Positions 1 to 51,655 of a stretch of 51,655 nt of DNA are shown piece after piece; the first letter of the stretch is position 1, and every line of letters starts with the position of its first letter. The notes below the pieces were generated by a model. It ran no database searches, was not told the origin of the DNA, and worked only from the letters and a program-made list of their open reading frames with translations. Position numbers and translations under genes: made by a program. The stretch lies in contig JAILEL010000417.1 of NCBI GenBank assembly GCA_024687845.1, positions 1 to 51,655 on the forward strand, given 5' to 3'. Origin of the DNA: Eubacterium sp. Its GTDB lineage: Bacteria > Bacillota_A > Clostridia > Lachnospirales > Lachnospiraceae.

Positions 1-829
1 CCTTTGTTTCTTCAGGCTTTGTCTCAGCATCAATCATATCCTGAATCTTTGCTGCAACCTTTTTATCAGCCTCGGAATTTGTTGAAGGAGCTTCTACTTC
101 CTCTTCTTCTCCATCATCACCAATCTCAGGAAGAGTTTCCATAACCTCTCCGAGGTCCTTCATGAAGTCCATAGCCCCCTTCTCTGCTTCAGCATTAAGA
201 GATGTGTCACTTATTACTTCTGCTCCATCTGATGTTGAAATATCAGATTCAGCTCCATATGCAATGGCTGAATCCTTCATCATTGCCTCTGTAAGATTTA
301 TAAGACCTCTAAGATTAAATTTGTCTCCATTTATATATGCAAGAAGCTGACCTACATATGCCAGATCCTCGTCTACATTGTATTTAAGGCTTGCCATCAG
401 CTGACGAACGAAGCTCTTGAATTCCATAGAAACAGAAGCATCGCTCTCAACCGGAAGGTAGAGAAACTCAAGCTCCAGAGTATCTGGATCCACATACATA
501 AAGGATTTATTAAGTAAAATGTAAGAAAGCGGAATAGCATGCTCCTTGATATTTATCATGTTGATTGCAACATTTCTAAGAAGATTAAAAACCTTTTCCT
601 TATCAATAACGCCCTCTGTATATTTTTCCAACGTCATCTTACCAGAAACATCATATGTAAGATAATCATAATCATCATCCTCTTCATATATAATGTTCAG
701 GATTTCATCAATTTCATTGTCCTCGCAATAATCAAGAACATCCTCATCCAACTCCATGCCTTCTCCCATGACATAAGTCAGATAGCGCTCACGTCCTATA
801 TTTTTAGCTATAAAACTAAAACTTCTCAT
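1..829 (-). CDS. DUF6382 / probable FHA-domain protein, C-terminus cut by window edge
   Basis: The minus strand is open from an ATG at 829 to the window edge, giving about 276 residues with no stop. The protein starts MRSFSFIAKNIGRERYL, continues with an acidic stretch (IYEEDDDYDYLTYDVSGK), and contains LSYILLNKSFMYVDPDTLELEF near residue 100. This is the DUF6382 type of N-terminal domain, which in related proteins precedes a C-terminal FHA phosphothreonine-binding domain. The visible end is an acidic, low-complexity linker (EIGDDGEEEEVEAP), as expected between the two domains; the FHA part would lie beyond position 1. A GGAGG site sits about 10 bases before the ATG. The start overlaps the stop of a possible 28-residue ORF as ATGA. 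Family assignment rests on recalled sequence character; the FHA domain is inferred, not seen. Confidence 0.7.
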   Translation of the reverse strand, partial: MRSFSFIAKNIGRERYLTYVMGEGMELDEDVLDYCEDNEIDEILNIIYEEDDDYDYLTYDVSGKMTLEKYTEGVIDKEKVFNLLRNVAINMINIKEHAIPLSYILLNKSFMYVDPDTLELEFLYLPVESDASVSMEFKSFVRQLMASLKYNVDEDLAYVGQLLAYINGDKFNLRGLINLTEAMMKDSAIAYGAESDISTSDGAEVISDTSLNAEAEKGAMDFMKDLGEVMETLPEIGDDGEEEEVEAPSTNSEADKKVAAKIQDMIDAETKPEETK

Positions 830-912
830 TTTGTCTCGTCCTCCCATGCGGCAAGTTTCAATTGTTTAGGTTTGATTTCCCCGCTGATTCTAAGCATATA
901 AATATCTTTCAT
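826..912 (-). CDS. possible small ORF (28 aa) translationally coupled to the DUF6382 gene
   Basis: A short frame begins at ATG 912-910 and ends in TGA at 828-826, overlapping the next start codon as ATGA. It begins MKDIYMLRISGEIKPKQLK and ends AAWEDETK. It starts 15 bases after the mltG stop, so the order mltG, this ORF, DUF6382 gene is compact and on one strand. The strong GGAGG of the DUF6382 gene lies inside its last codons. Its own ribosome site is weak: the nearest purine run, GGGAG, is about 20 bases upstream inside mltG. I do not recognise the peptide. It may be a coupling ORF or a real small protein, or chance. Confidence 0.35.
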   Translation of the reverse strand: MKDIYMLRISGEIKPKQLKLAAWEDETK

Positions 913-927
913 TTCAAAATAAATTAA

Positions 928-2082
928 TTAGTCTCCCTCATTGCTCCAGATATCATCTTCAACATTATTCTGTTCATATCCTGCGCCAAGCTCAATGTCA
1001 GGAATTCCATCACCATCTGTATCTGTTCCACCAATCATAGTCGCCTGATGTTCCTCATAGGTTTCGGTAAATACATGTTCACCCTTTTCCTTATCAATTA
1101 CATGATAATACAGATAATTTGTTTCGTCAGGATTCAGAACTGCATTTATACATGCAAGCCCGGGATTACATATCGGGCCGACCGGAAGACCAAGATAAGC
1201 ATATGTATTATATGGAGAATCAATTGAAAGATTTTCTACAGTTGGATCACCAATATCATACATTCCATAACTGATAGGATAAAGAACAGTCGAGTCAATC
1301 TGAAGAAGCATATCTTCTCTTAATCTGTTCTCTAAAACTGAAGCAATCTTAGGTCTCTCAGAATCAATCCTTGCCTCTCTTTCTATCATCGAAGCAAGGG
1401 TGATAACCTGATAAGATGTATATCCTTTTTCTGATGCCTGGAAATTCATCTCATCAGTATAATATGCATTAAATGCATTCAGCATCATGTTAACTATATC
1501 TTTGGCAGTGGTAGTCTTTGTAATATCATAAGTTGCCGGGAATAGATATCCCTCAAGCTTATATCTGACATCTGCTCCTGAAGGAACATCCTCAAGATAC
1601 TTGAAGTCATTAGCTGTAATAGACTTAACAGCATTTATGAACTCATTTTTCTCACATATACCTTCTTTTTCACATTTTGCCGCTATAAGATCAACTGTAT
1701 AACCTTCTGGAATTACAAGTTGAGCAATAACCTTGGAATCCGGATCCTCCTCAGACATTATTTCCATCATCTCAAGAGTGTTCATTCCTTTATGAAGAGT
1801 GAAGGTTCCTGCGCGAAGCTTTCCTCTGTATTGTGAATTCTTAAGCCTTTTTACAAATGCTCTTTCAAACCTGATAAGTTCGTTCTTGTGAAGTATCTTT
1901 GCTACCTCCTTCACGGAAGAACCCTCAGGTATCTCAACTATTACTTCTTCTCCATCATGTGAACTTGTACTTGTTAATTCCTCGTTGTATAGCGCCTTAT
2001 AATCAGTAATGTAATCCGATACAACTAAATACAGCAAAAACGCAGCCACGAGGATAATCATTATCTTGACCGCTTTGACCAT
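928..2082 (-). CDS. mltG: endolytic murein transglycosylase MltG (YceG-like)
   Basis: This 384-residue protein cuts nascent glycan strands at the outer face of the membrane and is thought to set glycan length by releasing them from the synthases. A single N-terminal membrane segment (about residues 5-23) is followed by a LysM-like region (VIVEIPEGSSVKEVAKIL) and the YceG domain. The catalytic glutamate is expected at E234 in LASMIEREA, followed by the conserved SVLENRL and the PYNTYAYLGLPVGPICNPG block. The C-terminal tail after about residue 350 is acidic and probably disordered. Length is normal for the family. The ATG at 2082 has an AAAGGA site. A TTGCGG/TAGTAT promoter lies upstream on the same strand. 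It is the first gene of a minus-strand unit leading into the DUF6382 gene. Confidence 0.93.
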   Translation of the reverse strand: MVKAVKIMIILVAAFLLYLVVSDYITDYKALYNEELTSTSSHDGEEVIVEIPEGSSVKEVAKILHKNELIRFERAFVKRLKNSQYRGKLRAGTFTLHKGMNTLEMMEIMSEEDPDSKVIAQLVIPEGYTVDLIAAKCEKEGICEKNEFINAVKSITANDFKYLEDVPSGADVRYKLEGYLFPATYDITKTTTAKDIVNMMLNAFNAYYTDEMNFQASEKGYTSYQVITLASMIEREARIDSERPKIASVLENRLREDMLLQIDSTVLYPISYGMYDIGDPTVENLSIDSPYNTYAYLGLPVGPICNPGLACINAVLNPDETNYLYYHVIDKEKGEHVFTETYEEHQATMIGGTDTDGDGIPDIELGAGYEQNNVEDDIWSNEGD

Positions 2083-2124
2083 TGGATATTTTCCTTTTAT
2101 TTCAGACTATATGTCAACAGATAT

Positions 2125-2153
2125 ATACTACCATTTTTCACTTAAAACCGCAA
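2125..2153 (-). promoter_or_regulatory. probable promoter of mltG
   Basis: On the minus strand, TTGCGG (2153-2148) and TAGTAT (2130-2125) are separated by 17 bases, about 43 bases upstream of the mltG ATG. It is a sigma-A type promoter by sequence only. Confidence 0.45.
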
Positions 2154-2183
2154 CAATGATTTCAAGTGTTATGTTAATAAAAA

Positions 2184-2524
2184 GTTACTATTCACAGTTC
2201 ATGAGATAAGTAACAAAAATGACTGCTTGCAGGCACTTTTTGTTTACTTATCTCATGATACCTGTGAAGCAGAAACTCAAAAAGCATGATTCAGTGCCTC
2301 CGAACCAGCTCTCGATTCGCAGAATCGAGGGTCCTCAGCATAGCTGAGGATGCGTTCTGCATAGCAGAACCAATACTTGCTATGCAAGTATTGCATATCA
2401 CGAAGTGATATGGCACAAGGAGGCAATAGAACATCGAATAAATGGCTTATTTAAGCTTGCTTAAGAATAAGCCATATTCGATGTGGACTTAAGAATGCTT
2501 TTTGAGTTAACCATGAATAGTAAC
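2184..2524. repeat. composite palindromic repeat element with inverted ends
   Basis: This 341-bp non-coding element fills most of the gap between mltG and ylmH. Its ends are inverted copies of one another: GTTACTATTCACAGTT (2184-2199) and AACCATGAATAGTAAC (2509-2524), 14 of 16 matching. Inside are nested inverted repeats: a long hairpin at 2200-2258; a perfect 14-base pair of arms at 2274-2287 and 2495-2508; TGCCTCC/GGAGGCA at 2295-2301 and 2419-2425; and a long hairpin at 2432-2483. Between these lie five perfect palindromes, each with a three-base loop: 2311-2329, 2332-2350, 2354-2370, 2372-2392 and 2394-2412. No protein-coding frame is seen. Parts of it recur elsewhere in the window (16177, 39697-39760 and others), so it is a modular repeat family. 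Confidence 0.85.
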
Positions 2525-2544
2525 CATCATAACATTTCTCATAA

Positions 2545-2560
2545 GTTACTATTCTCATGA
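2545..2560. repeat. truncated copy of the GTTACTATTC repeat end
   Basis: GTTACTATTC followed directly by TCATGA matches the left end of the 2184-2524 element with the ACGGTT segment missing. It lies 20 bases beyond that element. The rest of the gap to ylmH (2561-2745) is AT-rich, with a small hairpin (TTCCTGCTTGCAGGAA) near 2671-2686 and no clear gene. Confidence 0.55.
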
Positions 2561-2745
2561 TATATTTGATTCTTAAATAATCATGTGGTAAGTTTTGACT
2601 GGTAAATTATTAATATAGAATAAATTACTGATTTGGGTTAATATGACATAAGTGTCAAAAGTCAAAATGCGTTCCTGCTTGCAGGAAAGGCGATTTTCAA
2701 GGAAATAGCGGTTATAAATTTTGAATAACTTACGAAAGGAATATT

Positions 2746-3501
2746 ATGGACTCGGGGTTAGATGTAAGAAAAAGACTGATGGAATTATCTGAAAAGGCTG
2801 TACGTGAGAACAGATATGTTTTTACTGACTTTCTTAGCATATCTCAGTTATCAGTATATTATGAAATGGAGCGGCAGTTCAAGAATTCGGGCAGCTATGC
2901 TTTCGGTGGCATTCCGGAATGTGAGAGATGTGTTGTAAGGTTTGGCTCAGAGCAGGAATTGGGATATGAGCAGCCTTTCCCTATTGCTCTTCTTAAAATA
3001 AGTCCTGTGAATAAGAAGTTTACAGATAAGCTGACTCACAGGGACTATCTTGGAAGTATAATTGGTCTCGGACTGGAGAGGGAGAAGCTGGGGGATATTA
3101 TTGTAGTGGATACTTCTGCTTATATATTTGTCATTGATGCGGTGGCGGAATATATAATACAGAATCTGCTATATGTGAAGCATACACATGTAAATGTAGA
3201 GCTCTGCGACGAATGTCCGGAGAATCTCCGCCCGGAACTGGCTGAAGAAAATATTATTATAAGTTCAAACAGAATCGATGCAGTTATTGCTGCTGTATAT
3301 AATATGTCCAGAAATGTTGCGGATAAAACAATATCTGAAGGAAAGGTATTCGTTAATGGTATTCAGATTTCGAAGGATACAAGAACTCTTAAAGAGGGAG
3401 AGATAGTATCTGTCAGAGGGAAGGGCAGATTTATATTTGATGGTGAAGAAGGGATTACAAGAAAGGAAAGGCTGTATGTCAGAATCAGGAGATATGTGTG
3501 A
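2746..3501 (+). CDS. ylmH: YlmH/RqcP2-type RNA-binding protein with S4 domain
   Basis: The 251-residue protein has the YlmH layout: an N-terminal region beginning with FTDFLSISQLS, a central ferredoxin-like part (SPVNKKFTDKLTHRDYLGSI, then GDIIV), and a C-terminal S4 RNA-binding domain from about residue 183 (SRNVADKTISEGKVFVNG) to 240. In Bacillus a homologue acts with RqcH on stalled 50S subunits, adding C-terminal alanine tails during ribosome quality control; an older view ties it to cell division because it often sits beside sepF and divIVA. Here it stands alone, with neither division neighbour. An AAAGGA site precedes the ATG. A second RQC-linked S4 protein, RqcP, is encoded at 33138. 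Confidence 0.88.
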   Translation: MDSGLDVRKRLMELSEKAVRENRYVFTDFLSISQLSVYYEMERQFKNSGSYAFGGIPECERCVVRFGSEQELGYEQPFPIALLKISPVNKKFTDKLTHRDYLGSIIGLGLEREKLGDIIVVDTSAYIFVIDAVAEYIIQNLLYVKHTHVNVELCDECPENLRPELAEENIIISSNRIDAVIAAVYNMSRNVADKTISEGKVFVNGIQISKDTRTLKEGEIVSVRGKGRFIFDGEEGITRKERLYVRIRRYV

Positions 3502-3699
3502 TAATTTTGTTTAATGTGGGAAGTTTTTGTAAAAAAATAAGAAGCACCGGATGTTGAATTCAGAATATAAAAAAGTTTTTATGTGAAAAAAACTAAAAAA
3601 AGACAGGAAAAACCTAAAAAAATAAGTAGACAAATGCTATACTTGCGCGTTAAAATGGCGTTTGGTTTAAATTAATTAAGAAAAAGAAGGAGACTAAGG

Positions 3700-5802
3700 A
3701 TGGAAAGCAGGAATATTCCAGAGCTTTTTGGCTCTCTGGTTTTTGATGACAGAGTGATGAAGGAAAGGTTGTCAGAGGATGTTTATGCATCGCTTAAGAA
3801 GACCATCGACGAAAATGTAAGACTGGATGATGCTGTAGCTGATGCGGTTGCTGAGGAAATGAAGAAATGGGCAATCGAAAAGGGCGCAACACATTTTACA
3901 CATTGGTTCCAGCCTCTTACTGGCGTGACAGCAGAAAAGCATGACAGCTTCATAACCCCATCTCCTGATGGCGGAGTGCTTATGGAATTTTCTGGAAAAG
4001 AGCTTATAAAGGGTGAGCCGGATGCATCATCATTTCCATCTGGAGGGCTTCGTGCTACTTTTGAAGCAAGAGGCTATACAGCATGGGATCCGACTTCATA
4101 TGCATTTATTAAGGATCGCACACTTTGTATTCCTACAGCATTCTGTTCATATTCTGGTGATGCTCTTGATAAGAAGACGCCGCTTCTAAGGTCTATGCAG
4201 GCTATTAACAGGCAGGCTAAAAGAATCTTAAAGCTTTTTGGAAATGATGATGTTAAGTACATCAAGACCAGTGTAGGACCTGAGCAGGAATATTTCCTTA
4301 TTGATAGAGAGATGTGGAACAAGAGGCCAGACCTAAAATATACTGGAAGAACTCTTTTTGGAGCCATGCCTCCAAAAGGACAGGAAATGGATGACCATTA
4401 TTTTGGAGTAATCAAGCCAAGAGTCAGAGAGTTCATGGAAGATCTTAATGATGAACTCTGGAAACTGGGAATTCTTGCTAAAACAGAGCATAATGAGGTT
4501 GCTCCTGCACAGCATGAGCTTGCACCGATTTATTCTACAACAAATGTTGCAACTGATGCTAACCAGCTTACTATGGAAATAATGAAGAAGGTGGCAAATC
4601 GCCATGGAATGGTATGCCTTCTACATGAGAAGCCATTTGCAGGTGTAAATGGTTCAGGAAAGCATAATAACTGGTCTGTTTCTACAGATAAGGGTGTGAA
4701 TCTTCTCTCACCTGGTGAGACGCCTTATGAAAATGCACAGTTTCTCCTGTTCCTGTGTGCAGTTATTCAGGCTGTAGACGATTATCAGGATCTTCTCAGA
4801 CTCTCTGTAGCAACTGCGGGAAATGACCATAGACTTGGAGCAGATGAAGCACCTCCGGCAATTATATCTATTTTCCTTGGAGAAGAGCTGACAGGTATTC
4901 TTGAAGCTATAAAAAATGATATTCCTTATCAGGGAATTGAAGAGGTAAAGATCAAACTTGGAGTACATTCACTTCCAAGATTCAGAAGAGATACAACCGA
5001 CAGAAACAGAACATCACCATTTGCATTCACGGGAAATAAGTTCGAATTCAGATCTCTTGGTTCTTCCAACAGCATTGCCTGCTGCAATATCATGCTGAAT
5101 TCGGCTGTTGCTGAGAGTCTTCGTCAGTATGCAGATGAACTTGAGAATTCTGAGGATTTTGAAAGGGATCTTCATGAGCTTATTAAGCGAGTTATTACTG
5201 AACATGAGAGAATTCTGTTTGATGGTAATGGTTATTCAGAGGATTGGATCAAAGAAGCAACAGAGGTGAGAGGGCTTTCCAATCTTAAAACTACAGCTGA
5301 TGCTATGCCTAAGCTTCTGGATCAGAAGAATGTTGATATGCTGGTTAGACATAAGGTATTTTCAGAAACAGAGGTTCAGAGCCGTTGTGAGATTATGCTG
5401 GAAAACTATGTTAAAACCGTAAATATCGAGGGGCTTACAATGGTGGATATGGTTAGAAAGAACTATCTTCCTGCTATTGAGAGATATCTTTACAGACTTT
5501 CACAAACCACAGTTCTTATGAGACAGGTCAGCCCAAATGTAAAATGTAAATACGAGGTTTCAACCATGGAACGCCTTTCTGAGCTTACAGATTCAATTAT
5601 GGATGCTGTTATCGAGCTTGAAAATAAGCTTTCAGAGTTGAAAGAAATAGATGATGTATTTAAATCTTCAGAGTTCATCAGAGATAAAATGCTTCCACAG
5701 ATGGATGTTTTAAGAAAGTATGTAGATGAAGCAGAAATGCTCACATCACAGAAAGACTGGCCGTTCCCAAGCTACGGACAGCTGCTGTTCAGCGTAAACT
5801 AA
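3700..5802 (+). CDS. glnN: glutamine synthetase type III
   Basis: This 700-residue enzyme makes glutamine from glutamate, ammonia and ATP. Its length and N-terminal region ([13 protein letters not shown]) mark it as the large type III (GlnN) form rather than the 440-470-residue GlnA. The catalytic core shows the metal/ATP signature [10 protein letters not shown] near residue 193, KHNNWSV near residue 322, and [18 protein letters not shown] near residue 440. The C-terminal extension of about 150 residues is helical, as in the family. AAGAAGGAGA precedes the ATG by a normal distance. The 200-base leader is very A/T-rich with no riboswitch I can recognise. nrdG follows after 30 bases, so the two probably share a transcript. 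Confidence 0.96.
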
Positions 5803-5832
5803 CTGGATAGTAGGATCCGGGAAGGAGATAAG

Positions 5833-6525
5833 ATGAACATACATGGCTTACAAAAAATGACTCTCCTGGATTTTCCGGGGCTGGTTGCCTGTACGGTTTT
5901 CCTTGGGGGATGTAATATGAGATGTCCCTTCTGCCATAATTGGGAGCTTGTAGATGGCAGCGCCCCTGTAGTTATGGATGATCGGGAGCTGATAAAATTC
6001 CTTGGAAAAAGACAGGGCCTTTTGGACGGAGTTGCATTTACAGGTGGAGAACCACTTCTTCGACCAGAACTTCCGGAGATTATACGTGAGATCAGACAGA
6101 TGGGATTTAAGATAAAACTGGATACTAATGGAAGCCTTCCTGACAGGCTGGATGCCCTGATAGAAGAAGGGCTGCTTGATTATGTAGCAATGGATATCAA
6201 GAACAGCAGGGAGAGATATGGTGAAACCATAGGAATCCCGGGATATGACATTTCTGATATAGAAAAAAGTGTTCAGCTGCTACTAAGTGGAAAGGTTCCA
6301 TATGAATTCAGAACCACTGTTTTAAAAAAATATCATGACAGCAAATCTTTTGAAGATATTGCCCTGTGGATCAGAGGAGCATCTCAGTATTATCTTCAGG
6401 CTTTTGTGGATAGAAATACAGTACCCACAAAAAATCTTGAGGCGTTTACTCCACAGGAAATGCAGGAATTTCTTGATATTGTACGGCTTCAGGTGCCGGA
6501 TGCACAGCTGAGAGGAATCGAATAA
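5833..6525 (+). CDS. nrdG: anaerobic ribonucleoside-triphosphate reductase activating protein (radical SAM)
   Basis: This 230-residue radical SAM enzyme generates the glycyl radical on NrdD from S-adenosylmethionine with a 4Fe-4S cluster. The cluster motif is CNMRCPFC, with spacing CxxxCxxC, at about residues 27-34. It is followed by the SAM-binding GGEP block (FTGGEPLLRPEL) near residue 71 and KLDTNGS near residue 95. The length fits the longer NrdG subgroup. AAGGAGA precedes the ATG. It lies 30 bases after glnN and 180 bases before nrdD. The NrdR boxes are between nrdG and nrdD, so nrdG appears to ride on the glnN transcript and would escape direct NrdR control from this site. Confidence 0.93.
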   Translation: MNIHGLQKMTLLDFPGLVACTVFLGGCNMRCPFCHNWELVDGSAPVVMDDRELIKFLGKRQGLLDGVAFTGGEPLLRPELPEIIREIRQMGFKIKLDTNGSLPDRLDALIEEGLLDYVAMDIKNSRERYGETIGIPGYDISDIEKSVQLLLSGKVPYEFRTTVLKKYHDSKSFEDIALWIRGASQYYLQAFVDRNTVPTKNLEAFTPQEMQEFLDIVRLQVPDAQLRGIE

Positions 6526-6549
6526 ATACTCATATAGAACAGTATTATT

Positions 6550-6597
6550 TGTCAATATATAGTGTGTATAAAATTTTTTACACACTATATATTGACT
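6550..6597 (+). promoter_or_regulatory. tandem NrdR boxes upstream of nrdD
   Basis: Two sites match the NrdR core CwAtATaTwG without mismatch: CAATATATAG at 6553-6562 and CTATATATTG at 6585-6594. Their spacing is exactly 32 bases, about three helical turns, which is the usual arrangement for cooperative NrdR binding. The sites are inverted copies of each other, so the region is also one large palindrome and, with the T-run after it, could terminate the nrdG transcript. The second box overlaps the -35 hexamer of the nrdD promoter, as expected for repression by (d)ATP-loaded NrdR. The nrdR gene is not in the window. Confidence 0.88.
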
Positions 6598-6620
6598 TTT
6601 TTTCTCTTTAGTGGTATCTT
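6592..6620 (+). promoter_or_regulatory. probable nrdD promoter overlapping NrdR box 2
   Basis: TTGACT (6592-6597) and TATCTT (6615-6620) are 17 bases apart. The -35 hexamer lies inside the second NrdR box. Transcription would begin near 6627, leaving a leader of about 80 bases before the nrdD ATG with its GGGGAGG site. Confidence 0.6.
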
Positions 6621-6705
6621 CTTACATACCGACCTTCAAAGCGGGTCAGATAGGTTTCGAATAAAAAATACACTATAAAAAATGAATTAGGGGAGGTTCT
6701 TTTCA

Positions 6706-9138
6706 ATGTATCAAGTTGTTAAAAGAGATGGTGTGATTGTTGACTTTGATGTCACAAAAATCAGCTCGGCGATTGAAAAATCATTTGTAGGATGTGACAA
6801 GCAGTATCATCCAAGTATTATCGATATGCTGGCACTTCGTGTGACCAGTGACTTCGAAGGAAAGATTAAGGATAATCTTATTTCTGTAGAAGATATTCAG
6901 GATAGTGCAGAAAAAATTCTTTCAGAAGCAGGTTATACAGATGTTGCTAAGGCATATATCCTTTACAGAAAACAGCGTGAGAAGATTCGTAACGTAAAGA
7001 ACGCTATGGTTAACTATAAGGATATTGTAGACGATTACCTTAAGATAAACGATTGGAGAGTTAAGGAGAATTCTACAGTTACATATAGCGTAGGTGGACT
7101 TATTCTTTCCAACTCAGGAGCTATTACAGCTAACTACTGGCTGAGCGAAATATATGACCAGGAGGTAGCAGATGCTCATAGAGAAGCAGCAATTCATATT
7201 CATGACCTGAGCATGCTTACAGGTTATTGTGCTGGATGGTCACTGAAGCAGCTTATTCAGGAAGGTCTTGGTGGAGTTCCTGGAAAAATCACTTCATCAC
7301 CAGCAGGACACCTTTCAACTCTTTGCAACCAGATGGTTAATTTCCTTGGTATTATGCAGAATGAGTGGGCAGGCGCACAAGCATTTTCATCATTTGATAC
7401 ATACCTCGCACCTTTTGTAAAAATAGATAATCTTTCTCAGAAAGAAGTAAAGCAGTGCCTTCAGTCGTTCATTTTCGGTGTAAATACACCATCAAGATGG
7501 GGCACACAGTCACCATTCACCAACATCACTCTTGACTGGACTGTTCCAAAGGACATGGTTGATCAGAAATGCTGGGTTGGCGGCAAGGAAGTTGACTTTA
7601 CCTATGGTGAATGCCAGAAGGAAATGGATATGGTTAACAAGGCATTTATCGAGATCATGATCGAGGGCGATGCCAATGGACGTGGATTCCAGTATCCTAT
7701 TCCTACATACTCAATAACAAGAGATTTTGACTGGAGTGAGACAGAGAACAATAAGCTTCTCTTCGAAATGACTGCTAAGTATGGTACTCCATACTTCTCA
7801 AATTATATCAATTCAGATATGGAACCAAGTGATGTACGTAGTATGTGCTGTCGTCTCAGACTCGACCTGAGAGAGCTCCGTAAGAAGTCTGGTGGATTCT
7901 TCGGAAGTGGAGAGTCAACAGGTTCTGTAGGTGTTGTAACAATCAACCTTCCTCGTATAGCATATCTTGCTAAGGATGAGGCTGATTTCTACAAGCAGCT
8001 CGACAGACTTATGGACATTGCTGCAAGATCTCTTAAGACTAAGAGAACAGTTATTACTAAGCTTCTGGATCTTGGACTTTATCCATATACAAGAAGATAT
8101 CTTGGAACATTTGATAACCATTTTTCAACTATCGGTCTTATCGGAATGAACGAGGTTGGTCTTAATGCTAAGTGGCTTAAGAAGGATCTTACAAGCCCAG
8201 CTACACAGGAGTTTGCAGTAGAAGTGCTTAATCACATGAGAGAGCGTCTTAGTGATTATCAGGAAATGTATGGTGACCTCTATAACCTTGAGGCAACACC
8301 TGCAGAGTCAACTACTTATCGTTTTGCAAAGCATGATAAGAAACAGTTCCCTGACATCATCACAGCAAATGAAATGGGAACACCTTACTATACTAATTCA
8401 TCACATCTTCCTGTTGGATATACAGAGGATATTTTCTCTGCACTTGATGTACAGGATGATCTGCAGACACTTTATACCTCAGGTACAGTATTCCATGCCT
8501 TCCTTGGCGAGAAGCTTCCAGACTGGAAGTCTGCTGCTACACTGGTGCGTAAGATTGCAGAGAATTATAAGCTTCCATACTATACAATGTCTCCAACATA
8601 TTCAGTATGTAAGAATCATGGATATCTTACAGGAGAGGTTTCAGTATGTCCTGACTGCGGTGAGAGAACAGAGGTTTACAGCCGTATCACAGGTTACTAC
8701 AGACCAATCCAGAACTGGAATGATGGAAAGACTCAGGAATACATGGATCGTCGTGAATACAATATTGCAGCAAGCAGCCTGAAACACAATGGACCTGTTC
8801 AGACAATCAAGTATACTGCAGAGACAGAAGATGAAAAGTTTGCAGAAAAGTCTGATATAACATCTCAGAAGACTACAGTAACAGCTGACAAGTCAGAGCT
8901 CCCTGTAATGTATGTAAAGGATCATTGTCCAAAATGTAAGGGCGCTGAGCAGAGACTTCGTCTTGCAAATGTAGAATATGACGAAATCAACTGCTCACAG
9001 AATATGGACATTGCAAGAGAACTGAATATCCAGCAGACACCAACAATCATTGATCCAGATGGAACAAGATTCGTGGGCGACAGCGCAGCCACTGAATGGA
9101 TGAAGGCTCATAACATAAAGAAGAAAGCATCTGTTTAA
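6706..9138 (+). CDS. nrdD: anaerobic (class III) ribonucleotide reductase with C-terminal glutaredoxin-like domain
   Basis: This 810-residue enzyme reduces ribonucleoside triphosphates to dNTPs using a glycyl radical. An ATP-cone allosteric domain is at about residues 1-95 (MYQVVKRDGVIVDFDVTKI). The reductase core follows. The zinc site is C635-x2-H638 with C648-x2-C651, and the radical glycine is probably G663 in RITGYYRP. The protein then continues well past the usual end: from about residue 733 there is a small redoxin domain with C741-P-K-C744 and a TPT turn near residue 773 (LNIQQTPTII). Formate-dependent NrdD enzymes do not need such a domain; other NrdD types take electrons from a redoxin. 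A thioredoxin-reductase gene follows, which suggests a self-contained electron route. Start chosen at the ATG after GGGGAGG. Expression is probably NrdR-controlled. Confidence 0.95.
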   Translation: MYQVVKRDGVIVDFDVTKISSAIEKSFVGCDKQYHPSIIDMLALRVTSDFEGKIKDNLISVEDIQDSAEKILSEAGYTDVAKAYILYRKQREKIRNVKNAMVNYKDIVDDYLKINDWRVKENSTVTYSVGGLILSNSGAITANYWLSEIYDQEVADAHREAAIHIHDLSMLTGYCAGWSLKQLIQEGLGGVPGKITSSPAGHLSTLCNQMVNFLGIMQNEWAGAQAFSSFDTYLAPFVKIDNLSQKEVKQCLQSFIFGVNTPSRWGTQSPFTNITLDWTVPKDMVDQKCWVGGKEVDFTYGECQKEMDMVNKAFIEIMIEGDANGRGFQYPIPTYSITRDFDWSETENNKLLFEMTAKYGTPYFSNYINSDMEPSDVRSMCCRLRLDLRELRKKSGGFFGSGESTGSVGVVTINLPRIAYLAKDEADFYKQLDRLMDIAARSLKTKRTVITKLLDLGLYPYTRRYLGTFDNHFSTIGLIGMNEVGLNAKWLKKDLTSPATQEFAVEVLNHMRERLSDYQEMYGDLYNLEATPAESTTYRFAKHDKKQFPDIITANEMGTPYYTNSSHLPVGYTEDIFSALDVQDDLQTLYTSGTVFHAFLGEKLPDWKSAATLVRKIAENYKLPYYTMSPTYSVCKNHGYLTGEVSVCPDCGERTEVYSRITGYYRPIQNWNDGKTQEYMDRREYNIAASSLKHNGPVQTIKYTAETEDEKFAEKSDITSQKTTVTADKSELPVMYVKDHCPKCKGAEQRLRLANVEYDEINCSQNMDIARELNIQQTPTIIDPDGTRFVGDSAATEWMKAHNIKKKASV

Positions 9139-9151
9139 TATTATAAGCAGC

Positions 9152-9183
9152 AAAAATCGAGTAGGATTTCCTACTCGATTTTT
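9152..9183 (+). terminator. terminator after nrdD
   Basis: A perfect 14-base-arm hairpin (AAAAATCGAGTAGG, loop ATTT, then its complement) ends in a T-run, 13 bases after the nrdD stop. Confidence 0.85.
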
Positions 9184-9230
9184 AATTTAATAGTTACTAA
9201 TTATATAGAATGCGTTATAATATAAGGTAA

Positions 9231-9318
9231 CGATTTGCGAAGCAAATCGTTGCTCCGAGCGAAGCAAATCGTTGCTCCGAGCGAAGCGAGGATACGCTAT
9301 GCGAACGAAGTGAAGCAG
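9231..9318. repeat. stack of short palindromes with GAA loops and a 22-bp tandem repeat
   Basis: In the leader of the thioredoxin-reductase gene, a palindrome with eight-base arms and a GAA loop (9231-9249) is followed by two identical 22-bp tandem units (9237-9258 and 9259-9280) and a partial third unit. GCGAAGC, a sequence known to form an unusually stable DNA mini-hairpin, occurs three times here. A smaller palindrome, CGC-TAT-GCG, follows at 9294-9302. No coding frame is seen. The style matches the palindromes at 2311-2412 and 39719-39760. Confidence 0.75.
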
Positions 9319-9367
9319 CAACCTGAACAGTTTTGAAAAATGAATATATAAAGTGAGGATCTATAAT

Positions 9368-10348
9368 ATGTATGACATTATCGTTGTAGGTGGTGGTCCA
9401 GCAGGACTTACTGCTGCCATATATGGACTGAGAAATGGCAAATCTGTTTTTGTAATTGAGAAAAATGTATTCGGTGGACAGATAGTCAATTCACCTAAGG
9501 TAGAGAATATTCCGGGCTTTGATTCTATCAGCGGAGATGAGTTCGCAGACAAAATGCTTGAACAGGCTATGAATCAAGGGGCTGAGGTAACTCTTGAAGA
9601 GGTGGTAGAGGTTGAGAAAAAGCAGACAGAGGATAAGTACTATTTCTGTGTAAAAACTGCTGAAGGTGGAGAATATGAAGCGTCCAGCGTTATTCTTGCA
9701 ACTGGAACAACTCACAGAACTCTGGGACTTGATGGGGAAGAAGAGCTGATAGGCAAGAATATCAGTTTCTGCGCAGTATGCGACGGAGATTTCTACAGAG
9801 ATAAGACAGTGGTAATGATAGGCGGCGGTAATTCTGCATTTGTAGAATCTAATCTGCTGGTAAGTACGGTTAAAAAACTGATTATCCTTCAGGACATGGA
9901 TTTCTTTACAGCAGATAAGAAGCTGCAGGATGAATTGCTTTCACATGATAATGTGGAAACTCATCTGGGGGTTAAGATTTTATCTTATGAAACTGGATAC
10001 GATACTGAAAATGACCTGGAAAATACTGTAAGAAATGACCTGGGGCATAGTATTGGAAAGGGTGAGAAAAAACTGACTGGAGTGAGATATGAAGAGGCAG
10101 GAGTTGTAAAAACTGCTAAGTGTGACGGAGTATTCCTTGCTATAGGTCTGGTTCCGGAAAATGGAATATTTACTGGACTTGCTGATGTGGATGGCGCTGG
10201 ATATTTTGTGGCAGAGGATATCTGTAATACAAAAACACCGGGAATCTATGTGGCAGGAGATTGCAGAGCCAAAACGTTGAGACAGGTAGCAACAGCCTGC
10301 TCCGATGGGGCCTATGCAGCTATGGCAGCAAGTACCTCGGCTTTTTAA
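9368..10348 (+). CDS. trxB: thioredoxin reductase-like FAD/NAD(P) oxidoreductase
   Basis: This 326-residue flavoprotein passes electrons from NAD(P)H to a redoxin through FAD and a redox-active disulfide. It has the N-terminal FAD loop GGGPAGL, the redox pair C135-A-V-C138 followed by DGDFY, the second nucleotide loop IGGGNSAFVE, and the C-terminal FAD motif GIYVAGDC. An insertion around residues 215-240 is rich in charged residues. The ATG at 9368 is preferred over a GTG 15 bases earlier because GAGG sits 9 bases before it. It lies downstream of nrdD, whose C-terminal redoxin-like domain is a plausible substrate; that pairing is inference. The nrdD terminator and a palindromic repeat lie between the two, so it probably has its own promoter or depends on read-through. 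Confidence 0.9.
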   Translation: MYDIIVVGGGPAGLTAAIYGLRNGKSVFVIEKNVFGGQIVNSPKVENIPGFDSISGDEFADKMLEQAMNQGAEVTLEEVVEVEKKQTEDKYYFCVKTAEGGEYEASSVILATGTTHRTLGLDGEEELIGKNISFCAVCDGDFYRDKTVVMIGGGNSAFVESNLLVSTVKKLIILQDMDFFTADKKLQDELLSHDNVETHLGVKILSYETGYDTENDLENTVRNDLGHSIGKGEKKLTGVRYEEAGVVKTAKCDGVFLAIGLVPENGIFTGLADVDGAGYFVAEDICNTKTPGIYVAGDCRAKTLRQVATACSDGAYAAMAASTSAF

Positions 10349-10390
10349 AAACGGTTTCTGGTATTTAGCATTTAGACCAAGGGGGATAGT

Positions 10391-12520
10391 ATGAACTACA
10401 AATTCTATGGGTGGCAGAATGCAGTGATTCCACCAGTTAGTGAAGAGTATAAGGGTGTCTACAATCCAAGAAGACTATATGATGCCTTGAGCCATATCTG
10501 GTGCGAATATACCTGCGCGCCAAGACTCAGAAATGGCTGGTCTGAAGAGGATAAGACACTAGGTCAGTGTTCAATAACTGCGTTTCTTGCGCAGGATATT
10601 TTTGGCGGCAGGGTTTATGGAATTCCGAGAGAAGGCGGTACATTCCATTGCTACAACGTAGTTGGAGATGTGGTTTTTGATCTGACGAGTGAGCAGTTCA
10701 AAGATGAAGTTTTAGACTATACAGACAATCCTGAACAGGAACGAGAAGTACATTTTGCAAAGGAGGAAAAGCTTCAGCGATATGAGTATCTGAAGCATGA
10801 ACTTAAGAAATATCTGCAGGGACATATTCCTACAGAACTTCCGGGAGGCTTTTTCATTTATCAAAATGATGAAAAGGAAAAACTCCTTTTTGCCGAAGAA
10901 AATGTAATCAAAATGTATGGCTGTAATACTCTTGAAGAATTCAGAGAATATACTGGTAATTCCTTCCGCGGAATGGTTCATCCAGAGGATCTTCATAAGA
11001 TTGAAAATCAGATACAGGCGCAAACTGTATTTGGTGAGAAACGTCATGATTATGTCAGATACAGAATCTTGACGAAACAGGGAGAAATCAAATACATTGA
11101 GGACTTTGGACATCTGTTACATGGCAAAAACGGACTCAGTTATTTCTATGTTTTCATTGTGGATGTTGATCAGAATGAATATCTGAACCGGAACAGAAAT
11201 TCCTACGCTGAGGCAGAAATCCTGTCACTGAACCAGGAGACAGATTCCCTCACAGGTCTTTTCAATATGTCCTTTTTCTATAATAATGCTCAGGTTTTGC
11301 TTTCAAAACCAGAAAATAGAAGAAGAAGTGCATCGATTGTGCATTTTGATATTCCGAATTTTAAACTCTTTAATGAGAGAAATGGATTCAGAATCGGAGA
11401 TGAGCTTCTCTGTGAGCTCGCTAAGACAATCAGAAATGAATTCTCAAATGGAATTGTAGCCAGATTTTCAGATGACCATTTTGTTGTATTCTCAATGGAA
11501 GACAGGGAGTCTGTAAATGCAAAGGTGGAGGCTGTTTATAAGAAAATCATGCTTTCTGAGGATTCGGTCAAACGCGTCCGTATCAAGGCAGGAATCTTCT
11601 ATATGGATGATCGAATCACAGAAATCGGTCTTGCCTGCGACCATGCCCGGCTTGCCTGCAATAGCATAAAACATAGACATGATGTTTTCTGCTGTATATA
11701 TGATGAACATTTAAGAGAAACTCTCAGGAAAAAACAGTATGTTGTTGATCATATAGATGAAGCTATCGAAAACGAATTCATTAAGGTTTTCTATCAGCCT
11801 GTTGTTCGAGTAAAAACTGGTGAGATCTGTGGATACGAAGCACTTGTAAGGTGGATAGACCCAAGAGTTGGCGTTCTTTCACCGGCAGATTTTATAGAAA
11901 CGCTGGAACAGTATCATCTGATTCATAAGATTGATATGTATGTGATCGAAAAAGTATGCCAGGACTACAATCGAGTTATAGCAGCAGGTGATGTGATAGT
12001 GCCGGCATCTATCAATTTCTCAAGACTTGATTTTGAACTTTGTGATATATTCGGCTATGTTGAGGAAGTAAGACAACGCTATAATGTTCCGCGAAATATG
12101 CTTGATCTTGAGATTACGGAAAGCGTTCTTGATGGCAACTTTACACGTATTAAGGAAGAATGCCAGCGAATGAGAGATCTGGGATATCAGATATGGCTGG
12201 ATGATTTCGGAAGTGGATATTCATCGCTTAATACTTTGACACAGTATTCATTTGATGTGTTGAAGCTGGATATGGTATTTCTGAGAAGCTTTGAAACCAA
12301 CCCTAAAACCAAGCTTCTTATGAAATATATTGTAAAGGGTGCAAGGGAACTTGGACCTCTTCCGCTTTGCGAGGGAGTGGAAACTGAAGAACAGTATGAA
12401 TTCCTTAAAGAAATAGGCTGTGAGAAAGCTCAGGGCTACTATTTTGGAAAGCCTATGCCATATGAAGAAACAAAAGCGTTTTCAAAATCTAAAGGTATGA
12501 AGTGGGAAGAAAACAAGTAA
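10391..12520 (+). CDS. YunG-PAS-degenerate GGDEF-EAL protein, probable c-di-GMP phosphodiesterase
   Basis: Four domains are visible in 709 residues. Residues about 10-105 resemble the YunG family (GWSEEDKTLGQCSITAFLAQ, then FGG and FDLTSEQF), a small stand-alone protein in bacilli with no established function. Residues about 150-265 form a PAS-like domain (FRGMVHPEDL). A GGDEF domain (TGLFNMSFFYNN onward) follows, but its active motif is replaced by S360-D-D-H-F364, so cyclase activity is unlikely. The EAL domain (about 450-700) keeps E483-A-L485, EITES, DDFGSGYSS, KLD and CEGVETEEQ, so it should hydrolyse c-di-GMP. No membrane segment is seen; the protein is likely cytosolic. It lies 42 bases after trxB with a GGGGG site, and is followed by a terminator. 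Confidence 0.9.
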   Translation: MNYKFYGWQNAVIPPVSEEYKGVYNPRRLYDALSHIWCEYTCAPRLRNGWSEEDKTLGQCSITAFLAQDIFGGRVYGIPREGGTFHCYNVVGDVVFDLTSEQFKDEVLDYTDNPEQEREVHFAKEEKLQRYEYLKHELKKYLQGHIPTELPGGFFIYQNDEKEKLLFAEENVIKMYGCNTLEEFREYTGNSFRGMVHPEDLHKIENQIQAQTVFGEKRHDYVRYRILTKQGEIKYIEDFGHLLHGKNGLSYFYVFIVDVDQNEYLNRNRNSYAEAEILSLNQETDSLTGLFNMSFFYNNAQVLLSKPENRRRSASIVHFDIPNFKLFNERNGFRIGDELLCELAKTIRNEFSNGIVARFSDDHFVVFSMEDRESVNAKVEAVYKKIMLSEDSVKRVRIKAGIFYMDDRITEIGLACDHARLACNSIKHRHDVFCCIYDEHLRETLRKKQYVVDHIDEAIENEFIKVFYQPVVRVKTGEICGYEALVRWIDPRVGVLSPADFIETLEQYHLIHKIDMYVIEKVCQDYNRVIAAGDVIVPASINFSRLDFELCDIFGYVEEVRQRYNVPRNMLDLEITESVLDGNFTRIKEECQRMRDLGYQIWLDDFGSGYSSLNTLTQYSFDVLKLDMVFLRSFETNPKTKLLMKYIVKGARELGPLPLCEGVETEEQYEFLKEIGCEKAQGYYFGKPMPYEETKAFSKSKGMKWEENK

Positions 12521-12538
12521 ACATATAGGAAAGTATTT

Positions 12539-12585
12539 AGCTCATTGGGAGCGGTAAGAACCGTTTCTGATGGGCTATTATTTTT
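12539..12585 (+). terminator. terminator after the EAL gene
   Basis: A long hairpin with G-T wobbles (AGCTCAT paired with ATGGGCT at the base, GCGGT/ACCGT at the tip, loop AAGA) runs from 12539 to 12576 and is followed by ATTATTTTT. Confidence 0.7.
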
Positions 12586-12630
12586 GGCTATTACACATTA
12601 TAGAAAATAACTATTACGATATTTAAAAAT

Positions 12631-12673
12631 ATAGGTTTAACCTATTGACATAGTAGGTTGGTTGTGTTATTAT
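12631..12673 (+). promoter_or_regulatory. promoter of the metY-cysK unit with overlapping inverted-repeat operator
   Basis: TTGACA (12645-12650) and TATTAT (12668-12673) are 17 bases apart. Immediately upstream is a perfect palindrome, ATAGGTT-T-AACCTAT (12631-12645), touching the -35 box, and a third half-site TAGGTT lies inside the spacer (12654-12659). Three half-sites around a -35 box suggest a repressor. Rrf2-type regulators of sulfur genes (CymR) are the obvious candidates from the pathway, but the motif alone does not identify the protein. Transcription would start near 12680. Confidence 0.68.
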
Positions 12674-12746
12674 CCATTCATCGTAACAAATATGAGCTAA
12701 GTTATACAGAGTTACGAATCATCAAAGAGGAGAGGAGACGCTTAAA

Positions 12747-12857
12747 ATGTTAGTAAACAGGAACCAGAATTTTAATATGATGTGTTGTCGAATGCTTAAT
12801 TCCCGGGCATGTAGTATGGCTGGTGTCTTGTCGTGTCGATGTAAGCGCCTGAAATAA
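12747..12857 (+). CDS. Cys-rich leader peptide (36 aa) of the metY-cysK attenuator
   Basis: An ATG at 12747 is preceded by GAGGAGAGGAG with 9 bases of spacing, a strong ribosome site. The frame ends at TAA 12855-12857. Five of its 36 residues are cysteine, at 13, 14, 22, 30 and 32, all TGT codons; the peptide includes MMCCRM and SCRCKR. Such density of one rare amino acid directly before a terminator and cysteine-synthesis genes points to a regulatory leader rather than a functional protein. It contains no other recognisable feature. Confidence 0.8.
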   Translation: MLVNRNQNFNMMCCRMLNSRACSMAGVLSCRCKRLK

Positions 12858-12869
12858 ACTAAGCCATTT

Positions 12870-12902
12870 GCCCGGGAAACAAAAATCCCGGGCTTTCTTT
12901 TT
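12870..12902 (+). terminator. attenuator terminator before metY
   Basis: GCCCGGGA (12870-12877), loop AACAAAAA, TCCCGGGC (12886-12893) and then TTTCTTTTT. It is an intrinsic terminator placed 120 bases before the metY start, inside the transcription unit. From 12903 to 13022 the sequence is AT-rich with no gene; AAAGGAGA serves metY. Confidence 0.9.
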
Positions 12903-13022
12903 ACCCAAAAGAAAACATCGACCTAATAGTATAATGAAATAAATCGTATATAAAACAATCAGACAAAATATAAAATCAGTACAATATAAAAATATATTAA
13001 GAAAGAAAAAGGAGATAAAATC

Positions 13023-14306
13023 ATGGGCGATTATAGATTTGAAACATTACAGGTACACGTAGGACAGGAACAGGCAGATTCGGCAACAGATTCAAGAGCA
13101 GTTCCTATTTATCAGACAACCTCTTATGTATTCCATAACAGCCAGCATGCTGCTGACAGATTCGGACTTGCAGATGCAGGAAATATTTACGGAAGACTTA
13201 CCAATTCAACACAGGATGTGCTTGAGAAGAGAGTGGCAGCGCTTGAAGGCGGAAGTGCAGCACTTGCACTTGCATCAGGAGCAGCAGCAATCACATATAC
13301 TATTCAGGCACTTGCTGCAAATGGTGGACATGTTGTTTCTCAGAAAACAATCTATGGTGGAAGCTTCAACCTGCTTTCACATACACTTCCACAGTATGGA
13401 ATCAATACAACATTTGTAGATGCTCATAATCTTGAAGAAATTGAAAATGCAATCCAGGACAATACAAGACTCATTTATCTTGAAACACTTGGTAACCCGA
13501 ACAGTGACATTCCTGATATCGAGGAAATTGCAAAAATAGCTCATAAGCATGGACTTCCACTGGTAATCGATAATACCTTCGGAACTCCATTTCTTATCAG
13601 ACCTATCGAGCATGGTGCTGATATAGTAGTTCACTCAGCAACCAAATTTTTAGGTGGACATGGTACTACTCTTGGGGGTATCATAGTGGAGTCAGGTAAG
13701 TTTGACTGGAAGGCTTCAGGCAAATATCCTAATATAGCAGATGCGAATCCAAGCTATCATGGCATTTCATTTGCAGATGCAGTAGGGCCTGCAGCGTTTG
13801 TTACATATATCAGAGCAATTCTTCTGAGAGATACAGGAGCAACTCTTTCACCATTTAATGCATTTCTTCTGCTTCAGGGTGTTGAGACACTGTCACTCAG
13901 ACTTGAGAGACATGCTGAGAATACAAAGAAGGTTGTAGAGTTCCTGAATAATCATCCAAAGGTTGAAAAGGTTAATCATCCGTCACTGGCTGATCATCCT
14001 GATCATGAGCTTTATAAGAAGTACTTCCCAAATGGTGGGGCATCTATTTTCACCTTTGATATTAAGGGTGGAAAGGAGCAGGCATGGAAATTTATCGATA
14101 GTCTTAAGATCTTCTCCCTCCTGGCAAATGTAGCAGATGTTAAAAGTCTTGTTATCCATCCTGCATCAACAACTCATTCACAGCTTTCTGAAGAAGAACT
14201 TCTGGATCAGAATATCAAGCCTGGAACTATTCGTCTGTCAATTGGAACAGAACATGTGGATGATATAATTGCAGATCTTTCAAATGCATTTGATGCTATT
14301 GACTAA
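13023..14306 (+). CDS. metY: O-acetylhomoserine sulfhydrylase / aminocarboxypropyltransferase
   Basis: This 427-residue PLP enzyme of the Cys/Met metabolism family joins O-acetylhomoserine with sulfide (or methanethiol) to give homocysteine (or methionine). The start ETLQVHVGQEQADSATDSRA is typical of MetY. The PLP lysine is K208 in HSATKFLGGHG, and the IYGRLTNSTQ and SRAVPIYQTTSY blocks are present. Length fits the longer MetY group (about 425) rather than CGS/MetB (about 380). AAAGGAGA precedes the ATG. cysK follows after 54 bases, with no terminator between. Control is likely at two levels: the operator at the promoter and the Cys-codon attenuator. Confidence 0.95.
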   Translation: MGDYRFETLQVHVGQEQADSATDSRAVPIYQTTSYVFHNSQHAADRFGLADAGNIYGRLTNSTQDVLEKRVAALEGGSAALALASGAAAITYTIQALAANGGHVVSQKTIYGGSFNLLSHTLPQYGINTTFVDAHNLEEIENAIQDNTRLIYLETLGNPNSDIPDIEEIAKIAHKHGLPLVIDNTFGTPFLIRPIEHGADIVVHSATKFLGGHGTTLGGIIVESGKFDWKASGKYPNIADANPSYHGISFADAVGPAAFVTYIRAILLRDTGATLSPFNAFLLLQGVETLSLRLERHAENTKKVVEFLNNHPKVEKVNHPSLADHPDHELYKKYFPNGGASIFTFDIKGGKEQAWKFIDSLKIFSLLANVADVKSLVIHPASTTHSQLSEEELLDQNIKPGTIRLSIGTEHVDDIIADLSNAFDAID

Positions 14307-14360
14307 ATAAAAATTTTATATAGATAAATAAAATATTAAAGAAATGAAAGGAAAAAAACC

Positions 14361-15293
14361 ATGGGAAAAATATATAAAGGAACAAGCGAGCTTATAGGAA
14401 ATACTCCTCTTGTTGAGGTAGTAAACATTGAGAAGGAACTGGATCTGAAAGCAACTATTCTTGTTAAGCTGGAGTATTTTAATCCGGCAGGAAGCGTAAA
14501 GGATCGTATCGCAAAGGCGATGATTGAAGATGCGCAGGAAAAGGGACTCTTAAAGGAAGGTTCAGTAATTATAGAGCCTACTTCAGGTAATACAGGAATT
14601 GGTCTTGCAGCACTTGCAGCTTCTCTGGGATACAGAATAATACTTACAATGCCTGAAACTATGAGTGTTGAAAGAAGGAATATACTTAAGAATTATGGCG
14701 CAGAAATCGTTCTTACAGAGGGCGCAAAGGGAATGAAGGGAGCTATTGCAAAAGCAGAAGAGCTTGCAAAGGAGATTCCAAACAGCTTCATTCCTGGTCA
14801 GTTTGTAAACCCTGCAAATCCTGCAATTCATAAGGCTACAACTGGACCAGAGATCTGGAATGACACAGATGGAAAGGTTGATATATTTATAGCAGGAGTT
14901 GGAACAGGTGGAACAGTAACAGGAACAGGCTCATACCTTAAGGAGCAGAATCCTGATATTAAGGTAGTGGCACTTGAACCAGAGGATTCACCAGTTCTTT
15001 CAGAAGGAAAAGCAGGTGCACATAAGATTCAGGGAATAGGTGCAGGTTTCGTGCCAGAGACACTTGATACAGATGTCTATGACGAAGTATTTAAATCATC
15101 TAACGAAGATGCATTTAAGACAGCAAAGCTTCTTGCAAAGAAAGAAGGAATTTCAGTGGGAATTTCTTCGGGAGCAGCTCTTTTTGGAGCAATCACTCTT
15201 GCTAAAAGACCAGAAAATGAAGGGAAGGTGATCGTAGCACTTCTCCCAGATAGTGGAGACAGATACTACTCAACACCACTCTTTACTGAATAA
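14361..15293 (+). CDS. cysK: cysteine synthase A (O-acetylserine sulfhydrylase)
   Basis: This 310-residue PLP enzyme makes cysteine from O-acetylserine and sulfide. The PLP lysine is K47 in NPAGSVKDRIA; the substrate loop PTSGNTGIGLA is at about residue 73; the phosphate-binding glycine loop GVGTGGTVTGTG is at about residue 178. Length and motifs are those of CysK, not the shorter CysM. It follows metY in the same unit, so one leader would control both direct sulfide-fixing enzymes, matching a cysteine signal. AAAGGA precedes the ATG. A REP-like hairpin follows at 15362. Confidence 0.96.
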   Translation: MGKIYKGTSELIGNTPLVEVVNIEKELDLKATILVKLEYFNPAGSVKDRIAKAMIEDAQEKGLLKEGSVIIEPTSGNTGIGLAALAASLGYRIILTMPETMSVERRNILKNYGAEIVLTEGAKGMKGAIAKAEELAKEIPNSFIPGQFVNPANPAIHKATTGPEIWNDTDGKVDIFIAGVGTGGTVTGTGSYLKEQNPDIKVVALEPEDSPVLSEGKAGAHKIQGIGAGFVPETLDTDVYDEVFKSSNEDAFKTAKLLAKKEGISVGISSGAALFGAITLAKRPENEGKVIVALLPDSGDRYYSTPLFTE

Positions 15294-15361
15294 AAGTCAG
15301 AAATATCCTTTTTGACTGATCTGATGCTTCAAAGCAGCAGAAATTGACTTGATAATCTATA

Positions 15362-15419
15362 ATAGCCCACCGGGGACGGCTTCATGCATTCTGCATGGAA
15401 CCGTCCCCAAGTGGGCTAT
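15362..15419. repeat. REP-like long hairpin (GGGGACGG type) between cysK and the PH-domain gene
   Basis: Arms TAGCCCAC, GGGGACGG and CATGCA pair with TGCATG, CCGTCCCC and GTGGGCTA around a three-base loop (TTC), giving about 25 pairs. GGGGACGG within a palindrome is a well-known REP signature in several phyla, sometimes spread by RAYT (IS200-like) transposases. It separates two convergent genes and may protect or end both mRNAs, but no clear U-run follows on either strand. Confidence 0.75.
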
Positions 15420-15444
15420 AAAGATGTTTATGATTTATATTTAT

Positions 15445-15849
15445 CTAATGGTATTGTACATCATCGTAATCTTCATCGTCATAATCATGGTCGTGACCAT
15501 GATCGGACATATATTCTCTTCCACTTATTCTCTTACGCTGTCTTTCTTCTTCAACGAGCTGAGATAATTGTTCCTTTGCTTCACGTGCATTCCTGATGTT
15601 TTTTATCTCGAAACATTTCATAGTTTTATCTGAGCTATCAACTACGATTGTTCCAGTGTGAATGATTCTCTGCCAGAAAGAAGCCTTGAAGGAAAGGTCT
15701 AAAATCCGGTATAAGCGAACCTCATCTTCCCTTACATTGAATACACCCGATTTGATAAAAAGACGCTCATCATCAAAGCTATATATTGTAAAAGACCACG
15801 GAAGGCCGCACCAGTTTCTCTTTCTTTCCTGAAATAGTATTTCGCCCAT
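15445..15849 (-). CDS. bacterial PH-domain-like protein with His/Asp-rich tail
   Basis: The 134-residue protein starts MGEILFQERKRNWCGLPWSFTIYSFDDERLF and has the alternating strands of a PH-like (DUF304/bPH2) domain: RLFIKSGVFNVREDEVRLYRI, then an amphipathic helical end (NIRNAREAKEQLSQLVEEER). These domains often occur in membrane- or envelope-linked proteins of unclear role; this one has no membrane segment. The last 20 residues are very rich in His and Asp (DHGHDHDYDDEDYDD), which could bind metal. GAAAGGGGAAAG lies before the ATG. The gene is downstream of tRNA-Arg on the same strand but separated by a terminator. The PH call rests on pattern and on memory of similar proteins. Confidence 0.6.
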   Translation of the reverse strand: MGEILFQERKRNWCGLPWSFTIYSFDDERLFIKSGVFNVREDEVRLYRILDLSFKASFWQRIIHTGTIVVDSSDKTMKCFEIKNIRNAREAKEQLSQLVEEERQRKRISGREYMSDHGHDHDYDDEDYDDVQYH

Positions 15850-15926
15850 ATATAATACTTTCCCCTTTCGTTGAATTAAAAACTATACTTCCCTTACAAT
15901 AACGCAATATTATTTGTTATTCAAGA

Positions 15927-15942
15927 GTTACTATTCACGGTT
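15927..15942. repeat. copy of the GTTACTATTCACGGTT repeat end
   Basis: The exact 16-base core GTTACTATTCACGGTT is followed by TATGAGAA, similar to the left end of the 2184-2524 element. It lies between the PH-domain gene and the tRNA terminator. Confidence 0.75.
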
Positions 15943-15967
15943 TATGAGAATCATGTGAAAAGATTTA

Positions 15968-16014
15968 ACAAAAAAACAGCCACAAGACCTCTGATTCATC
16001 AAGGTTGTGACTGT
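15968..16014 (-). terminator. terminator of tRNA-Arg
   Basis: On the minus strand, just after the tRNA, ACAGTCACAACCT pairs with AGGTCTTGTGGCTGT (one mismatch) and is followed by a run of seven or more T residues. Confidence 0.85.
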
Positions 16015-16025
16015 TCTTATAAAAT

Positions 16026-16099
16026 TGCGTGCTAGAGGATTCGAACCCCCGACCTTTTGGTCCGTAGCCAAACGCTCTATCCAGCTGAGCTAAGCACGC
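16026..16099 (-). tRNA. tRNA-Arg (anticodon ACG)
   Basis: A complete 74-base cloverleaf on the minus strand: acceptor GCGTGCT/AGCACGC with discriminator A, D-stem GCTC/GAGC, anticodon stem TTTGG/CCAAA with loop CTACGGA (anticodon ACG, read as ICG for CGU/CGC/CGA), and T-arm GGGGG-TTCGAAT-CCTCT. CCA is not encoded. Confidence 0.96.
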
Positions 16100-16176
16100 G
16101 TATTCATTAGCATTACAGCAAATGCTATATTAACACTTACGAATACCGGATGTCAAGCACAAATTTTGAAACAATA

Positions 16177-16240
16177 GTTACTATTCACGGTTCATGAGAT
16201 AAGTAAACAAAAAAGACTGCTTTCAGGCACAGCTGTGACT
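16177..16240. repeat. truncated left module of the palindromic repeat element
   Basis: The exact core GTTACTATTCACGGTT (16177-16192) is followed by CATGAGATAAGTAAACAAAA and a diverged GACTGC-TTTCAGGCAC stretch, the same order as in the element at 2184. The copy then loses similarity after about 16230. It lies between tRNA-Arg and the DUF2804 gene. Confidence 0.78.
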
Positions 16241-16253
16241 CAGAATCCTCTGC

Positions 16254-16281
16254 TTGTTTTTTTACATTTGTACGATATAAT
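16254..16281 (+). promoter_or_regulatory. possible promoter of the DUF2804 gene
   Basis: TTGTTT (16254-16259) and TATAAT (16276-16281) lie 16 bases apart, about 38 bases before the start codon. Confidence 0.4.
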
Positions 16282-16318
16282 AAACTAAGTAACTGCTAAA
16301 TATTAGGAGGTATTTATT

Positions 16319-17341
16319 ATGGGGCGAAATCATGAGGTTACAAGAAAACAGCTCTTGCTGGATTCGAGCGGAGAGCTTAGGGAACCTGGATGGTCAAGGC
16401 ATCAGGTTCAGAAATATGATCGAAGTATGATCAAAGCTCCTAAATGGAGGATCAAAGAATGGGACTATTATATGGTTCTAAGTGATTCTTTTGCAGGGGC
16501 ATTTACCATTTCAGATGATGGCTATATAGGGCTTCAGTCGGTGTCTCTTCTTGAGTTTGGAGAGAACCCCTGGGAGCATACAGAAACTGTGCTGAATGCA
16601 TTTCCTATGGGAAGGATTAAGCTTCCTGGGAATTCAAGCCTGGGGCCGACAAAATATATGGATAAACGCCTGAAAATGAAGTTTGATGTTGGAAAAGGAA
16701 AAAGGCGGATCAGGTGCAAATTTGAAGATTTTTTCGAGGGTAAACCCTTCGAATGTGATATAATTCTTGATCAGCCACAGATGGATTCTATGGTCATAGC
16801 AACTCCGTGGGATAAGAAACATGCATTCTATTATAACCAGAAGATAAATACAATGCGTGCTTCGGGATTTATGAAATATAATGGCAAAATATATGAATTT
16901 AATCCTAAAACTGATTTTGGAACTCTTGACTGGGGACGCGGTGTATGGACTTATGACAATACCTGGTTTTGGGGCTCTGGTAATGCAGATATAGACGGAA
17001 ACAGCTTTGGATTCAACATTGGCTATGGCTTTGGGAATACAAGTGCTGCGACAGAAAATGTGATTTTTTATAATGGAAAGGCTCATAAGCTGGATGATGT
17101 GGAGTTCCACATGCCTGATAATATAATGGATAAATGGACCTTTACATCGTCTGATAACAGATTTGAGATGGACTTCGTTCCGGTTCTGGACAGGGTTGCT
17201 TGTCTTGATTATAAGATTATAGTATCTGATCAGCATCAGGTATTTGGCAAAATGTCTGGCAGAGCCCGGCTGGATGATGGAAATGTGATTGAAATAAAAG
17301 ATATAATGTGCTTTGCAGAAAAAGTACACAACAAGTATTGA
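16319..17341 (+). CDS. DUF2804 domain protein
   Basis: The 340-residue protein starts with HEVTRKQLLLDSSGELREPGWSRHQVQKYDR and carries the conserved features of DUF2804: KAPKWRIKEWDYYMV near residue 40, FGTLDWGRGVWTY near residue 200, and a final GRARLDDGNVIEIKDIMCFAEKV. The family adopts a lipocalin/carotenoid-oxygenase-like beta fold in predictions I recall, and its function is unknown. There is no signal peptide or membrane segment, so it is probably cytosolic. AGGAGG lies 9 bases before the ATG. It appears to be transcribed alone, with a promoter before it and another after it. Confidence 0.85.
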   Translation: MGRNHEVTRKQLLLDSSGELREPGWSRHQVQKYDRSMIKAPKWRIKEWDYYMVLSDSFAGAFTISDDGYIGLQSVSLLEFGENPWEHTETVLNAFPMGRIKLPGNSSLGPTKYMDKRLKMKFDVGKGKRRIRCKFEDFFEGKPFECDIILDQPQMDSMVIATPWDKKHAFYYNQKINTMRASGFMKYNGKIYEFNPKTDFGTLDWGRGVWTYDNTWFWGSGNADIDGNSFGFNIGYGFGNTSAATENVIFYNGKAHKLDDVEFHMPDNIMDKWTFTSSDNRFEMDFVPVLDRVACLDYKIIVSDQHQVFGKMSGRARLDDGNVIEIKDIMCFAEKVHNKY

Positions 17342-17390
17342 TGATGCTAATTTTAAAAAAATAAAAAGATTAAAAAATTATAAATAATAC

Positions 17391-17420
17391 TTAAAAAACT
17401 ACTATGATGTATGTTATAAT
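17391..17420 (+). promoter_or_regulatory. possible promoter of the SpoVK-like gene
   Basis: TTAAAA (17391-17396) and TATAAT (17415-17420) are 18 bases apart in a very A-rich gap, about 50 bases before the start. Confidence 0.4.
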
Positions 17421-17472
17421 AGAAAAAGTTACTTGAACGTGTAACATAATATTTAGGAGATGGGGTAGAGTG

Positions 17473-19131
17473 ATGAACATAAAGAATTTACAGAGCATGG
17501 TTTCTGAGTGCATTTCGTATGCCGATGAAGTTAATCAGAGCGATATATATCCTGCTGAGGCGAGGATGCCGCTCAGAGATTTATTCAGATATGATGTAAT
17601 GGTATTTTTTGGATTTCTGTATGAACAGGACAATGGCAACCTGCCAGATCAGATTGAATTCATTAAGACCAACCTGAGAATGATTTTATCAGAGGATAAG
17701 TTCCTTGAACTGGTTGATCAGAAATGTACCGATCATCGTTTCTTATCAGAACCACCTAAGTCTTTGTCATATTTTATTGAGTCTGACAGAGCATCATCTA
17801 TGGGGGTTAACAGCAGAAGTATTACCAAATCCAAGTTTGTAGTGGATTGTTTCAGAAAGCTTGGTGAGGGCTTCATAGCATATGACACTGTAAAGGATGA
17901 AACAAAACAGATTCTTGCTGATTATGTGGGAGTTATGAACGCTACTCTCAACAGTGCAGGTATCGTTACATCACAGCATACCGGAGTTCTGAAGGCAGGG
18001 GATATGCCGGATGGAATGAGAACTACTGGAGTTGCTCAGTTTACAGACCATACAGACCCGGATCTTCAGACAATCAGCACATTTGATGAGAAGTCCGGTA
18101 CATTTGTAACTAAGAAAGCAATCAACATATCTGGTTATAATATTCAGAAGAAACGTGCAGATGACGTTTCTGAATTCCTTAACTTCCAGCCTGAAGAAGA
18201 GAAGGAAGATAAGGTATTTAAGCGTGGTGAAGGAAGAGTTGGCCGAGGCAGAAGAGGCCATGATGAGTCAGAGGAAATCGAGAAGCCACTTGATGAACTT
18301 ATTAAAGATCTGCAGGCTCTTACCGGACTTGCTTCAGTTAAGGATGACGTTATGCACCTTATCAACCTGATCAAGGTTCGTAAGCTGAGAGAAAGAGCTG
18401 GACTCAGAAGAATAGATATGTCCTTCCACCTTGTATTTACAGGTAATCCTGGTACAGGTAAAACAACTATCGCAAGACTTCTTGCGAAGATATATAAGCA
18501 GCTTGGACTTGTTAGCAAGGGTCAGTTTATAGAGGTTGACCGTTCCGGACTTGTAGACCACTATTCCGGAGGTACTGCTCTTAAGACAACCGAAGTTATC
18601 GATAGGGCTATCGGTGGTATCCTCTTCATCGACGAGGCATATACCCTTACTCATAACAAGGATTCAGGAGACTATGGTCAGGAAGCAGTTGATATTCTCC
18701 TTAAGAGAATGGAGGACGACCGTGATGACTTCATCGTTATCGTTGCCGGATACACAAATGAGATGAGGGAGTTTATTGAGTCCAACCCTGGTCTTCGTTC
18801 AAGATTTAATAAGTACATTCATTTCCCTGATTATTCAAGCTCAGAACTTATGGAGATATTCAAGCTTATGTGTGAGGAAACAGACTATGTACTTACACCA
18901 AATGCATCGTTTATGGCCGAGACTTACCTCAGAGGTATTGCCGAAGGTAACACAGAGAACTTCGCAAATGCTCGTCTCGTTCGTAACTATTTTGAACGTT
19001 GTATAGACAGACAGGCAACCAGAATTGTTCAGGATGAAAATCTTACTGAAGAAGATCTGGTAACCTTTGTTCGTGAAGATATGATCGAAGGAACTGTTGT
19101 AAATGCACTTCCTAAGGATGTAAATGGCTGA
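17473..19131 (+). CDS. AAA+ ATPase of the SpoVK/CbxX family with a long N-terminal region
   Basis: The C-terminal half (about residues 270-550) is a CbxX/SpoVK-type AAA+ domain: DLQALTGLASVKDDV, Walker A GNPGTGKTT with K330, the pore-loop region VDRSGLVDHYSG, Walker B GGILFIDEAY, and the second-region-of-homology GLRSRFNKYIHF. CbxX in Rubisco systems is an activase; SpoVK acts late in sporulation; many homologues in non-sporulating bacteria have no known role. The N-terminal 270 residues are helical with a short basic segment (GEGRVGRGRRG) before the ATPase, and I do not recognise a domain there. An ATG at 17473 is used; a GTG directly before it is equally spaced from AGGAGA. Confidence 0.85.
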   Translation: MNIKNLQSMVSECISYADEVNQSDIYPAEARMPLRDLFRYDVMVFFGFLYEQDNGNLPDQIEFIKTNLRMILSEDKFLELVDQKCTDHRFLSEPPKSLSYFIESDRASSMGVNSRSITKSKFVVDCFRKLGEGFIAYDTVKDETKQILADYVGVMNATLNSAGIVTSQHTGVLKAGDMPDGMRTTGVAQFTDHTDPDLQTISTFDEKSGTFVTKKAINISGYNIQKKRADDVSEFLNFQPEEEKEDKVFKRGEGRVGRGRRGHDESEEIEKPLDELIKDLQALTGLASVKDDVMHLINLIKVRKLRERAGLRRIDMSFHLVFTGNPGTGKTTIARLLAKIYKQLGLVSKGQFIEVDRSGLVDHYSGGTALKTTEVIDRAIGGILFIDEAYTLTHNKDSGDYGQEAVDILLKRMEDDRDDFIVIVAGYTNEMREFIESNPGLRSRFNKYIHFPDYSSSELMEIFKLMCEETDYVLTPNASFMAETYLRGIAEGNTENFANARLVRNYFERCIDRQATRIVQDENLTEEDLVTFVREDMIEGTVVNALPKDVNG

Positions 19132-19230
19132 TCTGATTAATTTGTGATAAAGCTACAAAGACGAGACAGGAAAAAGGCTTGAAATATGCCTGAAAAGATA
19201 AGACACTAAGATTGAAAGGTACTAATTACA

Positions 19231-20835
19231 ATGAAAAACAAAGCATACCCCTACTATGAAGCCCCTGAGATGAAAGATCTTAAGGACATGATACTGAGGC
19301 AAGCTCAGGAGAAACCGCAGGCGACCGCATTTATCTATCCCTGTGAGTCTGGAGAGATGAAGAAAACATACTTCGATCTGAAGGAAGATGTAAATGCATT
19401 CGGAACATGGATGTATAACAAGGGAATCAAAGATAAACATGTAGTCATCATCGGAGAAAACTCCTATGAGTGGATTATCGCTTATCTGGCAACTGTTAAT
19501 GGAGGAAATGTAGCTGTAGCAATAGATAAGAGTCTTCCGGAGGAAGAGGTATCAGCACTTGCAAAAATGGGTGATGCCGATGCAGGCTTTATAACAGGTA
19601 CTTATTATGACAAGCTGCATGCAGGAATTGCTGCAGAAACCTATAATCTAAAGGATTTTGATGATATCCTTGAAGAAGGAAGAAATCTTCTTAAAGAAGG
19701 TGCTAAGGAATACTTAGAATACGAAGTTGAGCAGGAAAAAACATCGACGATTCTGTTTACTTCAGGAACATCAGGAGTAAGTAAAGGAGTAGAGCTTACA
19801 AATCATAATATTGCATATGAGATAGTTCATACAAGTATGCTTTTTGAACCGAGTGGAGGAGTGCTTGCAGTTCTTCCTTTCCACCATGCTTTTGGACTTG
19901 TGGTTGGAATCCTTATGGTTATCAACTATGGTTGTCCAGTCTTTATAAATAAGAGTCTCAAATACGTTAAGAAGAATATGGAAGAGTTTGGTCCACAGAC
20001 CATGTTCCTTGTTCCGATGTTTGTAGAATTCTTTCACAAGCAGATTTGGGCAGAGGTAGCTAAGAAGGGTAAGACCAAGGCTTTCAAAGGTCTCATGAAA
20101 TCAACTGACATTCTGCTGAAGGCTGGACTAGATGTTCGTAGTAAAACTTACGGAACGATTCAGAAGGTATTCGGTGGAAATCTTGAATATATTATCTGTG
20201 GTGGAGCAGCTCTTGATCCTATGTATGTTGAAGAGTTCCGTACATGGGGTATCGAAATACTTAATGGATATGGAGCAACTGAATGTTCCCCAGTTACAGC
20301 AGTTAACAGACCACTTCACAAAAAGGATGGAAGTGTAGGACATCTTGTACCGGGACTTGAGGTTAAAGTTACTGAGGACAGCGAGCTTGCATTTAAGGGC
20401 GAGATCGTCATGAAGGGTTACTACAAGAATCCAGAGGCTACTGCTGAAACACTGATAGATGGATGGTATCATACAGGAGATCTTGGATATGTAGATGAAG
20501 ATAATTTTATTTATCTTACAGGTCGTAAGAAGAATCTGATTATTCTCAGCAATGGCGAAAATATTTCTCCAGAAGAGCTGGAACAGAATATTTCCAGAGA
20601 TGATAATGTTCAGGAAGTTCTGGTTTATGATGAGAATGGTAAGATAGTTGCTGAGATATTCCCAACAGAGGAGTATTTTGACAATATCGAGTATTTTGAA
20701 AAACTTAAAAATAAAGTCAATAAAGGTCGCCCCATGTATAAACAGATTTCTAAAGTGAAGCTTCGTAAGGAAGAATTCATTAAGAATGCGACTATGAAAA
20801 TAGTCAGATATAAGAATATTCCAAAAGCTGAATAA
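19231..20835 (+). CDS. AMP-binding acyl-CoA synthetase-like protein
   Basis: This 534-residue member of the ANL superfamily should adenylate a carboxylic acid and transfer it to CoA or a carrier protein. It has the P-loop TSGTSGVSKGVELTN, the GYGATECSP motif, the hinge GWYHTGDLGYVDEDNFIYLTGRKKNLII, and a C-terminal catalytic lysine in FIKNATMKIVRYKN. Overall form is nearer to long-chain fatty acid-CoA/ACP ligases than to acetyl-CoA synthetase; the substrate cannot be read from the sequence. It lacks a signal peptide. It follows the SpoVK-like gene by about 100 bases and ends at a strong terminator. An acyl-transferase-like gene lies 7.6 kb downstream, but a link is speculative. Confidence 0.88.
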   Translation: MKNKAYPYYEAPEMKDLKDMILRQAQEKPQATAFIYPCESGEMKKTYFDLKEDVNAFGTWMYNKGIKDKHVVIIGENSYEWIIAYLATVNGGNVAVAIDKSLPEEEVSALAKMGDADAGFITGTYYDKLHAGIAAETYNLKDFDDILEEGRNLLKEGAKEYLEYEVEQEKTSTILFTSGTSGVSKGVELTNHNIAYEIVHTSMLFEPSGGVLAVLPFHHAFGLVVGILMVINYGCPVFINKSLKYVKKNMEEFGPQTMFLVPMFVEFFHKQIWAEVAKKGKTKAFKGLMKSTDILLKAGLDVRSKTYGTIQKVFGGNLEYIICGGAALDPMYVEEFRTWGIEILNGYGATECSPVTAVNRPLHKKDGSVGHLVPGLEVKVTEDSELAFKGEIVMKGYYKNPEATAETLIDGWYHTGDLGYVDEDNFIYLTGRKKNLIILSNGENISPEELEQNISRDDNVQEVLVYDENGKIVAEIFPTEEYFDNIEYFEKLKNKVNKGRPMYKQISKVKLRKEEFIKNATMKIVRYKNIPKAE

Positions 20836-20852
20836 TTCAGGATTAGTAAGTA

Positions 20853-20890
20853 AAACCTGAGATAAAGGGAAAACTTTATCTTAGGTTTTT
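20853..20890 (+). terminator. terminator after the acyl-CoA synthetase-like gene
   Basis: AAACCT and AGATAAAG pair with CTTTATCT and AGGTTT, with one mismatch, and a T-run follows. Confidence 0.85.
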
Positions 20891-20916
20891 ACTGTGTTAA
20901 AAGAGAGGAAAAATTG

Positions 20917-22950
20917 ATGGACGTTTTGTCGGTATTACAGTTGCTTGGCGGAATCGGTCTGTTTCTGTTCGGAATGAGTAGTATGAGCTCCTCACTTGAG
21001 AAATTGACAGGTTCTGGTCTGGAAAGACTACTTGAAAAAGTAACAACAAGTAAGAAGAAAGGCGTTGGAAAGATAAAAGGATGGGCATTCGGAGCAGGTG
21101 TTACTGCGATTATTCAGAGCTCTGCTGCCACTACGATAATGCTGGTGGGCTTTGTTAATGCAGGCATCATGAAAGCGGCACAGGCCATGCCTGTTGTGTT
21201 TGGTTCAAACCTTGGTAGTACAGTTACCGCACAGATTCTTCGTCTCGGAGATCTGGGATCGGGAAGCAATGTACTGGAATTTCTGAAACCGTCTTCATTA
21301 GCACCGATCCTTGCAGGAACAGGTGCATTTATCATTGTATTTGCAAAGAAAAAAAATCTGAAAAATGTTGCTGGAATTCTGGTTGGACTTGGAATGCTCT
21401 TCTATGGAATGACTCTGATGGAGGAGGTTTTTAAGCCACTTGAGGATTCGGAAGTATTTAAATCTTTTTTTATTTCATTTGAGAATCCGTTTGTTGGCAT
21501 TTTGACGGGAATTGTTGTTACAATAATTCTGCAGAGCTCAAATGCCTCAGTTGGTATTCTTCAGTCACTTTCTGCATCAGGAGCAATATCCTATGCTGTA
21601 GCAATTCCGGTAATCATTGGACAGAATATAGGAAAATGCTCCACAACGATAATGGGTGGAATTGGTGCTAACAAAAAAGCAAAGCGCCTGGTTGTAGGTT
21701 ATGTATTTTTTAATGTTTTCGGAGCTGTATTTTTCTCAATATCAATATATCTGCTCCATCACACAATCGGACTTCCTTTTATGTCGAAGGTTGTTAACCG
21801 AAGCAGCATCGCTACAGTGCATCTGCTTTTTAACCTTCTGACAAGTCTGATTCTTCTTCCATTTTCTGAGAAGGTTTCTGCCCTCACAGAGAAGATTACG
21901 GGTGGTGAGATAACAAGCGATACTGATAAGGAATTTGCTAAGCTTGATGACATGCTTCTGAATACACCAACAATTGCGCTGGATCAGTGTAAAACACTTA
22001 TCATGAAAATGAGTGAGGCTATTCTTGAGAATTACAGACTTGCCACAAGCATGATCTACGAATATGATGAATCAAAGCTGCTGGAAATGGAGGCAAATGA
22101 AGCATTTATCGATAAGTGTGAAACTGTACTTTCAACATATATTGTTCGTATTGATAGGAAGAGGCTTACAAGAGATGATAAGCTTAGAGTTTCTGAAATC
22201 CTGAATTCTATTGGAGATTTCGAAAGAATGGGCGATTATTGCATGAATATCGCTTATGTGGCAAAGGACAAGAATGAACAGGACATACATTTTTCACCTG
22301 CAGGCCACAAAGAAGTCGAAACAATTATAGCAGCAGTGGAATATACTATAGAAACAGCAGTTAAGTCCTTTACTGGTGATGATGTCTATCTTGCAGTCAG
22401 AGTTGAACCTCTTTCAGAAGTGATAGATGAGCTTAAGGAAGTTATTAAGTCCCATCATGTTGAGAGACTTCAGGATGGAGTTTGCAGCATTGAAGGAGGC
22501 GTTGAACTATTTGATCTGGTTAACAGCTTTGAAAGGCTGTCGTCTCATGCGGCAAATGTATCCCTTCACGTAATTAAGAAGGTTCGTAAGGACAAGAATT
22601 TTGATGAGATGCATGGCCATGCAAATGACAATCAGACCGAAGAATATAAGGCGCTCTATCATTATTATCAATCTCAGTATATAGAGCCAATCCTTACTCA
22701 TCATAACCAAAACTATAGACCTATGGTTCAGGAGAGAAAGATTCAGGAACTATCAGGCAGCAAGGAAAGGACAATAGAAGAAGCTGTTAAGGACAAGGCA
22801 GCTAAGGAAAAAGCGGCTAAGGATAACAGGTCTTCCGAAAATAGAGGGGATAAGATAAAAAAGGCTTCTGAGGACAAAGACAACAAGTCTTTTGAGAATA
22901 AAGGAAGTAAACAGTCCGTTAATAAGGGCGGCAAGAAGGGAAAGAAGTAG
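20917..22950 (+). CDS. Na/Pi cotransporter family protein with PhoU-like domain
   Basis: This 677-residue membrane protein has two inverted PNaS cotransporter repeats with the paired signatures QSSAATTIMLVG (about residue 68) and QSSNASVGILQSL (about residue 208), expected to move sodium with phosphate. From about residue 345 a PhoU-like helical domain follows (MLLNTPTIALDQCKTLIMKM; GDFERMGDYCMNI), which in this family senses or regulates phosphate uptake. The last 70 residues are a highly charged Lys/Glu/Asp/Ser tail, probably disordered. The ATG at 20917 has GAGGA upstream; a TTG one codon earlier is less likely. It follows a strong terminator, so it begins a new unit. Confidence 0.92.
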   Translation: MDVLSVLQLLGGIGLFLFGMSSMSSSLEKLTGSGLERLLEKVTTSKKKGVGKIKGWAFGAGVTAIIQSSAATTIMLVGFVNAGIMKAAQAMPVVFGSNLGSTVTAQILRLGDLGSGSNVLEFLKPSSLAPILAGTGAFIIVFAKKKNLKNVAGILVGLGMLFYGMTLMEEVFKPLEDSEVFKSFFISFENPFVGILTGIVVTIILQSSNASVGILQSLSASGAISYAVAIPVIIGQNIGKCSTTIMGGIGANKKAKRLVVGYVFFNVFGAVFFSISIYLLHHTIGLPFMSKVVNRSSIATVHLLFNLLTSLILLPFSEKVSALTEKITGGEITSDTDKEFAKLDDMLLNTPTIALDQCKTLIMKMSEAILENYRLATSMIYEYDESKLLEMEANEAFIDKCETVLSTYIVRIDRKRLTRDDKLRVSEILNSIGDFERMGDYCMNIAYVAKDKNEQDIHFSPAGHKEVETIIAAVEYTIETAVKSFTGDDVYLAVRVEPLSEVIDELKEVIKSHHVERLQDGVCSIEGGVELFDLVNSFERLSSHAANVSLHVIKKVRKDKNFDEMHGHANDNQTEEYKALYHYYQSQYIEPILTHHNQNYRPMVQERKIQELSGSKERTIEEAVKDKAAKEKAAKDNRSSENRGDKIKKASEDKDNKSFENKGSKQSVNKGGKKGKK

Positions 22951-23009
22951 AAGAAGTAAATCAATGATGTATATCAGAAAAAATATAATAGGAGTGCAGG
23001 ATTAGAGTT

Positions 23010-24017
23010 ATGGATAATTATAATAACCAGGCTGATGTAAAAATATCACAGGATGAGTTTAAGTATGCTCAGGAAGTAATCAGAAAACTGTCTGAGTACT
23101 ATGATGGAAAGGTTGTTGGACAGCAGAATCTTAAGTTTGCCCTCATAGCTTCAATTATAGCTGACGGACATGTGCTTATAGAGTCAGTTCCGGGACTGGC
23201 TAAGACAACCGCAGCCAAGACTATATCTGATGCGGTAGATGGACAGTTTTCACGTATTCAGTGTACACCGGATCTTCTTCCAAGTGATATTATTGGTACA
23301 CAGGTATATAACCAGTCAACAGGAAGATTTGATACAACTTTGGGACCAGTATTTGCAAACTTTGTTCTGCTGGACGAGATTAACAGATCTAGTGCTAAAA
23401 CTCAGAGTGCTATGCTTGAGGCGATGCAGGAGAGACAGGTTACAATTGGTGGAAATACCTATAAAATGCCTGGTGATGTATTTATAGTAATTGCAACTCA
23501 GAACCCGATAGAACAGGAAGGAACATATCTGCTATCTGAGGCACAGACGGACCGTTTCCTCATAAAAGAAAAGATAACCTATCCATCCCCAGAGGATGAA
23601 GCAGAAATCCTTCGTCGTATAGAAGCAGGTGCAATCAAGAAGACACCACCTGTTCTTTCAATCAAGGATATTGATAACCTTCAGTCAATAGCTGAAAAGG
23701 TTTATGTTGATAAATCAATTAAGAAATATATTGCATTTGTAGTTGATGCTACAAGACATGCAGAAAAGGTGCTTCCGGAAGAACTCAGTCGTTATGTTAA
23801 AATGGGAGCCAGCCCGAGAGCATCTATTGCATTTATGAAGATAGCTAAGGCAGTGGCGCTTATTTATGGAAGAACCTATGTTACACCAGATGATGTAAAA
23901 CTGCTTCGTCATCAGGTACTGAGACATAGAGTAGAACTGAACTATGCAGCGATTGCAGATAATATAACTGTTGAGACCATCATAGACAGAATAGTCGGCT
24001 CTGTGCAGACTCCATAA
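23010..24017 (+). CDS. MoxR-family AAA+ ATPase
   Basis: This 335-residue ATPase has the MoxR features: VVGQQNLKFALIASIIADGHVLIESVPGLAKT (Walker A), FANFVLLDEINRSSAKTQSAMLEAM (Walker B and sensor), ATQNPIEQEGTYLLSEAQTDRF, and the GASPRASIAFMK lid. MoxR proteins act as chaperone-like ATPases with VWA-domain partners to mature or load metal into target proteins or support envelope stress tolerance. It heads a run of five further genes with DUF58, VWA, VWA and TPR products, the standard MoxR-Bat arrangement. GGAGTG precedes the ATG. Confidence 0.93.
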   Translation: MDNYNNQADVKISQDEFKYAQEVIRKLSEYYDGKVVGQQNLKFALIASIIADGHVLIESVPGLAKTTAAKTISDAVDGQFSRIQCTPDLLPSDIIGTQVYNQSTGRFDTTLGPVFANFVLLDEINRSSAKTQSAMLEAMQERQVTIGGNTYKMPGDVFIVIATQNPIEQEGTYLLSEAQTDRFLIKEKITYPSPEDEAEILRRIEAGAIKKTPPVLSIKDIDNLQSIAEKVYVDKSIKKYIAFVVDATRHAEKVLPEELSRYVKMGASPRASIAFMKIAKAVALIYGRTYVTPDDVKLLRHQVLRHRVELNYAAIADNITVETIIDRIVGSVQTP

Positions 24018-24095
24018 TGAATAAAAGTCTATGTAAAGGCATGAACATTTTAAGAAAAGTATAGTGACTTTTTGTATAGAAAAACAGGAGTAGGA

Positions 24096-24971
24096 ATGGA
24101 TTACGATTATCTGGCGAAGATTAAAGCTTCGATTGAACTATATACCAGGAAAAAAACTTCAAATATTCTGGACGGTGGATTCGGATCCATTTACAAGGGG
24201 CGAAGCTACGACTTTGATGACCTTAGAGAGTATGTGTATGGGGATTCTGTCCGGGATATTGACTGGAAATCTTCCTCTAAAACAGGAAGAGTGCTGATAC
24301 GCCGATTTATTGCTGAGAAGAAGCATAACATTCTTTTTGTAGGTGACTCAGGACTTAAGATGCATGGGGACACTGATGCAGGAGAACCCAAATCAGAGAT
24401 TGCTCTTTCGACCTTTGCAACCATAAGTTATCTGGTCAATGATCATAGTGATGATTATGCTCTTATGACAAGCACAGACAAGGGATATGATTTCAGCTTT
24501 TTCAAATCCGGTAAGGTTCACATGGAGCAGCTTCTTCTTAGTTATGAGAAATGCCTCAAATTTGAAGAGGCAAAACCTATAAATGAAACGCTGAAATATG
24601 TGGCAGAAAATATCAGAAGAAAAATGATTATTTTCATCATTACAGATATGGCAGGTGAGGCAACTCTTTCGGAAAAGCTTCTTAAGGAACTGACAGTTGT
24701 TAATGATGTAATGATCATATCTATTGAAGATGCATATCTGACTGGAAACAGGTTATTTGACCTGGAATCAAGGAGCTATGAGAAGGAATATCTTCTTCAT
24801 GACAAGACACTTCACAAAGCTGAGGTAGATGAGAGACTTGCGAGAAAGAAGAAGGTACAGGAATTATATAAGAAAAATCAGATCAGTTCAGTATCCATCA
24901 GCAAGGAATCAGAGATTGTTGACAAGATAGTTGAACTGTTTGAGAGGCATAAGAATGAAAACATCGGTTGA
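24096..24971 (+). CDS. DUF58 domain protein
   Basis: The 291-residue protein contains the DUF58 signature: GSIYKGRSYDFDDLREYVYGDSVRDIDWKSSSKTGRVLIRRF is spread over residues about 33-75. A VWA-like fold follows (NILFVGDSGLKM; MIIFIITDMAGEAT). DUF58 genes nearly always sit directly after moxR; the protein is thought to bridge the ATPase and its VWA partners. The ATG at 24096 is chosen because AGGAG sits five bases before it; an upstream TTG in frame has no such site. It overlaps the next gene by 17 bases. No membrane segment is seen. Confidence 0.9.
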   Translation: MDYDYLAKIKASIELYTRKKTSNILDGGFGSIYKGRSYDFDDLREYVYGDSVRDIDWKSSSKTGRVLIRRFIAEKKHNILFVGDSGLKMHGDTDAGEPKSEIALSTFATISYLVNDHSDDYALMTSTDKGYDFSFFKSGKVHMEQLLLSYEKCLKFEEAKPINETLKYVAENIRRKMIIFIITDMAGEATLSEKLLKELTVVNDVMIISIEDAYLTGNRLFDLESRSYEKEYLLHDKTLHKAEVDERLARKKKVQELYKKNQISSVSISKESEIVDKIVELFERHKNENIG

Positions 24972-25434
24972 GTTACAAGCACCGTTTCAATATATGATAT
25001 TATGGCTTATCCTCGCGGTTCTTTTTATTGCCGGAGTTATTATTGCCCAGGTGTTACTCAGAAAAAGACTGGGTGACAGATTGAAGAAAGCTAAGCAGAT
25101 CAAGCTTAAAAGAATCGCAGAATCAACTCTTGAAGGGCTTAAGAAGAAGTATATCGGCGAGCTGACATGTATTGAGATGGATCTTAGAAATCAAAAAATA
25201 ACGGTAAGACAGGCTTATCAAAAAATGAGTATATGTATCAGACTGTTTGTTCATGATGTTACTGGAATTAAAGTTCAGAAATATACTCTTTCCGAAATTA
25301 AGAAGGTAAATATGCCTCAGCTTACTAATCTGGTTCGTGAATACTATGAGCCTGAATTTGCATTGGAATCAAGAACTGATGTTATGGGATCCGTGCAGAG
25401 AACCAGAGCTGTAATAGAAAGTTGGAGGAAATAA
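24955..25434 (+). CDS. small single-pass membrane protein of the MoxR operon, unknown
   Basis: The 159-residue product starts MKTSVELQAPFQY, has one membrane helix (about residues 13-34, MILWLILAVLFIAGVIIAQVL), and continues as a basic helical cytoplasmic domain (LRKRLGDRLKKAKQIKLKR; VRQAYQKMSICIRLFVHDVTG). I do not recognise a named family. Its place between DUF58 and the first VWA gene matches that of DUF4381-like small membrane proteins in other MoxR operons, and the RQAYQKMSICIRLFV segment resembles their conserved helical part, but similarity is only suggestive. The ATG at 24955 overlaps the DUF58 gene and has GAGAGG before it; an earlier in-frame ATG would double the overlap. Confidence 0.7.
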   Translation: MKTSVELQAPFQYMILWLILAVLFIAGVIIAQVLLRKRLGDRLKKAKQIKLKRIAESTLEGLKKKYIGELTCIEMDLRNQKITVRQAYQKMSICIRLFVHDVTGIKVQKYTLSEIKKVNMPQLTNLVREYYEPEFALESRTDVMGSVQRTRAVIESWRK

Positions 25435-25435
25435 A

Positions 25436-26539
25436 ATGTTTTTGATACATCCTTTGGTGCTTAAAATCGGTATTCCGGTTCTTCTGGCACTGACAGTTGT
25501 AATGCACATAATTCGCAGAAAAATTAAATATAAGGGTGGAATAAAAGCAGCTAATACCAGCTTTGTTAAGGAGCTTGATATTTATAAGAAAAGAAAAAAG
25601 CTCTATCTGTTTGTTAGTATTGTTCTTGAGGCATGCATTATTATCAGCATGATTGCAAGCTTTGTGCTCGTGGCAAGACCGGCAAGAAAGGAAACTGTTA
25701 ATAATGGTACCAAGAAGAGAGATATCTTTCTCTGCATGGACGTTTCCTATTCTATATATGAGCTGAATTACGAGCTGGTTGAGAATCTTGAAGGCGTCGT
25801 AGCAGGACTTGACGGAGACAGATTTGGAATATGCATATTTAACACTTCAAGTGTTCTTTATGTGCCTATGACGGATGATTATGATTTTGTCATCAGCAAG
25901 CTTGAGGAGATTAAAGAATATTTCGTGCTTCAGAAGGAATACATGGATAAGTTCTATGATCCACAGACCGGGTATATCCAGTATGATGAATCTGAGTATG
26001 CCGATTATATGGAAATGCAGGAAAAACTGGATTTTTATGATGCGGGAACTCTTGTAAATAATTATACAAAGGGTAGTTCGCTGATCGGTGAAGGACTTGC
26101 ATCCTGTATGTACAGCTTCCCAAGGCTGGAAGATGAGGATAGAACCAGAATTATCATAATGTCAACTGATAACTCTCAGGAACAGCTCATGAAACCTCTC
26201 GTAGAACTGGATGAGGCGGCTGATATATGCAAGAAGAATGACATAAAGGTATTTGGTATATTTCCAAACAGAGATAATTGGAGCGGTATGAACACTACCG
26301 ATTATGATACAGATGAGAGAGAACTCAAGAAAAGCGTTGAAAAGACAGGCGGAAAGTTCTATAAGCAGAGTGAAAGTCTTTCAGTAGATGATATCGTTGC
26401 TGACATAGAGCATGAGGAAGCTCTTGAGGTTGAAGAAGTTACTATTACGAAAATAAATGATCAGCCGAAGTGGCCTGTTATTATTTTAATGATAGCTGTT
26501 TTGATAACAATGATTATCGGATTGGTGGTTAGATTATGA
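25436..26539 (+). CDS. VWA domain membrane protein (BatA-like)
   Basis: This 367-residue protein has two N-terminal membrane helices (about residues 7-24 and 56-82), an extracytoplasmic von Willebrand A domain and a C-terminal membrane helix (WPVIILMIAVLITMIIGLVV). The metal-ion adhesion site is complete in its first loop, D102-V-S104-Y-S106, with RIIIMSTDNSQEQ as the later aspartate strand. It is the usual partner of MoxR and DUF58 in aerotolerance (Bat) type operons. It starts one base after the previous stop region and overlaps the next gene as ATGA, so translation is coupled. Substrate is unknown. Confidence 0.88.
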   Translation: MFLIHPLVLKIGIPVLLALTVVMHIIRRKIKYKGGIKAANTSFVKELDIYKKRKKLYLFVSIVLEACIIISMIASFVLVARPARKETVNNGTKKRDIFLCMDVSYSIYELNYELVENLEGVVAGLDGDRFGICIFNTSSVLYVPMTDDYDFVISKLEEIKEYFVLQKEYMDKFYDPQTGYIQYDESEYADYMEMQEKLDFYDAGTLVNNYTKGSSLIGEGLASCMYSFPRLEDEDRTRIIIMSTDNSQEQLMKPLVELDEAADICKKNDIKVFGIFPNRDNWSGMNTTDYDTDERELKKSVEKTGGKFYKQSESLSVDDIVADIEHEEALEVEEVTITKINDQPKWPVIILMIAVLITMIIGLVVRL

Positions 26540-27492
26540 TAACGAAACCTATAGTGCCAGTGTTTCTTGTGGTGATAGTGCTGGTAGTGCTTTTTGGTGC
26601 ATATTTGTTCGCTATCCTTAAAAAAGAAACTAAAATTATGTATAAGATTTTCGGTATTCTGAGAGTTGCGTTAGTTCTTATTCTTCTGTTTCTTATAAAC
26701 TTAAGAATAATGGAGAAGAAATACAATGCTACTGTTGAAATGAAGAATCTGGATGTGCTTTTCGTGGTTGATACTACGATGAGTATGTGGGCAGAGGATT
26801 ATGATGGCAAGGATACCCGCATGGAGGGTGTGCTAAAGGATACCGAGTATATAATAGATGAACTGTCAGGAAGTAATTTTGGACTTATCAGATTCGATAA
26901 CAGAGCTCAGGTTCTGTGTCCATTTACTCAGGATCATGAAACCGTAAAGGATGCATTTTCCACAATAAAAATGCCTGATAAATACTATGCCAAGGGAAGC
27001 TCCCTCAATACCTCCTATGATGAAATGAAGAAGCTGCTGGAGTCTTCGAACCAGAAAGCCGGACGACTTACTATTCTCTTCTTCATAAGTGATGGAGAGA
27101 TAACAGATGATTCATCTCTGATGTCATTTAAAGATCTGGAGCCACTGGTTGATTCAGGGGCTGTACTTGGATACGGAACTGATAACGGCGGAAGAATGCA
27201 GGGAAGTACATTTTACTATCTGACTGATCCAGAAACCGGAAAGGACGCTCTGTCGAAGATTGATGAGTCGACACTTAAAAGTCTGGCGGGAGAACTTGAT
27301 CTGGATTATATTCATATGACGAGTACGGCAAATGTAAAATATATAGTTGAATCTATAAAGAGCGGAAGCTCACTGACAGTTGAAAAGTCAGATTCTGTAA
27401 GTTATGAGGATACATATTTCATGTATGCAATACCACTTCTGATACTCATGGGAATTGAGCTGTTCATATTTATCAGACGAGGTAGACTGTAG
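26536..27492 (+). CDS. second VWA domain membrane protein (BatB-like)
   Basis: This 318-residue protein again has two N-terminal membrane segments, a VWA domain and a C-terminal helix (FMYAIPLLILMGIELFIFI). The metal site is altered slightly: D79-T-T81-M-S83 replaces DxSxS, with Thr still able to coordinate metal. LTILFFISDGEITDD supplies the later metal aspartate. It overlaps the previous gene by four bases. Two consecutive VWA proteins with one MoxR is the standard Bat layout. Confidence 0.88.
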   Translation: MITKPIVPVFLVVIVLVVLFGAYLFAILKKETKIMYKIFGILRVALVLILLFLINLRIMEKKYNATVEMKNLDVLFVVDTTMSMWAEDYDGKDTRMEGVLKDTEYIIDELSGSNFGLIRFDNRAQVLCPFTQDHETVKDAFSTIKMPDKYYAKGSSLNTSYDEMKKLLESSNQKAGRLTILFFISDGEITDDSSLMSFKDLEPLVDSGAVLGYGTDNGGRMQGSTFYYLTDPETGKDALSKIDESTLKSLAGELDLDYIHMTSTANVKYIVESIKSGSSLTVEKSDSVSYEDTYFMYAIPLLILMGIELFIFIRRGRL

Positions 27493-27509
27493 AAGAAGGG
27501 AATCTCTAA

Positions 27510-28424
27510 ATGAGCGAAACAAACAGTAAGACAACTGAAAAAGAAAACCTTCGTGAGCAGAAAAAGCTGAAAAAGATTGAGAAGCAGGAAGCGAAACGAA
27601 TGGAAAGGCTTGAGGACAGAGCCCGCATCAAAGCTGAGCGAAAAAAAGACAGAGAAGAGTTTTTCAAGATTGAAGATCCAATCGGCTTCATGCGGATAAT
27701 AAATATTCTCAGTGTAGTTCTTGTGATAATAGCACTTTTTCTTGGTATCAGATATTTGTTGAATGCTGGCTTCGTGCACAGTTATAATAATGGAAAGTAC
27801 CATATAGGAATAGAAGAATTTCTTTCAAAGCTGAATATTCCAGAAGGCTATGTTCCATATTATAATGCTGGTAATGGTTATTATCAGATAGAAGATTATG
27901 ACAGCGCTATCTCAGACTATAAGACAGCTCTGGAGTGTCATCCGACTGAGAAGAAGGAATGCGATATCAGGGTTAACCTTGCACTTGCAATGCTTCATAA
28001 GATAGATTTTGATCATATTGATACAGAAAAACAGAAGGCAAATGCTGTAAGAACTCTTCAGGCAGCAAGAAATGTGCTCTGTGAGAAGGGATGTGCTGAT
28101 CCTTATGGTACTGATGGACATGATCCGGAAGCAGAACAGCTAAAACAGGATATAGATAAAATGCTTGAGGAACTTGGCGCAGAGCCTGAGCCAGATCAGA
28201 ATCAGGATGATCAGCAGCAGGGTGGCAAAGGCAAGCAGGATGAGCAAAAACAGAAATCGAAGCGTGAGCAGCAGCTGGAGAAGGATCTTGAGAAGCAGAA
28301 AGAGAAATCAATGGAAGAAAGACGTGACGCTGATAACCAGAAGAGCATGACTGGTTCGGGAGAATCTGGTGATAACGAAGGAATAGGTGGTTCTGACAAT
28401 GAACCTAATGAGAAGAACTGGTAA
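27510..28424 (+). CDS. TPR-containing membrane protein of the MoxR operon (BatC/E-like)
   Basis: The 304-residue product begins with a very charged Lys/Glu/Arg segment (residues 1-60), then one membrane helix (about 67-87), then a tetratricopeptide unit (VPYYNAGNGYYQIEDYDSAISDYKTALECHP, residues about 112-142), and ends with a low-complexity Gln/Lys/Glu/Asp coil. TPR proteins usually close Bat operons and probably assemble the VWA proteins. AAGGGA precedes the ATG, which lies 17 bases after the BatB-like gene. Function is inferred from position. Confidence 0.8.
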   Translation: MSETNSKTTEKENLREQKKLKKIEKQEAKRMERLEDRARIKAERKKDREEFFKIEDPIGFMRIINILSVVLVIIALFLGIRYLLNAGFVHSYNNGKYHIGIEEFLSKLNIPEGYVPYYNAGNGYYQIEDYDSAISDYKTALECHPTEKKECDIRVNLALAMLHKIDFDHIDTEKQKANAVRTLQAARNVLCEKGCADPYGTDGHDPEAEQLKQDIDKMLEELGAEPEPDQNQDDQQQGGKGKQDEQKQKSKREQQLEKDLEKQKEKSMEERRDADNQKSMTGSGESGDNEGIGGSDNEPNEKNW

Positions 28425-28445
28425 TTTTTCAGAGAAAGGTTTTCT

Positions 28446-29744
28446 TTGGCAGATATGGCAAGAAAAAGAAGAAAAAATAACAATTTAAGATGGAATAAGC
28501 TGGACAATACTGCCCAGCTTTTTCCCGTTATTGCAAGAGAGGGTATGAGCAACGTATATCGTATATCTGTACTACTTAATGAGCAGATAGATGGTGAAGC
28601 ATTGCAGATCTCTCTTAATAAAGTGCTGCCACATTTTGATGTATTTAACAGTACAATGAAGGTTGGTGTGTTTTGGTATTATTTTGAGGAAAACAGAAGA
28701 CCTGCACCAAGGGTAAGGGAGGAATATACTTACCCCTGCATGTATATTAATCCATATCGTAATAAGCATTATCTTTTCAGACTTACATATTACAAGAATC
28801 GTATAAATCTCGAAGTGTTCCATGCTCTGACAGACGGAAATGGTGCGATATCATTTCTCAAAGAGATCACTTATCAGTACATTAGAATCAAACATCCGGA
28901 GCTGGAGGGCAGAGTAACTGATTCTCTTGCTTCTGAGACTTCGCTTGATATTGAAGACAGCTATCTCAGAAATTATAAAAAGAAAGAAAAGAAAACCTAT
29001 ACAACAAAAAGAGCTGTTATTATTAAGGGTGAGAAGCTGCCAATTAATCAGTTCGCAATCATTCATGGTCTGATACCGATTGCAGATATTAAGAAGGTTG
29101 CCAAATCCTACGGAGTAACTATCAATCAGTATCTTGTTGGTGTATATACATGGGCAATCTATATGGATTATCTTAGGGGAAGACCGTCGAAGAAACCAAT
29201 TACAACGGCAGTTCCCGTGAATCTCAGACCACATTTTGCCTCGGATACAAATAAGAACTTTTTTGCTGTTGTATCGGCAATATTTGAACCGGTAAATGAA
29301 AGCTACACCTTTGAAGAGGTTCTTGCCATAACCGCAGAGAGCCTGAAGAAGCAGATTACCAAGGAAAATCTCGAGAAGCTCTTCTCCTATAATGTTTCAA
29401 ATGAGATGAATCTGGTACTGAGAGCGATTCCATTATTTATTAAGAAAATAGCTATCAGACAGGTATATAATGCTTCTGCAAAGGCTAATACAACAACCAT
29501 TACGAACCTTGGAGTAATAACGGCCATGGATCCGTATAATAAATACATCGACAGATTTCAGGCAATCCTTTCGATGTCGAAAGGGCAAAACATTAAAATG
29601 ACTGTTTGCTCCTATAATGACAGTATGACACTTACATTCAGTGCCAGCATACGAGAAACAAGTATCCAGAAAGCATTTTTCAGGAAGCTTTCTGAGGATG
29701 GAATAAATGTAACATTGGAAACAAATGGAGTTTATTACGAATAA
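28446..29744 (+). CDS. condensation/alcohol acetyltransferase-like protein
   Basis: The 432-residue protein resembles the BAHD/condensation/alcohol-acetyltransferase fold: EALQISLNKVLPHFDVFNSTM in the N-terminal half and the active-site motif H126-A-L-T-D130-G, an HxxxD variant, then a second half with PITTAVPVNLRPHF and a late FSASIRETSIQKAFF. It should move an acyl group to an acceptor; neither is known. There is no signal peptide, and its start is very basic (ARKRRKNNNLR). A TTG at 28446 has AAAGG six bases before it; an ATG nine bases later has a poorer site, so the start is uncertain. It leads a trio with a zinc-ribbon membrane protein and an esterase. Confidence 0.72.
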   Translation: MADMARKRRKNNNLRWNKLDNTAQLFPVIAREGMSNVYRISVLLNEQIDGEALQISLNKVLPHFDVFNSTMKVGVFWYYFEENRRPAPRVREEYTYPCMYINPYRNKHYLFRLTYYKNRINLEVFHALTDGNGAISFLKEITYQYIRIKHPELEGRVTDSLASETSLDIEDSYLRNYKKKEKKTYTTKRAVIIKGEKLPINQFAIIHGLIPIADIKKVAKSYGVTINQYLVGVYTWAIYMDYLRGRPSKKPITTAVPVNLRPHFASDTNKNFFAVVSAIFEPVNESYTFEEVLAITAESLKKQITKENLEKLFSYNVSNEMNLVLRAIPLFIKKIAIRQVYNASAKANTTTITNLGVITAMDPYNKYIDRFQAILSMSKGQNIKMTVCSYNDSMTLTFSASIRETSIQKAFFRKLSEDGINVTLETNGVYYE

Positions 29745-29764
29745 AAACGTTTTGGGGAACAATC

Positions 29765-30571
29765 ATGGCAAAACGATGTATAAGATGCAATGTAAATATA
29801 TTAGACGATGCAATAAAATGTCCTCTCTGCAACGGAGTTCTGGAAGTTATTCCGGAAACTGGTGATATGCAAAAACATCAAGGTGAAGCCAGGACTAATG
29901 CAAAATATAAAGGTAAATCAAATAAATTAAAAAACAGTAAAGAGAATAAGTCAGACAAAGAGGCTATGGATGATTCTGATGAAATGATGGAAGAGTCCAG
30001 ATCAGTTACTTATCCGGATATTTCTCAGTCACTCAGAAAGATGCAGCTTATAATCAGAATCGCAATCTTCTCTGCTATTGTAGCTGAGGTGGCTTCGATT
30101 ATTGTGAATTATTATACATTTAATGGGGTTTACTGGTCTCTGATTGTGGGAGTAGGACTTATGTATGGCTGTATGACACTTTTTTACTCTTTTAGGGACA
30201 GAAGAGGTCTTCAGCGAATTATCCAGGTTCAGCTGATACTTTCGATAATACTTGTAATAGCCTTGGATTATATACTTGGAAGCAAAAACTGGTCATTTAA
30301 TTATGCAATACCGCTTACACTTGTTGGCGTCGACATTACAACAGTTATTTTTATGATAGTTGGAATAGATGACTGGCAAAGCTATATAATGACAGAAATT
30401 GTTATATTTTTATTCAGCATTTTCTTCCTGATCATGGGAATGTGTAATGTTTTCGGGTGGTCAATTTTTACAATTTTAACGCCCCTTATAACAGGCCTGA
30501 TTCTGCTTGGAACAGTGATGTTTGGGCAGAGGACTATTTCAACAGAACTAAAGAGAAGATTCAAGGTATAA
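29765..30571 (+). CDS. zinc-ribbon multi-pass membrane protein (DUF6320-like)
   Basis: The 268-residue protein starts with a CxxC...CxxC zinc ribbon (KRCIRCNVNILDDAIKCPLC), then a charged Lys/Glu linker to about residue 88, then about six membrane helices (IIRIAIFSAIVAEVASIIV onward), ending with a short basic tail. This form matches what I recall as DUF6320, which is found beside alcohol-acetyltransferase-like genes in Lachnospiraceae. It lies 20 bases after the acyltransferase-like gene and before an esterase-like gene, so the three probably act together at the membrane. Role unknown. Confidence 0.7.
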   Translation: MAKRCIRCNVNILDDAIKCPLCNGVLEVIPETGDMQKHQGEARTNAKYKGKSNKLKNSKENKSDKEAMDDSDEMMEESRSVTYPDISQSLRKMQLIIRIAIFSAIVAEVASIIVNYYTFNGVYWSLIVGVGLMYGCMTLFYSFRDRRGLQRIIQVQLILSIILVIALDYILGSKNWSFNYAIPLTLVGVDITTVIFMIVGIDDWQSYIMTEIVIFLFSIFFLIMGMCNVFGWSIFTILTPLITGLILLGTVMFGQRTISTELKRRFKV

Positions 30572-30626
30572 TTTAGCTTTCGTTAGGTTTCAGTAAGTTT
30601 ATTGAGAGGATGGGAGAAAAAGTATT

Positions 30627-31532
30627 ATGCCAGATGAATTAAGTCGAAAGAGCAAACTGGTAAAACAGCTGGTTGCAGATTTTAATAACAATAAGCGCCT
30701 GACATCAAAATACAGTACAAATTTTTATGGAAAAAGTGATATAGACGAAGAATTCAGCTATCCGGAGCATCTTGTACCGGAAAGAATCTCCATGGAGAAT
30801 TTTGAAATGGAGAAGCTTACCTGGGTGGATTCTGATAGTCCCTGGGTAATTCTTCATTTTCATGGTGGCGGATATGTAGGTGCTATTCGAAAGCATTATA
30901 AAAGTATGGCAGGACTTTATTCAGAGGTTGGAATGGGTGCTACAGTTCTATCAGTAGATTACCGCGTTGCGCCAGAACATCCTTTTCCTGCGGCACTTGA
31001 AGATGCTATGGCATCCTATGAGTGGCTTCTCGAAAATGGATTCCATGAGGAGCAGATTGTTGTTGCAGGAGATTCTGCAGGTGGTGGTCTGGCAATGGCA
31101 CTTTGCCATAACCTTAAATCGATGTGGCGAAAAACGCCCGCCGGAATAATTGCAATGTCACCATGGACAGATCTTACTGCGAGTGGTGAATCATATAGGG
31201 ATAATTTTGAAATTGATCCGGTATTTGGAAATGACAGATCAGAACTTATATTTAACAATCCATATATAGGAGACGCTAATCCAAGAGATCCACGTATTTC
31301 TCCTATGTTCGGTGATTTTACCGGATTTCCACCAATGCTCATTCAAGTGGGTACAGATGAAATGCTGCTCAGCGATTCAGAAACAGTGGCTGCAAAAGCT
31401 AAGGCTGCTGGAGTCAAGGTGAGATTCACCAAATATCCGGGAATGTTTCATGTTTTCCAGATGGCAGGAACCATACTTGATGAGTCCAAGAAAGCATGGG
31501 CTGAGGTGAAGAGATTTCTGGAGGAAATCTGA
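30627..31532 (+). CDS. alpha/beta hydrolase (hormone-sensitive-lipase-type esterase)
   Basis: The 301-residue protein has the HSL-family oxyanion motif H79-G-G-G82, the nucleophile elbow GDS150AGGG, a catalytic aspartate in VGTDEMLL (about residue 246) and histidine in GMFHVFQ (about residue 273). These enzymes cleave short acyl esters, often acetyl groups. No signal peptide is seen. It closes the trio with the acyltransferase-like and zinc-ribbon membrane proteins: an enzyme that could add an acyl group and one that could remove it. GAGAGGATGGGAG lies before the ATG. Confidence 0.88.
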   Translation: MPDELSRKSKLVKQLVADFNNNKRLTSKYSTNFYGKSDIDEEFSYPEHLVPERISMENFEMEKLTWVDSDSPWVILHFHGGGYVGAIRKHYKSMAGLYSEVGMGATVLSVDYRVAPEHPFPAALEDAMASYEWLLENGFHEEQIVVAGDSAGGGLAMALCHNLKSMWRKTPAGIIAMSPWTDLTASGESYRDNFEIDPVFGNDRSELIFNNPYIGDANPRDPRISPMFGDFTGFPPMLIQVGTDEMLLSDSETVAAKAKAAGVKVRFTKYPGMFHVFQMAGTILDESKKAWAEVKRFLEEI

Positions 31533-31627
31533 GCTTCAAAAGGTTTCAGATTACACAATCAAAAAAGATATATACGTGTATTACACGATTATAAAAGATA
31601 TGACAAAGAAGAGGAGATAAGATAGTT

Positions 31628-32512
31628 ATGCAGAAGTTTTATCTTGAGAATCTTAGACTTAAGGTTACAATTAATCAGCAGGGAGCAGAGCTTGTAAGCA
31701 TCCTGTCAAAGGAGAATGGCAAGGAATACATCTGGAATGCTGATGAGAAATACTGGAAGAGACATGCGCCTGTTCTTTTTCCCATAGTTGGAAGTCTGAA
31801 GGACAGTAAATTCACTATTAATGGAGTGGATTATCATATGTCTCAGCATGGCTTTGCCAGAGATCTGGATTTTAAAATGGTAAAGCAGTCTGATGGAAAG
31901 AGCATTCTTTTCAGACTTGAATACAATCAGGATACGATAAAGAGATATCCCTATAAGTTTGCCCTCGAAATCGCTTATAAGCTTGATGGCTATAAACTCG
32001 AAACAACCTGGAGAGTAATCAATCTTGATGATAAGGTGATACATTTCCAGATAGGTGGTCATCCAGCGTTTGTATGCCCACTGGATTCAAAATCAAAACA
32101 GTCAGAGTATAAGCTTAATTTTGATACAGATAAGGATCTTAAATATTCACTGCTTAGCTCAAATGGACTTATAGAATCAGAGGGAAATGTACTTAAGAAT
32201 GATGGAGGTCTGGTAGCTATTGATGAGCATATGTTCGATAAGGATGCGCTTATATTTGAAGGCTCACAGGCTAATAAGGTTACTCTGTGCAAACCAGATG
32301 GAATGTCATATGTATCAGTTATGTTTGATGCGCCGCTCTTCGGTATCTGGTCCCCTGCTGGAAAGGGAGCACCATTTATCTGCATAGAGCCATGGTATGG
32401 AAGAGCTGATCAGGAGAGCTTCTCAGGAAATATTGAGGACAGGGACTATGATAATGCCCTTGGTGTGGGAGAAACCTTTGAAGCATCATACACAATAGAG
32501 TTAACTGTGTAG
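31628..32512 (+). CDS. aldose 1-epimerase family protein (LacX-like)
   Basis: The 294-residue protein belongs to the galactose mutarotase-like fold, LacX subgroup: GAELVSILSKENGKEYIWNAD, then HAPVLFPIVG, HGFARD with the catalytic-type histidine, and GGHPAF. These enzymes interconvert sugar anomers; the LacX subgroup often acts on phosphorylated or unknown sugars. AAGAGGAGA precedes the ATG. It stands between the esterase and hup, without clear operon partners. Confidence 0.87.
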   Translation: MQKFYLENLRLKVTINQQGAELVSILSKENGKEYIWNADEKYWKRHAPVLFPIVGSLKDSKFTINGVDYHMSQHGFARDLDFKMVKQSDGKSILFRLEYNQDTIKRYPYKFALEIAYKLDGYKLETTWRVINLDDKVIHFQIGGHPAFVCPLDSKSKQSEYKLNFDTDKDLKYSLLSSNGLIESEGNVLKNDGGLVAIDEHMFDKDALIFEGSQANKVTLCKPDGMSYVSVMFDAPLFGIWSPAGKGAPFICIEPWYGRADQESFSGNIEDRDYDNALGVGETFEASYTIELTV

Positions 32513-32626
32513 CAGCATTTTCATGCTCGCATTTACATAATTATGACAAAGTGATTTACATAATTGTAAAAACGTAAAATTTCATGAAAAATATAGGGGA
32601 AATGGCTAATTTTAGCCAAAATAACC

Positions 32627-32654
32627 TTGACAAACAGGGCTAAAAAAGTATAAT
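32627..32654 (+). promoter_or_regulatory. strong promoter of hup
   Basis: TTGACA (32627-32632) and TATAAT (32649-32654) are both consensus, with a 16-base spacer, 75 bases before the HU start codon; a strong, probably constitutive promoter. Confidence 0.8.
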
Positions 32655-32729
32655 TAGATACAGCGTTTTAGTTGGGCATAACAATCTAAAATGACGAATA
32701 ATAAGTATATATTTTAGGAGGATTCCAAA

Positions 32730-33005
32730 ATGAACAAGACAGAACTTGTTGCAGCTATGGCTGAAAAATCAGGACTTACAAAGGCAGATTCAGAGAAGGC
32801 TTTAAAGGCTTTTGTTGAAGCTGTAGAAGATGCATTAAAGGCTGGAGATAAAGTACAGCTTGTAGGATTTGGTACATTTGAAGTATCAGAGAGAGCAGAG
32901 AGAACAGGACACAACCCAAGAACAAATGAGTCTATCACAATTCCTGCTTCAAAGGCTCCTAAGTTCAAGGCTGGTAAGGCTCTTAAAGATGCTATCAATG
33001 CATAA
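32730..33005 (+). CDS. hup: HU family DNA-binding protein
   Basis: This 91-residue nucleoid protein has the full HU form: MNKTELVAAMAEKSGLTKADSEKALKAF helices, the GFGTFEVSERAERTGHNPRTNESITIPA beta arm, and the C-terminal KFKAGKALKDAI. It binds and bends DNA as a dimer. AGGAGG precedes the ATG. It has a consensus promoter and its own terminator, consistent with high expression, and sits at the head of the yabO-divIC-tilS-hpt-ftsH region. Confidence 0.97.
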   Translation: MNKTELVAAMAEKSGLTKADSEKALKAFVEAVEDALKAGDKVQLVGFGTFEVSERAERTGHNPRTNESITIPASKAPKFKAGKALKDAINA

Positions 33006-33037
33006 TGAGTCTGTAAGTATATAAATGCTTGAAATAA

Positions 33038-33073
33038 AATGTCTGCTGTGTATACACAGCAGGCATTATTTTT
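33038..33073 (+). terminator. terminator after hup
   Basis: CTGCTGTGTA-TACACAGCAG forms a compact hairpin with flanking AATG/CATT pairing, followed by ATTATTTTT. Confidence 0.85.
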
Positions 33074-33137
33074 CACTTGTGTATTCTGAATCAACTGGGA
33101 ATATTATCTTTATGATGTGACTAAAAAGGGGATTATT

Positions 33138-33377
33138 ATGAGACTAGATAAATATTTAAAGGTATCAAGACTGATAAAAAGAAGAACTGTGGCAAATGAG
33201 GCTTGTGACGCAGGCAGAGTTTCAGTGAATGACAAGGTTGCCAGAGCTTCCTACGATGTGAAGGTTGGAGACGTGATTGAGATTTCTTTTGGAAATAAGT
33301 CTGTAAAGGCAAAGGTACTTAAGGTTGCTGAAAGCGTTAAGAAGGAAGAAGCAGCGGATATGTTCGAACTCATATAA
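33138..33377 (+). CDS. rqcP: RqcP (YabO), S4-domain ribosome quality control protein
   Basis: A 79-residue Hsp15-like S4 protein: [20 protein letters not shown], then [12 protein letters not shown] and [13 protein letters not shown]. In Bacillus, RqcP joins RqcH and the obstructed 50S subunit and is needed for alanine tailing. The ATG at 33138 is preferred to a GTG 21 bases earlier because AAGGGG sits six bases before it and MRLDKYLK is the usual start. It takes the normal place before divIC, but yabP and yabQ, which usually come between, are absent. Confidence 0.92.
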
Positions 33378-33382
33378 GAGTT

Positions 33383-33393
33383 AACCGTGAATA
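33383..33393. repeat. partial copy of the AACCGTGAATAGTAAC repeat end
   Basis: AACCGTGAATA, preceded by GAGTT, lies five bases after the rqcP stop and matches the right end of the 2184-2524 element. Confidence 0.6.
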
Positions 33394-33436
33394 AAAAACA
33401 TAATGTATAGATTCAGCAAGGATGTAAACTTTATAG

Positions 33437-33465
33437 TTGAAACTTATGTTAACTTTGTGTATAAT
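33437..33465 (+). promoter_or_regulatory. promoter of divIC
   Basis: TTGAAA (33437-33442) and TATAAT (33460-33465) are 17 bases apart, about 100 bases before the divIC start. Confidence 0.7.
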
Positions 33466-33566
33466 TATGAATTGGCTCTTACTGATTTGTTTATCATGTT
33501 ATGATTCTTTTAGAGAAGTGTGGTTACTAAAGTAAGACGAAGAAGAAAAGTGTGGTGTATCTGATT

Positions 33567-33881
33567 ATGAGCAAGAGACGTGTGGTACAATCGAATAAGC
33601 AGTCTGGTCTGACAGCCTTTCTTATCATGGTTGTTGTTATCACTGTTATTGTTGCATGCAGTGTAAGAAGCTTCTCATTGCATAGACAAAGTAAGGAACT
33701 TGCTATCACAGAGGTTCAGCTTGAAGAACAGCTCAATAACGAAAAGGCTCGTGCAGATGAGCTTGTTGAAAAAGAAAAGTATATGAAGACCAAGAAATAT
33801 ATCGAAGATGAAGCAAAGAATAAGCTTGGTCTTGTTAACAGAGATGAAATCGTTATAAAACCAAAGGAAGATGATAAGTAA
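33567..33881 (+). CDS. divIC: DivIC/FtsB-type septum formation initiator
   Basis: The 104-residue protein has a basic start (MSKRRVVQSNKQS), one membrane helix (about residues 14-34), a heptad coiled coil (LAITEVQLEEQLNNEKARADELVEKEKY), and a DivIC-type C-terminal segment (YIEDEAKNKLGLVNRDEIVIKP). It is expected to join FtsL and DivIB in the divisome. The start is unsure: neither the ATG at 33567 nor a GTG at 33552 has a clear ribosome site; MSKRR is the more usual beginning. It has its own promoter, and a hairpin follows the stop directly. Confidence 0.85.
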   Translation: MSKRRVVQSNKQSGLTAFLIMVVVITVIVACSVRSFSLHRQSKELAITEVQLEEQLNNEKARADELVEKEKYMKTKKYIEDEAKNKLGLVNRDEIVIKPKEDDK

Positions 33882-33917
33882 TGTCGAGTAGTGGAAGTTT
33901 TATCCTACTCGACATTT
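33881..33917 (+). terminator. terminator after divIC
   Basis: ATGTCGAGTAG pairs with CTACTCGACAT, starting at the last base of the stop codon; a short T-rich end follows (TTTCTGTT), so strength is uncertain. Confidence 0.6.
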
Positions 33918-33952
33918 CTGTTAGAAAGTGGATTTAATAATTTTTTTTAGTT

Positions 33953-33968
33953 AACCGTGAATAGTAAC
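33953..33968. repeat. exact copy of the AACCGTGAATAGTAAC repeat end
   Basis: All 16 bases match the core (the complement of GTTACTATTCACGGTT). It lies between the divIC terminator and tilS. Confidence 0.75.
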
Positions 33969-34024
33969 GCCAGATTAAATGTGAGTGGCATTAGCTTTAT
34001 CGAAAAAGAATCCGGGTAATATAT

Positions 34025-35404
34025 ATGAAAACAGATTTGTTCGAAAATGTAAAAAAATATATGTTTGAAAACAACATGCTGGGAGCAAACACGCTTGGAA
34101 ATGAAGAAAGTGCAGTTGTTGTTGGTGTGTCTGGTGGCGCTGATTCAGTGTGCCTTCTAAGACTGATTGTCCAGCTGAGAGATGAAACAGGCGGCCTATA
34201 TATAAAGGCAGTTCATATAAATCATGGAATTAGAGGTGAGGAGGCTGATTCAGATCAGCATTTTGTAGAAGAACTCTGCAAAGAACTGCAGGTTGACTGT
34301 CAGGTTTACTTCAGGGACATTCCTTCTATGGCACGTGAAAACCATCTTACTGAGGAGGAGGCTGGGCGAATCTTCAGATATGAATGCTTTGAAGAAGAAG
34401 CTCTTAAACTTTCTAATGGCCGCAATGTAAAAATAGCGGTTGCGCATAATAGGGATGATCTGGCTGAAACGGTCTTATATAATATGATTCGTGGCAGCTC
34501 ACTGTTTGGGCTGGCTGGTATCCAGCCTGTTCGAGGCAGGATAATCAGACCCCTTCTAATGACCGACAGAGCCGCTATTGAACAATATCTAAAAGAAATG
34601 GGACAGGACTTTAGAACTGATTCCACAAACCTTATGACCGAATATAGCAGGAATAAGATCCGAAATGTTATAATGCCGATTCTGAAAGAGATTAATGAAG
34701 GAGCAACAGACCATATTACGGACATTGCATTAGATGCAAGACAGCTTAAAAAAGATGTTGAAAATGAAATAGAAAATCTGTATTATTCTGATGACCATTC
34801 TGCTTCGGTAAGGGTTGAAACATTAAGGCATCTTGGCAGCCTTTCCCAGGGCGAACTTGTTCTTGGCATGATTGAAGCATGCTGCGGCAAAAGAAAGGAT
34901 ATTACAAGGAATCATATCAGTAGTGTGATTCAGCTTTCTGAGAAAGAGTCCGGAAAAAGCGTGGATCTGCCGTATTCTCTCAGAGCTGAAAGAATATATG
35001 AGAGGATTGAGATAAGAACTGTTCCAGGAGAAGGACAGTCAGAAACAGGAGTAACTGATAGTATCGGAACTATTGAGATTACTACATTTCCTTATACCAG
35101 AGACCTCGAAATATCCAAAAAAGAATATACTAAAATGATAGATTATGATAAAATAAAATTTGTGCTTACCCTCAGAACTGCTGAAAAGGATGATTATATA
35201 GTTATTAGCAGCAGTGGAGGCAGAAAGAAGCTGTCGAGGTTTTTTACAGATAATAAGATAGAGAGAAGTAAGCGTTCTAAGATTTTGGTTGTTGCGGATG
35301 GAAATGAGATTGTATGGGTTGTGGGACACAGACTTAGCGAAAGCTATAAGGTAACTCCGGAAACCAGGACTGTCGGACAGATTACATTTATTGAATCGGA
35401 GTGA
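34025..35404 (+). CDS. tilS: tRNA(Ile)-lysidine synthase
   Basis: This 459-residue enzyme changes C34 of tRNA-Ile(CAU) to lysidine so that it reads AUA. The PP-loop is S36-G-G-A-D-S41, with AVHINHGIRGEEAD, AHNRDDLAETVLYNMIRGS and RPLLMTDRAAIEQYL as the N-terminal catalytic blocks. The C-terminal TilS domains end with RKKLSRFFTDNKIERSKRSKI and VVGHRLSESYKVT. Length is normal for the family with both C-terminal domains. Its ribosome site is poor. It starts the tilS-hpt-ftsH run; hpt follows after 26 bases. Confidence 0.94.
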   Translation: MKTDLFENVKKYMFENNMLGANTLGNEESAVVVGVSGGADSVCLLRLIVQLRDETGGLYIKAVHINHGIRGEEADSDQHFVEELCKELQVDCQVYFRDIPSMARENHLTEEEAGRIFRYECFEEEALKLSNGRNVKIAVAHNRDDLAETVLYNMIRGSSLFGLAGIQPVRGRIIRPLLMTDRAAIEQYLKEMGQDFRTDSTNLMTEYSRNKIRNVIMPILKEINEGATDHITDIALDARQLKKDVENEIENLYYSDDHSASVRVETLRHLGSLSQGELVLGMIEACCGKRKDITRNHISSVIQLSEKESGKSVDLPYSLRAERIYERIEIRTVPGEGQSETGVTDSIGTIEITTFPYTRDLEISKKEYTKMIDYDKIKFVLTLRTAEKDDYIVISSSGGRKKLSRFFTDNKIERSKRSKILVVADGNEIVWVVGHRLSESYKVTPETRTVGQITFIESE

Positions 35405-35430
35405 ATAATTGACTAAATTCGAGGTGAACT

Positions 35431-35961
35431 ATGGAAGAAAATATCAAGGTTTTGGTTAAAGAAGAAGACATTTACAAAAGAGCTGATGAAATGGCTGTTC
35501 AGATAGATAAGGACTATGCTGGCCGTACAGTTCATATGATTGGTGTTCTGAATGGTGGAGTATTCTTTATGTGTGAACTGGCGAAGAGAATTACTATACC
35601 TGTTACATTTGATTTTCTGGGAATATCAAGCTATGGAAATGCAACAGAGTCTTCGGGTAGTGTTATCATTAAGAAAAACCTGGATCAGAATATAGAGGGT
35701 AGAGATGTTATAGTAGTGGATGATATCGTTGATTCAGGAAGATCTCTTGCTCTTGTACAAAAGATGCTTCTGGAGCGTCACCCTGCATCTCTCAGAATGG
35801 TTACACTTCTTGATAAGCCTGAAAGAAGAGTAGTAGATGTTGATATGTATATGACCGGATTTACAATTCCAAATGAATTTGTAGTCGGTTTCGGACTGGA
35901 TTATGCTGCTAAGTACAGAAATCTGCCTTATGTAGGTGTTGTTGATGAAAGTACTTTATAA
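35431..35961 (+). CDS. hpt: hypoxanthine phosphoribosyltransferase
   Basis: The 176-residue enzyme salvages hypoxanthine or guanine with PRPP to give IMP or GMP. The PRPP motif is VIVVDDIVDSGRSL at about residue 92; the flexible loop and VGVLNGGVFFMCELAKR block are at about residue 38; the end FVVGFGLDYAAKYRNLPYVG is typical. GAGGTG precedes the ATG. It lies between tilS and ftsH, the common Firmicute order, spaced 26 and 34 bases. Confidence 0.95.
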   Translation: MEENIKVLVKEEDIYKRADEMAVQIDKDYAGRTVHMIGVLNGGVFFMCELAKRITIPVTFDFLGISSYGNATESSGSVIIKKNLDQNIEGRDVIVVDDIVDSGRSLALVQKMLLERHPASLRMVTLLDKPERRVVDVDMYMTGFTIPNEFVVGFGLDYAAKYRNLPYVGVVDESTL

Positions 35962-35995
35962 ACAACGATAATAAAGTTTTGGAGGAAAGAGAAAC

Positions 35996-37834
35996 TTGGA
36001 AAAGAAGAAGGGAACTGGTGCCGGCGGTCTTCTGATGGCATATGTTATTATTGCGTTGCTGTTTTTTGGACTATACGTGATAATGACTCGACCGATAAAT
36101 GTCGATACCAGTTATAATGATGAAAAACTGGCTGAGGATCTGAAGGATAATGACATTTTATCTGTAGTCATTTGCCAGAACAGTGAGGTCCCGACAGGAA
36201 CGATTCATGTAACTAAGAAAGAAAATAATAAGATTATCTATTACACCCCTGATGTAAAGGAAACGCAGAAAGTTCTTGAAAATCACTCGGATGTTGAGTA
36301 TGAACTGAAGGATGTGGCAAGACCTGGACTGCTTGAGAAAATAGCCCCATATCTGTTTGTTGTTATTCTATTCATTATTTATGTAATGATGCTCAATACG
36401 CAAATATCCTCAAGCGGTGGCGTAGGTGGAAGTGGTAATCTCAGTAATTTCGGAAAGAACAGAGCAAAAAAAGATGTAAAGGTTGATGTTACATTTAACG
36501 AAGTTGCAGGTCTTGATGAGGAAAAGGAAGAGCTGGCTGAGGTTGTTGACTTCCTGAAAGACCCAGGCAAATATACCAAGATAGGCGCAAGAATTCCTAA
36601 GGGTATTATCCTTGAAGGCCCTCCGGGTACTGGTAAGACACTTCTTGCAAAAGCTGTTTCAGGAGAGGCAGGAGTTCCATTTTTCTCAATATCAGGTTCT
36701 GATTTTGTAGAAATGTTTGTCGGAGTTGGTGCCGCCAGAGTAAGAGACCTTTTTGCAGATGCTAAGAAGCATTCACCATGTATAATATTTATAGATGAAA
36801 TAGATGCTGTTGCCAGAAGACGTGGTTCAGGACTTGGAGGCGGCCACGACGAGCGTGAGCAGACACTTAACCAGCTGCTTGTTGAAATGGATGGTTTCGG
36901 CGAGAATGAAGGCATTATAGTGATGGCAGCAACTAACAGAGTTGATATTCTCGATCCTGCTATTCTGAGACCGGGAAGATTCGACCGAAGAGTTGTAGTA
37001 GGACGTCCGGATGTAAAGGGACGTGAGGAAATCCTCAAGGTTCATGTAAAGAATAAACCTCTCAGCGAAGATGTAAATCTTCACGAGGTTGCAAGAACAA
37101 CGGCAGGCTTCTCGGGCGCAGATCTTGAGAATCTTGTAAATGAAGCAGCTATTAAGACTGCTAGAGATAATCGGGGATTTATAACCAAGAAGGATATTGA
37201 TGACGCATTTGTTAAGCTTGGAATAGGAACAGAGAAGCGTTCAAAGGTCGTTTCTGACAGAGAGAAGGCAATAGCCGCATATCATGAATCAGGTCATGCT
37301 ATTCTGTTCCATTTGTTAAGTGAAATGGAATCTGTATATACTATTTCAATTATTCCTAATGGTTCAGGTGCTGGTGGTTACACAATGCCGCTTCCTGATA
37401 ATGATGATATGTTCTGGACCAAAACAAGAATGACGCAGAATATCATGGTTTCCATGGGTGGACGTATCGCAGAGCAGCTTATCTTCGATGATATAACAAC
37501 AGGAGCTTCTCAGGATATTAAGCAGGCAACCTCCGTTGCAAGGAAAATGATCATCAAGTATGGTTTTTCAGAGAAAATGGGCTTCCTTAACTACGAAGCC
37601 GGAGAAGGTGAAGAGGTATTCATAGGACGTGAGATAGGACACCAGAGACCATATAGTGAAGAGGTAGCTGCAGAAATCGATGTAGAAGTAAAGAAAATTA
37701 TTGATAAATGTTATTCGGAAGCAACGAGAATATTGACTGATAATATTGAGATACTTCATAAATCAGCACAGCTTCTTCTTGAAAAAGAAAAGGTTACAGG
37801 CGAAGAATTTGAAGCACTTTTCAGTGAAGCATAA
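35996..37834 (+). CDS. ftsH: ATP-dependent zinc metalloprotease FtsH
   Basis: This 612-residue membrane AAA+ protease degrades misassembled membrane and regulatory proteins. It has two membrane helices (about residues 12-30 and 112-133) around an extracytoplasmic loop, then the AAA domain (Walker A GPPGTGKT, Walker [24 protein letters not shown]) and the peptidase domain with the zinc motif H430-E431-S-G-H434. A glycine/serine-rich linker ([11 protein letters not shown]) follows the second helix. A TTG is taken as start because GGAGGAAAGA lies the right distance before it and no ATG is near. A bidirectional terminator follows. Confidence 0.96.
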
Positions 37835-37882
37835 TTTGAATTGCAACATAACGCGAAACATAATATGAAGCAAAATTAAAAA

Positions 37883-37929
37883 GGTGGCGGTATATGTCTT
37901 TCAGACATTTACCGCCACCATAATTTTTT
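37883..37929. terminator. bidirectional terminator between ftsH and the GH25 gene
   Basis: GGTGGCGGTA and ATGTCT pair with AGACAT and TACCGCCACC around a three-base TTC loop, with one T-T mismatch. A T-run follows on the plus strand and an A-run precedes it, so it can end both convergent genes. Confidence 0.85.
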
Positions 37930-39607
37930 ACTTTTGTTCTGAGCTTGTATCTTCAGTACTTTTTTCTTCGGTATTCTTTTCTTCAGTATTTTTTTGCTCA
38001 GGTGTTATTTTACCCTTTGGCTGGCGAACTCCGTTTTCATCAACGTAGTAGCCTTTAACTGTTCTGTTTCTAGCCATAATACCATTGCGGAAGAAGTAGT
38101 AGTACTTATTATTTATTTTAACCCATTTATTCTTACACATGATTCCTTTATTTGAGAAGTAGTAATATTTTCCATTTGTAAGTTTGAGCCATTTATTTCT
38201 ATACATCACTCCGGTATCGGAGAAGAAGAAACGTTTACCGTTTTCTTTATACCAGCCGGTCTTAACTGTGCCGTTCTTATTGAAAAAGTAATACTTTCCT
38301 CGTATCTTCTGCCAGCCAGTAAGCATCTTACCTTTCTTATTAAAGAAGTAAAGATTACCACGATATTTTACCCAGCTGCTTACTGCCATCTCGCCAGATT
38401 TATTGAGGTAGTATTTATTTCCTTTATATTTGAGCATTCCGGTCTTCATATATCCGGAAGCGTCGAAATAATACCACTTGCCATCGATTTTTTTCCATTT
38501 TTTCTTTGGATAAGAACCATCGGCATTCATGTACCACCATTTGGTTCCTGTCTTCTGCCAACCAGTCTGAGCCGCTGTATAAGCAGTTCTGCTTGGTACA
38601 GGTGTTGTATTCTTGGTATATCCAGCCTTAGGACCAGTTCTTGCTGTAACAATAGTAGTGAAATCCTTGTAGCAGAAGTTAAGATCAACTGAGTTAGAGC
38701 TGATACCATCTAGAAGTGTTCTGCTGTTTGTCTGCCATATACTTCTGGAAATGGATGTATCATAATTTCCACTGTATCTTGCAACCCATTTATATACTCC
38801 GTCAAGCTCTGAGAAGTCGAGGTAATTGCTTGCCCAGTTCTCATTGCAGTAAACCATAGGAGTGTAACCTGCTGCTTTAATCTCATCGCAGAATACCTTG
38901 GTTATGTATGTCAGAGTCTGTTTACCAAGAAACAGCTGACTTGAATCTTCCATATCGATAGCTACCGGATAATTAACATTGTAGCCTTTCATCTGATCGA
39001 TAACCCACTGTGCATCGAGCCTTGAGTCATATGCACTCTTAGCAGTACTGTAGAAGTATACTCCAGTTTTTACTCCGGCAGCATTTGCATTTATCATATT
39101 GGTTCCGAAATATGGATCCATATTGTGGTTTCCGTGACCGATTCTGACAAATGCGAAGCTTATTCCCTGGTTTCTGACTGCACTCCAGTTTATATTTCCC
39201 TGGAATTCTGAAACATCAACTCCCTTAATGGAACCAATTTCCTGACTGTGGTCATTCACATAGTGACCTGAAGAATTGAAGTACATATACTTTCCATCAA
39301 CAAACTGCCAGCAGTTTGTCATCATGGCACCGTCTTTCCAGATACCATGTCTTGATTTACTGAAGTAGTAAGTATGACCATTTATCTTCTTGGCACCTCT
39401 GACCATATTTCCGTCAGATCCGAAATAGTACCAGTTTCCATCAAGATACCGCCACATATTTTTCAGATAGACATCTCCTTCTGAATACTTCCAGTCACTT
39501 CCGCTTTTTACCCAGCCTTCTGCCCGTGCATTCATACTTCCTGATATACAGACAACAAATAGAATAGCCAGGTATAGAACTATTTTAATCTTATGTTTTT
39601 TTGACAT
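37928..39607 (-). CDS. secreted GH25 lysozyme with cell-wall-binding repeats
   Basis: The 559-residue protein has a signal peptide (MSKKHKIKIVLYLAILFVVCISGSMNARAEG is the first 31 residues, cleaved near ARA). Three tryptophan/tyrosine repeats (about residues 31-115) precede a GH25 muramidase domain (about 126-320) with D131 in GVDVSEFQG and the pair D218-M-E220 in YPVAIDMED. Seven or eight further repeats of the form GW-K..GKYYYFN..G.M (about 348-530) follow. These resemble choline/glucan-binding repeats. The end is a Thr/Glu/Lys-rich tail (EEKNTEEKSTED). It should cleave peptidoglycan outside the cell. AAAGGAAG lies before the ATG, and a TTGAAT/TACAAT promoter is upstream. Confidence 0.9.
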   Translation of the reverse strand: MSKKHKIKIVLYLAILFVVCISGSMNARAEGWVKSGSDWKYSEGDVYLKNMWRYLDGNWYYFGSDGNMVRGAKKINGHTYYFSKSRHGIWKDGAMMTNCWQFVDGKYMYFNSSGHYVNDHSQEIGSIKGVDVSEFQGNINWSAVRNQGISFAFVRIGHGNHNMDPYFGTNMINANAAGVKTGVYFYSTAKSAYDSRLDAQWVIDQMKGYNVNYPVAIDMEDSSQLFLGKQTLTYITKVFCDEIKAAGYTPMVYCNENWASNYLDFSELDGVYKWVARYSGNYDTSISRSIWQTNSRTLLDGISSNSVDLNFCYKDFTTIVTARTGPKAGYTKNTTPVPSRTAYTAAQTGWQKTGTKWWYMNADGSYPKKKWKKIDGKWYYFDASGYMKTGMLKYKGNKYYLNKSGEMAVSSWVKYRGNLYFFNKKGKMLTGWQKIRGKYYFFNKNGTVKTGWYKENGKRFFFSDTGVMYRNKWLKLTNGKYYYFSNKGIMCKNKWVKINNKYYYFFRNGIMARNRTVKGYYVDENGVRQPKGKITPEQKNTEEKNTEEKSTEDTSSEQK

Positions 39608-39656
39608 TGTAATTTCTTCCTTTTACAGTTTTATGTAAACACTAACACACCGCAAC

Positions 39657-39685
39657 ATTGTAACATTTTTTTAACATTTATTCAA
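39657..39685 (-). promoter_or_regulatory. promoter of the GH25 gene
   Basis: On the minus strand, TTGAAT (39685-39680) and TACAAT (39662-39657) are 17 bases apart, 50 bases upstream of the GH25 start codon. Confidence 0.6.
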
Positions 39686-39696
39686 CCCCTGATGGA

Positions 39697-39760
39697 ATGC
39701 TTTTTGAGTTAGCTGTCGATTACATAGTAATCCTTGCATATCACGCAGTGATATTGCACA
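39697..39760. repeat. fragment of the palindromic repeat element with triloop hairpins
   Basis: The first 15 bases (39697-39711) are identical to 2495-2509, the right arm of the large element. Two palindromes with three-base loops follow: GATTAC-ATA-GTAATC (39718-39732) and one at 39737-39753 with a GCA loop. The stretch 39734-39760 matches 2391-2417 at 25 of 27 bases. It is a rearranged part of the same family. Confidence 0.75.
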
Positions 39761-39819
39761 AACAGTAATTATTGACAGATGAGTAAACTTGAATTGTTAT
39801 TTTACTTAGATAAAGAGAG

Positions 39820-39870
39820 GAGGCAGCTCCTCTTTGTACCAATACTGTGGTACTAAAGAGAAGCTGCCTC
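39820..39870. repeat. 21-bp-stem hairpin
   Basis: GAGGCAGCT, CTCTTT and GTACCA pair with TGGTAC, AAAGAG and AGCTGCCTC. It lies between two minus-strand genes. It may end the secreted-protein unit upstream, but the T-run is poor. Nothing else is seen in the 405-base gap 39608-40012 beyond this, the repeats and the GH25 promoter. Confidence 0.6.
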
Positions 39871-39997
39871 TATAATAATCATTAAATGCATCCCTTTATC
39901 ATCATTTTTATATCCATATGAATATAAATGTGAATGTTTTAACAATTATTTAATACATTTGTAACTGTTCAGCAGTTGTTTTCAATTATATATCATA

Positions 39998-40013
39998 AAC
40001 TGTGAATGGTAAC
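39998..40013. repeat. diverged copy of the AACCGTGAATAGTAAC repeat end, touching a stop codon
   Basis: AACTGTGAATGGTAAC matches the core at 14 of 16 bases. Its last base is the final base of the TAG stop of the 40013-41011 gene. Confidence 0.65.
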
Positions 40014-41011
40014 TATTTTACATAGTAGAAGGTTTCAGACTGGTAATATGATCCCATGTTTGGGATTGATCTAGTTGTTGATTCTGTCTTCCACTTTTTC
40101 TCACTATTTGACCAGTATCTGTTAGTTGTTGTGATTCTTCCATCAGCACCCTGTGAATAGGTTGTGCTGACACCTGTAAATGTATCTTTATATGCTACAT
40201 AAATTGTAGTTTCAGGCATTGGGTTAGTAACACTATTTTTGTTTTTATATGTATTTACAGGAATAGTTTTTCCATTTTTAACAACTTTGTATTTGGTGTA
40301 CCCTGTTTTAGGATCCTTTGTAACTACTAGTATACTTGTAATCTTGAATCCTGGATTAGCCTTAGCGAGAAGCTTTGCATTTTTCTTTCCAAGATATGGA
40401 TAATATGTTTCAGTGGTGATATCCTGCGTCTGTGTTCCTGATGCTGTGTATGAACTTATAGCCTTACCAAGTTTGATTGACTTGATTGGAGCAGTATTAG
40501 CAGAAACCTTGATTTTATAAGTTGATATAGTTCTGGTACCTGGCAGATATAATCCACTTTTTTTATTCTGATCGTATTTGTATTCATATTCTGTGAATCT
40601 GGTATATGTAAGCTTAAAGGTTGTTGGTCTGAGGAATCTTATTGAATAATCAAAGGTTGTATAATATTTATAGCTGTCACGTCTTCTCTCATAGGCAGCA
40701 TATGATTTATATTGTGCTGGATCGGTATAATATGCCTGTGTACGAAGTTTTATGTGGTTGTAACGAGTAGCAGTTTTTATAACACTTATCTGTCCTCTAA
40801 GAGCGGAGGATGTAATAGGTTTACCATTTATTTTTACATCAGCAACATTGTTCAGGTCTATTGTACTTCCTAATGTGTAACGACCTATATATGATTCCTT
40901 CTTTGTTTTAGATGCTGCTTGTGTGTTTATATTTGCAAAAGACAGAAGACTGATAGCAAACATAAGTATAAGAGTATAGGCTGTAATTTTAGTTTTTTTA
41001 GTATATTTCAT
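40013..41011 (-). CDS. secreted protein of unknown function, paralogue A
   Basis: The 332-residue product has a clear signal peptide (MKYTKKTKITAYTLILMFAISLLSF, cleaved near TQAAS) and is rich in Tyr, Thr and Lys, as many Lachnospiraceae surface proteins are. No named domain is recognised. Its C-terminal part, GFKITSILVVTKDPKTGY, followed by NGKTIPV and TIYVAYKDT, aligns with the same region of the next gene upstream, suggesting a duplicated domain of about 100 residues. It lies 16 bases downstream of that gene on the same strand with GGAGG before its ATG, so both are in one unit. Confidence 0.78.
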   Translation of the reverse strand: MKYTKKTKITAYTLILMFAISLLSFANINTQAASKTKKESYIGRYTLGSTIDLNNVADVKINGKPITSSALRGQISVIKTATRYNHIKLRTQAYYTDPAQYKSYAAYERRRDSYKYYTTFDYSIRFLRPTTFKLTYTRFTEYEYKYDQNKKSGLYLPGTRTISTYKIKVSANTAPIKSIKLGKAISSYTASGTQTQDITTETYYPYLGKKNAKLLAKANPGFKITSILVVTKDPKTGYTKYKVVKNGKTIPVNTYKNKNSVTNPMPETTIYVAYKDTFTGVSTTYSQGADGRITTTNRYWSNSEKKWKTESTTRSIPNMGSYYQSETFYYVK

Positions 41012-41027
41012 AATGGTTCACCTCCGT

Positions 41028-41972
41028 TTATTCAGAATAAAGAGTAAAGCTCGAGCCAGAGCTTCCTGGTAAATAATATGATGTATAAACTTTACCGTCT
41101 GAATCACGGTGAACACATTTGATTTCCTGTGTTCCATGAACATTTACAACAGAGTATTTATAAGCTGTATGAAGCTTGGTGTCCTTGTAGGAAATGTAAA
41201 CATATGTATATTTTCGGGTTGTGCCACTTTCACTTCCTCCATTAAATGAACCATAGCTTGGATTTTGCGATGTTGGAATAGTTGCACCATTAGCATAGCT
41301 TCTTGCCTTGTATGAACCATCCTTATCTGTTGTACAAACTACAAGACCGGTAATCTTATAACCATCATTTGGAGTTACATAGAATCTTCCGCTTGAAAGA
41401 CCAGTTCTGTAATCAGATATAGTCTTTGTAGTTTTAATCTTATTTTTCATTACTGTTTTTGCATCAAAAATAGTATGCCCACCAAAACTTATGTTCTTAA
41501 ATGAATAATTGTCAGGGGAAGAAATAACAGTGAACTTGTGAACCTTTTTACTTCTGTATTTTCCATCAGCTTTTTTTATTTTGAAGGTGATGTTAATTGT
41601 TCCAGGCTTATTTGTTATGTAGCTTATATATACATAAGGAACATATGTATATGTTGAACCTGTCTGAACAGATGTTACTCCGGTATGGGATACTCTGACA
41701 ATGGCTTTGTTTTTAGTGGCTTTAAGATTAGCTATGGTATCACCTCGCTCAGGAAGATAAACATAGAAACCTCCCTTTGTATAAATAGTGCTTCGGGTTA
41801 TCTTTGTATTAACCCATTTTGAGCTGTTATAGAGATAGCTTTTAGAAATGTAAACACCCTTTTTATACTTTGTTGACGCAGCATTTACTTCAGGTGTTGT
41901 AGTTATTCCCATTGAAATAACTATGGCTGCGGCCAGCAGAATTGCCAGCAATTTCTTTGTGATGTGCTTCAT
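41028..41972 (-). CDS. secreted protein of unknown function, paralogue B
   Basis: The 314-residue product has a signal peptide (MKHITKKLLAILLAAAIVISM, cleaved near NAAS). It has beta-rich, Tyr/Ser/Thr-rich sequence with an early domain (GTINITFKIKKADGKYR) and a late domain that begins GYKITGLVVCTTDKDGSY, with ANGATIPT and YVYISYKDT, matching paralogue A. The GYKIT...V pattern recalls divergent InlB B-type or bacterial Ig-like repeats, but I cannot name the family. GAGGAGG precedes the ATG. It is transcribed away from the YkgJ gene and leads paralogue A. Confidence 0.78.
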   Translation of the reverse strand: MKHITKKLLAILLAAAIVISMGITTTPEVNAASTKYKKGVYISKSYLYNSSKWVNTKITRSTIYTKGGFYVYLPERGDTIANLKATKNKAIVRVSHTGVTSVQTGSTYTYVPYVYISYITNKPGTINITFKIKKADGKYRSKKVHKFTVISSPDNYSFKNISFGGHTIFDAKTVMKNKIKTTKTISDYRTGLSSGRFYVTPNDGYKITGLVVCTTDKDGSYKARSYANGATIPTSQNPSYGSFNGGSESGTTRKYTYVYISYKDTKLHTAYKYSVVNVHGTQEIKCVHRDSDGKVYTSYYLPGSSGSSFTLYSE

Positions 41973-42124
41973 ATTGAACCTCCTCTTTCAATATATTATG
42001 ATGGTAAAATTTTAACACTCAGTATACTAATAAGCAATAAAAAAATGGCCTATAAGACTTGCGGAGAAGACATAATTCAAAGTATAATGACATAGGGTGA
42101 CAAAAGAAAGGTTTAAGACTAAAA

Positions 42125-42940
42125 ATGCTAAGATATGAGAATATAAACGATATTTCAGATGGAAAATTATATATTCAGGATGATCTTGTAAATTGCGATA
42201 CTGAGGGCTGCAAGGGCTGCAGTAAATGCTGCAAGTCTGATATGGGTAAATCCATCGTTCTTACTCCCTATGACATGTATCAGCTCTGTAAAGGCACTGG
42301 TAAAAACTTTGATAAGCTGCTGGTGGATATGTTTATAGAGCTTTCGATGATAGATGGAATCATTCTTCCGAACATGAAAATGGATGAGGGGTGTAAATTC
42401 CTTGAAAATGGTCGTTGCAGTATTCATGCTTATCGTCCTGGAATATGCAGGTTATTTCCACTTGGAAGAATATATGAAAAGGATGGCTTCAGATATTTTC
42501 TCCAGACATCTGAATGTGTTGCAGAGAACCCGAAACCTATAAAGGTTCAGGATTGGATCAACATCGAAGAACTGGATAAAAATACTGCATTTATCAATAA
42601 ATGGCATAGATTTATAAAATTCGAGCAGAAAAAAGTAAAAGAGATTCAGGAAATGGCCACAAACCTTTCAAAGAGGGTTCTTGAAATGTCAGATAAGGAT
42701 CTCGAAGATTATGTAACTATTGTTGGCGATAGTGACATTTATAGTCCTGAAAATCCTAAAGCCTATAGAGAAGAAAAATCCAAAACTATTCTTGAAAATG
42801 CACAGCAGGAAGTTAAGGATGTGATGAAAACTGTGATAGCGTTTTTTTATCTGGATGAATACGATATGGATAAGGACTTCTATCTGCAGCTGGATGAAAG
42901 GATGAAGAAATGCCTGAAACGCCTGCGAACAGGAGCATAA
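42125..42940 (+). CDS. YkgJ family cysteine-cluster protein
   Basis: The 271-residue protein has the YkgJ cluster (CxxCCxxC type): CDTEGCKGCSKCCKSD near residue 23, then DEGCKFLENGRCSIHAYRPGICRLFPLGR near residue 88. The eight or so cysteines probably bind zinc or an iron-sulfur centre. The rest is helical with no known domain. Function of the family is not established. A TATAAT at about 42083-42088 may be its promoter. It lies 44 bases before mnmA and a repeat copy begins at its stop codon. Confidence 0.88.
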   Translation: MLRYENINDISDGKLYIQDDLVNCDTEGCKGCSKCCKSDMGKSIVLTPYDMYQLCKGTGKNFDKLLVDMFIELSMIDGIILPNMKMDEGCKFLENGRCSIHAYRPGICRLFPLGRIYEKDGFRYFLQTSECVAENPKPIKVQDWINIEELDKNTAFINKWHRFIKFEQKKVKEIQEMATNLSKRVLEMSDKDLEDYVTIVGDSDIYSPENPKAYREEKSKTILENAQQEVKDVMKTVIAFFYLDEYDMDKDFYLQLDERMKKCLKRLRTGA

Positions 42941-42955
42941 ACCGTGAATAGTAAA
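42940..42955. repeat. copy of the AACCGTGAATAGTAAC repeat end beginning at a stop codon
   Basis: AACCGTGAATAGTAAA matches the core at 15 of 16 bases; its first base is the last base of the TAA stop of the YkgJ gene. Confidence 0.75.
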
Positions 42956-42984
42956 ACAATAAAGCACAAGGATATATTTACATT

Positions 42985-44121
42985 ATGAATGAAAGTAGCG
43001 TAAAAAAGGCGCTCGTAGCAATGAGCGGAGGTGTCGATAGTTCTGTTGCGGCATTTCTTATGAAGGAAAAAGGATATGATCCCGTAGGAGTGACCATGAT
43101 GCTTCATGATCAGGAAGAGGTATTAGCTAAGAATGCATATACCTGCTGTACTCCGGATGATATAGAGGATGCCAGAGTCGTAGCTTCTCAGATGGGAATT
43201 CCTTTCCACGTTGTAAACTTTATGGATGGATTCAGGGAGAAGATTGTAGATAAGTTTATTGATACTTATCTCAGAGGTGAGACTCCAAATCCCTGCATTG
43301 ACTGCAATAGATATATGAAGTTTGGACGATTATTTGAAATGGCTGATGAAGAAGGCTGTGAAAAGGTTGTTACCGGACACTATGCAATCATTGAATGGGA
43401 TGAAAAACAAGGAGTTTATAAGCTGAAAAGGGGAAATGACAAGAAGAAGGACCAGACTTATGTTTTATATTTCCTGACTCAGAAGCAGCTGGCAAGACTG
43501 GACTTTCCGATAGGTGAGCATGAAAAGGAAGAAGTCCGTGAAATAGCTGAAAGGGAAGGGCTGATAGTTGCAAGAAAGCATGACAGCCAGGATATATGTT
43601 TTGTTCCGGATGGTGATTATGCCGGATTTATAGAAAAAGAAGGTCGAGGCGAGCTTGGAACTATATGGCCTGATACTTTGGATTATTCTGGGGATTTTAC
43701 AGATATAGAAGGGAATGTAATAGGAAAGCATAAAGGTTTCTTTCATTACACAATCGGTCAGAGAAAAGGTCTTGGGATATCAGCAGCCCAGCCTCTTTAT
43801 GTGGTTGATATAATACCAAAAGAAAACCGGGTGGTTCTTGGAAGCAACGATGATCTTTTCACAAGAGAGGTAAATGCAGTTGATTTCAATATGATGTATA
43901 TGCCTGATATAATAGAAAAGTCTGAAGACGGGTCAATGCGACTCAGAGTTACTGCAAAGGTGAGATATCGTGCTCAGGATACTCCGGGTGAACTGATCGT
44001 ATATCCGGATGGAAGAGCAAGAATGACCTTTGATGAGGCTGTGAGGGCGGTTACGCCGGGACAGAGTCTGGTAGTGTATGATGGTGAATACTGTCTGGGG
44101 GGCGGTATTATAACTCGATGA
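42985..44121 (+). CDS. mnmA: tRNA-specific 2-thiouridylase
   Basis: This 378-residue enzyme adds sulfur to U34 of tRNA-Lys, Glu and Gln. The ATP loop is S14-G-G-V-D-S19. The two catalytic cysteines are C104 in NPCIDCN and C205 in SQDICFV. The substrate blocks GHYA and GFFHYTIGQRKGLG are present, as is the C-terminal beta domain (RVTAKVRYRAQDTPGEL). Length is typical. The ribosome site is weak (ACAAGGAT), with the start chosen by the family's N-terminus. It follows the YkgJ gene closely and precedes citrate synthase by 36 bases. Confidence 0.95.
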   Translation: MNESSVKKALVAMSGGVDSSVAAFLMKEKGYDPVGVTMMLHDQEEVLAKNAYTCCTPDDIEDARVVASQMGIPFHVVNFMDGFREKIVDKFIDTYLRGETPNPCIDCNRYMKFGRLFEMADEEGCEKVVTGHYAIIEWDEKQGVYKLKRGNDKKKDQTYVLYFLTQKQLARLDFPIGEHEKEEVREIAEREGLIVARKHDSQDICFVPDGDYAGFIEKEGRGELGTIWPDTLDYSGDFTDIEGNVIGKHKGFFHYTIGQRKGLGISAAQPLYVVDIIPKENRVVLGSNDDLFTREVNAVDFNMMYMPDIIEKSEDGSMRLRVTAKVRYRAQDTPGELIVYPDGRARMTFDEAVRAVTPGQSLVVYDGEYCLGGGIITR

Positions 44122-44157
44122 ATAGGACAAAAAATATTAGAGAAGGGGTATAAGGAT

Positions 44158-45516
44158 ATGATGACAGACAGGGAATTATATGAATATTCTGGAAAATGTG
44201 AGGCTCTTTGCCGCAATGTAGATGTTGTGGATAAGGAACTCTATAATGAGTACGGTGTCAAGAGAGGACTCAGAGATGTAAATGGACATGGGGTTCTTAC
44301 CGGAATCACCAACATTTCCAAAATCATTTCTTCGGAAATAATTGACGGAAAAGAGGTTCCATGTGATGGTCAGCTCTGGTACAGAGGCTACAATGTTATC
44401 GATATGGTCAAAGACTTTGGCTTTAAGCGTTTCGGATTTGAAGAAATTGCTTACCTTCTTCTTTTTGGTGATCTTCCAGATGTATCACAGCTTGAGGAAT
44501 TCAAGAGTGCACTGGCAAGCCTGAATCATCTTCCTACTAATTTCACCAGAGATGTTATTATGAAAGCACCGAGTCATGATATCATGAATTCCATGACGAA
44601 GTCCGTTCTGACTCTCGCTTCCTATGACGATGGCGATGTTTCAGATCTTTCGATACCAAATGTCCTTAGACAATGCCTCGCTCTTATAAGTGAATTTCCT
44701 ATGCTGGCGGCATATGGATACTGCGCATATAATCATTATGAAAAGGATGAAAGTATGTATATCCACAGGCCTGACCCAGAACTCAGTACTGCAGAGAATC
44801 TTCTCAGAATGCTGAGACCAGACAGGAAGTATACACAGCTCGAAGCACAGGTTCTTGATGCAGCGCTGGTGCTTCATATGGAGCATGGTGGAGGAAATAA
44901 CTCTACATTTACTACCAGAGTTGTATCCAGTGCGGGTTCAGATACTTATTCAGTTATAGCAGCTGCGCTTTCTTCATTGAAGGGACCTAAGCATGGTGGC
45001 GCTAACATTAAGGTTATGCAGATGATGGACGACATCAGAGCACATGTGCCGGATTACAATGATAAAGATACACTTCGAGACTATCTTGCGAAGATAGTAG
45101 ATAAGCAGGCATTTGATAATAGAGGCCTTATCTATGGAATGGGACATGCCATTTATTCAATATCAGATCCGAGAGCGAGGGTCTTTAAACAGTTCGTTGA
45201 GGAGCTTGCGGTTGAAAAGCATATGGAGAAGGAGTACAGCCTGTATCAAAGCATTGAGAAGCTGGCGCCTGAGATAATTGCAGAAAAGAGAAAGATTTAT
45301 AAGGGTGTTAGTGCAAATGTTGACTTCTACAGTGGCTTTGTATATAGCATGCTGGGAATCCCGACCGAACTGTATACACCACTTTTTGCAATCGCAAGAA
45401 TCGTAGGATGGTCAGCTCACAGAATTGAAGAACTCATAAATGTAGATAAGATAATACGTCCAGCATATAAGAGTATAATGGTAGAAAGAGAGTATGTGCC
45501 CTTTACGGAACGATGA
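44158..45516 (+). CDS. gltA: citrate synthase
   Basis: This 452-residue enzyme condenses oxaloacetate and acetyl-CoA. The catalytic histidines lie in KHGGANIKVM and MGHAIYSISDPRA; the catalytic aspartate is in ANVDFYSGFVY; the C-terminal LYTPLFAIARIVGWSAHRIEE completes the active site. A citrate/methylcitrate choice cannot be made from sequence alone. In a fermentative anaerobe it most likely supports 2-oxoglutarate and glutamate synthesis, in line with glnN elsewhere. GAAGGGG lies before the ATG, with a second ATG right after. A terminator follows. Confidence 0.93.
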   Translation: MMTDRELYEYSGKCEALCRNVDVVDKELYNEYGVKRGLRDVNGHGVLTGITNISKIISSEIIDGKEVPCDGQLWYRGYNVIDMVKDFGFKRFGFEEIAYLLLFGDLPDVSQLEEFKSALASLNHLPTNFTRDVIMKAPSHDIMNSMTKSVLTLASYDDGDVSDLSIPNVLRQCLALISEFPMLAAYGYCAYNHYEKDESMYIHRPDPELSTAENLLRMLRPDRKYTQLEAQVLDAALVLHMEHGGGNNSTFTTRVVSSAGSDTYSVIAAALSSLKGPKHGGANIKVMQMMDDIRAHVPDYNDKDTLRDYLAKIVDKQAFDNRGLIYGMGHAIYSISDPRARVFKQFVEELAVEKHMEKEYSLYQSIEKLAPEIIAEKRKIYKGVSANVDFYSGFVYSMLGIPTELYTPLFAIARIVGWSAHRIEELINVDKIIRPAYKSIMVEREYVPFTER

Positions 45517-45571
45517 TGAGACATAAATTATTAAGTTTTATTAGTTAGTTCTTTAATAACAGTATAGACAA

Positions 45572-45599
45572 GACTCCTGACTTGATCGGGAGTTTTTTT
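45572..45599 (+). terminator. terminator after citrate synthase
   Basis: ACTCC and GA pair with TC and GGAGT, followed by a run of seven T residues. Confidence 0.8.
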
Positions 45600-45662
45600 A
45601 GTTCAATTTATAGAATTAAAAAATGGATTAGATTTGTGCTGTCCACAAAAAAATGGTCGGGA

Positions 45663-45717
45663 ATTGTCAACCAAAATAAAATATCAAGTTGACAATGTGC
45701 GATTTCTCTGATAGATT
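45663..45717 (+). promoter_or_regulatory. promoter and inverted-repeat operator of the symporter gene
   Basis: TTGACA (45689-45694) and TAGATT (45712-45717) are 17 bases apart. A perfect nine-base inverted repeat, ATTGTCAAC (45663-45671) and GTTGACAAT (45688-45696), has its right arm over the -35 box; half-site spacing is 25 bases. A dimeric regulator bridging the two arms is likely, but unidentified. Confidence 0.58.
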
Positions 45718-45769
45718 AACTGAGGTGATTTAACACCGAAGAAAACATTAATTACAAGGGGACGAAACA

Positions 45770-47134
45770 GTGAATCTTACATTTATTATCATTTTTGCAC
45801 TTTATCTTCTGATACTTATTTTAATATCTGTTTTTGATTTGAAGAAAACGGATACATTTTCAGAATATGCTACCGCCGGAAAGAGTCAGGGACTGATGGC
45901 TGTAACTATGACGCTGCTTGCAACAGTGGTTGGAGCATCAACTACTATAGGAATAACTGATACTGTAAACAGTATAGGCTTTCCTGGAATCTGGTGGCTC
46001 CTTTTTGGTGCGATAGGACTTCTGCTTCAATCCTTTATTCTTTCAGAAAAAGTCAGGAAAATGGATGCAGATACGCTTCCGGATCTTGCCGGGAAGCTTG
46101 TTGGAAAACCGGCAGAGGTACTATTATCAATAGTGATCGTGGTTTCCTGGGTTGGAATTATCGCGGGGCAGTTCGTGGCGCTGAGCAGTATAATCAGCTT
46201 TGCAACTGGAATCAGCAGCAAGTATCTTGTAGCAGTTGTTTCATTTATAGTAATTATCTACACCATGTCTGGTGGACAGCTTTCGGTTGTGAAAACGGAT
46301 AAGATTCAGCTTATACTCATACTTATTGGAATAACAATCTGCTGCGGATGGCTTTATTTTATTAAGGGAGGAAATGTTGAACCTTCTGATATTGAATTTT
46401 TGAATAAGGATTATAGACCTATAAACCTTATCAACCAATTCTTTGTAATAGGTGGGGTATATTTTCTCGGACCTGACATTATGTCGAGAAATTTTCTGGC
46501 AAAGGATGAACAAACGGCTAGAAAATCGGCTCTGATAGCAGGACTTCTGCTGGCAGTTTTTTCCTTCCTGATTACGATGATAGGGCTCTGGGTGAGGATA
46601 AATGTAACACCTGATGAACTTGGCGGAGGAAAAGCTCTTATGTTTGTTGCCGGCATTGTTCCTAAGGGAATAAGCATGATACTTATGCTGGGACTTGTTT
46701 CAGCTATCCTTTCTTCTACAGATACCTGCATAATTAATGCTTCGACTATTTTTGTAAAAGATATTCTGCGAAAAGACAGTGTAAATCTGGTAAGAGTGAC
46801 AGTTCTGATTATGGGCGTGATCTCACTTGTTCTGGCACTGGCAGGAAGAGGAGATATAATGAGCCTATTATCAGGTGCTTATTCTATCTACACACCGGGA
46901 ATCATATTTCCACTATTTATAGCGATAATTGTAAATGATAGTAAAAGGCTGAGACTGGGTGTCTGGATGGCGGCTGTGATTACTGGCGGTTTATTCGGAC
47001 TGGCAGGAACGTATTTTATGAACCTGTTATCCCAGACAGGAGTTCCAGAAGGAGTTCTTACATATCTTCCACTGCTCGGCATGCTTATATCCTTGATTAT
47101 TTCTATATCTTCAATAAAATTAAACAAAAAATAA
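45770..47134 (+). CDS. sodium:solute symporter family protein
   Basis: The 454-residue protein has 12-13 membrane helices and the SSS-family pattern: FAL near the start, FSEYATAGKSQGLMAVTMTLLATVVGASTTIGI (TM1-2 with the sodium-site residues), then the GGQLSVVKTDKIQLILI segment and LVSAILSSTDTCIINAS, the conserved TM8 sodium site. It imports a small solute with sodium. The substrate cannot be told; carboxylates, amino acids and proline are common in this family. GTG is used as start, with AAGGGG eight bases before it. It lies alone between citrate synthase and the por operon. Confidence 0.9.
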   Translation: MNLTFIIIFALYLLILILISVFDLKKTDTFSEYATAGKSQGLMAVTMTLLATVVGASTTIGITDTVNSIGFPGIWWLLFGAIGLLLQSFILSEKVRKMDADTLPDLAGKLVGKPAEVLLSIVIVVSWVGIIAGQFVALSSIISFATGISSKYLVAVVSFIVIIYTMSGGQLSVVKTDKIQLILILIGITICCGWLYFIKGGNVEPSDIEFLNKDYRPINLINQFFVIGGVYFLGPDIMSRNFLAKDEQTARKSALIAGLLLAVFSFLITMIGLWVRINVTPDELGGGKALMFVAGIVPKGISMILMLGLVSAILSSTDTCIINASTIFVKDILRKDSVNLVRVTVLIMGVISLVLALAGRGDIMSLLSGAYSIYTPGIIFPLFIAIIVNDSKRLRLGVWMAAVITGGLFGLAGTYFMNLLSQTGVPEGVLTYLPLLGMLISLIISISSIKLNKK

Positions 47135-47256
47135 ATAAAAAAATAAAAAAATAGGCATATAAACAAACAAAATTAACTAAATCGTATTTTTTCCTTTAAA
47201 AACAAAATAATATATGATAGAATCAAAAGACGTGTTTTTTCTAGGAGGAAATAATC

Positions 47257-47829
47257 ATGAGTAAAGCAATTGAAATCAGATGGCACGGCCGTGGTGGTCA
47301 GGGTGCCAAAACAGCTGCACTTCTTCTTGCGGATGTAGCATTTAACACAGGAATGTATGTGCAGGGATTTCCGGAATATGGACCGGAAAGAATGGGAGCT
47401 CCTATTACAGCATACAACAGACTCAGTGACACAGAAATAAGGAATCACTCCAATATTTACAATCCTGATTATGTAGTAGTTGTTGATGAAACACTTCTTC
47501 ACAGCGTTGACGTTACTTCAGGACTGAATAAGGATGGCGCAGTAGTTATCAATACTGCAAGACCAAAAGAAGAAATCATTCCACTCCTCAATGGATATGA
47601 AGGCGACGTTTTTACCATTGACGCACGTAAGATTTCCATGGAAACTCTGGGAAAATATTTCCCTAACTCACCTATGCTTGCTGCTATAGTTAAGGTATCA
47701 GGTGTAATGTCCCAGCAGGATTTTCTTGAGCAGATGAGAGGCTCATATCAGCATAAATTTGCTAAAAAGCCTGAGGTTATTGATGGAAATATGAAGGCTC
47801 TTGAGAGAGCATTTCAGGAGGTGCAGTAA
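47257..47829 (+). CDS. porG: 2-oxoacid:ferredoxin oxidoreductase, gamma subunit (probably pyruvate)
   Basis: The 190-residue subunit has the gamma signature IRWHGRGGQGAKTAALLLAD at the start, then GFPEYGPERMGAPITAYNRLSD, and continues to NSPMLAAIVKVSGV. It forms part of the enzyme that turns pyruvate and CoA into acetyl-CoA, CO2 and reduced ferredoxin (or the reverse). AGGAGG precedes the ATG. Its last base overlaps the first base of the delta gene. Substrate (pyruvate rather than branched-chain 2-oxoacid) is inferred from closeness to pyruvate synthase sequences. Confidence 0.92.
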   Translation: MSKAIEIRWHGRGGQGAKTAALLLADVAFNTGMYVQGFPEYGPERMGAPITAYNRLSDTEIRNHSNIYNPDYVVVVDETLLHSVDVTSGLNKDGAVVINTARPKEEIIPLLNGYEGDVFTIDARKISMETLGKYFPNSPMLAAIVKVSGVMSQQDFLEQMRGSYQHKFAKKPEVIDGNMKALERAFQEVQ

Positions 47830-48143
47830 TGGCGAATAAAGAAAGACTTGATATAACAAAACTTACGGAGAAAGCTCCGTATCAAGATATAACTCCGGGA
47901 AATGCTGTCTATGGCGGCGGTGGAGCTGTAACTTTTAATACTGGTGAATGGAGAACACAGACTCCAGTTATTGACTGGGATAAATGCGTTCAGTGTCTTC
48001 TCTGTGCACCTATGTGCCCTGATTCATCTATTCCAGTAGTGGATGGAAAGAGACAGGATTTTGATTATGATCATTGCAAGGGCTGTGGTATCTGCGTAGG
48101 CTGCTGCTCCTTCGGTGCAATTACAATGAGGGAGGGGCTGTAA
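47829..48143 (+). CDS. porD: 2-oxoacid:ferredoxin oxidoreductase, delta (ferredoxin-type) subunit
   Basis: The 104-residue subunit carries two 4Fe-4S sites: CVQCLLCAPMCP and CKGCGICVGCC. These pass electrons from the TPP site to ferredoxin. The N-terminal part (PYQDITPGNAVYGGGGAVTF) is usual for the delta chain. It overlaps porG by one base (TAATG) and precedes porA by one base, so the subunits are translated together. Confidence 0.94.
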   Translation: MANKERLDITKLTEKAPYQDITPGNAVYGGGGAVTFNTGEWRTQTPVIDWDKCVQCLLCAPMCPDSSIPVVDGKRQDFDYDHCKGCGICVGCCSFGAITMREGL

Positions 48144-48144
48144 G

Positions 48145-49572
48145 ATGGCAGATAAAATGAATGAGAAGAAGGCTGAAAAGGTTCGTCCAATCGATGTTCC
48201 TTCAAGACAGAGTACAAGTCCTTATGATGCTGAATATAGAGAACATAAAAAGGAAGCAAATAAGAAAAAAATTAAGGGAACCGCTGCAAAGAAGAGAGAC
48301 AGAATGTCTGGAAATGAAGCAGTAGCACTGGCAATTAAACAGGTTAATCCTGATGTAATGCCTGCATTCCCTATCACACCATCTACAGAACTTCCACAGA
48401 TGGTTTCAACATACATTTCCAATGGAGAAATCGATACAGAGTTTATTCCAGTAGAGTCAGAGCACAGCTCAATGAGTGCTGCAATCGGAGCCTCTGCTGC
48501 AGGAGCAAGAGCACTTACAGCTACATCTTCAGCAGGACTTGCATTTATGTGGGAAGAGCTTTATATAGCTGCATCTGACAGACTTCCACTGGTTCTCTGC
48601 CTTGTAAATAGAACTCTGACAGGCCCGCTTAACATCAACTGTGACCATTCAGATAGTATGGGAGCAAGAGATAGTGGCTGGCTCCAGGTATATGCTGAGA
48701 CAAATGAAGAAGCATACGATAATTTTATCATGGCTTATCGAGTAACAGAGCATCCGGATGTAATGCTTCCAATGATGGTATGTTACGATGGATTCATCAC
48801 AAGCCATGCTGTTATGAATATAGAAACAATTGATACGGCATCTGTTCGTGAATTTGTAGGAACTTATGAGCCAGACAATTTCCTTCTTAACAAGGATATG
48901 CCAATGGCTGTAGGTCCATATGCCAATTCTCCATTTTATATGGAAACTAAGTTCAATCAGAGAGCCGGTATGAAGAATGCAAAGAAGGTAATTCTTGATG
49001 TATGTGCCGAGTACGAAAAGATATCCGGTCGTAAGTACGGTCTTTTCGAGGAATACAGAATGGAAGATGCAAAATATGCAATCGTAATCATGGGTTCTGC
49101 TGCTGGACAGACTAAGGACGCAGTAGATAAGCTTCGTGAATATGGTATTCATGTTGGTATGATCAAGGTTCGTGTATTCAGACCATTTCCAGGAGAAGAG
49201 CTTGCTGCAGCACTTATGCATTGTAAATCAGTTGCAATTATGGACAGAGCTGAGAGCTTTTCAGGAATGGGCGGCCCACTTGGTTCAGAACTTAAGGCTG
49301 CTCTTTATGATGCAGGGTTTGATAAGCCGGTTGTTAATTACTTCTATGGACTTGGTGGACGTGATTACACAGTTAAAGAAGCAAGAGACGTATTCAAGGA
49401 TATCCGTGAGATAGTCAGACGTGGTGTTAAGCCTGTACAGTTTAAATATGTAGGTCTTAGAGACAGGGATGCGGAAGTGATAGATGAATTCGCAGAGTTT
49501 AAGGGACCTGACAACATGGACATCAGACTTTCAGGTGACGGAGTTAAGGTTAAAGAGGCTGAGCAGAAATAG
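48145..49572 (+). CDS. porA: 2-oxoacid:ferredoxin oxidoreductase, alpha subunit with Lys-rich N-terminal extension
   Basis: The 475-residue subunit has the alpha blocks RMSGNEAVALAIKQVNPDV, FPITPSTELPQ, ESEHSSMSAAIGASAAGAR, LTATSSAGLAFMWEELY and the C-terminal VRVFRPFPGEEL. These bind substrate and CoA. The first 50 residues are very basic and low in complexity (HKKEANKKKIKGTAAKKRDR), absent from most alpha subunits I recall (about 390-410 residues). The start is fixed by the single-base gap to porD and a GGAGGGG site. The C-terminal 40 residues are also extra and acidic. Confidence 0.93.
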   Translation: MADKMNEKKAEKVRPIDVPSRQSTSPYDAEYREHKKEANKKKIKGTAAKKRDRMSGNEAVALAIKQVNPDVMPAFPITPSTELPQMVSTYISNGEIDTEFIPVESEHSSMSAAIGASAAGARALTATSSAGLAFMWEELYIAASDRLPLVLCLVNRTLTGPLNINCDHSDSMGARDSGWLQVYAETNEEAYDNFIMAYRVTEHPDVMLPMMVCYDGFITSHAVMNIETIDTASVREFVGTYEPDNFLLNKDMPMAVGPYANSPFYMETKFNQRAGMKNAKKVILDVCAEYEKISGRKYGLFEEYRMEDAKYAIVIMGSAAGQTKDAVDKLREYGIHVGMIKVRVFRPFPGEELAAALMHCKSVAIMDRAESFSGMGGPLGSELKAALYDAGFDKPVVNYFYGLGGRDYTVKEARDVFKDIREIVRRGVKPVQFKYVGLRDRDAEVIDEFAEFKGPDNMDIRLSGDGVKVKEAEQK

Positions 49573-49630
49573 ATTTTGGTCTAGTAACAAGTAATCTGTA
49601 GGAAAAATTATTAAAAATGAGGATATAAAA

Positions 49631-50569
49631 ATGGCATATAATCTCAAGGAAGTCATGAGTAAGCCAGACAGACTTACTCCGGGACACAGACTCTGCGCAG
49701 GATGCGGCGCAGCAATCACAGTTAGAACAGTGCTTCGTGCACTTAAGGAAGAGGATAAAGCAGTAATAGGAAATGCAACAGGATGTCTTGAGGTTTCTTC
49801 CTATCTTTATCCATACACAGCATATACAGATAGCTATATTCATAATGCATTTGCTTGTGCAGGTGCTACACTTTCAGGTGTTGAAACTGCATACAATGCA
49901 CTTAAGAAAAGAGGTCGTATCGATAAGGATACAACCTATAAGTTCATAACCTTTGGTGGTGATGGTGGTACCTATGATATCGGTTTCCAGTCACTTTCAG
50001 GTGCAATGGAGAGAGGACATGACATGGTTTATGTATGCTATGATAATGGTGCATACATGAATACAGGTATTCAGAGATCATCTGCAACACCAAGATTTGC
50101 TGATACAACAACAACTCCAGTTGGAGCGGTTAGTACAGGTAAGGTTCAGTCACGTAAGGATCTTGCAGCAATCATGGCAGCACATAATATCCCTTACGTT
50201 GGACAGTCAACATTTACTTCAGGAATGAAGGATCTGTATGAGAAGTCAGAAAAGGCAATCTATACACCAGGAGCTGCATTTCTTAACGTAATGGCACCAT
50301 GTCCAAGAGGCTGGAGATTCGATGCAGCTGATATGGCAAAGATCTGCAAACTTGCGGTAGATACCTGCTATTGGCCACTCTTTGAAGTAATCGATGGTAA
50401 GTGGATACTCAGCTATAAGCCAAAGAACAAGCTTCCAATCGAAGATTTCCTTAAAGAGCAGGGAAGATTCAAGCATCTCTTTAAACCAGGCAACGAGGGA
50501 CTTATCGAAGAATTCCAGGCAGAAGTAGATAAGCGTTGGGAAGAACTGGTTAAAAAATGTGAGGCATAG
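49631..50569 (+). CDS. porB: 2-oxoacid:ferredoxin oxidoreductase, beta (TPP) subunit
   Basis: The 312-residue subunit binds thiamine diphosphate: TPGHRLCAGCGAAITVR with cysteines for an iron-sulfur cluster, NATGCLEV, then the TPP motif GGDGGTYDIGFQSL ... YDNGAYMNTG, and APCPRGW. It completes the gamma-delta-alpha-beta order seen in many anaerobes. The gap to porA is 58 bases; AATGAGGATATAAAA precedes the ATG. A GC-rich hairpin follows. Confidence 0.95.
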   Translation: MAYNLKEVMSKPDRLTPGHRLCAGCGAAITVRTVLRALKEEDKAVIGNATGCLEVSSYLYPYTAYTDSYIHNAFACAGATLSGVETAYNALKKRGRIDKDTTYKFITFGGDGGTYDIGFQSLSGAMERGHDMVYVCYDNGAYMNTGIQRSSATPRFADTTTTPVGAVSTGKVQSRKDLAAIMAAHNIPYVGQSTFTSGMKDLYEKSEKAIYTPGAAFLNVMAPCPRGWRFDAADMAKICKLAVDTCYWPLFEVIDGKWILSYKPKNKLPIEDFLKEQGRFKHLFKPGNEGLIEEFQAEVDKRWEELVKKCEA

Positions 50570-50612
50570 ATTAACATTTCTTTCCTGACTAAAATATAAC
50601 AATAACGAAGCA

Positions 50613-50645
50613 GGCACTCCTGAATTAAAACGGGGGTGCCATTTT
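50613..50645 (+). terminator. possible terminator after porB
   Basis: GGCACTCC pairs with GGGGTGCC across a 12-base A-rich loop and is followed by ATTTTGATT. Confidence 0.6.
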
Positions 50646-50749
50646 GATTCCAATATTGAGAGAGCTTTTATGTATCAGAGCAATCCGTATGTTATACAGA
50701 TGAAATAATATGTTATCTCTTTTGTAAGAATTCATTAGAAGGAGTGATT

Positions 50750-51649
50750 ATGTCATCAGTAAATAATTCAAATAAAACAGAAGATGACGAAAAGCAGAAT
50801 AATAATATAAGTGGCGCTTCCCCTACAAAAATGGTCCTGGCTGTATTCGGCAAACTTGTTTTACTTGCTATAGGAGCTGTTATACTCAATCTTTTTACAG
50901 CTACATTGGCCAGAGGAATCAGTAATATTGGAAATCTTACTGGAGTGGCATTTGCAATTCTTTTTATGGTGACTATACTTTTCTGGAAATATGTAAAAAG
51001 GCTGCTGATAGCCGGTTGGAAGAAACGTCTGGTAAAAATTCTTTATATTATAGCTGCTGCAGGAATAATTACTGCATTTATTTTTACTGTTATTTTTTCT
51101 GTATTTATATATCGTGGAGCAACTGACGAAAATATGTTTAGTAAAGTCCCGAAGGCAACTGATGATTCACATTATGATGATAACAGGGAGCCTGTTCTTG
51201 TAGTGCTTGGATGTCAGGTGAGAGGTTATTCTCCGAGTCTTATGCTTACAGAAAGGCTTGAAGCAGCATATGAATATCTGACTCAGCATCCAGATGCAGT
51301 CTGCATAGTGTCAGGTGGAAAAGGTCCTGGAGAAAAGATTTCAGAGGCAAAATGCATGTATGACTATCTAGTCAATAAAGGGATTTCAGGAGACAGGATA
51401 TATCAGGAAGACAGATCAACTACAACCGCAGAGAACCTTACATTTAGTAAAGAAATATTAGAAAAGGAAAACCTTGGAAACAGCATAGCGATAGTAACAA
51501 ATGAATTCCACGAATACCGGGCAAGAAGACAGGCATATACATATGGGCTGAGTTCTATACCGGTTTCAGCTAAGACAGCCGGATGGCTGTTCCCGACATT
51601 TTATGTTAGAGAACTATACGCTATTCCAGGATATTTTTTAAAGTATTAG
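50750..51649 (+). CDS. YdcF/SanA-type DUF218 membrane protein
   Basis: The 299-residue protein has a polar start, three membrane helices (about residues 25-48, 57-80 and 95-118, MVLAVFGKLVLLAIGAVI onward), and an extracytoplasmic DUF218 domain: VLVVLGCQVRGYSPSLMLTERLEAA, IVSGGKGPGEKISEA, then ISGDRIYQEDRSTTTAENL and IVTNEFHEYRARR. Related proteins (ElyC, SanA) affect envelope polysaccharide or vancomycin barrier functions. The ATG at 50750 is chosen because AAGGAG lies six bases before it; a GTG two codons earlier overlaps that site. The stop is six bases before the window end. Confidence 0.87.
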   Translation: MSSVNNSNKTEDDEKQNNNISGASPTKMVLAVFGKLVLLAIGAVILNLFTATLARGISNIGNLTGVAFAILFMVTILFWKYVKRLLIAGWKKRLVKILYIIAAAGIITAFIFTVIFSVFIYRGATDENMFSKVPKATDDSHYDDNREPVLVVLGCQVRGYSPSLMLTERLEAAYEYLTQHPDAVCIVSGGKGPGEKISEAKCMYDYLVNKGISGDRIYQEDRSTTTAENLTFSKEILEKENLGNSIAIVTNEFHEYRARRQAYTYGLSSIPVSAKTAGWLFPTFYVRELYAIPGYFLKY

Positions 51650-51655
51650 AATAAT

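Follow-up and report, generated by a model that had tools for sequence, protein, structure and literature searches.

Introduction

T-boxes are the usual form of control in the Firmicutes. The polycysteine ORFs of mycobacteria are reportedly leaderless, going by the title of a 2020 study by Canestrari. In the Rhodobacterales, the uORFC-8-2 motif is a short ORF that carries Cys codons in tandem, most often at positions 14–15, with an intrinsic terminator downstream; it is proposed to act as a ribosome-mediated attenuator that responds to tRNA-Cys charging and is reported only upstream of cysS in this alphaproteobacterial order (PMC8632094). In the Actinobacteria, Cys leaders located before cys operons have runs of Cys codons near the stop codon and no conserved terminator (PMC1262725). 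For the Bacilli, histidine leader peptides of hisS paralogs have been described (PMC2965389). The cysteine T-boxes of Clostridium bind tRNA directly and do not need translation, and control of cysteine genes in the clostridia examined to date is mostly attributed to T-boxes; for some clostridial cysK genes, which lack a T-box, the mode of control is given as not known (PMC2940859).

The locus presented here lies in a 51,655-nt stretch of a Eubacterium sp. contig (hereafter the window, to which all coordinates refer), where a short leader ORF with five Cys codons precedes metY and cysK. With a probability of roughly 85%, judging from sequence comparisons, the leader senses charged tRNA-Cys and attenuates transcription by way of the translating ribosome, and it probably switches the downstream genes on when cysteine is short. 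Like uORFC-8-2, it combines a short ORF, tandem Cys codons, and an intrinsic terminator, but the clostridial Cys pair precedes the antiterminator strand, whereas the Cys codons of uORFC-8-2 are placed inside the first stem, and the genes involved are metY, cysK, NlpA-type, and others from Clostridia as opposed to cysS from alphaproteobacteria (PMC8632094). There was no cysS among the genes identified downstream of the leaders. The leaders of the Actinobacteria are likewise Cys-coding ORFs before cysteine genes, though the clostridial form differs from them in having an SD-led ORF, an early Cys pair, an intrinsic terminator, and a covarying antiterminator (PMC1262725). Leader-peptide control within the Firmicutes is shared with the His leaders of the Bacilli, which differ in the amino acid (histidine) and in the genes (PMC2965389). 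With the cysteine T-boxes of Clostridium, the leader would share a tRNA-Cys charging signal, a terminator/antiterminator outcome, and an overlap at cysK, but those elements bind the tRNA directly, whereas the clostridial leader is proposed to need translation (PMC2940859).

A search limited to open-access literature did not turn up any description of Cys leaders from Clostridia. In its predicted working, the leader is a classical attenuator, and it is the arrangement, the gene set, and the host group that are new. A family of Cys leaders before metY, cysK, and NlpA-type transporter genes would fill part of the gap posed by cysK genes without a T-box, while the set of leaders provides candidates ready for testing and would extend the small number of leader-peptide attenuators reported from the Firmicutes.

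Results and discussion

The leader ORF (12747–12857, + strand, as are the other features of the leader region) is a short unannotated gene of 36 codons and encodes a 36-aa peptide (MLVNRNQNFNMMCCRMLNSRACSMAGVLSCRCKRLK) that is conserved in relatives as M-C-C-R-M-x-x-S-R-A. It is preceded by an SD-like region (GAGGAGAGGAG, 12727–12737) and has Cys residues at positions 13, 14, 22, 30, and 32, in line with the original prediction of an ORF with a strong ribosome site and five TGT codons. The first two of these residues form a TGT TGT pair (12783–12788), proposed from its conservation to be the sensor codons, which is followed by a CGAATG spacer (12789–12794) and, starting 12 nt past the pair, by TCCCGGGCA. 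The antiterminator 5′ strand (12801–12821) extends from TCCCGGGCA to ATGGCT and pairs with the 3′ strand (12862–12877), which overlaps the 5′ arm of an intrinsic terminator (12870–12902) composed of a stem-loop (12870–12893) and a T-rich tract. Three CCCGGG segments had been predicted, and these were located at 12802–12807, 12871–12876, and 12887–12892. The leader stop codon does adjoin the antiterminator 3′ strand, with four bases between the end of the stop (12857) and the start of AGCCAT (12862). Scans of four leaders gave no Pfam or NCBIfam match, and no candidate emerged when one 42-aa leader was used to query predicted proteins; very short ORFs are often left uncalled.

Relatives were collected with a MetY scan that yielded 80 loci, many from the Lachnospiraceae (82–89% identity in the best MetY segment). 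The same leader core, counted in the form TGT TGT CGA ATG nnn nnn TCC CGG or as a one-Cys variant, was present upstream of metY in 30 of 81 cases (the window and 80 relatives) and absent in 51, with one of the 81 regions (L062) having <40 nt of upstream sequence. A leader-peptide profile, centred on the L042 genome, was used on overlapping sets of family, genus, class, and phylum genomes and matched 18/398, 17/64, 12/391, and 4/348 genomes, respectively; after two family matches and one phylum match were judged false, 16/398 and 3/348 were accepted as true. The matches in L116 and L165 look false. Within the 398 family genomes, the pattern CGAATGN6TCCCGGGCA had 13 matches (reversed control, 0), of which 11 were leaders that coincide with profile matches and two (L152 and L163) had no leader. 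Four secondary match places (L091, L101, L102, and the second one in L100) were also without a leader. Once the spurious L013-1273, L148-83, and L119 had been dropped, 74 distinct leaders were counted. Counts based on 69 sequences omit L152 and L163, as well as L016, L097, and L110 (no 3′ anchor from the script), and scans based on 65 sequences omit the long-spacer L001, L099, L134, and L136 (the 3′ anchor of L099 is probably wrong).

Because the protein anchor required R-M-x-x-S-R, seven true variants (L094, L098, L106, L108, L117, L120, and L128) were missed and, along with L164, which was fetched later, are outside all counts. The S-R codons are changed in these seven variants, and L106 and L108 stop directly past the core. 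Other Cys-rich short ORFs, different from the core, occur before metY in several loci, including L025, L027, L037, L041, and L074. The metY leaders in L027 (60–283) and L037 (2780–3003) have 9 to 10 Cys codons, with CGAATG adjoining TGT twice; the script found no terminator for either, and they are of a different Cys-leader type.

As the peptide profile favours Cys, conservation of the Cys codons was assessed using a nucleotide-only anchor (shorter form) positioned outside of these codons, which identified 74 sites among all fetched loci. A Cys codon (TGT or TGC) occurred one or two codons 5′ of CGA at 72 of these sites, some of which are at loci that came from the Cys-favouring profile, with L152 and L163 as the two exceptions, and the pair had Cys at 30/30 sites when only loci recovered through MetY were considered. 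The hairpins and the Cys codons are therefore conserved jointly, as opposed to the Cys codons being lost where the hairpins are kept. An SD-like 5-mer preceded a start in the Cys frame at 72 of the 74 sites, compared to 8 and 3 for the other frames. TGT and TGC were exchanged for one another at the Cys pair, and insertions 5′ of CGA consisted of whole codons. Located 3′ of the core, CGATGT occurred in 41 leaders and was in frame at 40 of 42 sites, and the terminal Cys codon was conserved in 34 of the 40 leaders long enough to reach the position; this codon may matter in some way.

The Arg codon that follows the Cys pair was CGA in 74/74 leaders and in all eight uncounted variants (the seven anchor misses and L164), with L120 possessing CGAACG in place of CGAATG; CGA accounts for 3.8% of the 931 Arg codons in the downstream genes. 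The invariant codon is located outside of the antiterminator helices. Fixation at the nucleotide level would be expected of a structured RNA that binds a metabolite or protein, in which sensing would fall to the fixed TGTTGTCGAATG and the three-way junction, and the overlap with a translated ORF would be incidental. Such an RNA would also fit an antiterminator that is large and stable (mean, −42.5 kcal/mol; n = 69) and that remains the minimum-energy structure in 40 of 65 full-length folds without a ribosome. It is unlikely, nevertheless, given the in-frame, SD-preceded start, the synonymous TGT/TGC exchange and whole-codon insertions before CGA, and the terminal CGATGT held in frame, to which may be added that Rfam had no match at gathering score over the window leader and 20 leader loci. 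The same was true of 20 of the 51 leaderless metY loci. Two weak sub-threshold Rfam matches (E = 0.27 and 0.39) were set aside, and covariance models for the T-box and for the SAM (S-box) riboswitch had no match at gathering score in the window leader and 20 leader loci. Two further ideas, that CGAATG pairs with CATTTG in the 3′ strand and that RNA polymerase pauses at the Cys pair, were each weighed by eye and dropped.

The conservation of R and M after the pair exceeds the need of Cys sensing and could instead reflect nascent-peptide arrest, with M-C-C-R-M stalling the ribosome on a small molecule and not on a lack of Cys-tRNA. This conservation is partly the result of row selection, because the anchors demanded S-R and the profile was biased toward these residues. 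Arrest peptides possess extended conserved sequences that contact the tunnel, unlike the variable codons observed 5′ of the pair (which have a weak third-position excess of 128 differences versus 103 and 99), and in 23 of 72 anchored leaders one of the two Cys positions has Trp, Met, Tyr, Leu, Phe, or Gly instead, such that arrest is considered very unlikely.

Attenuation by charged tRNA-Cys would involve two competing structures, and both the predicted terminator and the predicted competing pairing, including ATGGCT/AGCCAT, are present in the window. Folded alone, the terminator (12870–12893) has an energy of −17.4 kcal/mol, and the competing domain (12801–12809 with 12869–12877 and 12816–12821 with 12862–12867) folds at −31.9 kcal/mol. 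The two are mutually exclusive, as the pairing of 12801–12821 with 12862–12877 uses up the terminator 5′ arm. Among the relatives, the antiterminator 5′ strand covaries with the terminator 5′ arm, and single-sequence folds formed the outer helix in 69/69 sequences, the second helix in 60/69, and two inner hairpins in 55/69, with the antiterminator in most relatives being a three-way junction that holds the second half of the ORF. The T tract of L016 is not clear.

Compensatory changes in the antiterminator pairing were found in relatives. When the anchors were set on invariant letters, the three adjoining pairs formed in 69, 69, and 60 of 69 sequences for a total of 198, compared to 187.3 for column shuffles (sd, 1.5; maximum, 196) and 187.3 for row shuffles (maximum, 194) of the same flanking pairs, while, of 10,000 permutations with randomly re-paired strands, 3 attained the observed duplex energy (14 of 10,000 for the second helix), all of these tests ignoring the relatedness of the sequences. 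Shuffles of the interior reduced stability to a moderate degree only (mean fold z, −1.4; z below −2 in only 19/69). Read by eye, compensatory changes included CCCGGACA/TGTCCGGG in five leaders (L020, L023, L032, L131, and L140) and CCCGGGTA/TACCCGGG in L075, along with two changes in the outer helix from outside the anchor, TTCCGGGCA/TGCCCGGAA in the variant L128 and TCCCGAACA/TGTTCGGGA in L137. RNAalifold applied to a MAFFT alignment (59 of the 69 sequences) recovered the outer helix only, with 98.5% of cells paired (shuffle maximum, 97.6%) and three double-change pairs (shuffle maximum, 3), and for this reason the inner helices were counted per sequence.

By toeprint practice, a ribosome covers 14 nt 5′ and 15 nt 3′ of the first P-site base, and this span was masked at successive codons in 65 leaders to be folded. 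For nascent folds, where the RNA ends past the antiterminator 3′ strand, the antiterminator was present in 65/65 leaders with the A site at either Cys codon, in 65 at CGA, in 44 at the next codon, and in none at two to eleven codons past CGA, and the outer helix was allowed again in 62/64 at twelve codons past CGA and in 57/65 at the stop. For full-length folds, the antiterminator was the minimum-energy structure in 48 and 46 of 65 leaders at the Cys codons. This number fell to 32 at CGA, 16 one codon later, and 0 at two to eleven codons past CGA, then rose again to 23–42 of about 64 leaders at codons +12 to +17; at the stop, 17/65 formed the antiterminator and 48 the terminator.

The original prediction had a ribosome held at the late Cys codons turn the genes on and one at the stop turn them off, a contrast that was not reproduced, with the late Cys codons and the stop behaving alike in the masking scans. 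The early pair is favoured because these are nearly the last codons at which a waiting ribosome leaves the strand free, and conservation and the masking scans together point to this pair (residues 13–14) as the likely sensor in preference to the late Cys codons. The broader claim of a cysteine attenuator has the support of conservation, covariation, reading frame, and gene set, with the sensor shifted to the early pair.

According to the proposed mechanism, the leader ORF would be translated while it is being transcribed. When Cys-tRNA is scarce, the ribosome would wait with the Cys pair (codons 13–14) in the A site and its leading edge just short of TCCCGGGCA, allowing TCCCGGGCA and ATGGC to pair with the 5′ side of the terminator and form the antiterminator, which in most relatives two inner hairpins would complete as a three-way junction, and read-through into metY-cysK would follow. 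When Cys-tRNA is plentiful, the ribosome would move onto the segment from TCCCGGGCA to ATGGC, blocking the antiterminator for as long as it is there, and the terminator would end transcription. Timing of the ribosome relative to the polymerase would be important. In the window itself, the terminator is the minimum-energy fold of the full-length RNA wherever the ribosome is placed, and the switch there must therefore rely on the antiterminator forming first. Since late ribosome positions allow the outer helix, efficient termination would need a ribosome on the strand as the terminator is made. Further, because the antiterminator forms in 40/65 ribosome-free full-length folds, the model predicts read-through when the leader is not translated.

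The genes downstream in the window were identified as metY (13023–14306, + strand; TIGR01326, 629.3 bits, above cut-off; PF01053), an O-acetylhomoserine/O-acetylserine sulfhydrylase, and cysK (14361–15293, + strand; TIGR01139, 451.3 bits, above cut-off), encoding cysteine synthase A. Overall, 55 of the 74 leaders occur before metY and 17 before other genes, and for 2 the fetched sequence contains no gene. NlpA lipoproteins account for seven of the 17 non-metY targets, and a further solute-binding protein has an NlpA domain. CysK is the target once, and a CysK fragment with a glutamate-cysteine ligase family gene after it is another, as is a cystathionine lyase/synthase family protein. The remainder are M20 PepT-like peptidases (three, of which one was scanned and two resemble it in sequence), amino-acid-type ABC permeases (two, one of them scanned and the other similar), and a single ProW-like permease. 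NlpA-type, CysK, or cystathionine-family proteins thus represent 11/17 of these targets, and the peptidase and ProW-like permease targets have no obvious link to sulfur. Scores for the MetQ models were below the cut-offs for the NlpA targets, making “NlpA-type” the safe name. The prediction that the leader controls sulfide-fixing enzymes was correct in identifying metY and cysK but is too narrow for the family, as NlpA-type transporter genes and others also have the leader upstream. In L138 (1535–2876), the leader is followed by a 114-aa piece that resembles the C-terminal part of CysK and then by a glutamate-cysteine ligase family gene, and the operon reads as broken or misassembled. A tRNA gene is present on the minus strand of the window (16026–16099), downstream of cysK.

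The leader is preceded in the window by a promoter, TTGACA-17-TATTAT (12645–12673, + strand; 11/12 consensus matches), and a promoter-like string (TTGA-N18-20-TA) occurs upstream of 59/74 leaders. Positioned over the −35 element is a palindrome (AACCTATTGACATAGTAGGTT, 12639–12659, + strand), which we take to resemble CymR/IscR-type sites and which is perhaps an operator of this type (Rrf2 family). The CymR and IscR motifs are themselves described as alike (PMC3828012). Using a consensus derived from the same sequences in which it was counted, the palindrome was found within 5 mismatches in 62/74 leader promoters, 0/72 control stretches, and 25/50 testable leaderless metY upstream regions. Pieces of the palindrome used as a literature text query gave no relevant title among the matches listed.

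Its presence in 25 of the 50 leaderless regions indicates that the palindrome stands without the leader and, together with its frequency at leader promoters, would fit regulation by an Rrf2-type repressor alone, with the leader having a small effect. Of the explanations considered, this is the most improbable, since the leader frame, Cys codons, and alternative pairings are all maintained and 12/74 leaders lack a palindrome within 5 mismatches. Beyond attenuation by charged tRNA-Cys itself, the palindrome could instead contribute a second layer of control. In an extended version of the attenuator, a family distinct from the described Cys leaders would serve several unlinked operons of the Clostridia, the three-way-junction antiterminator would be on by default and off when a ribosome passes the Cys pair, the fixed CGA-AUG step would be part of sensing, either by being decoded slowly or by a contact at the RNA level, and the common −35 palindrome would add repressor control; this combination is offered tentatively, with the odds somewhat against it as a whole.

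Directly past the upstream gene (10391–12520) is a long terminator-like hairpin (12538–12577), and for this reason the metY promoter is probably independent of that gene. A second palindrome (ATAGGTTTAACCTAT, 12631–12645) shares sequence with the left half of the −35 palindrome, so that the window has three half-sites.
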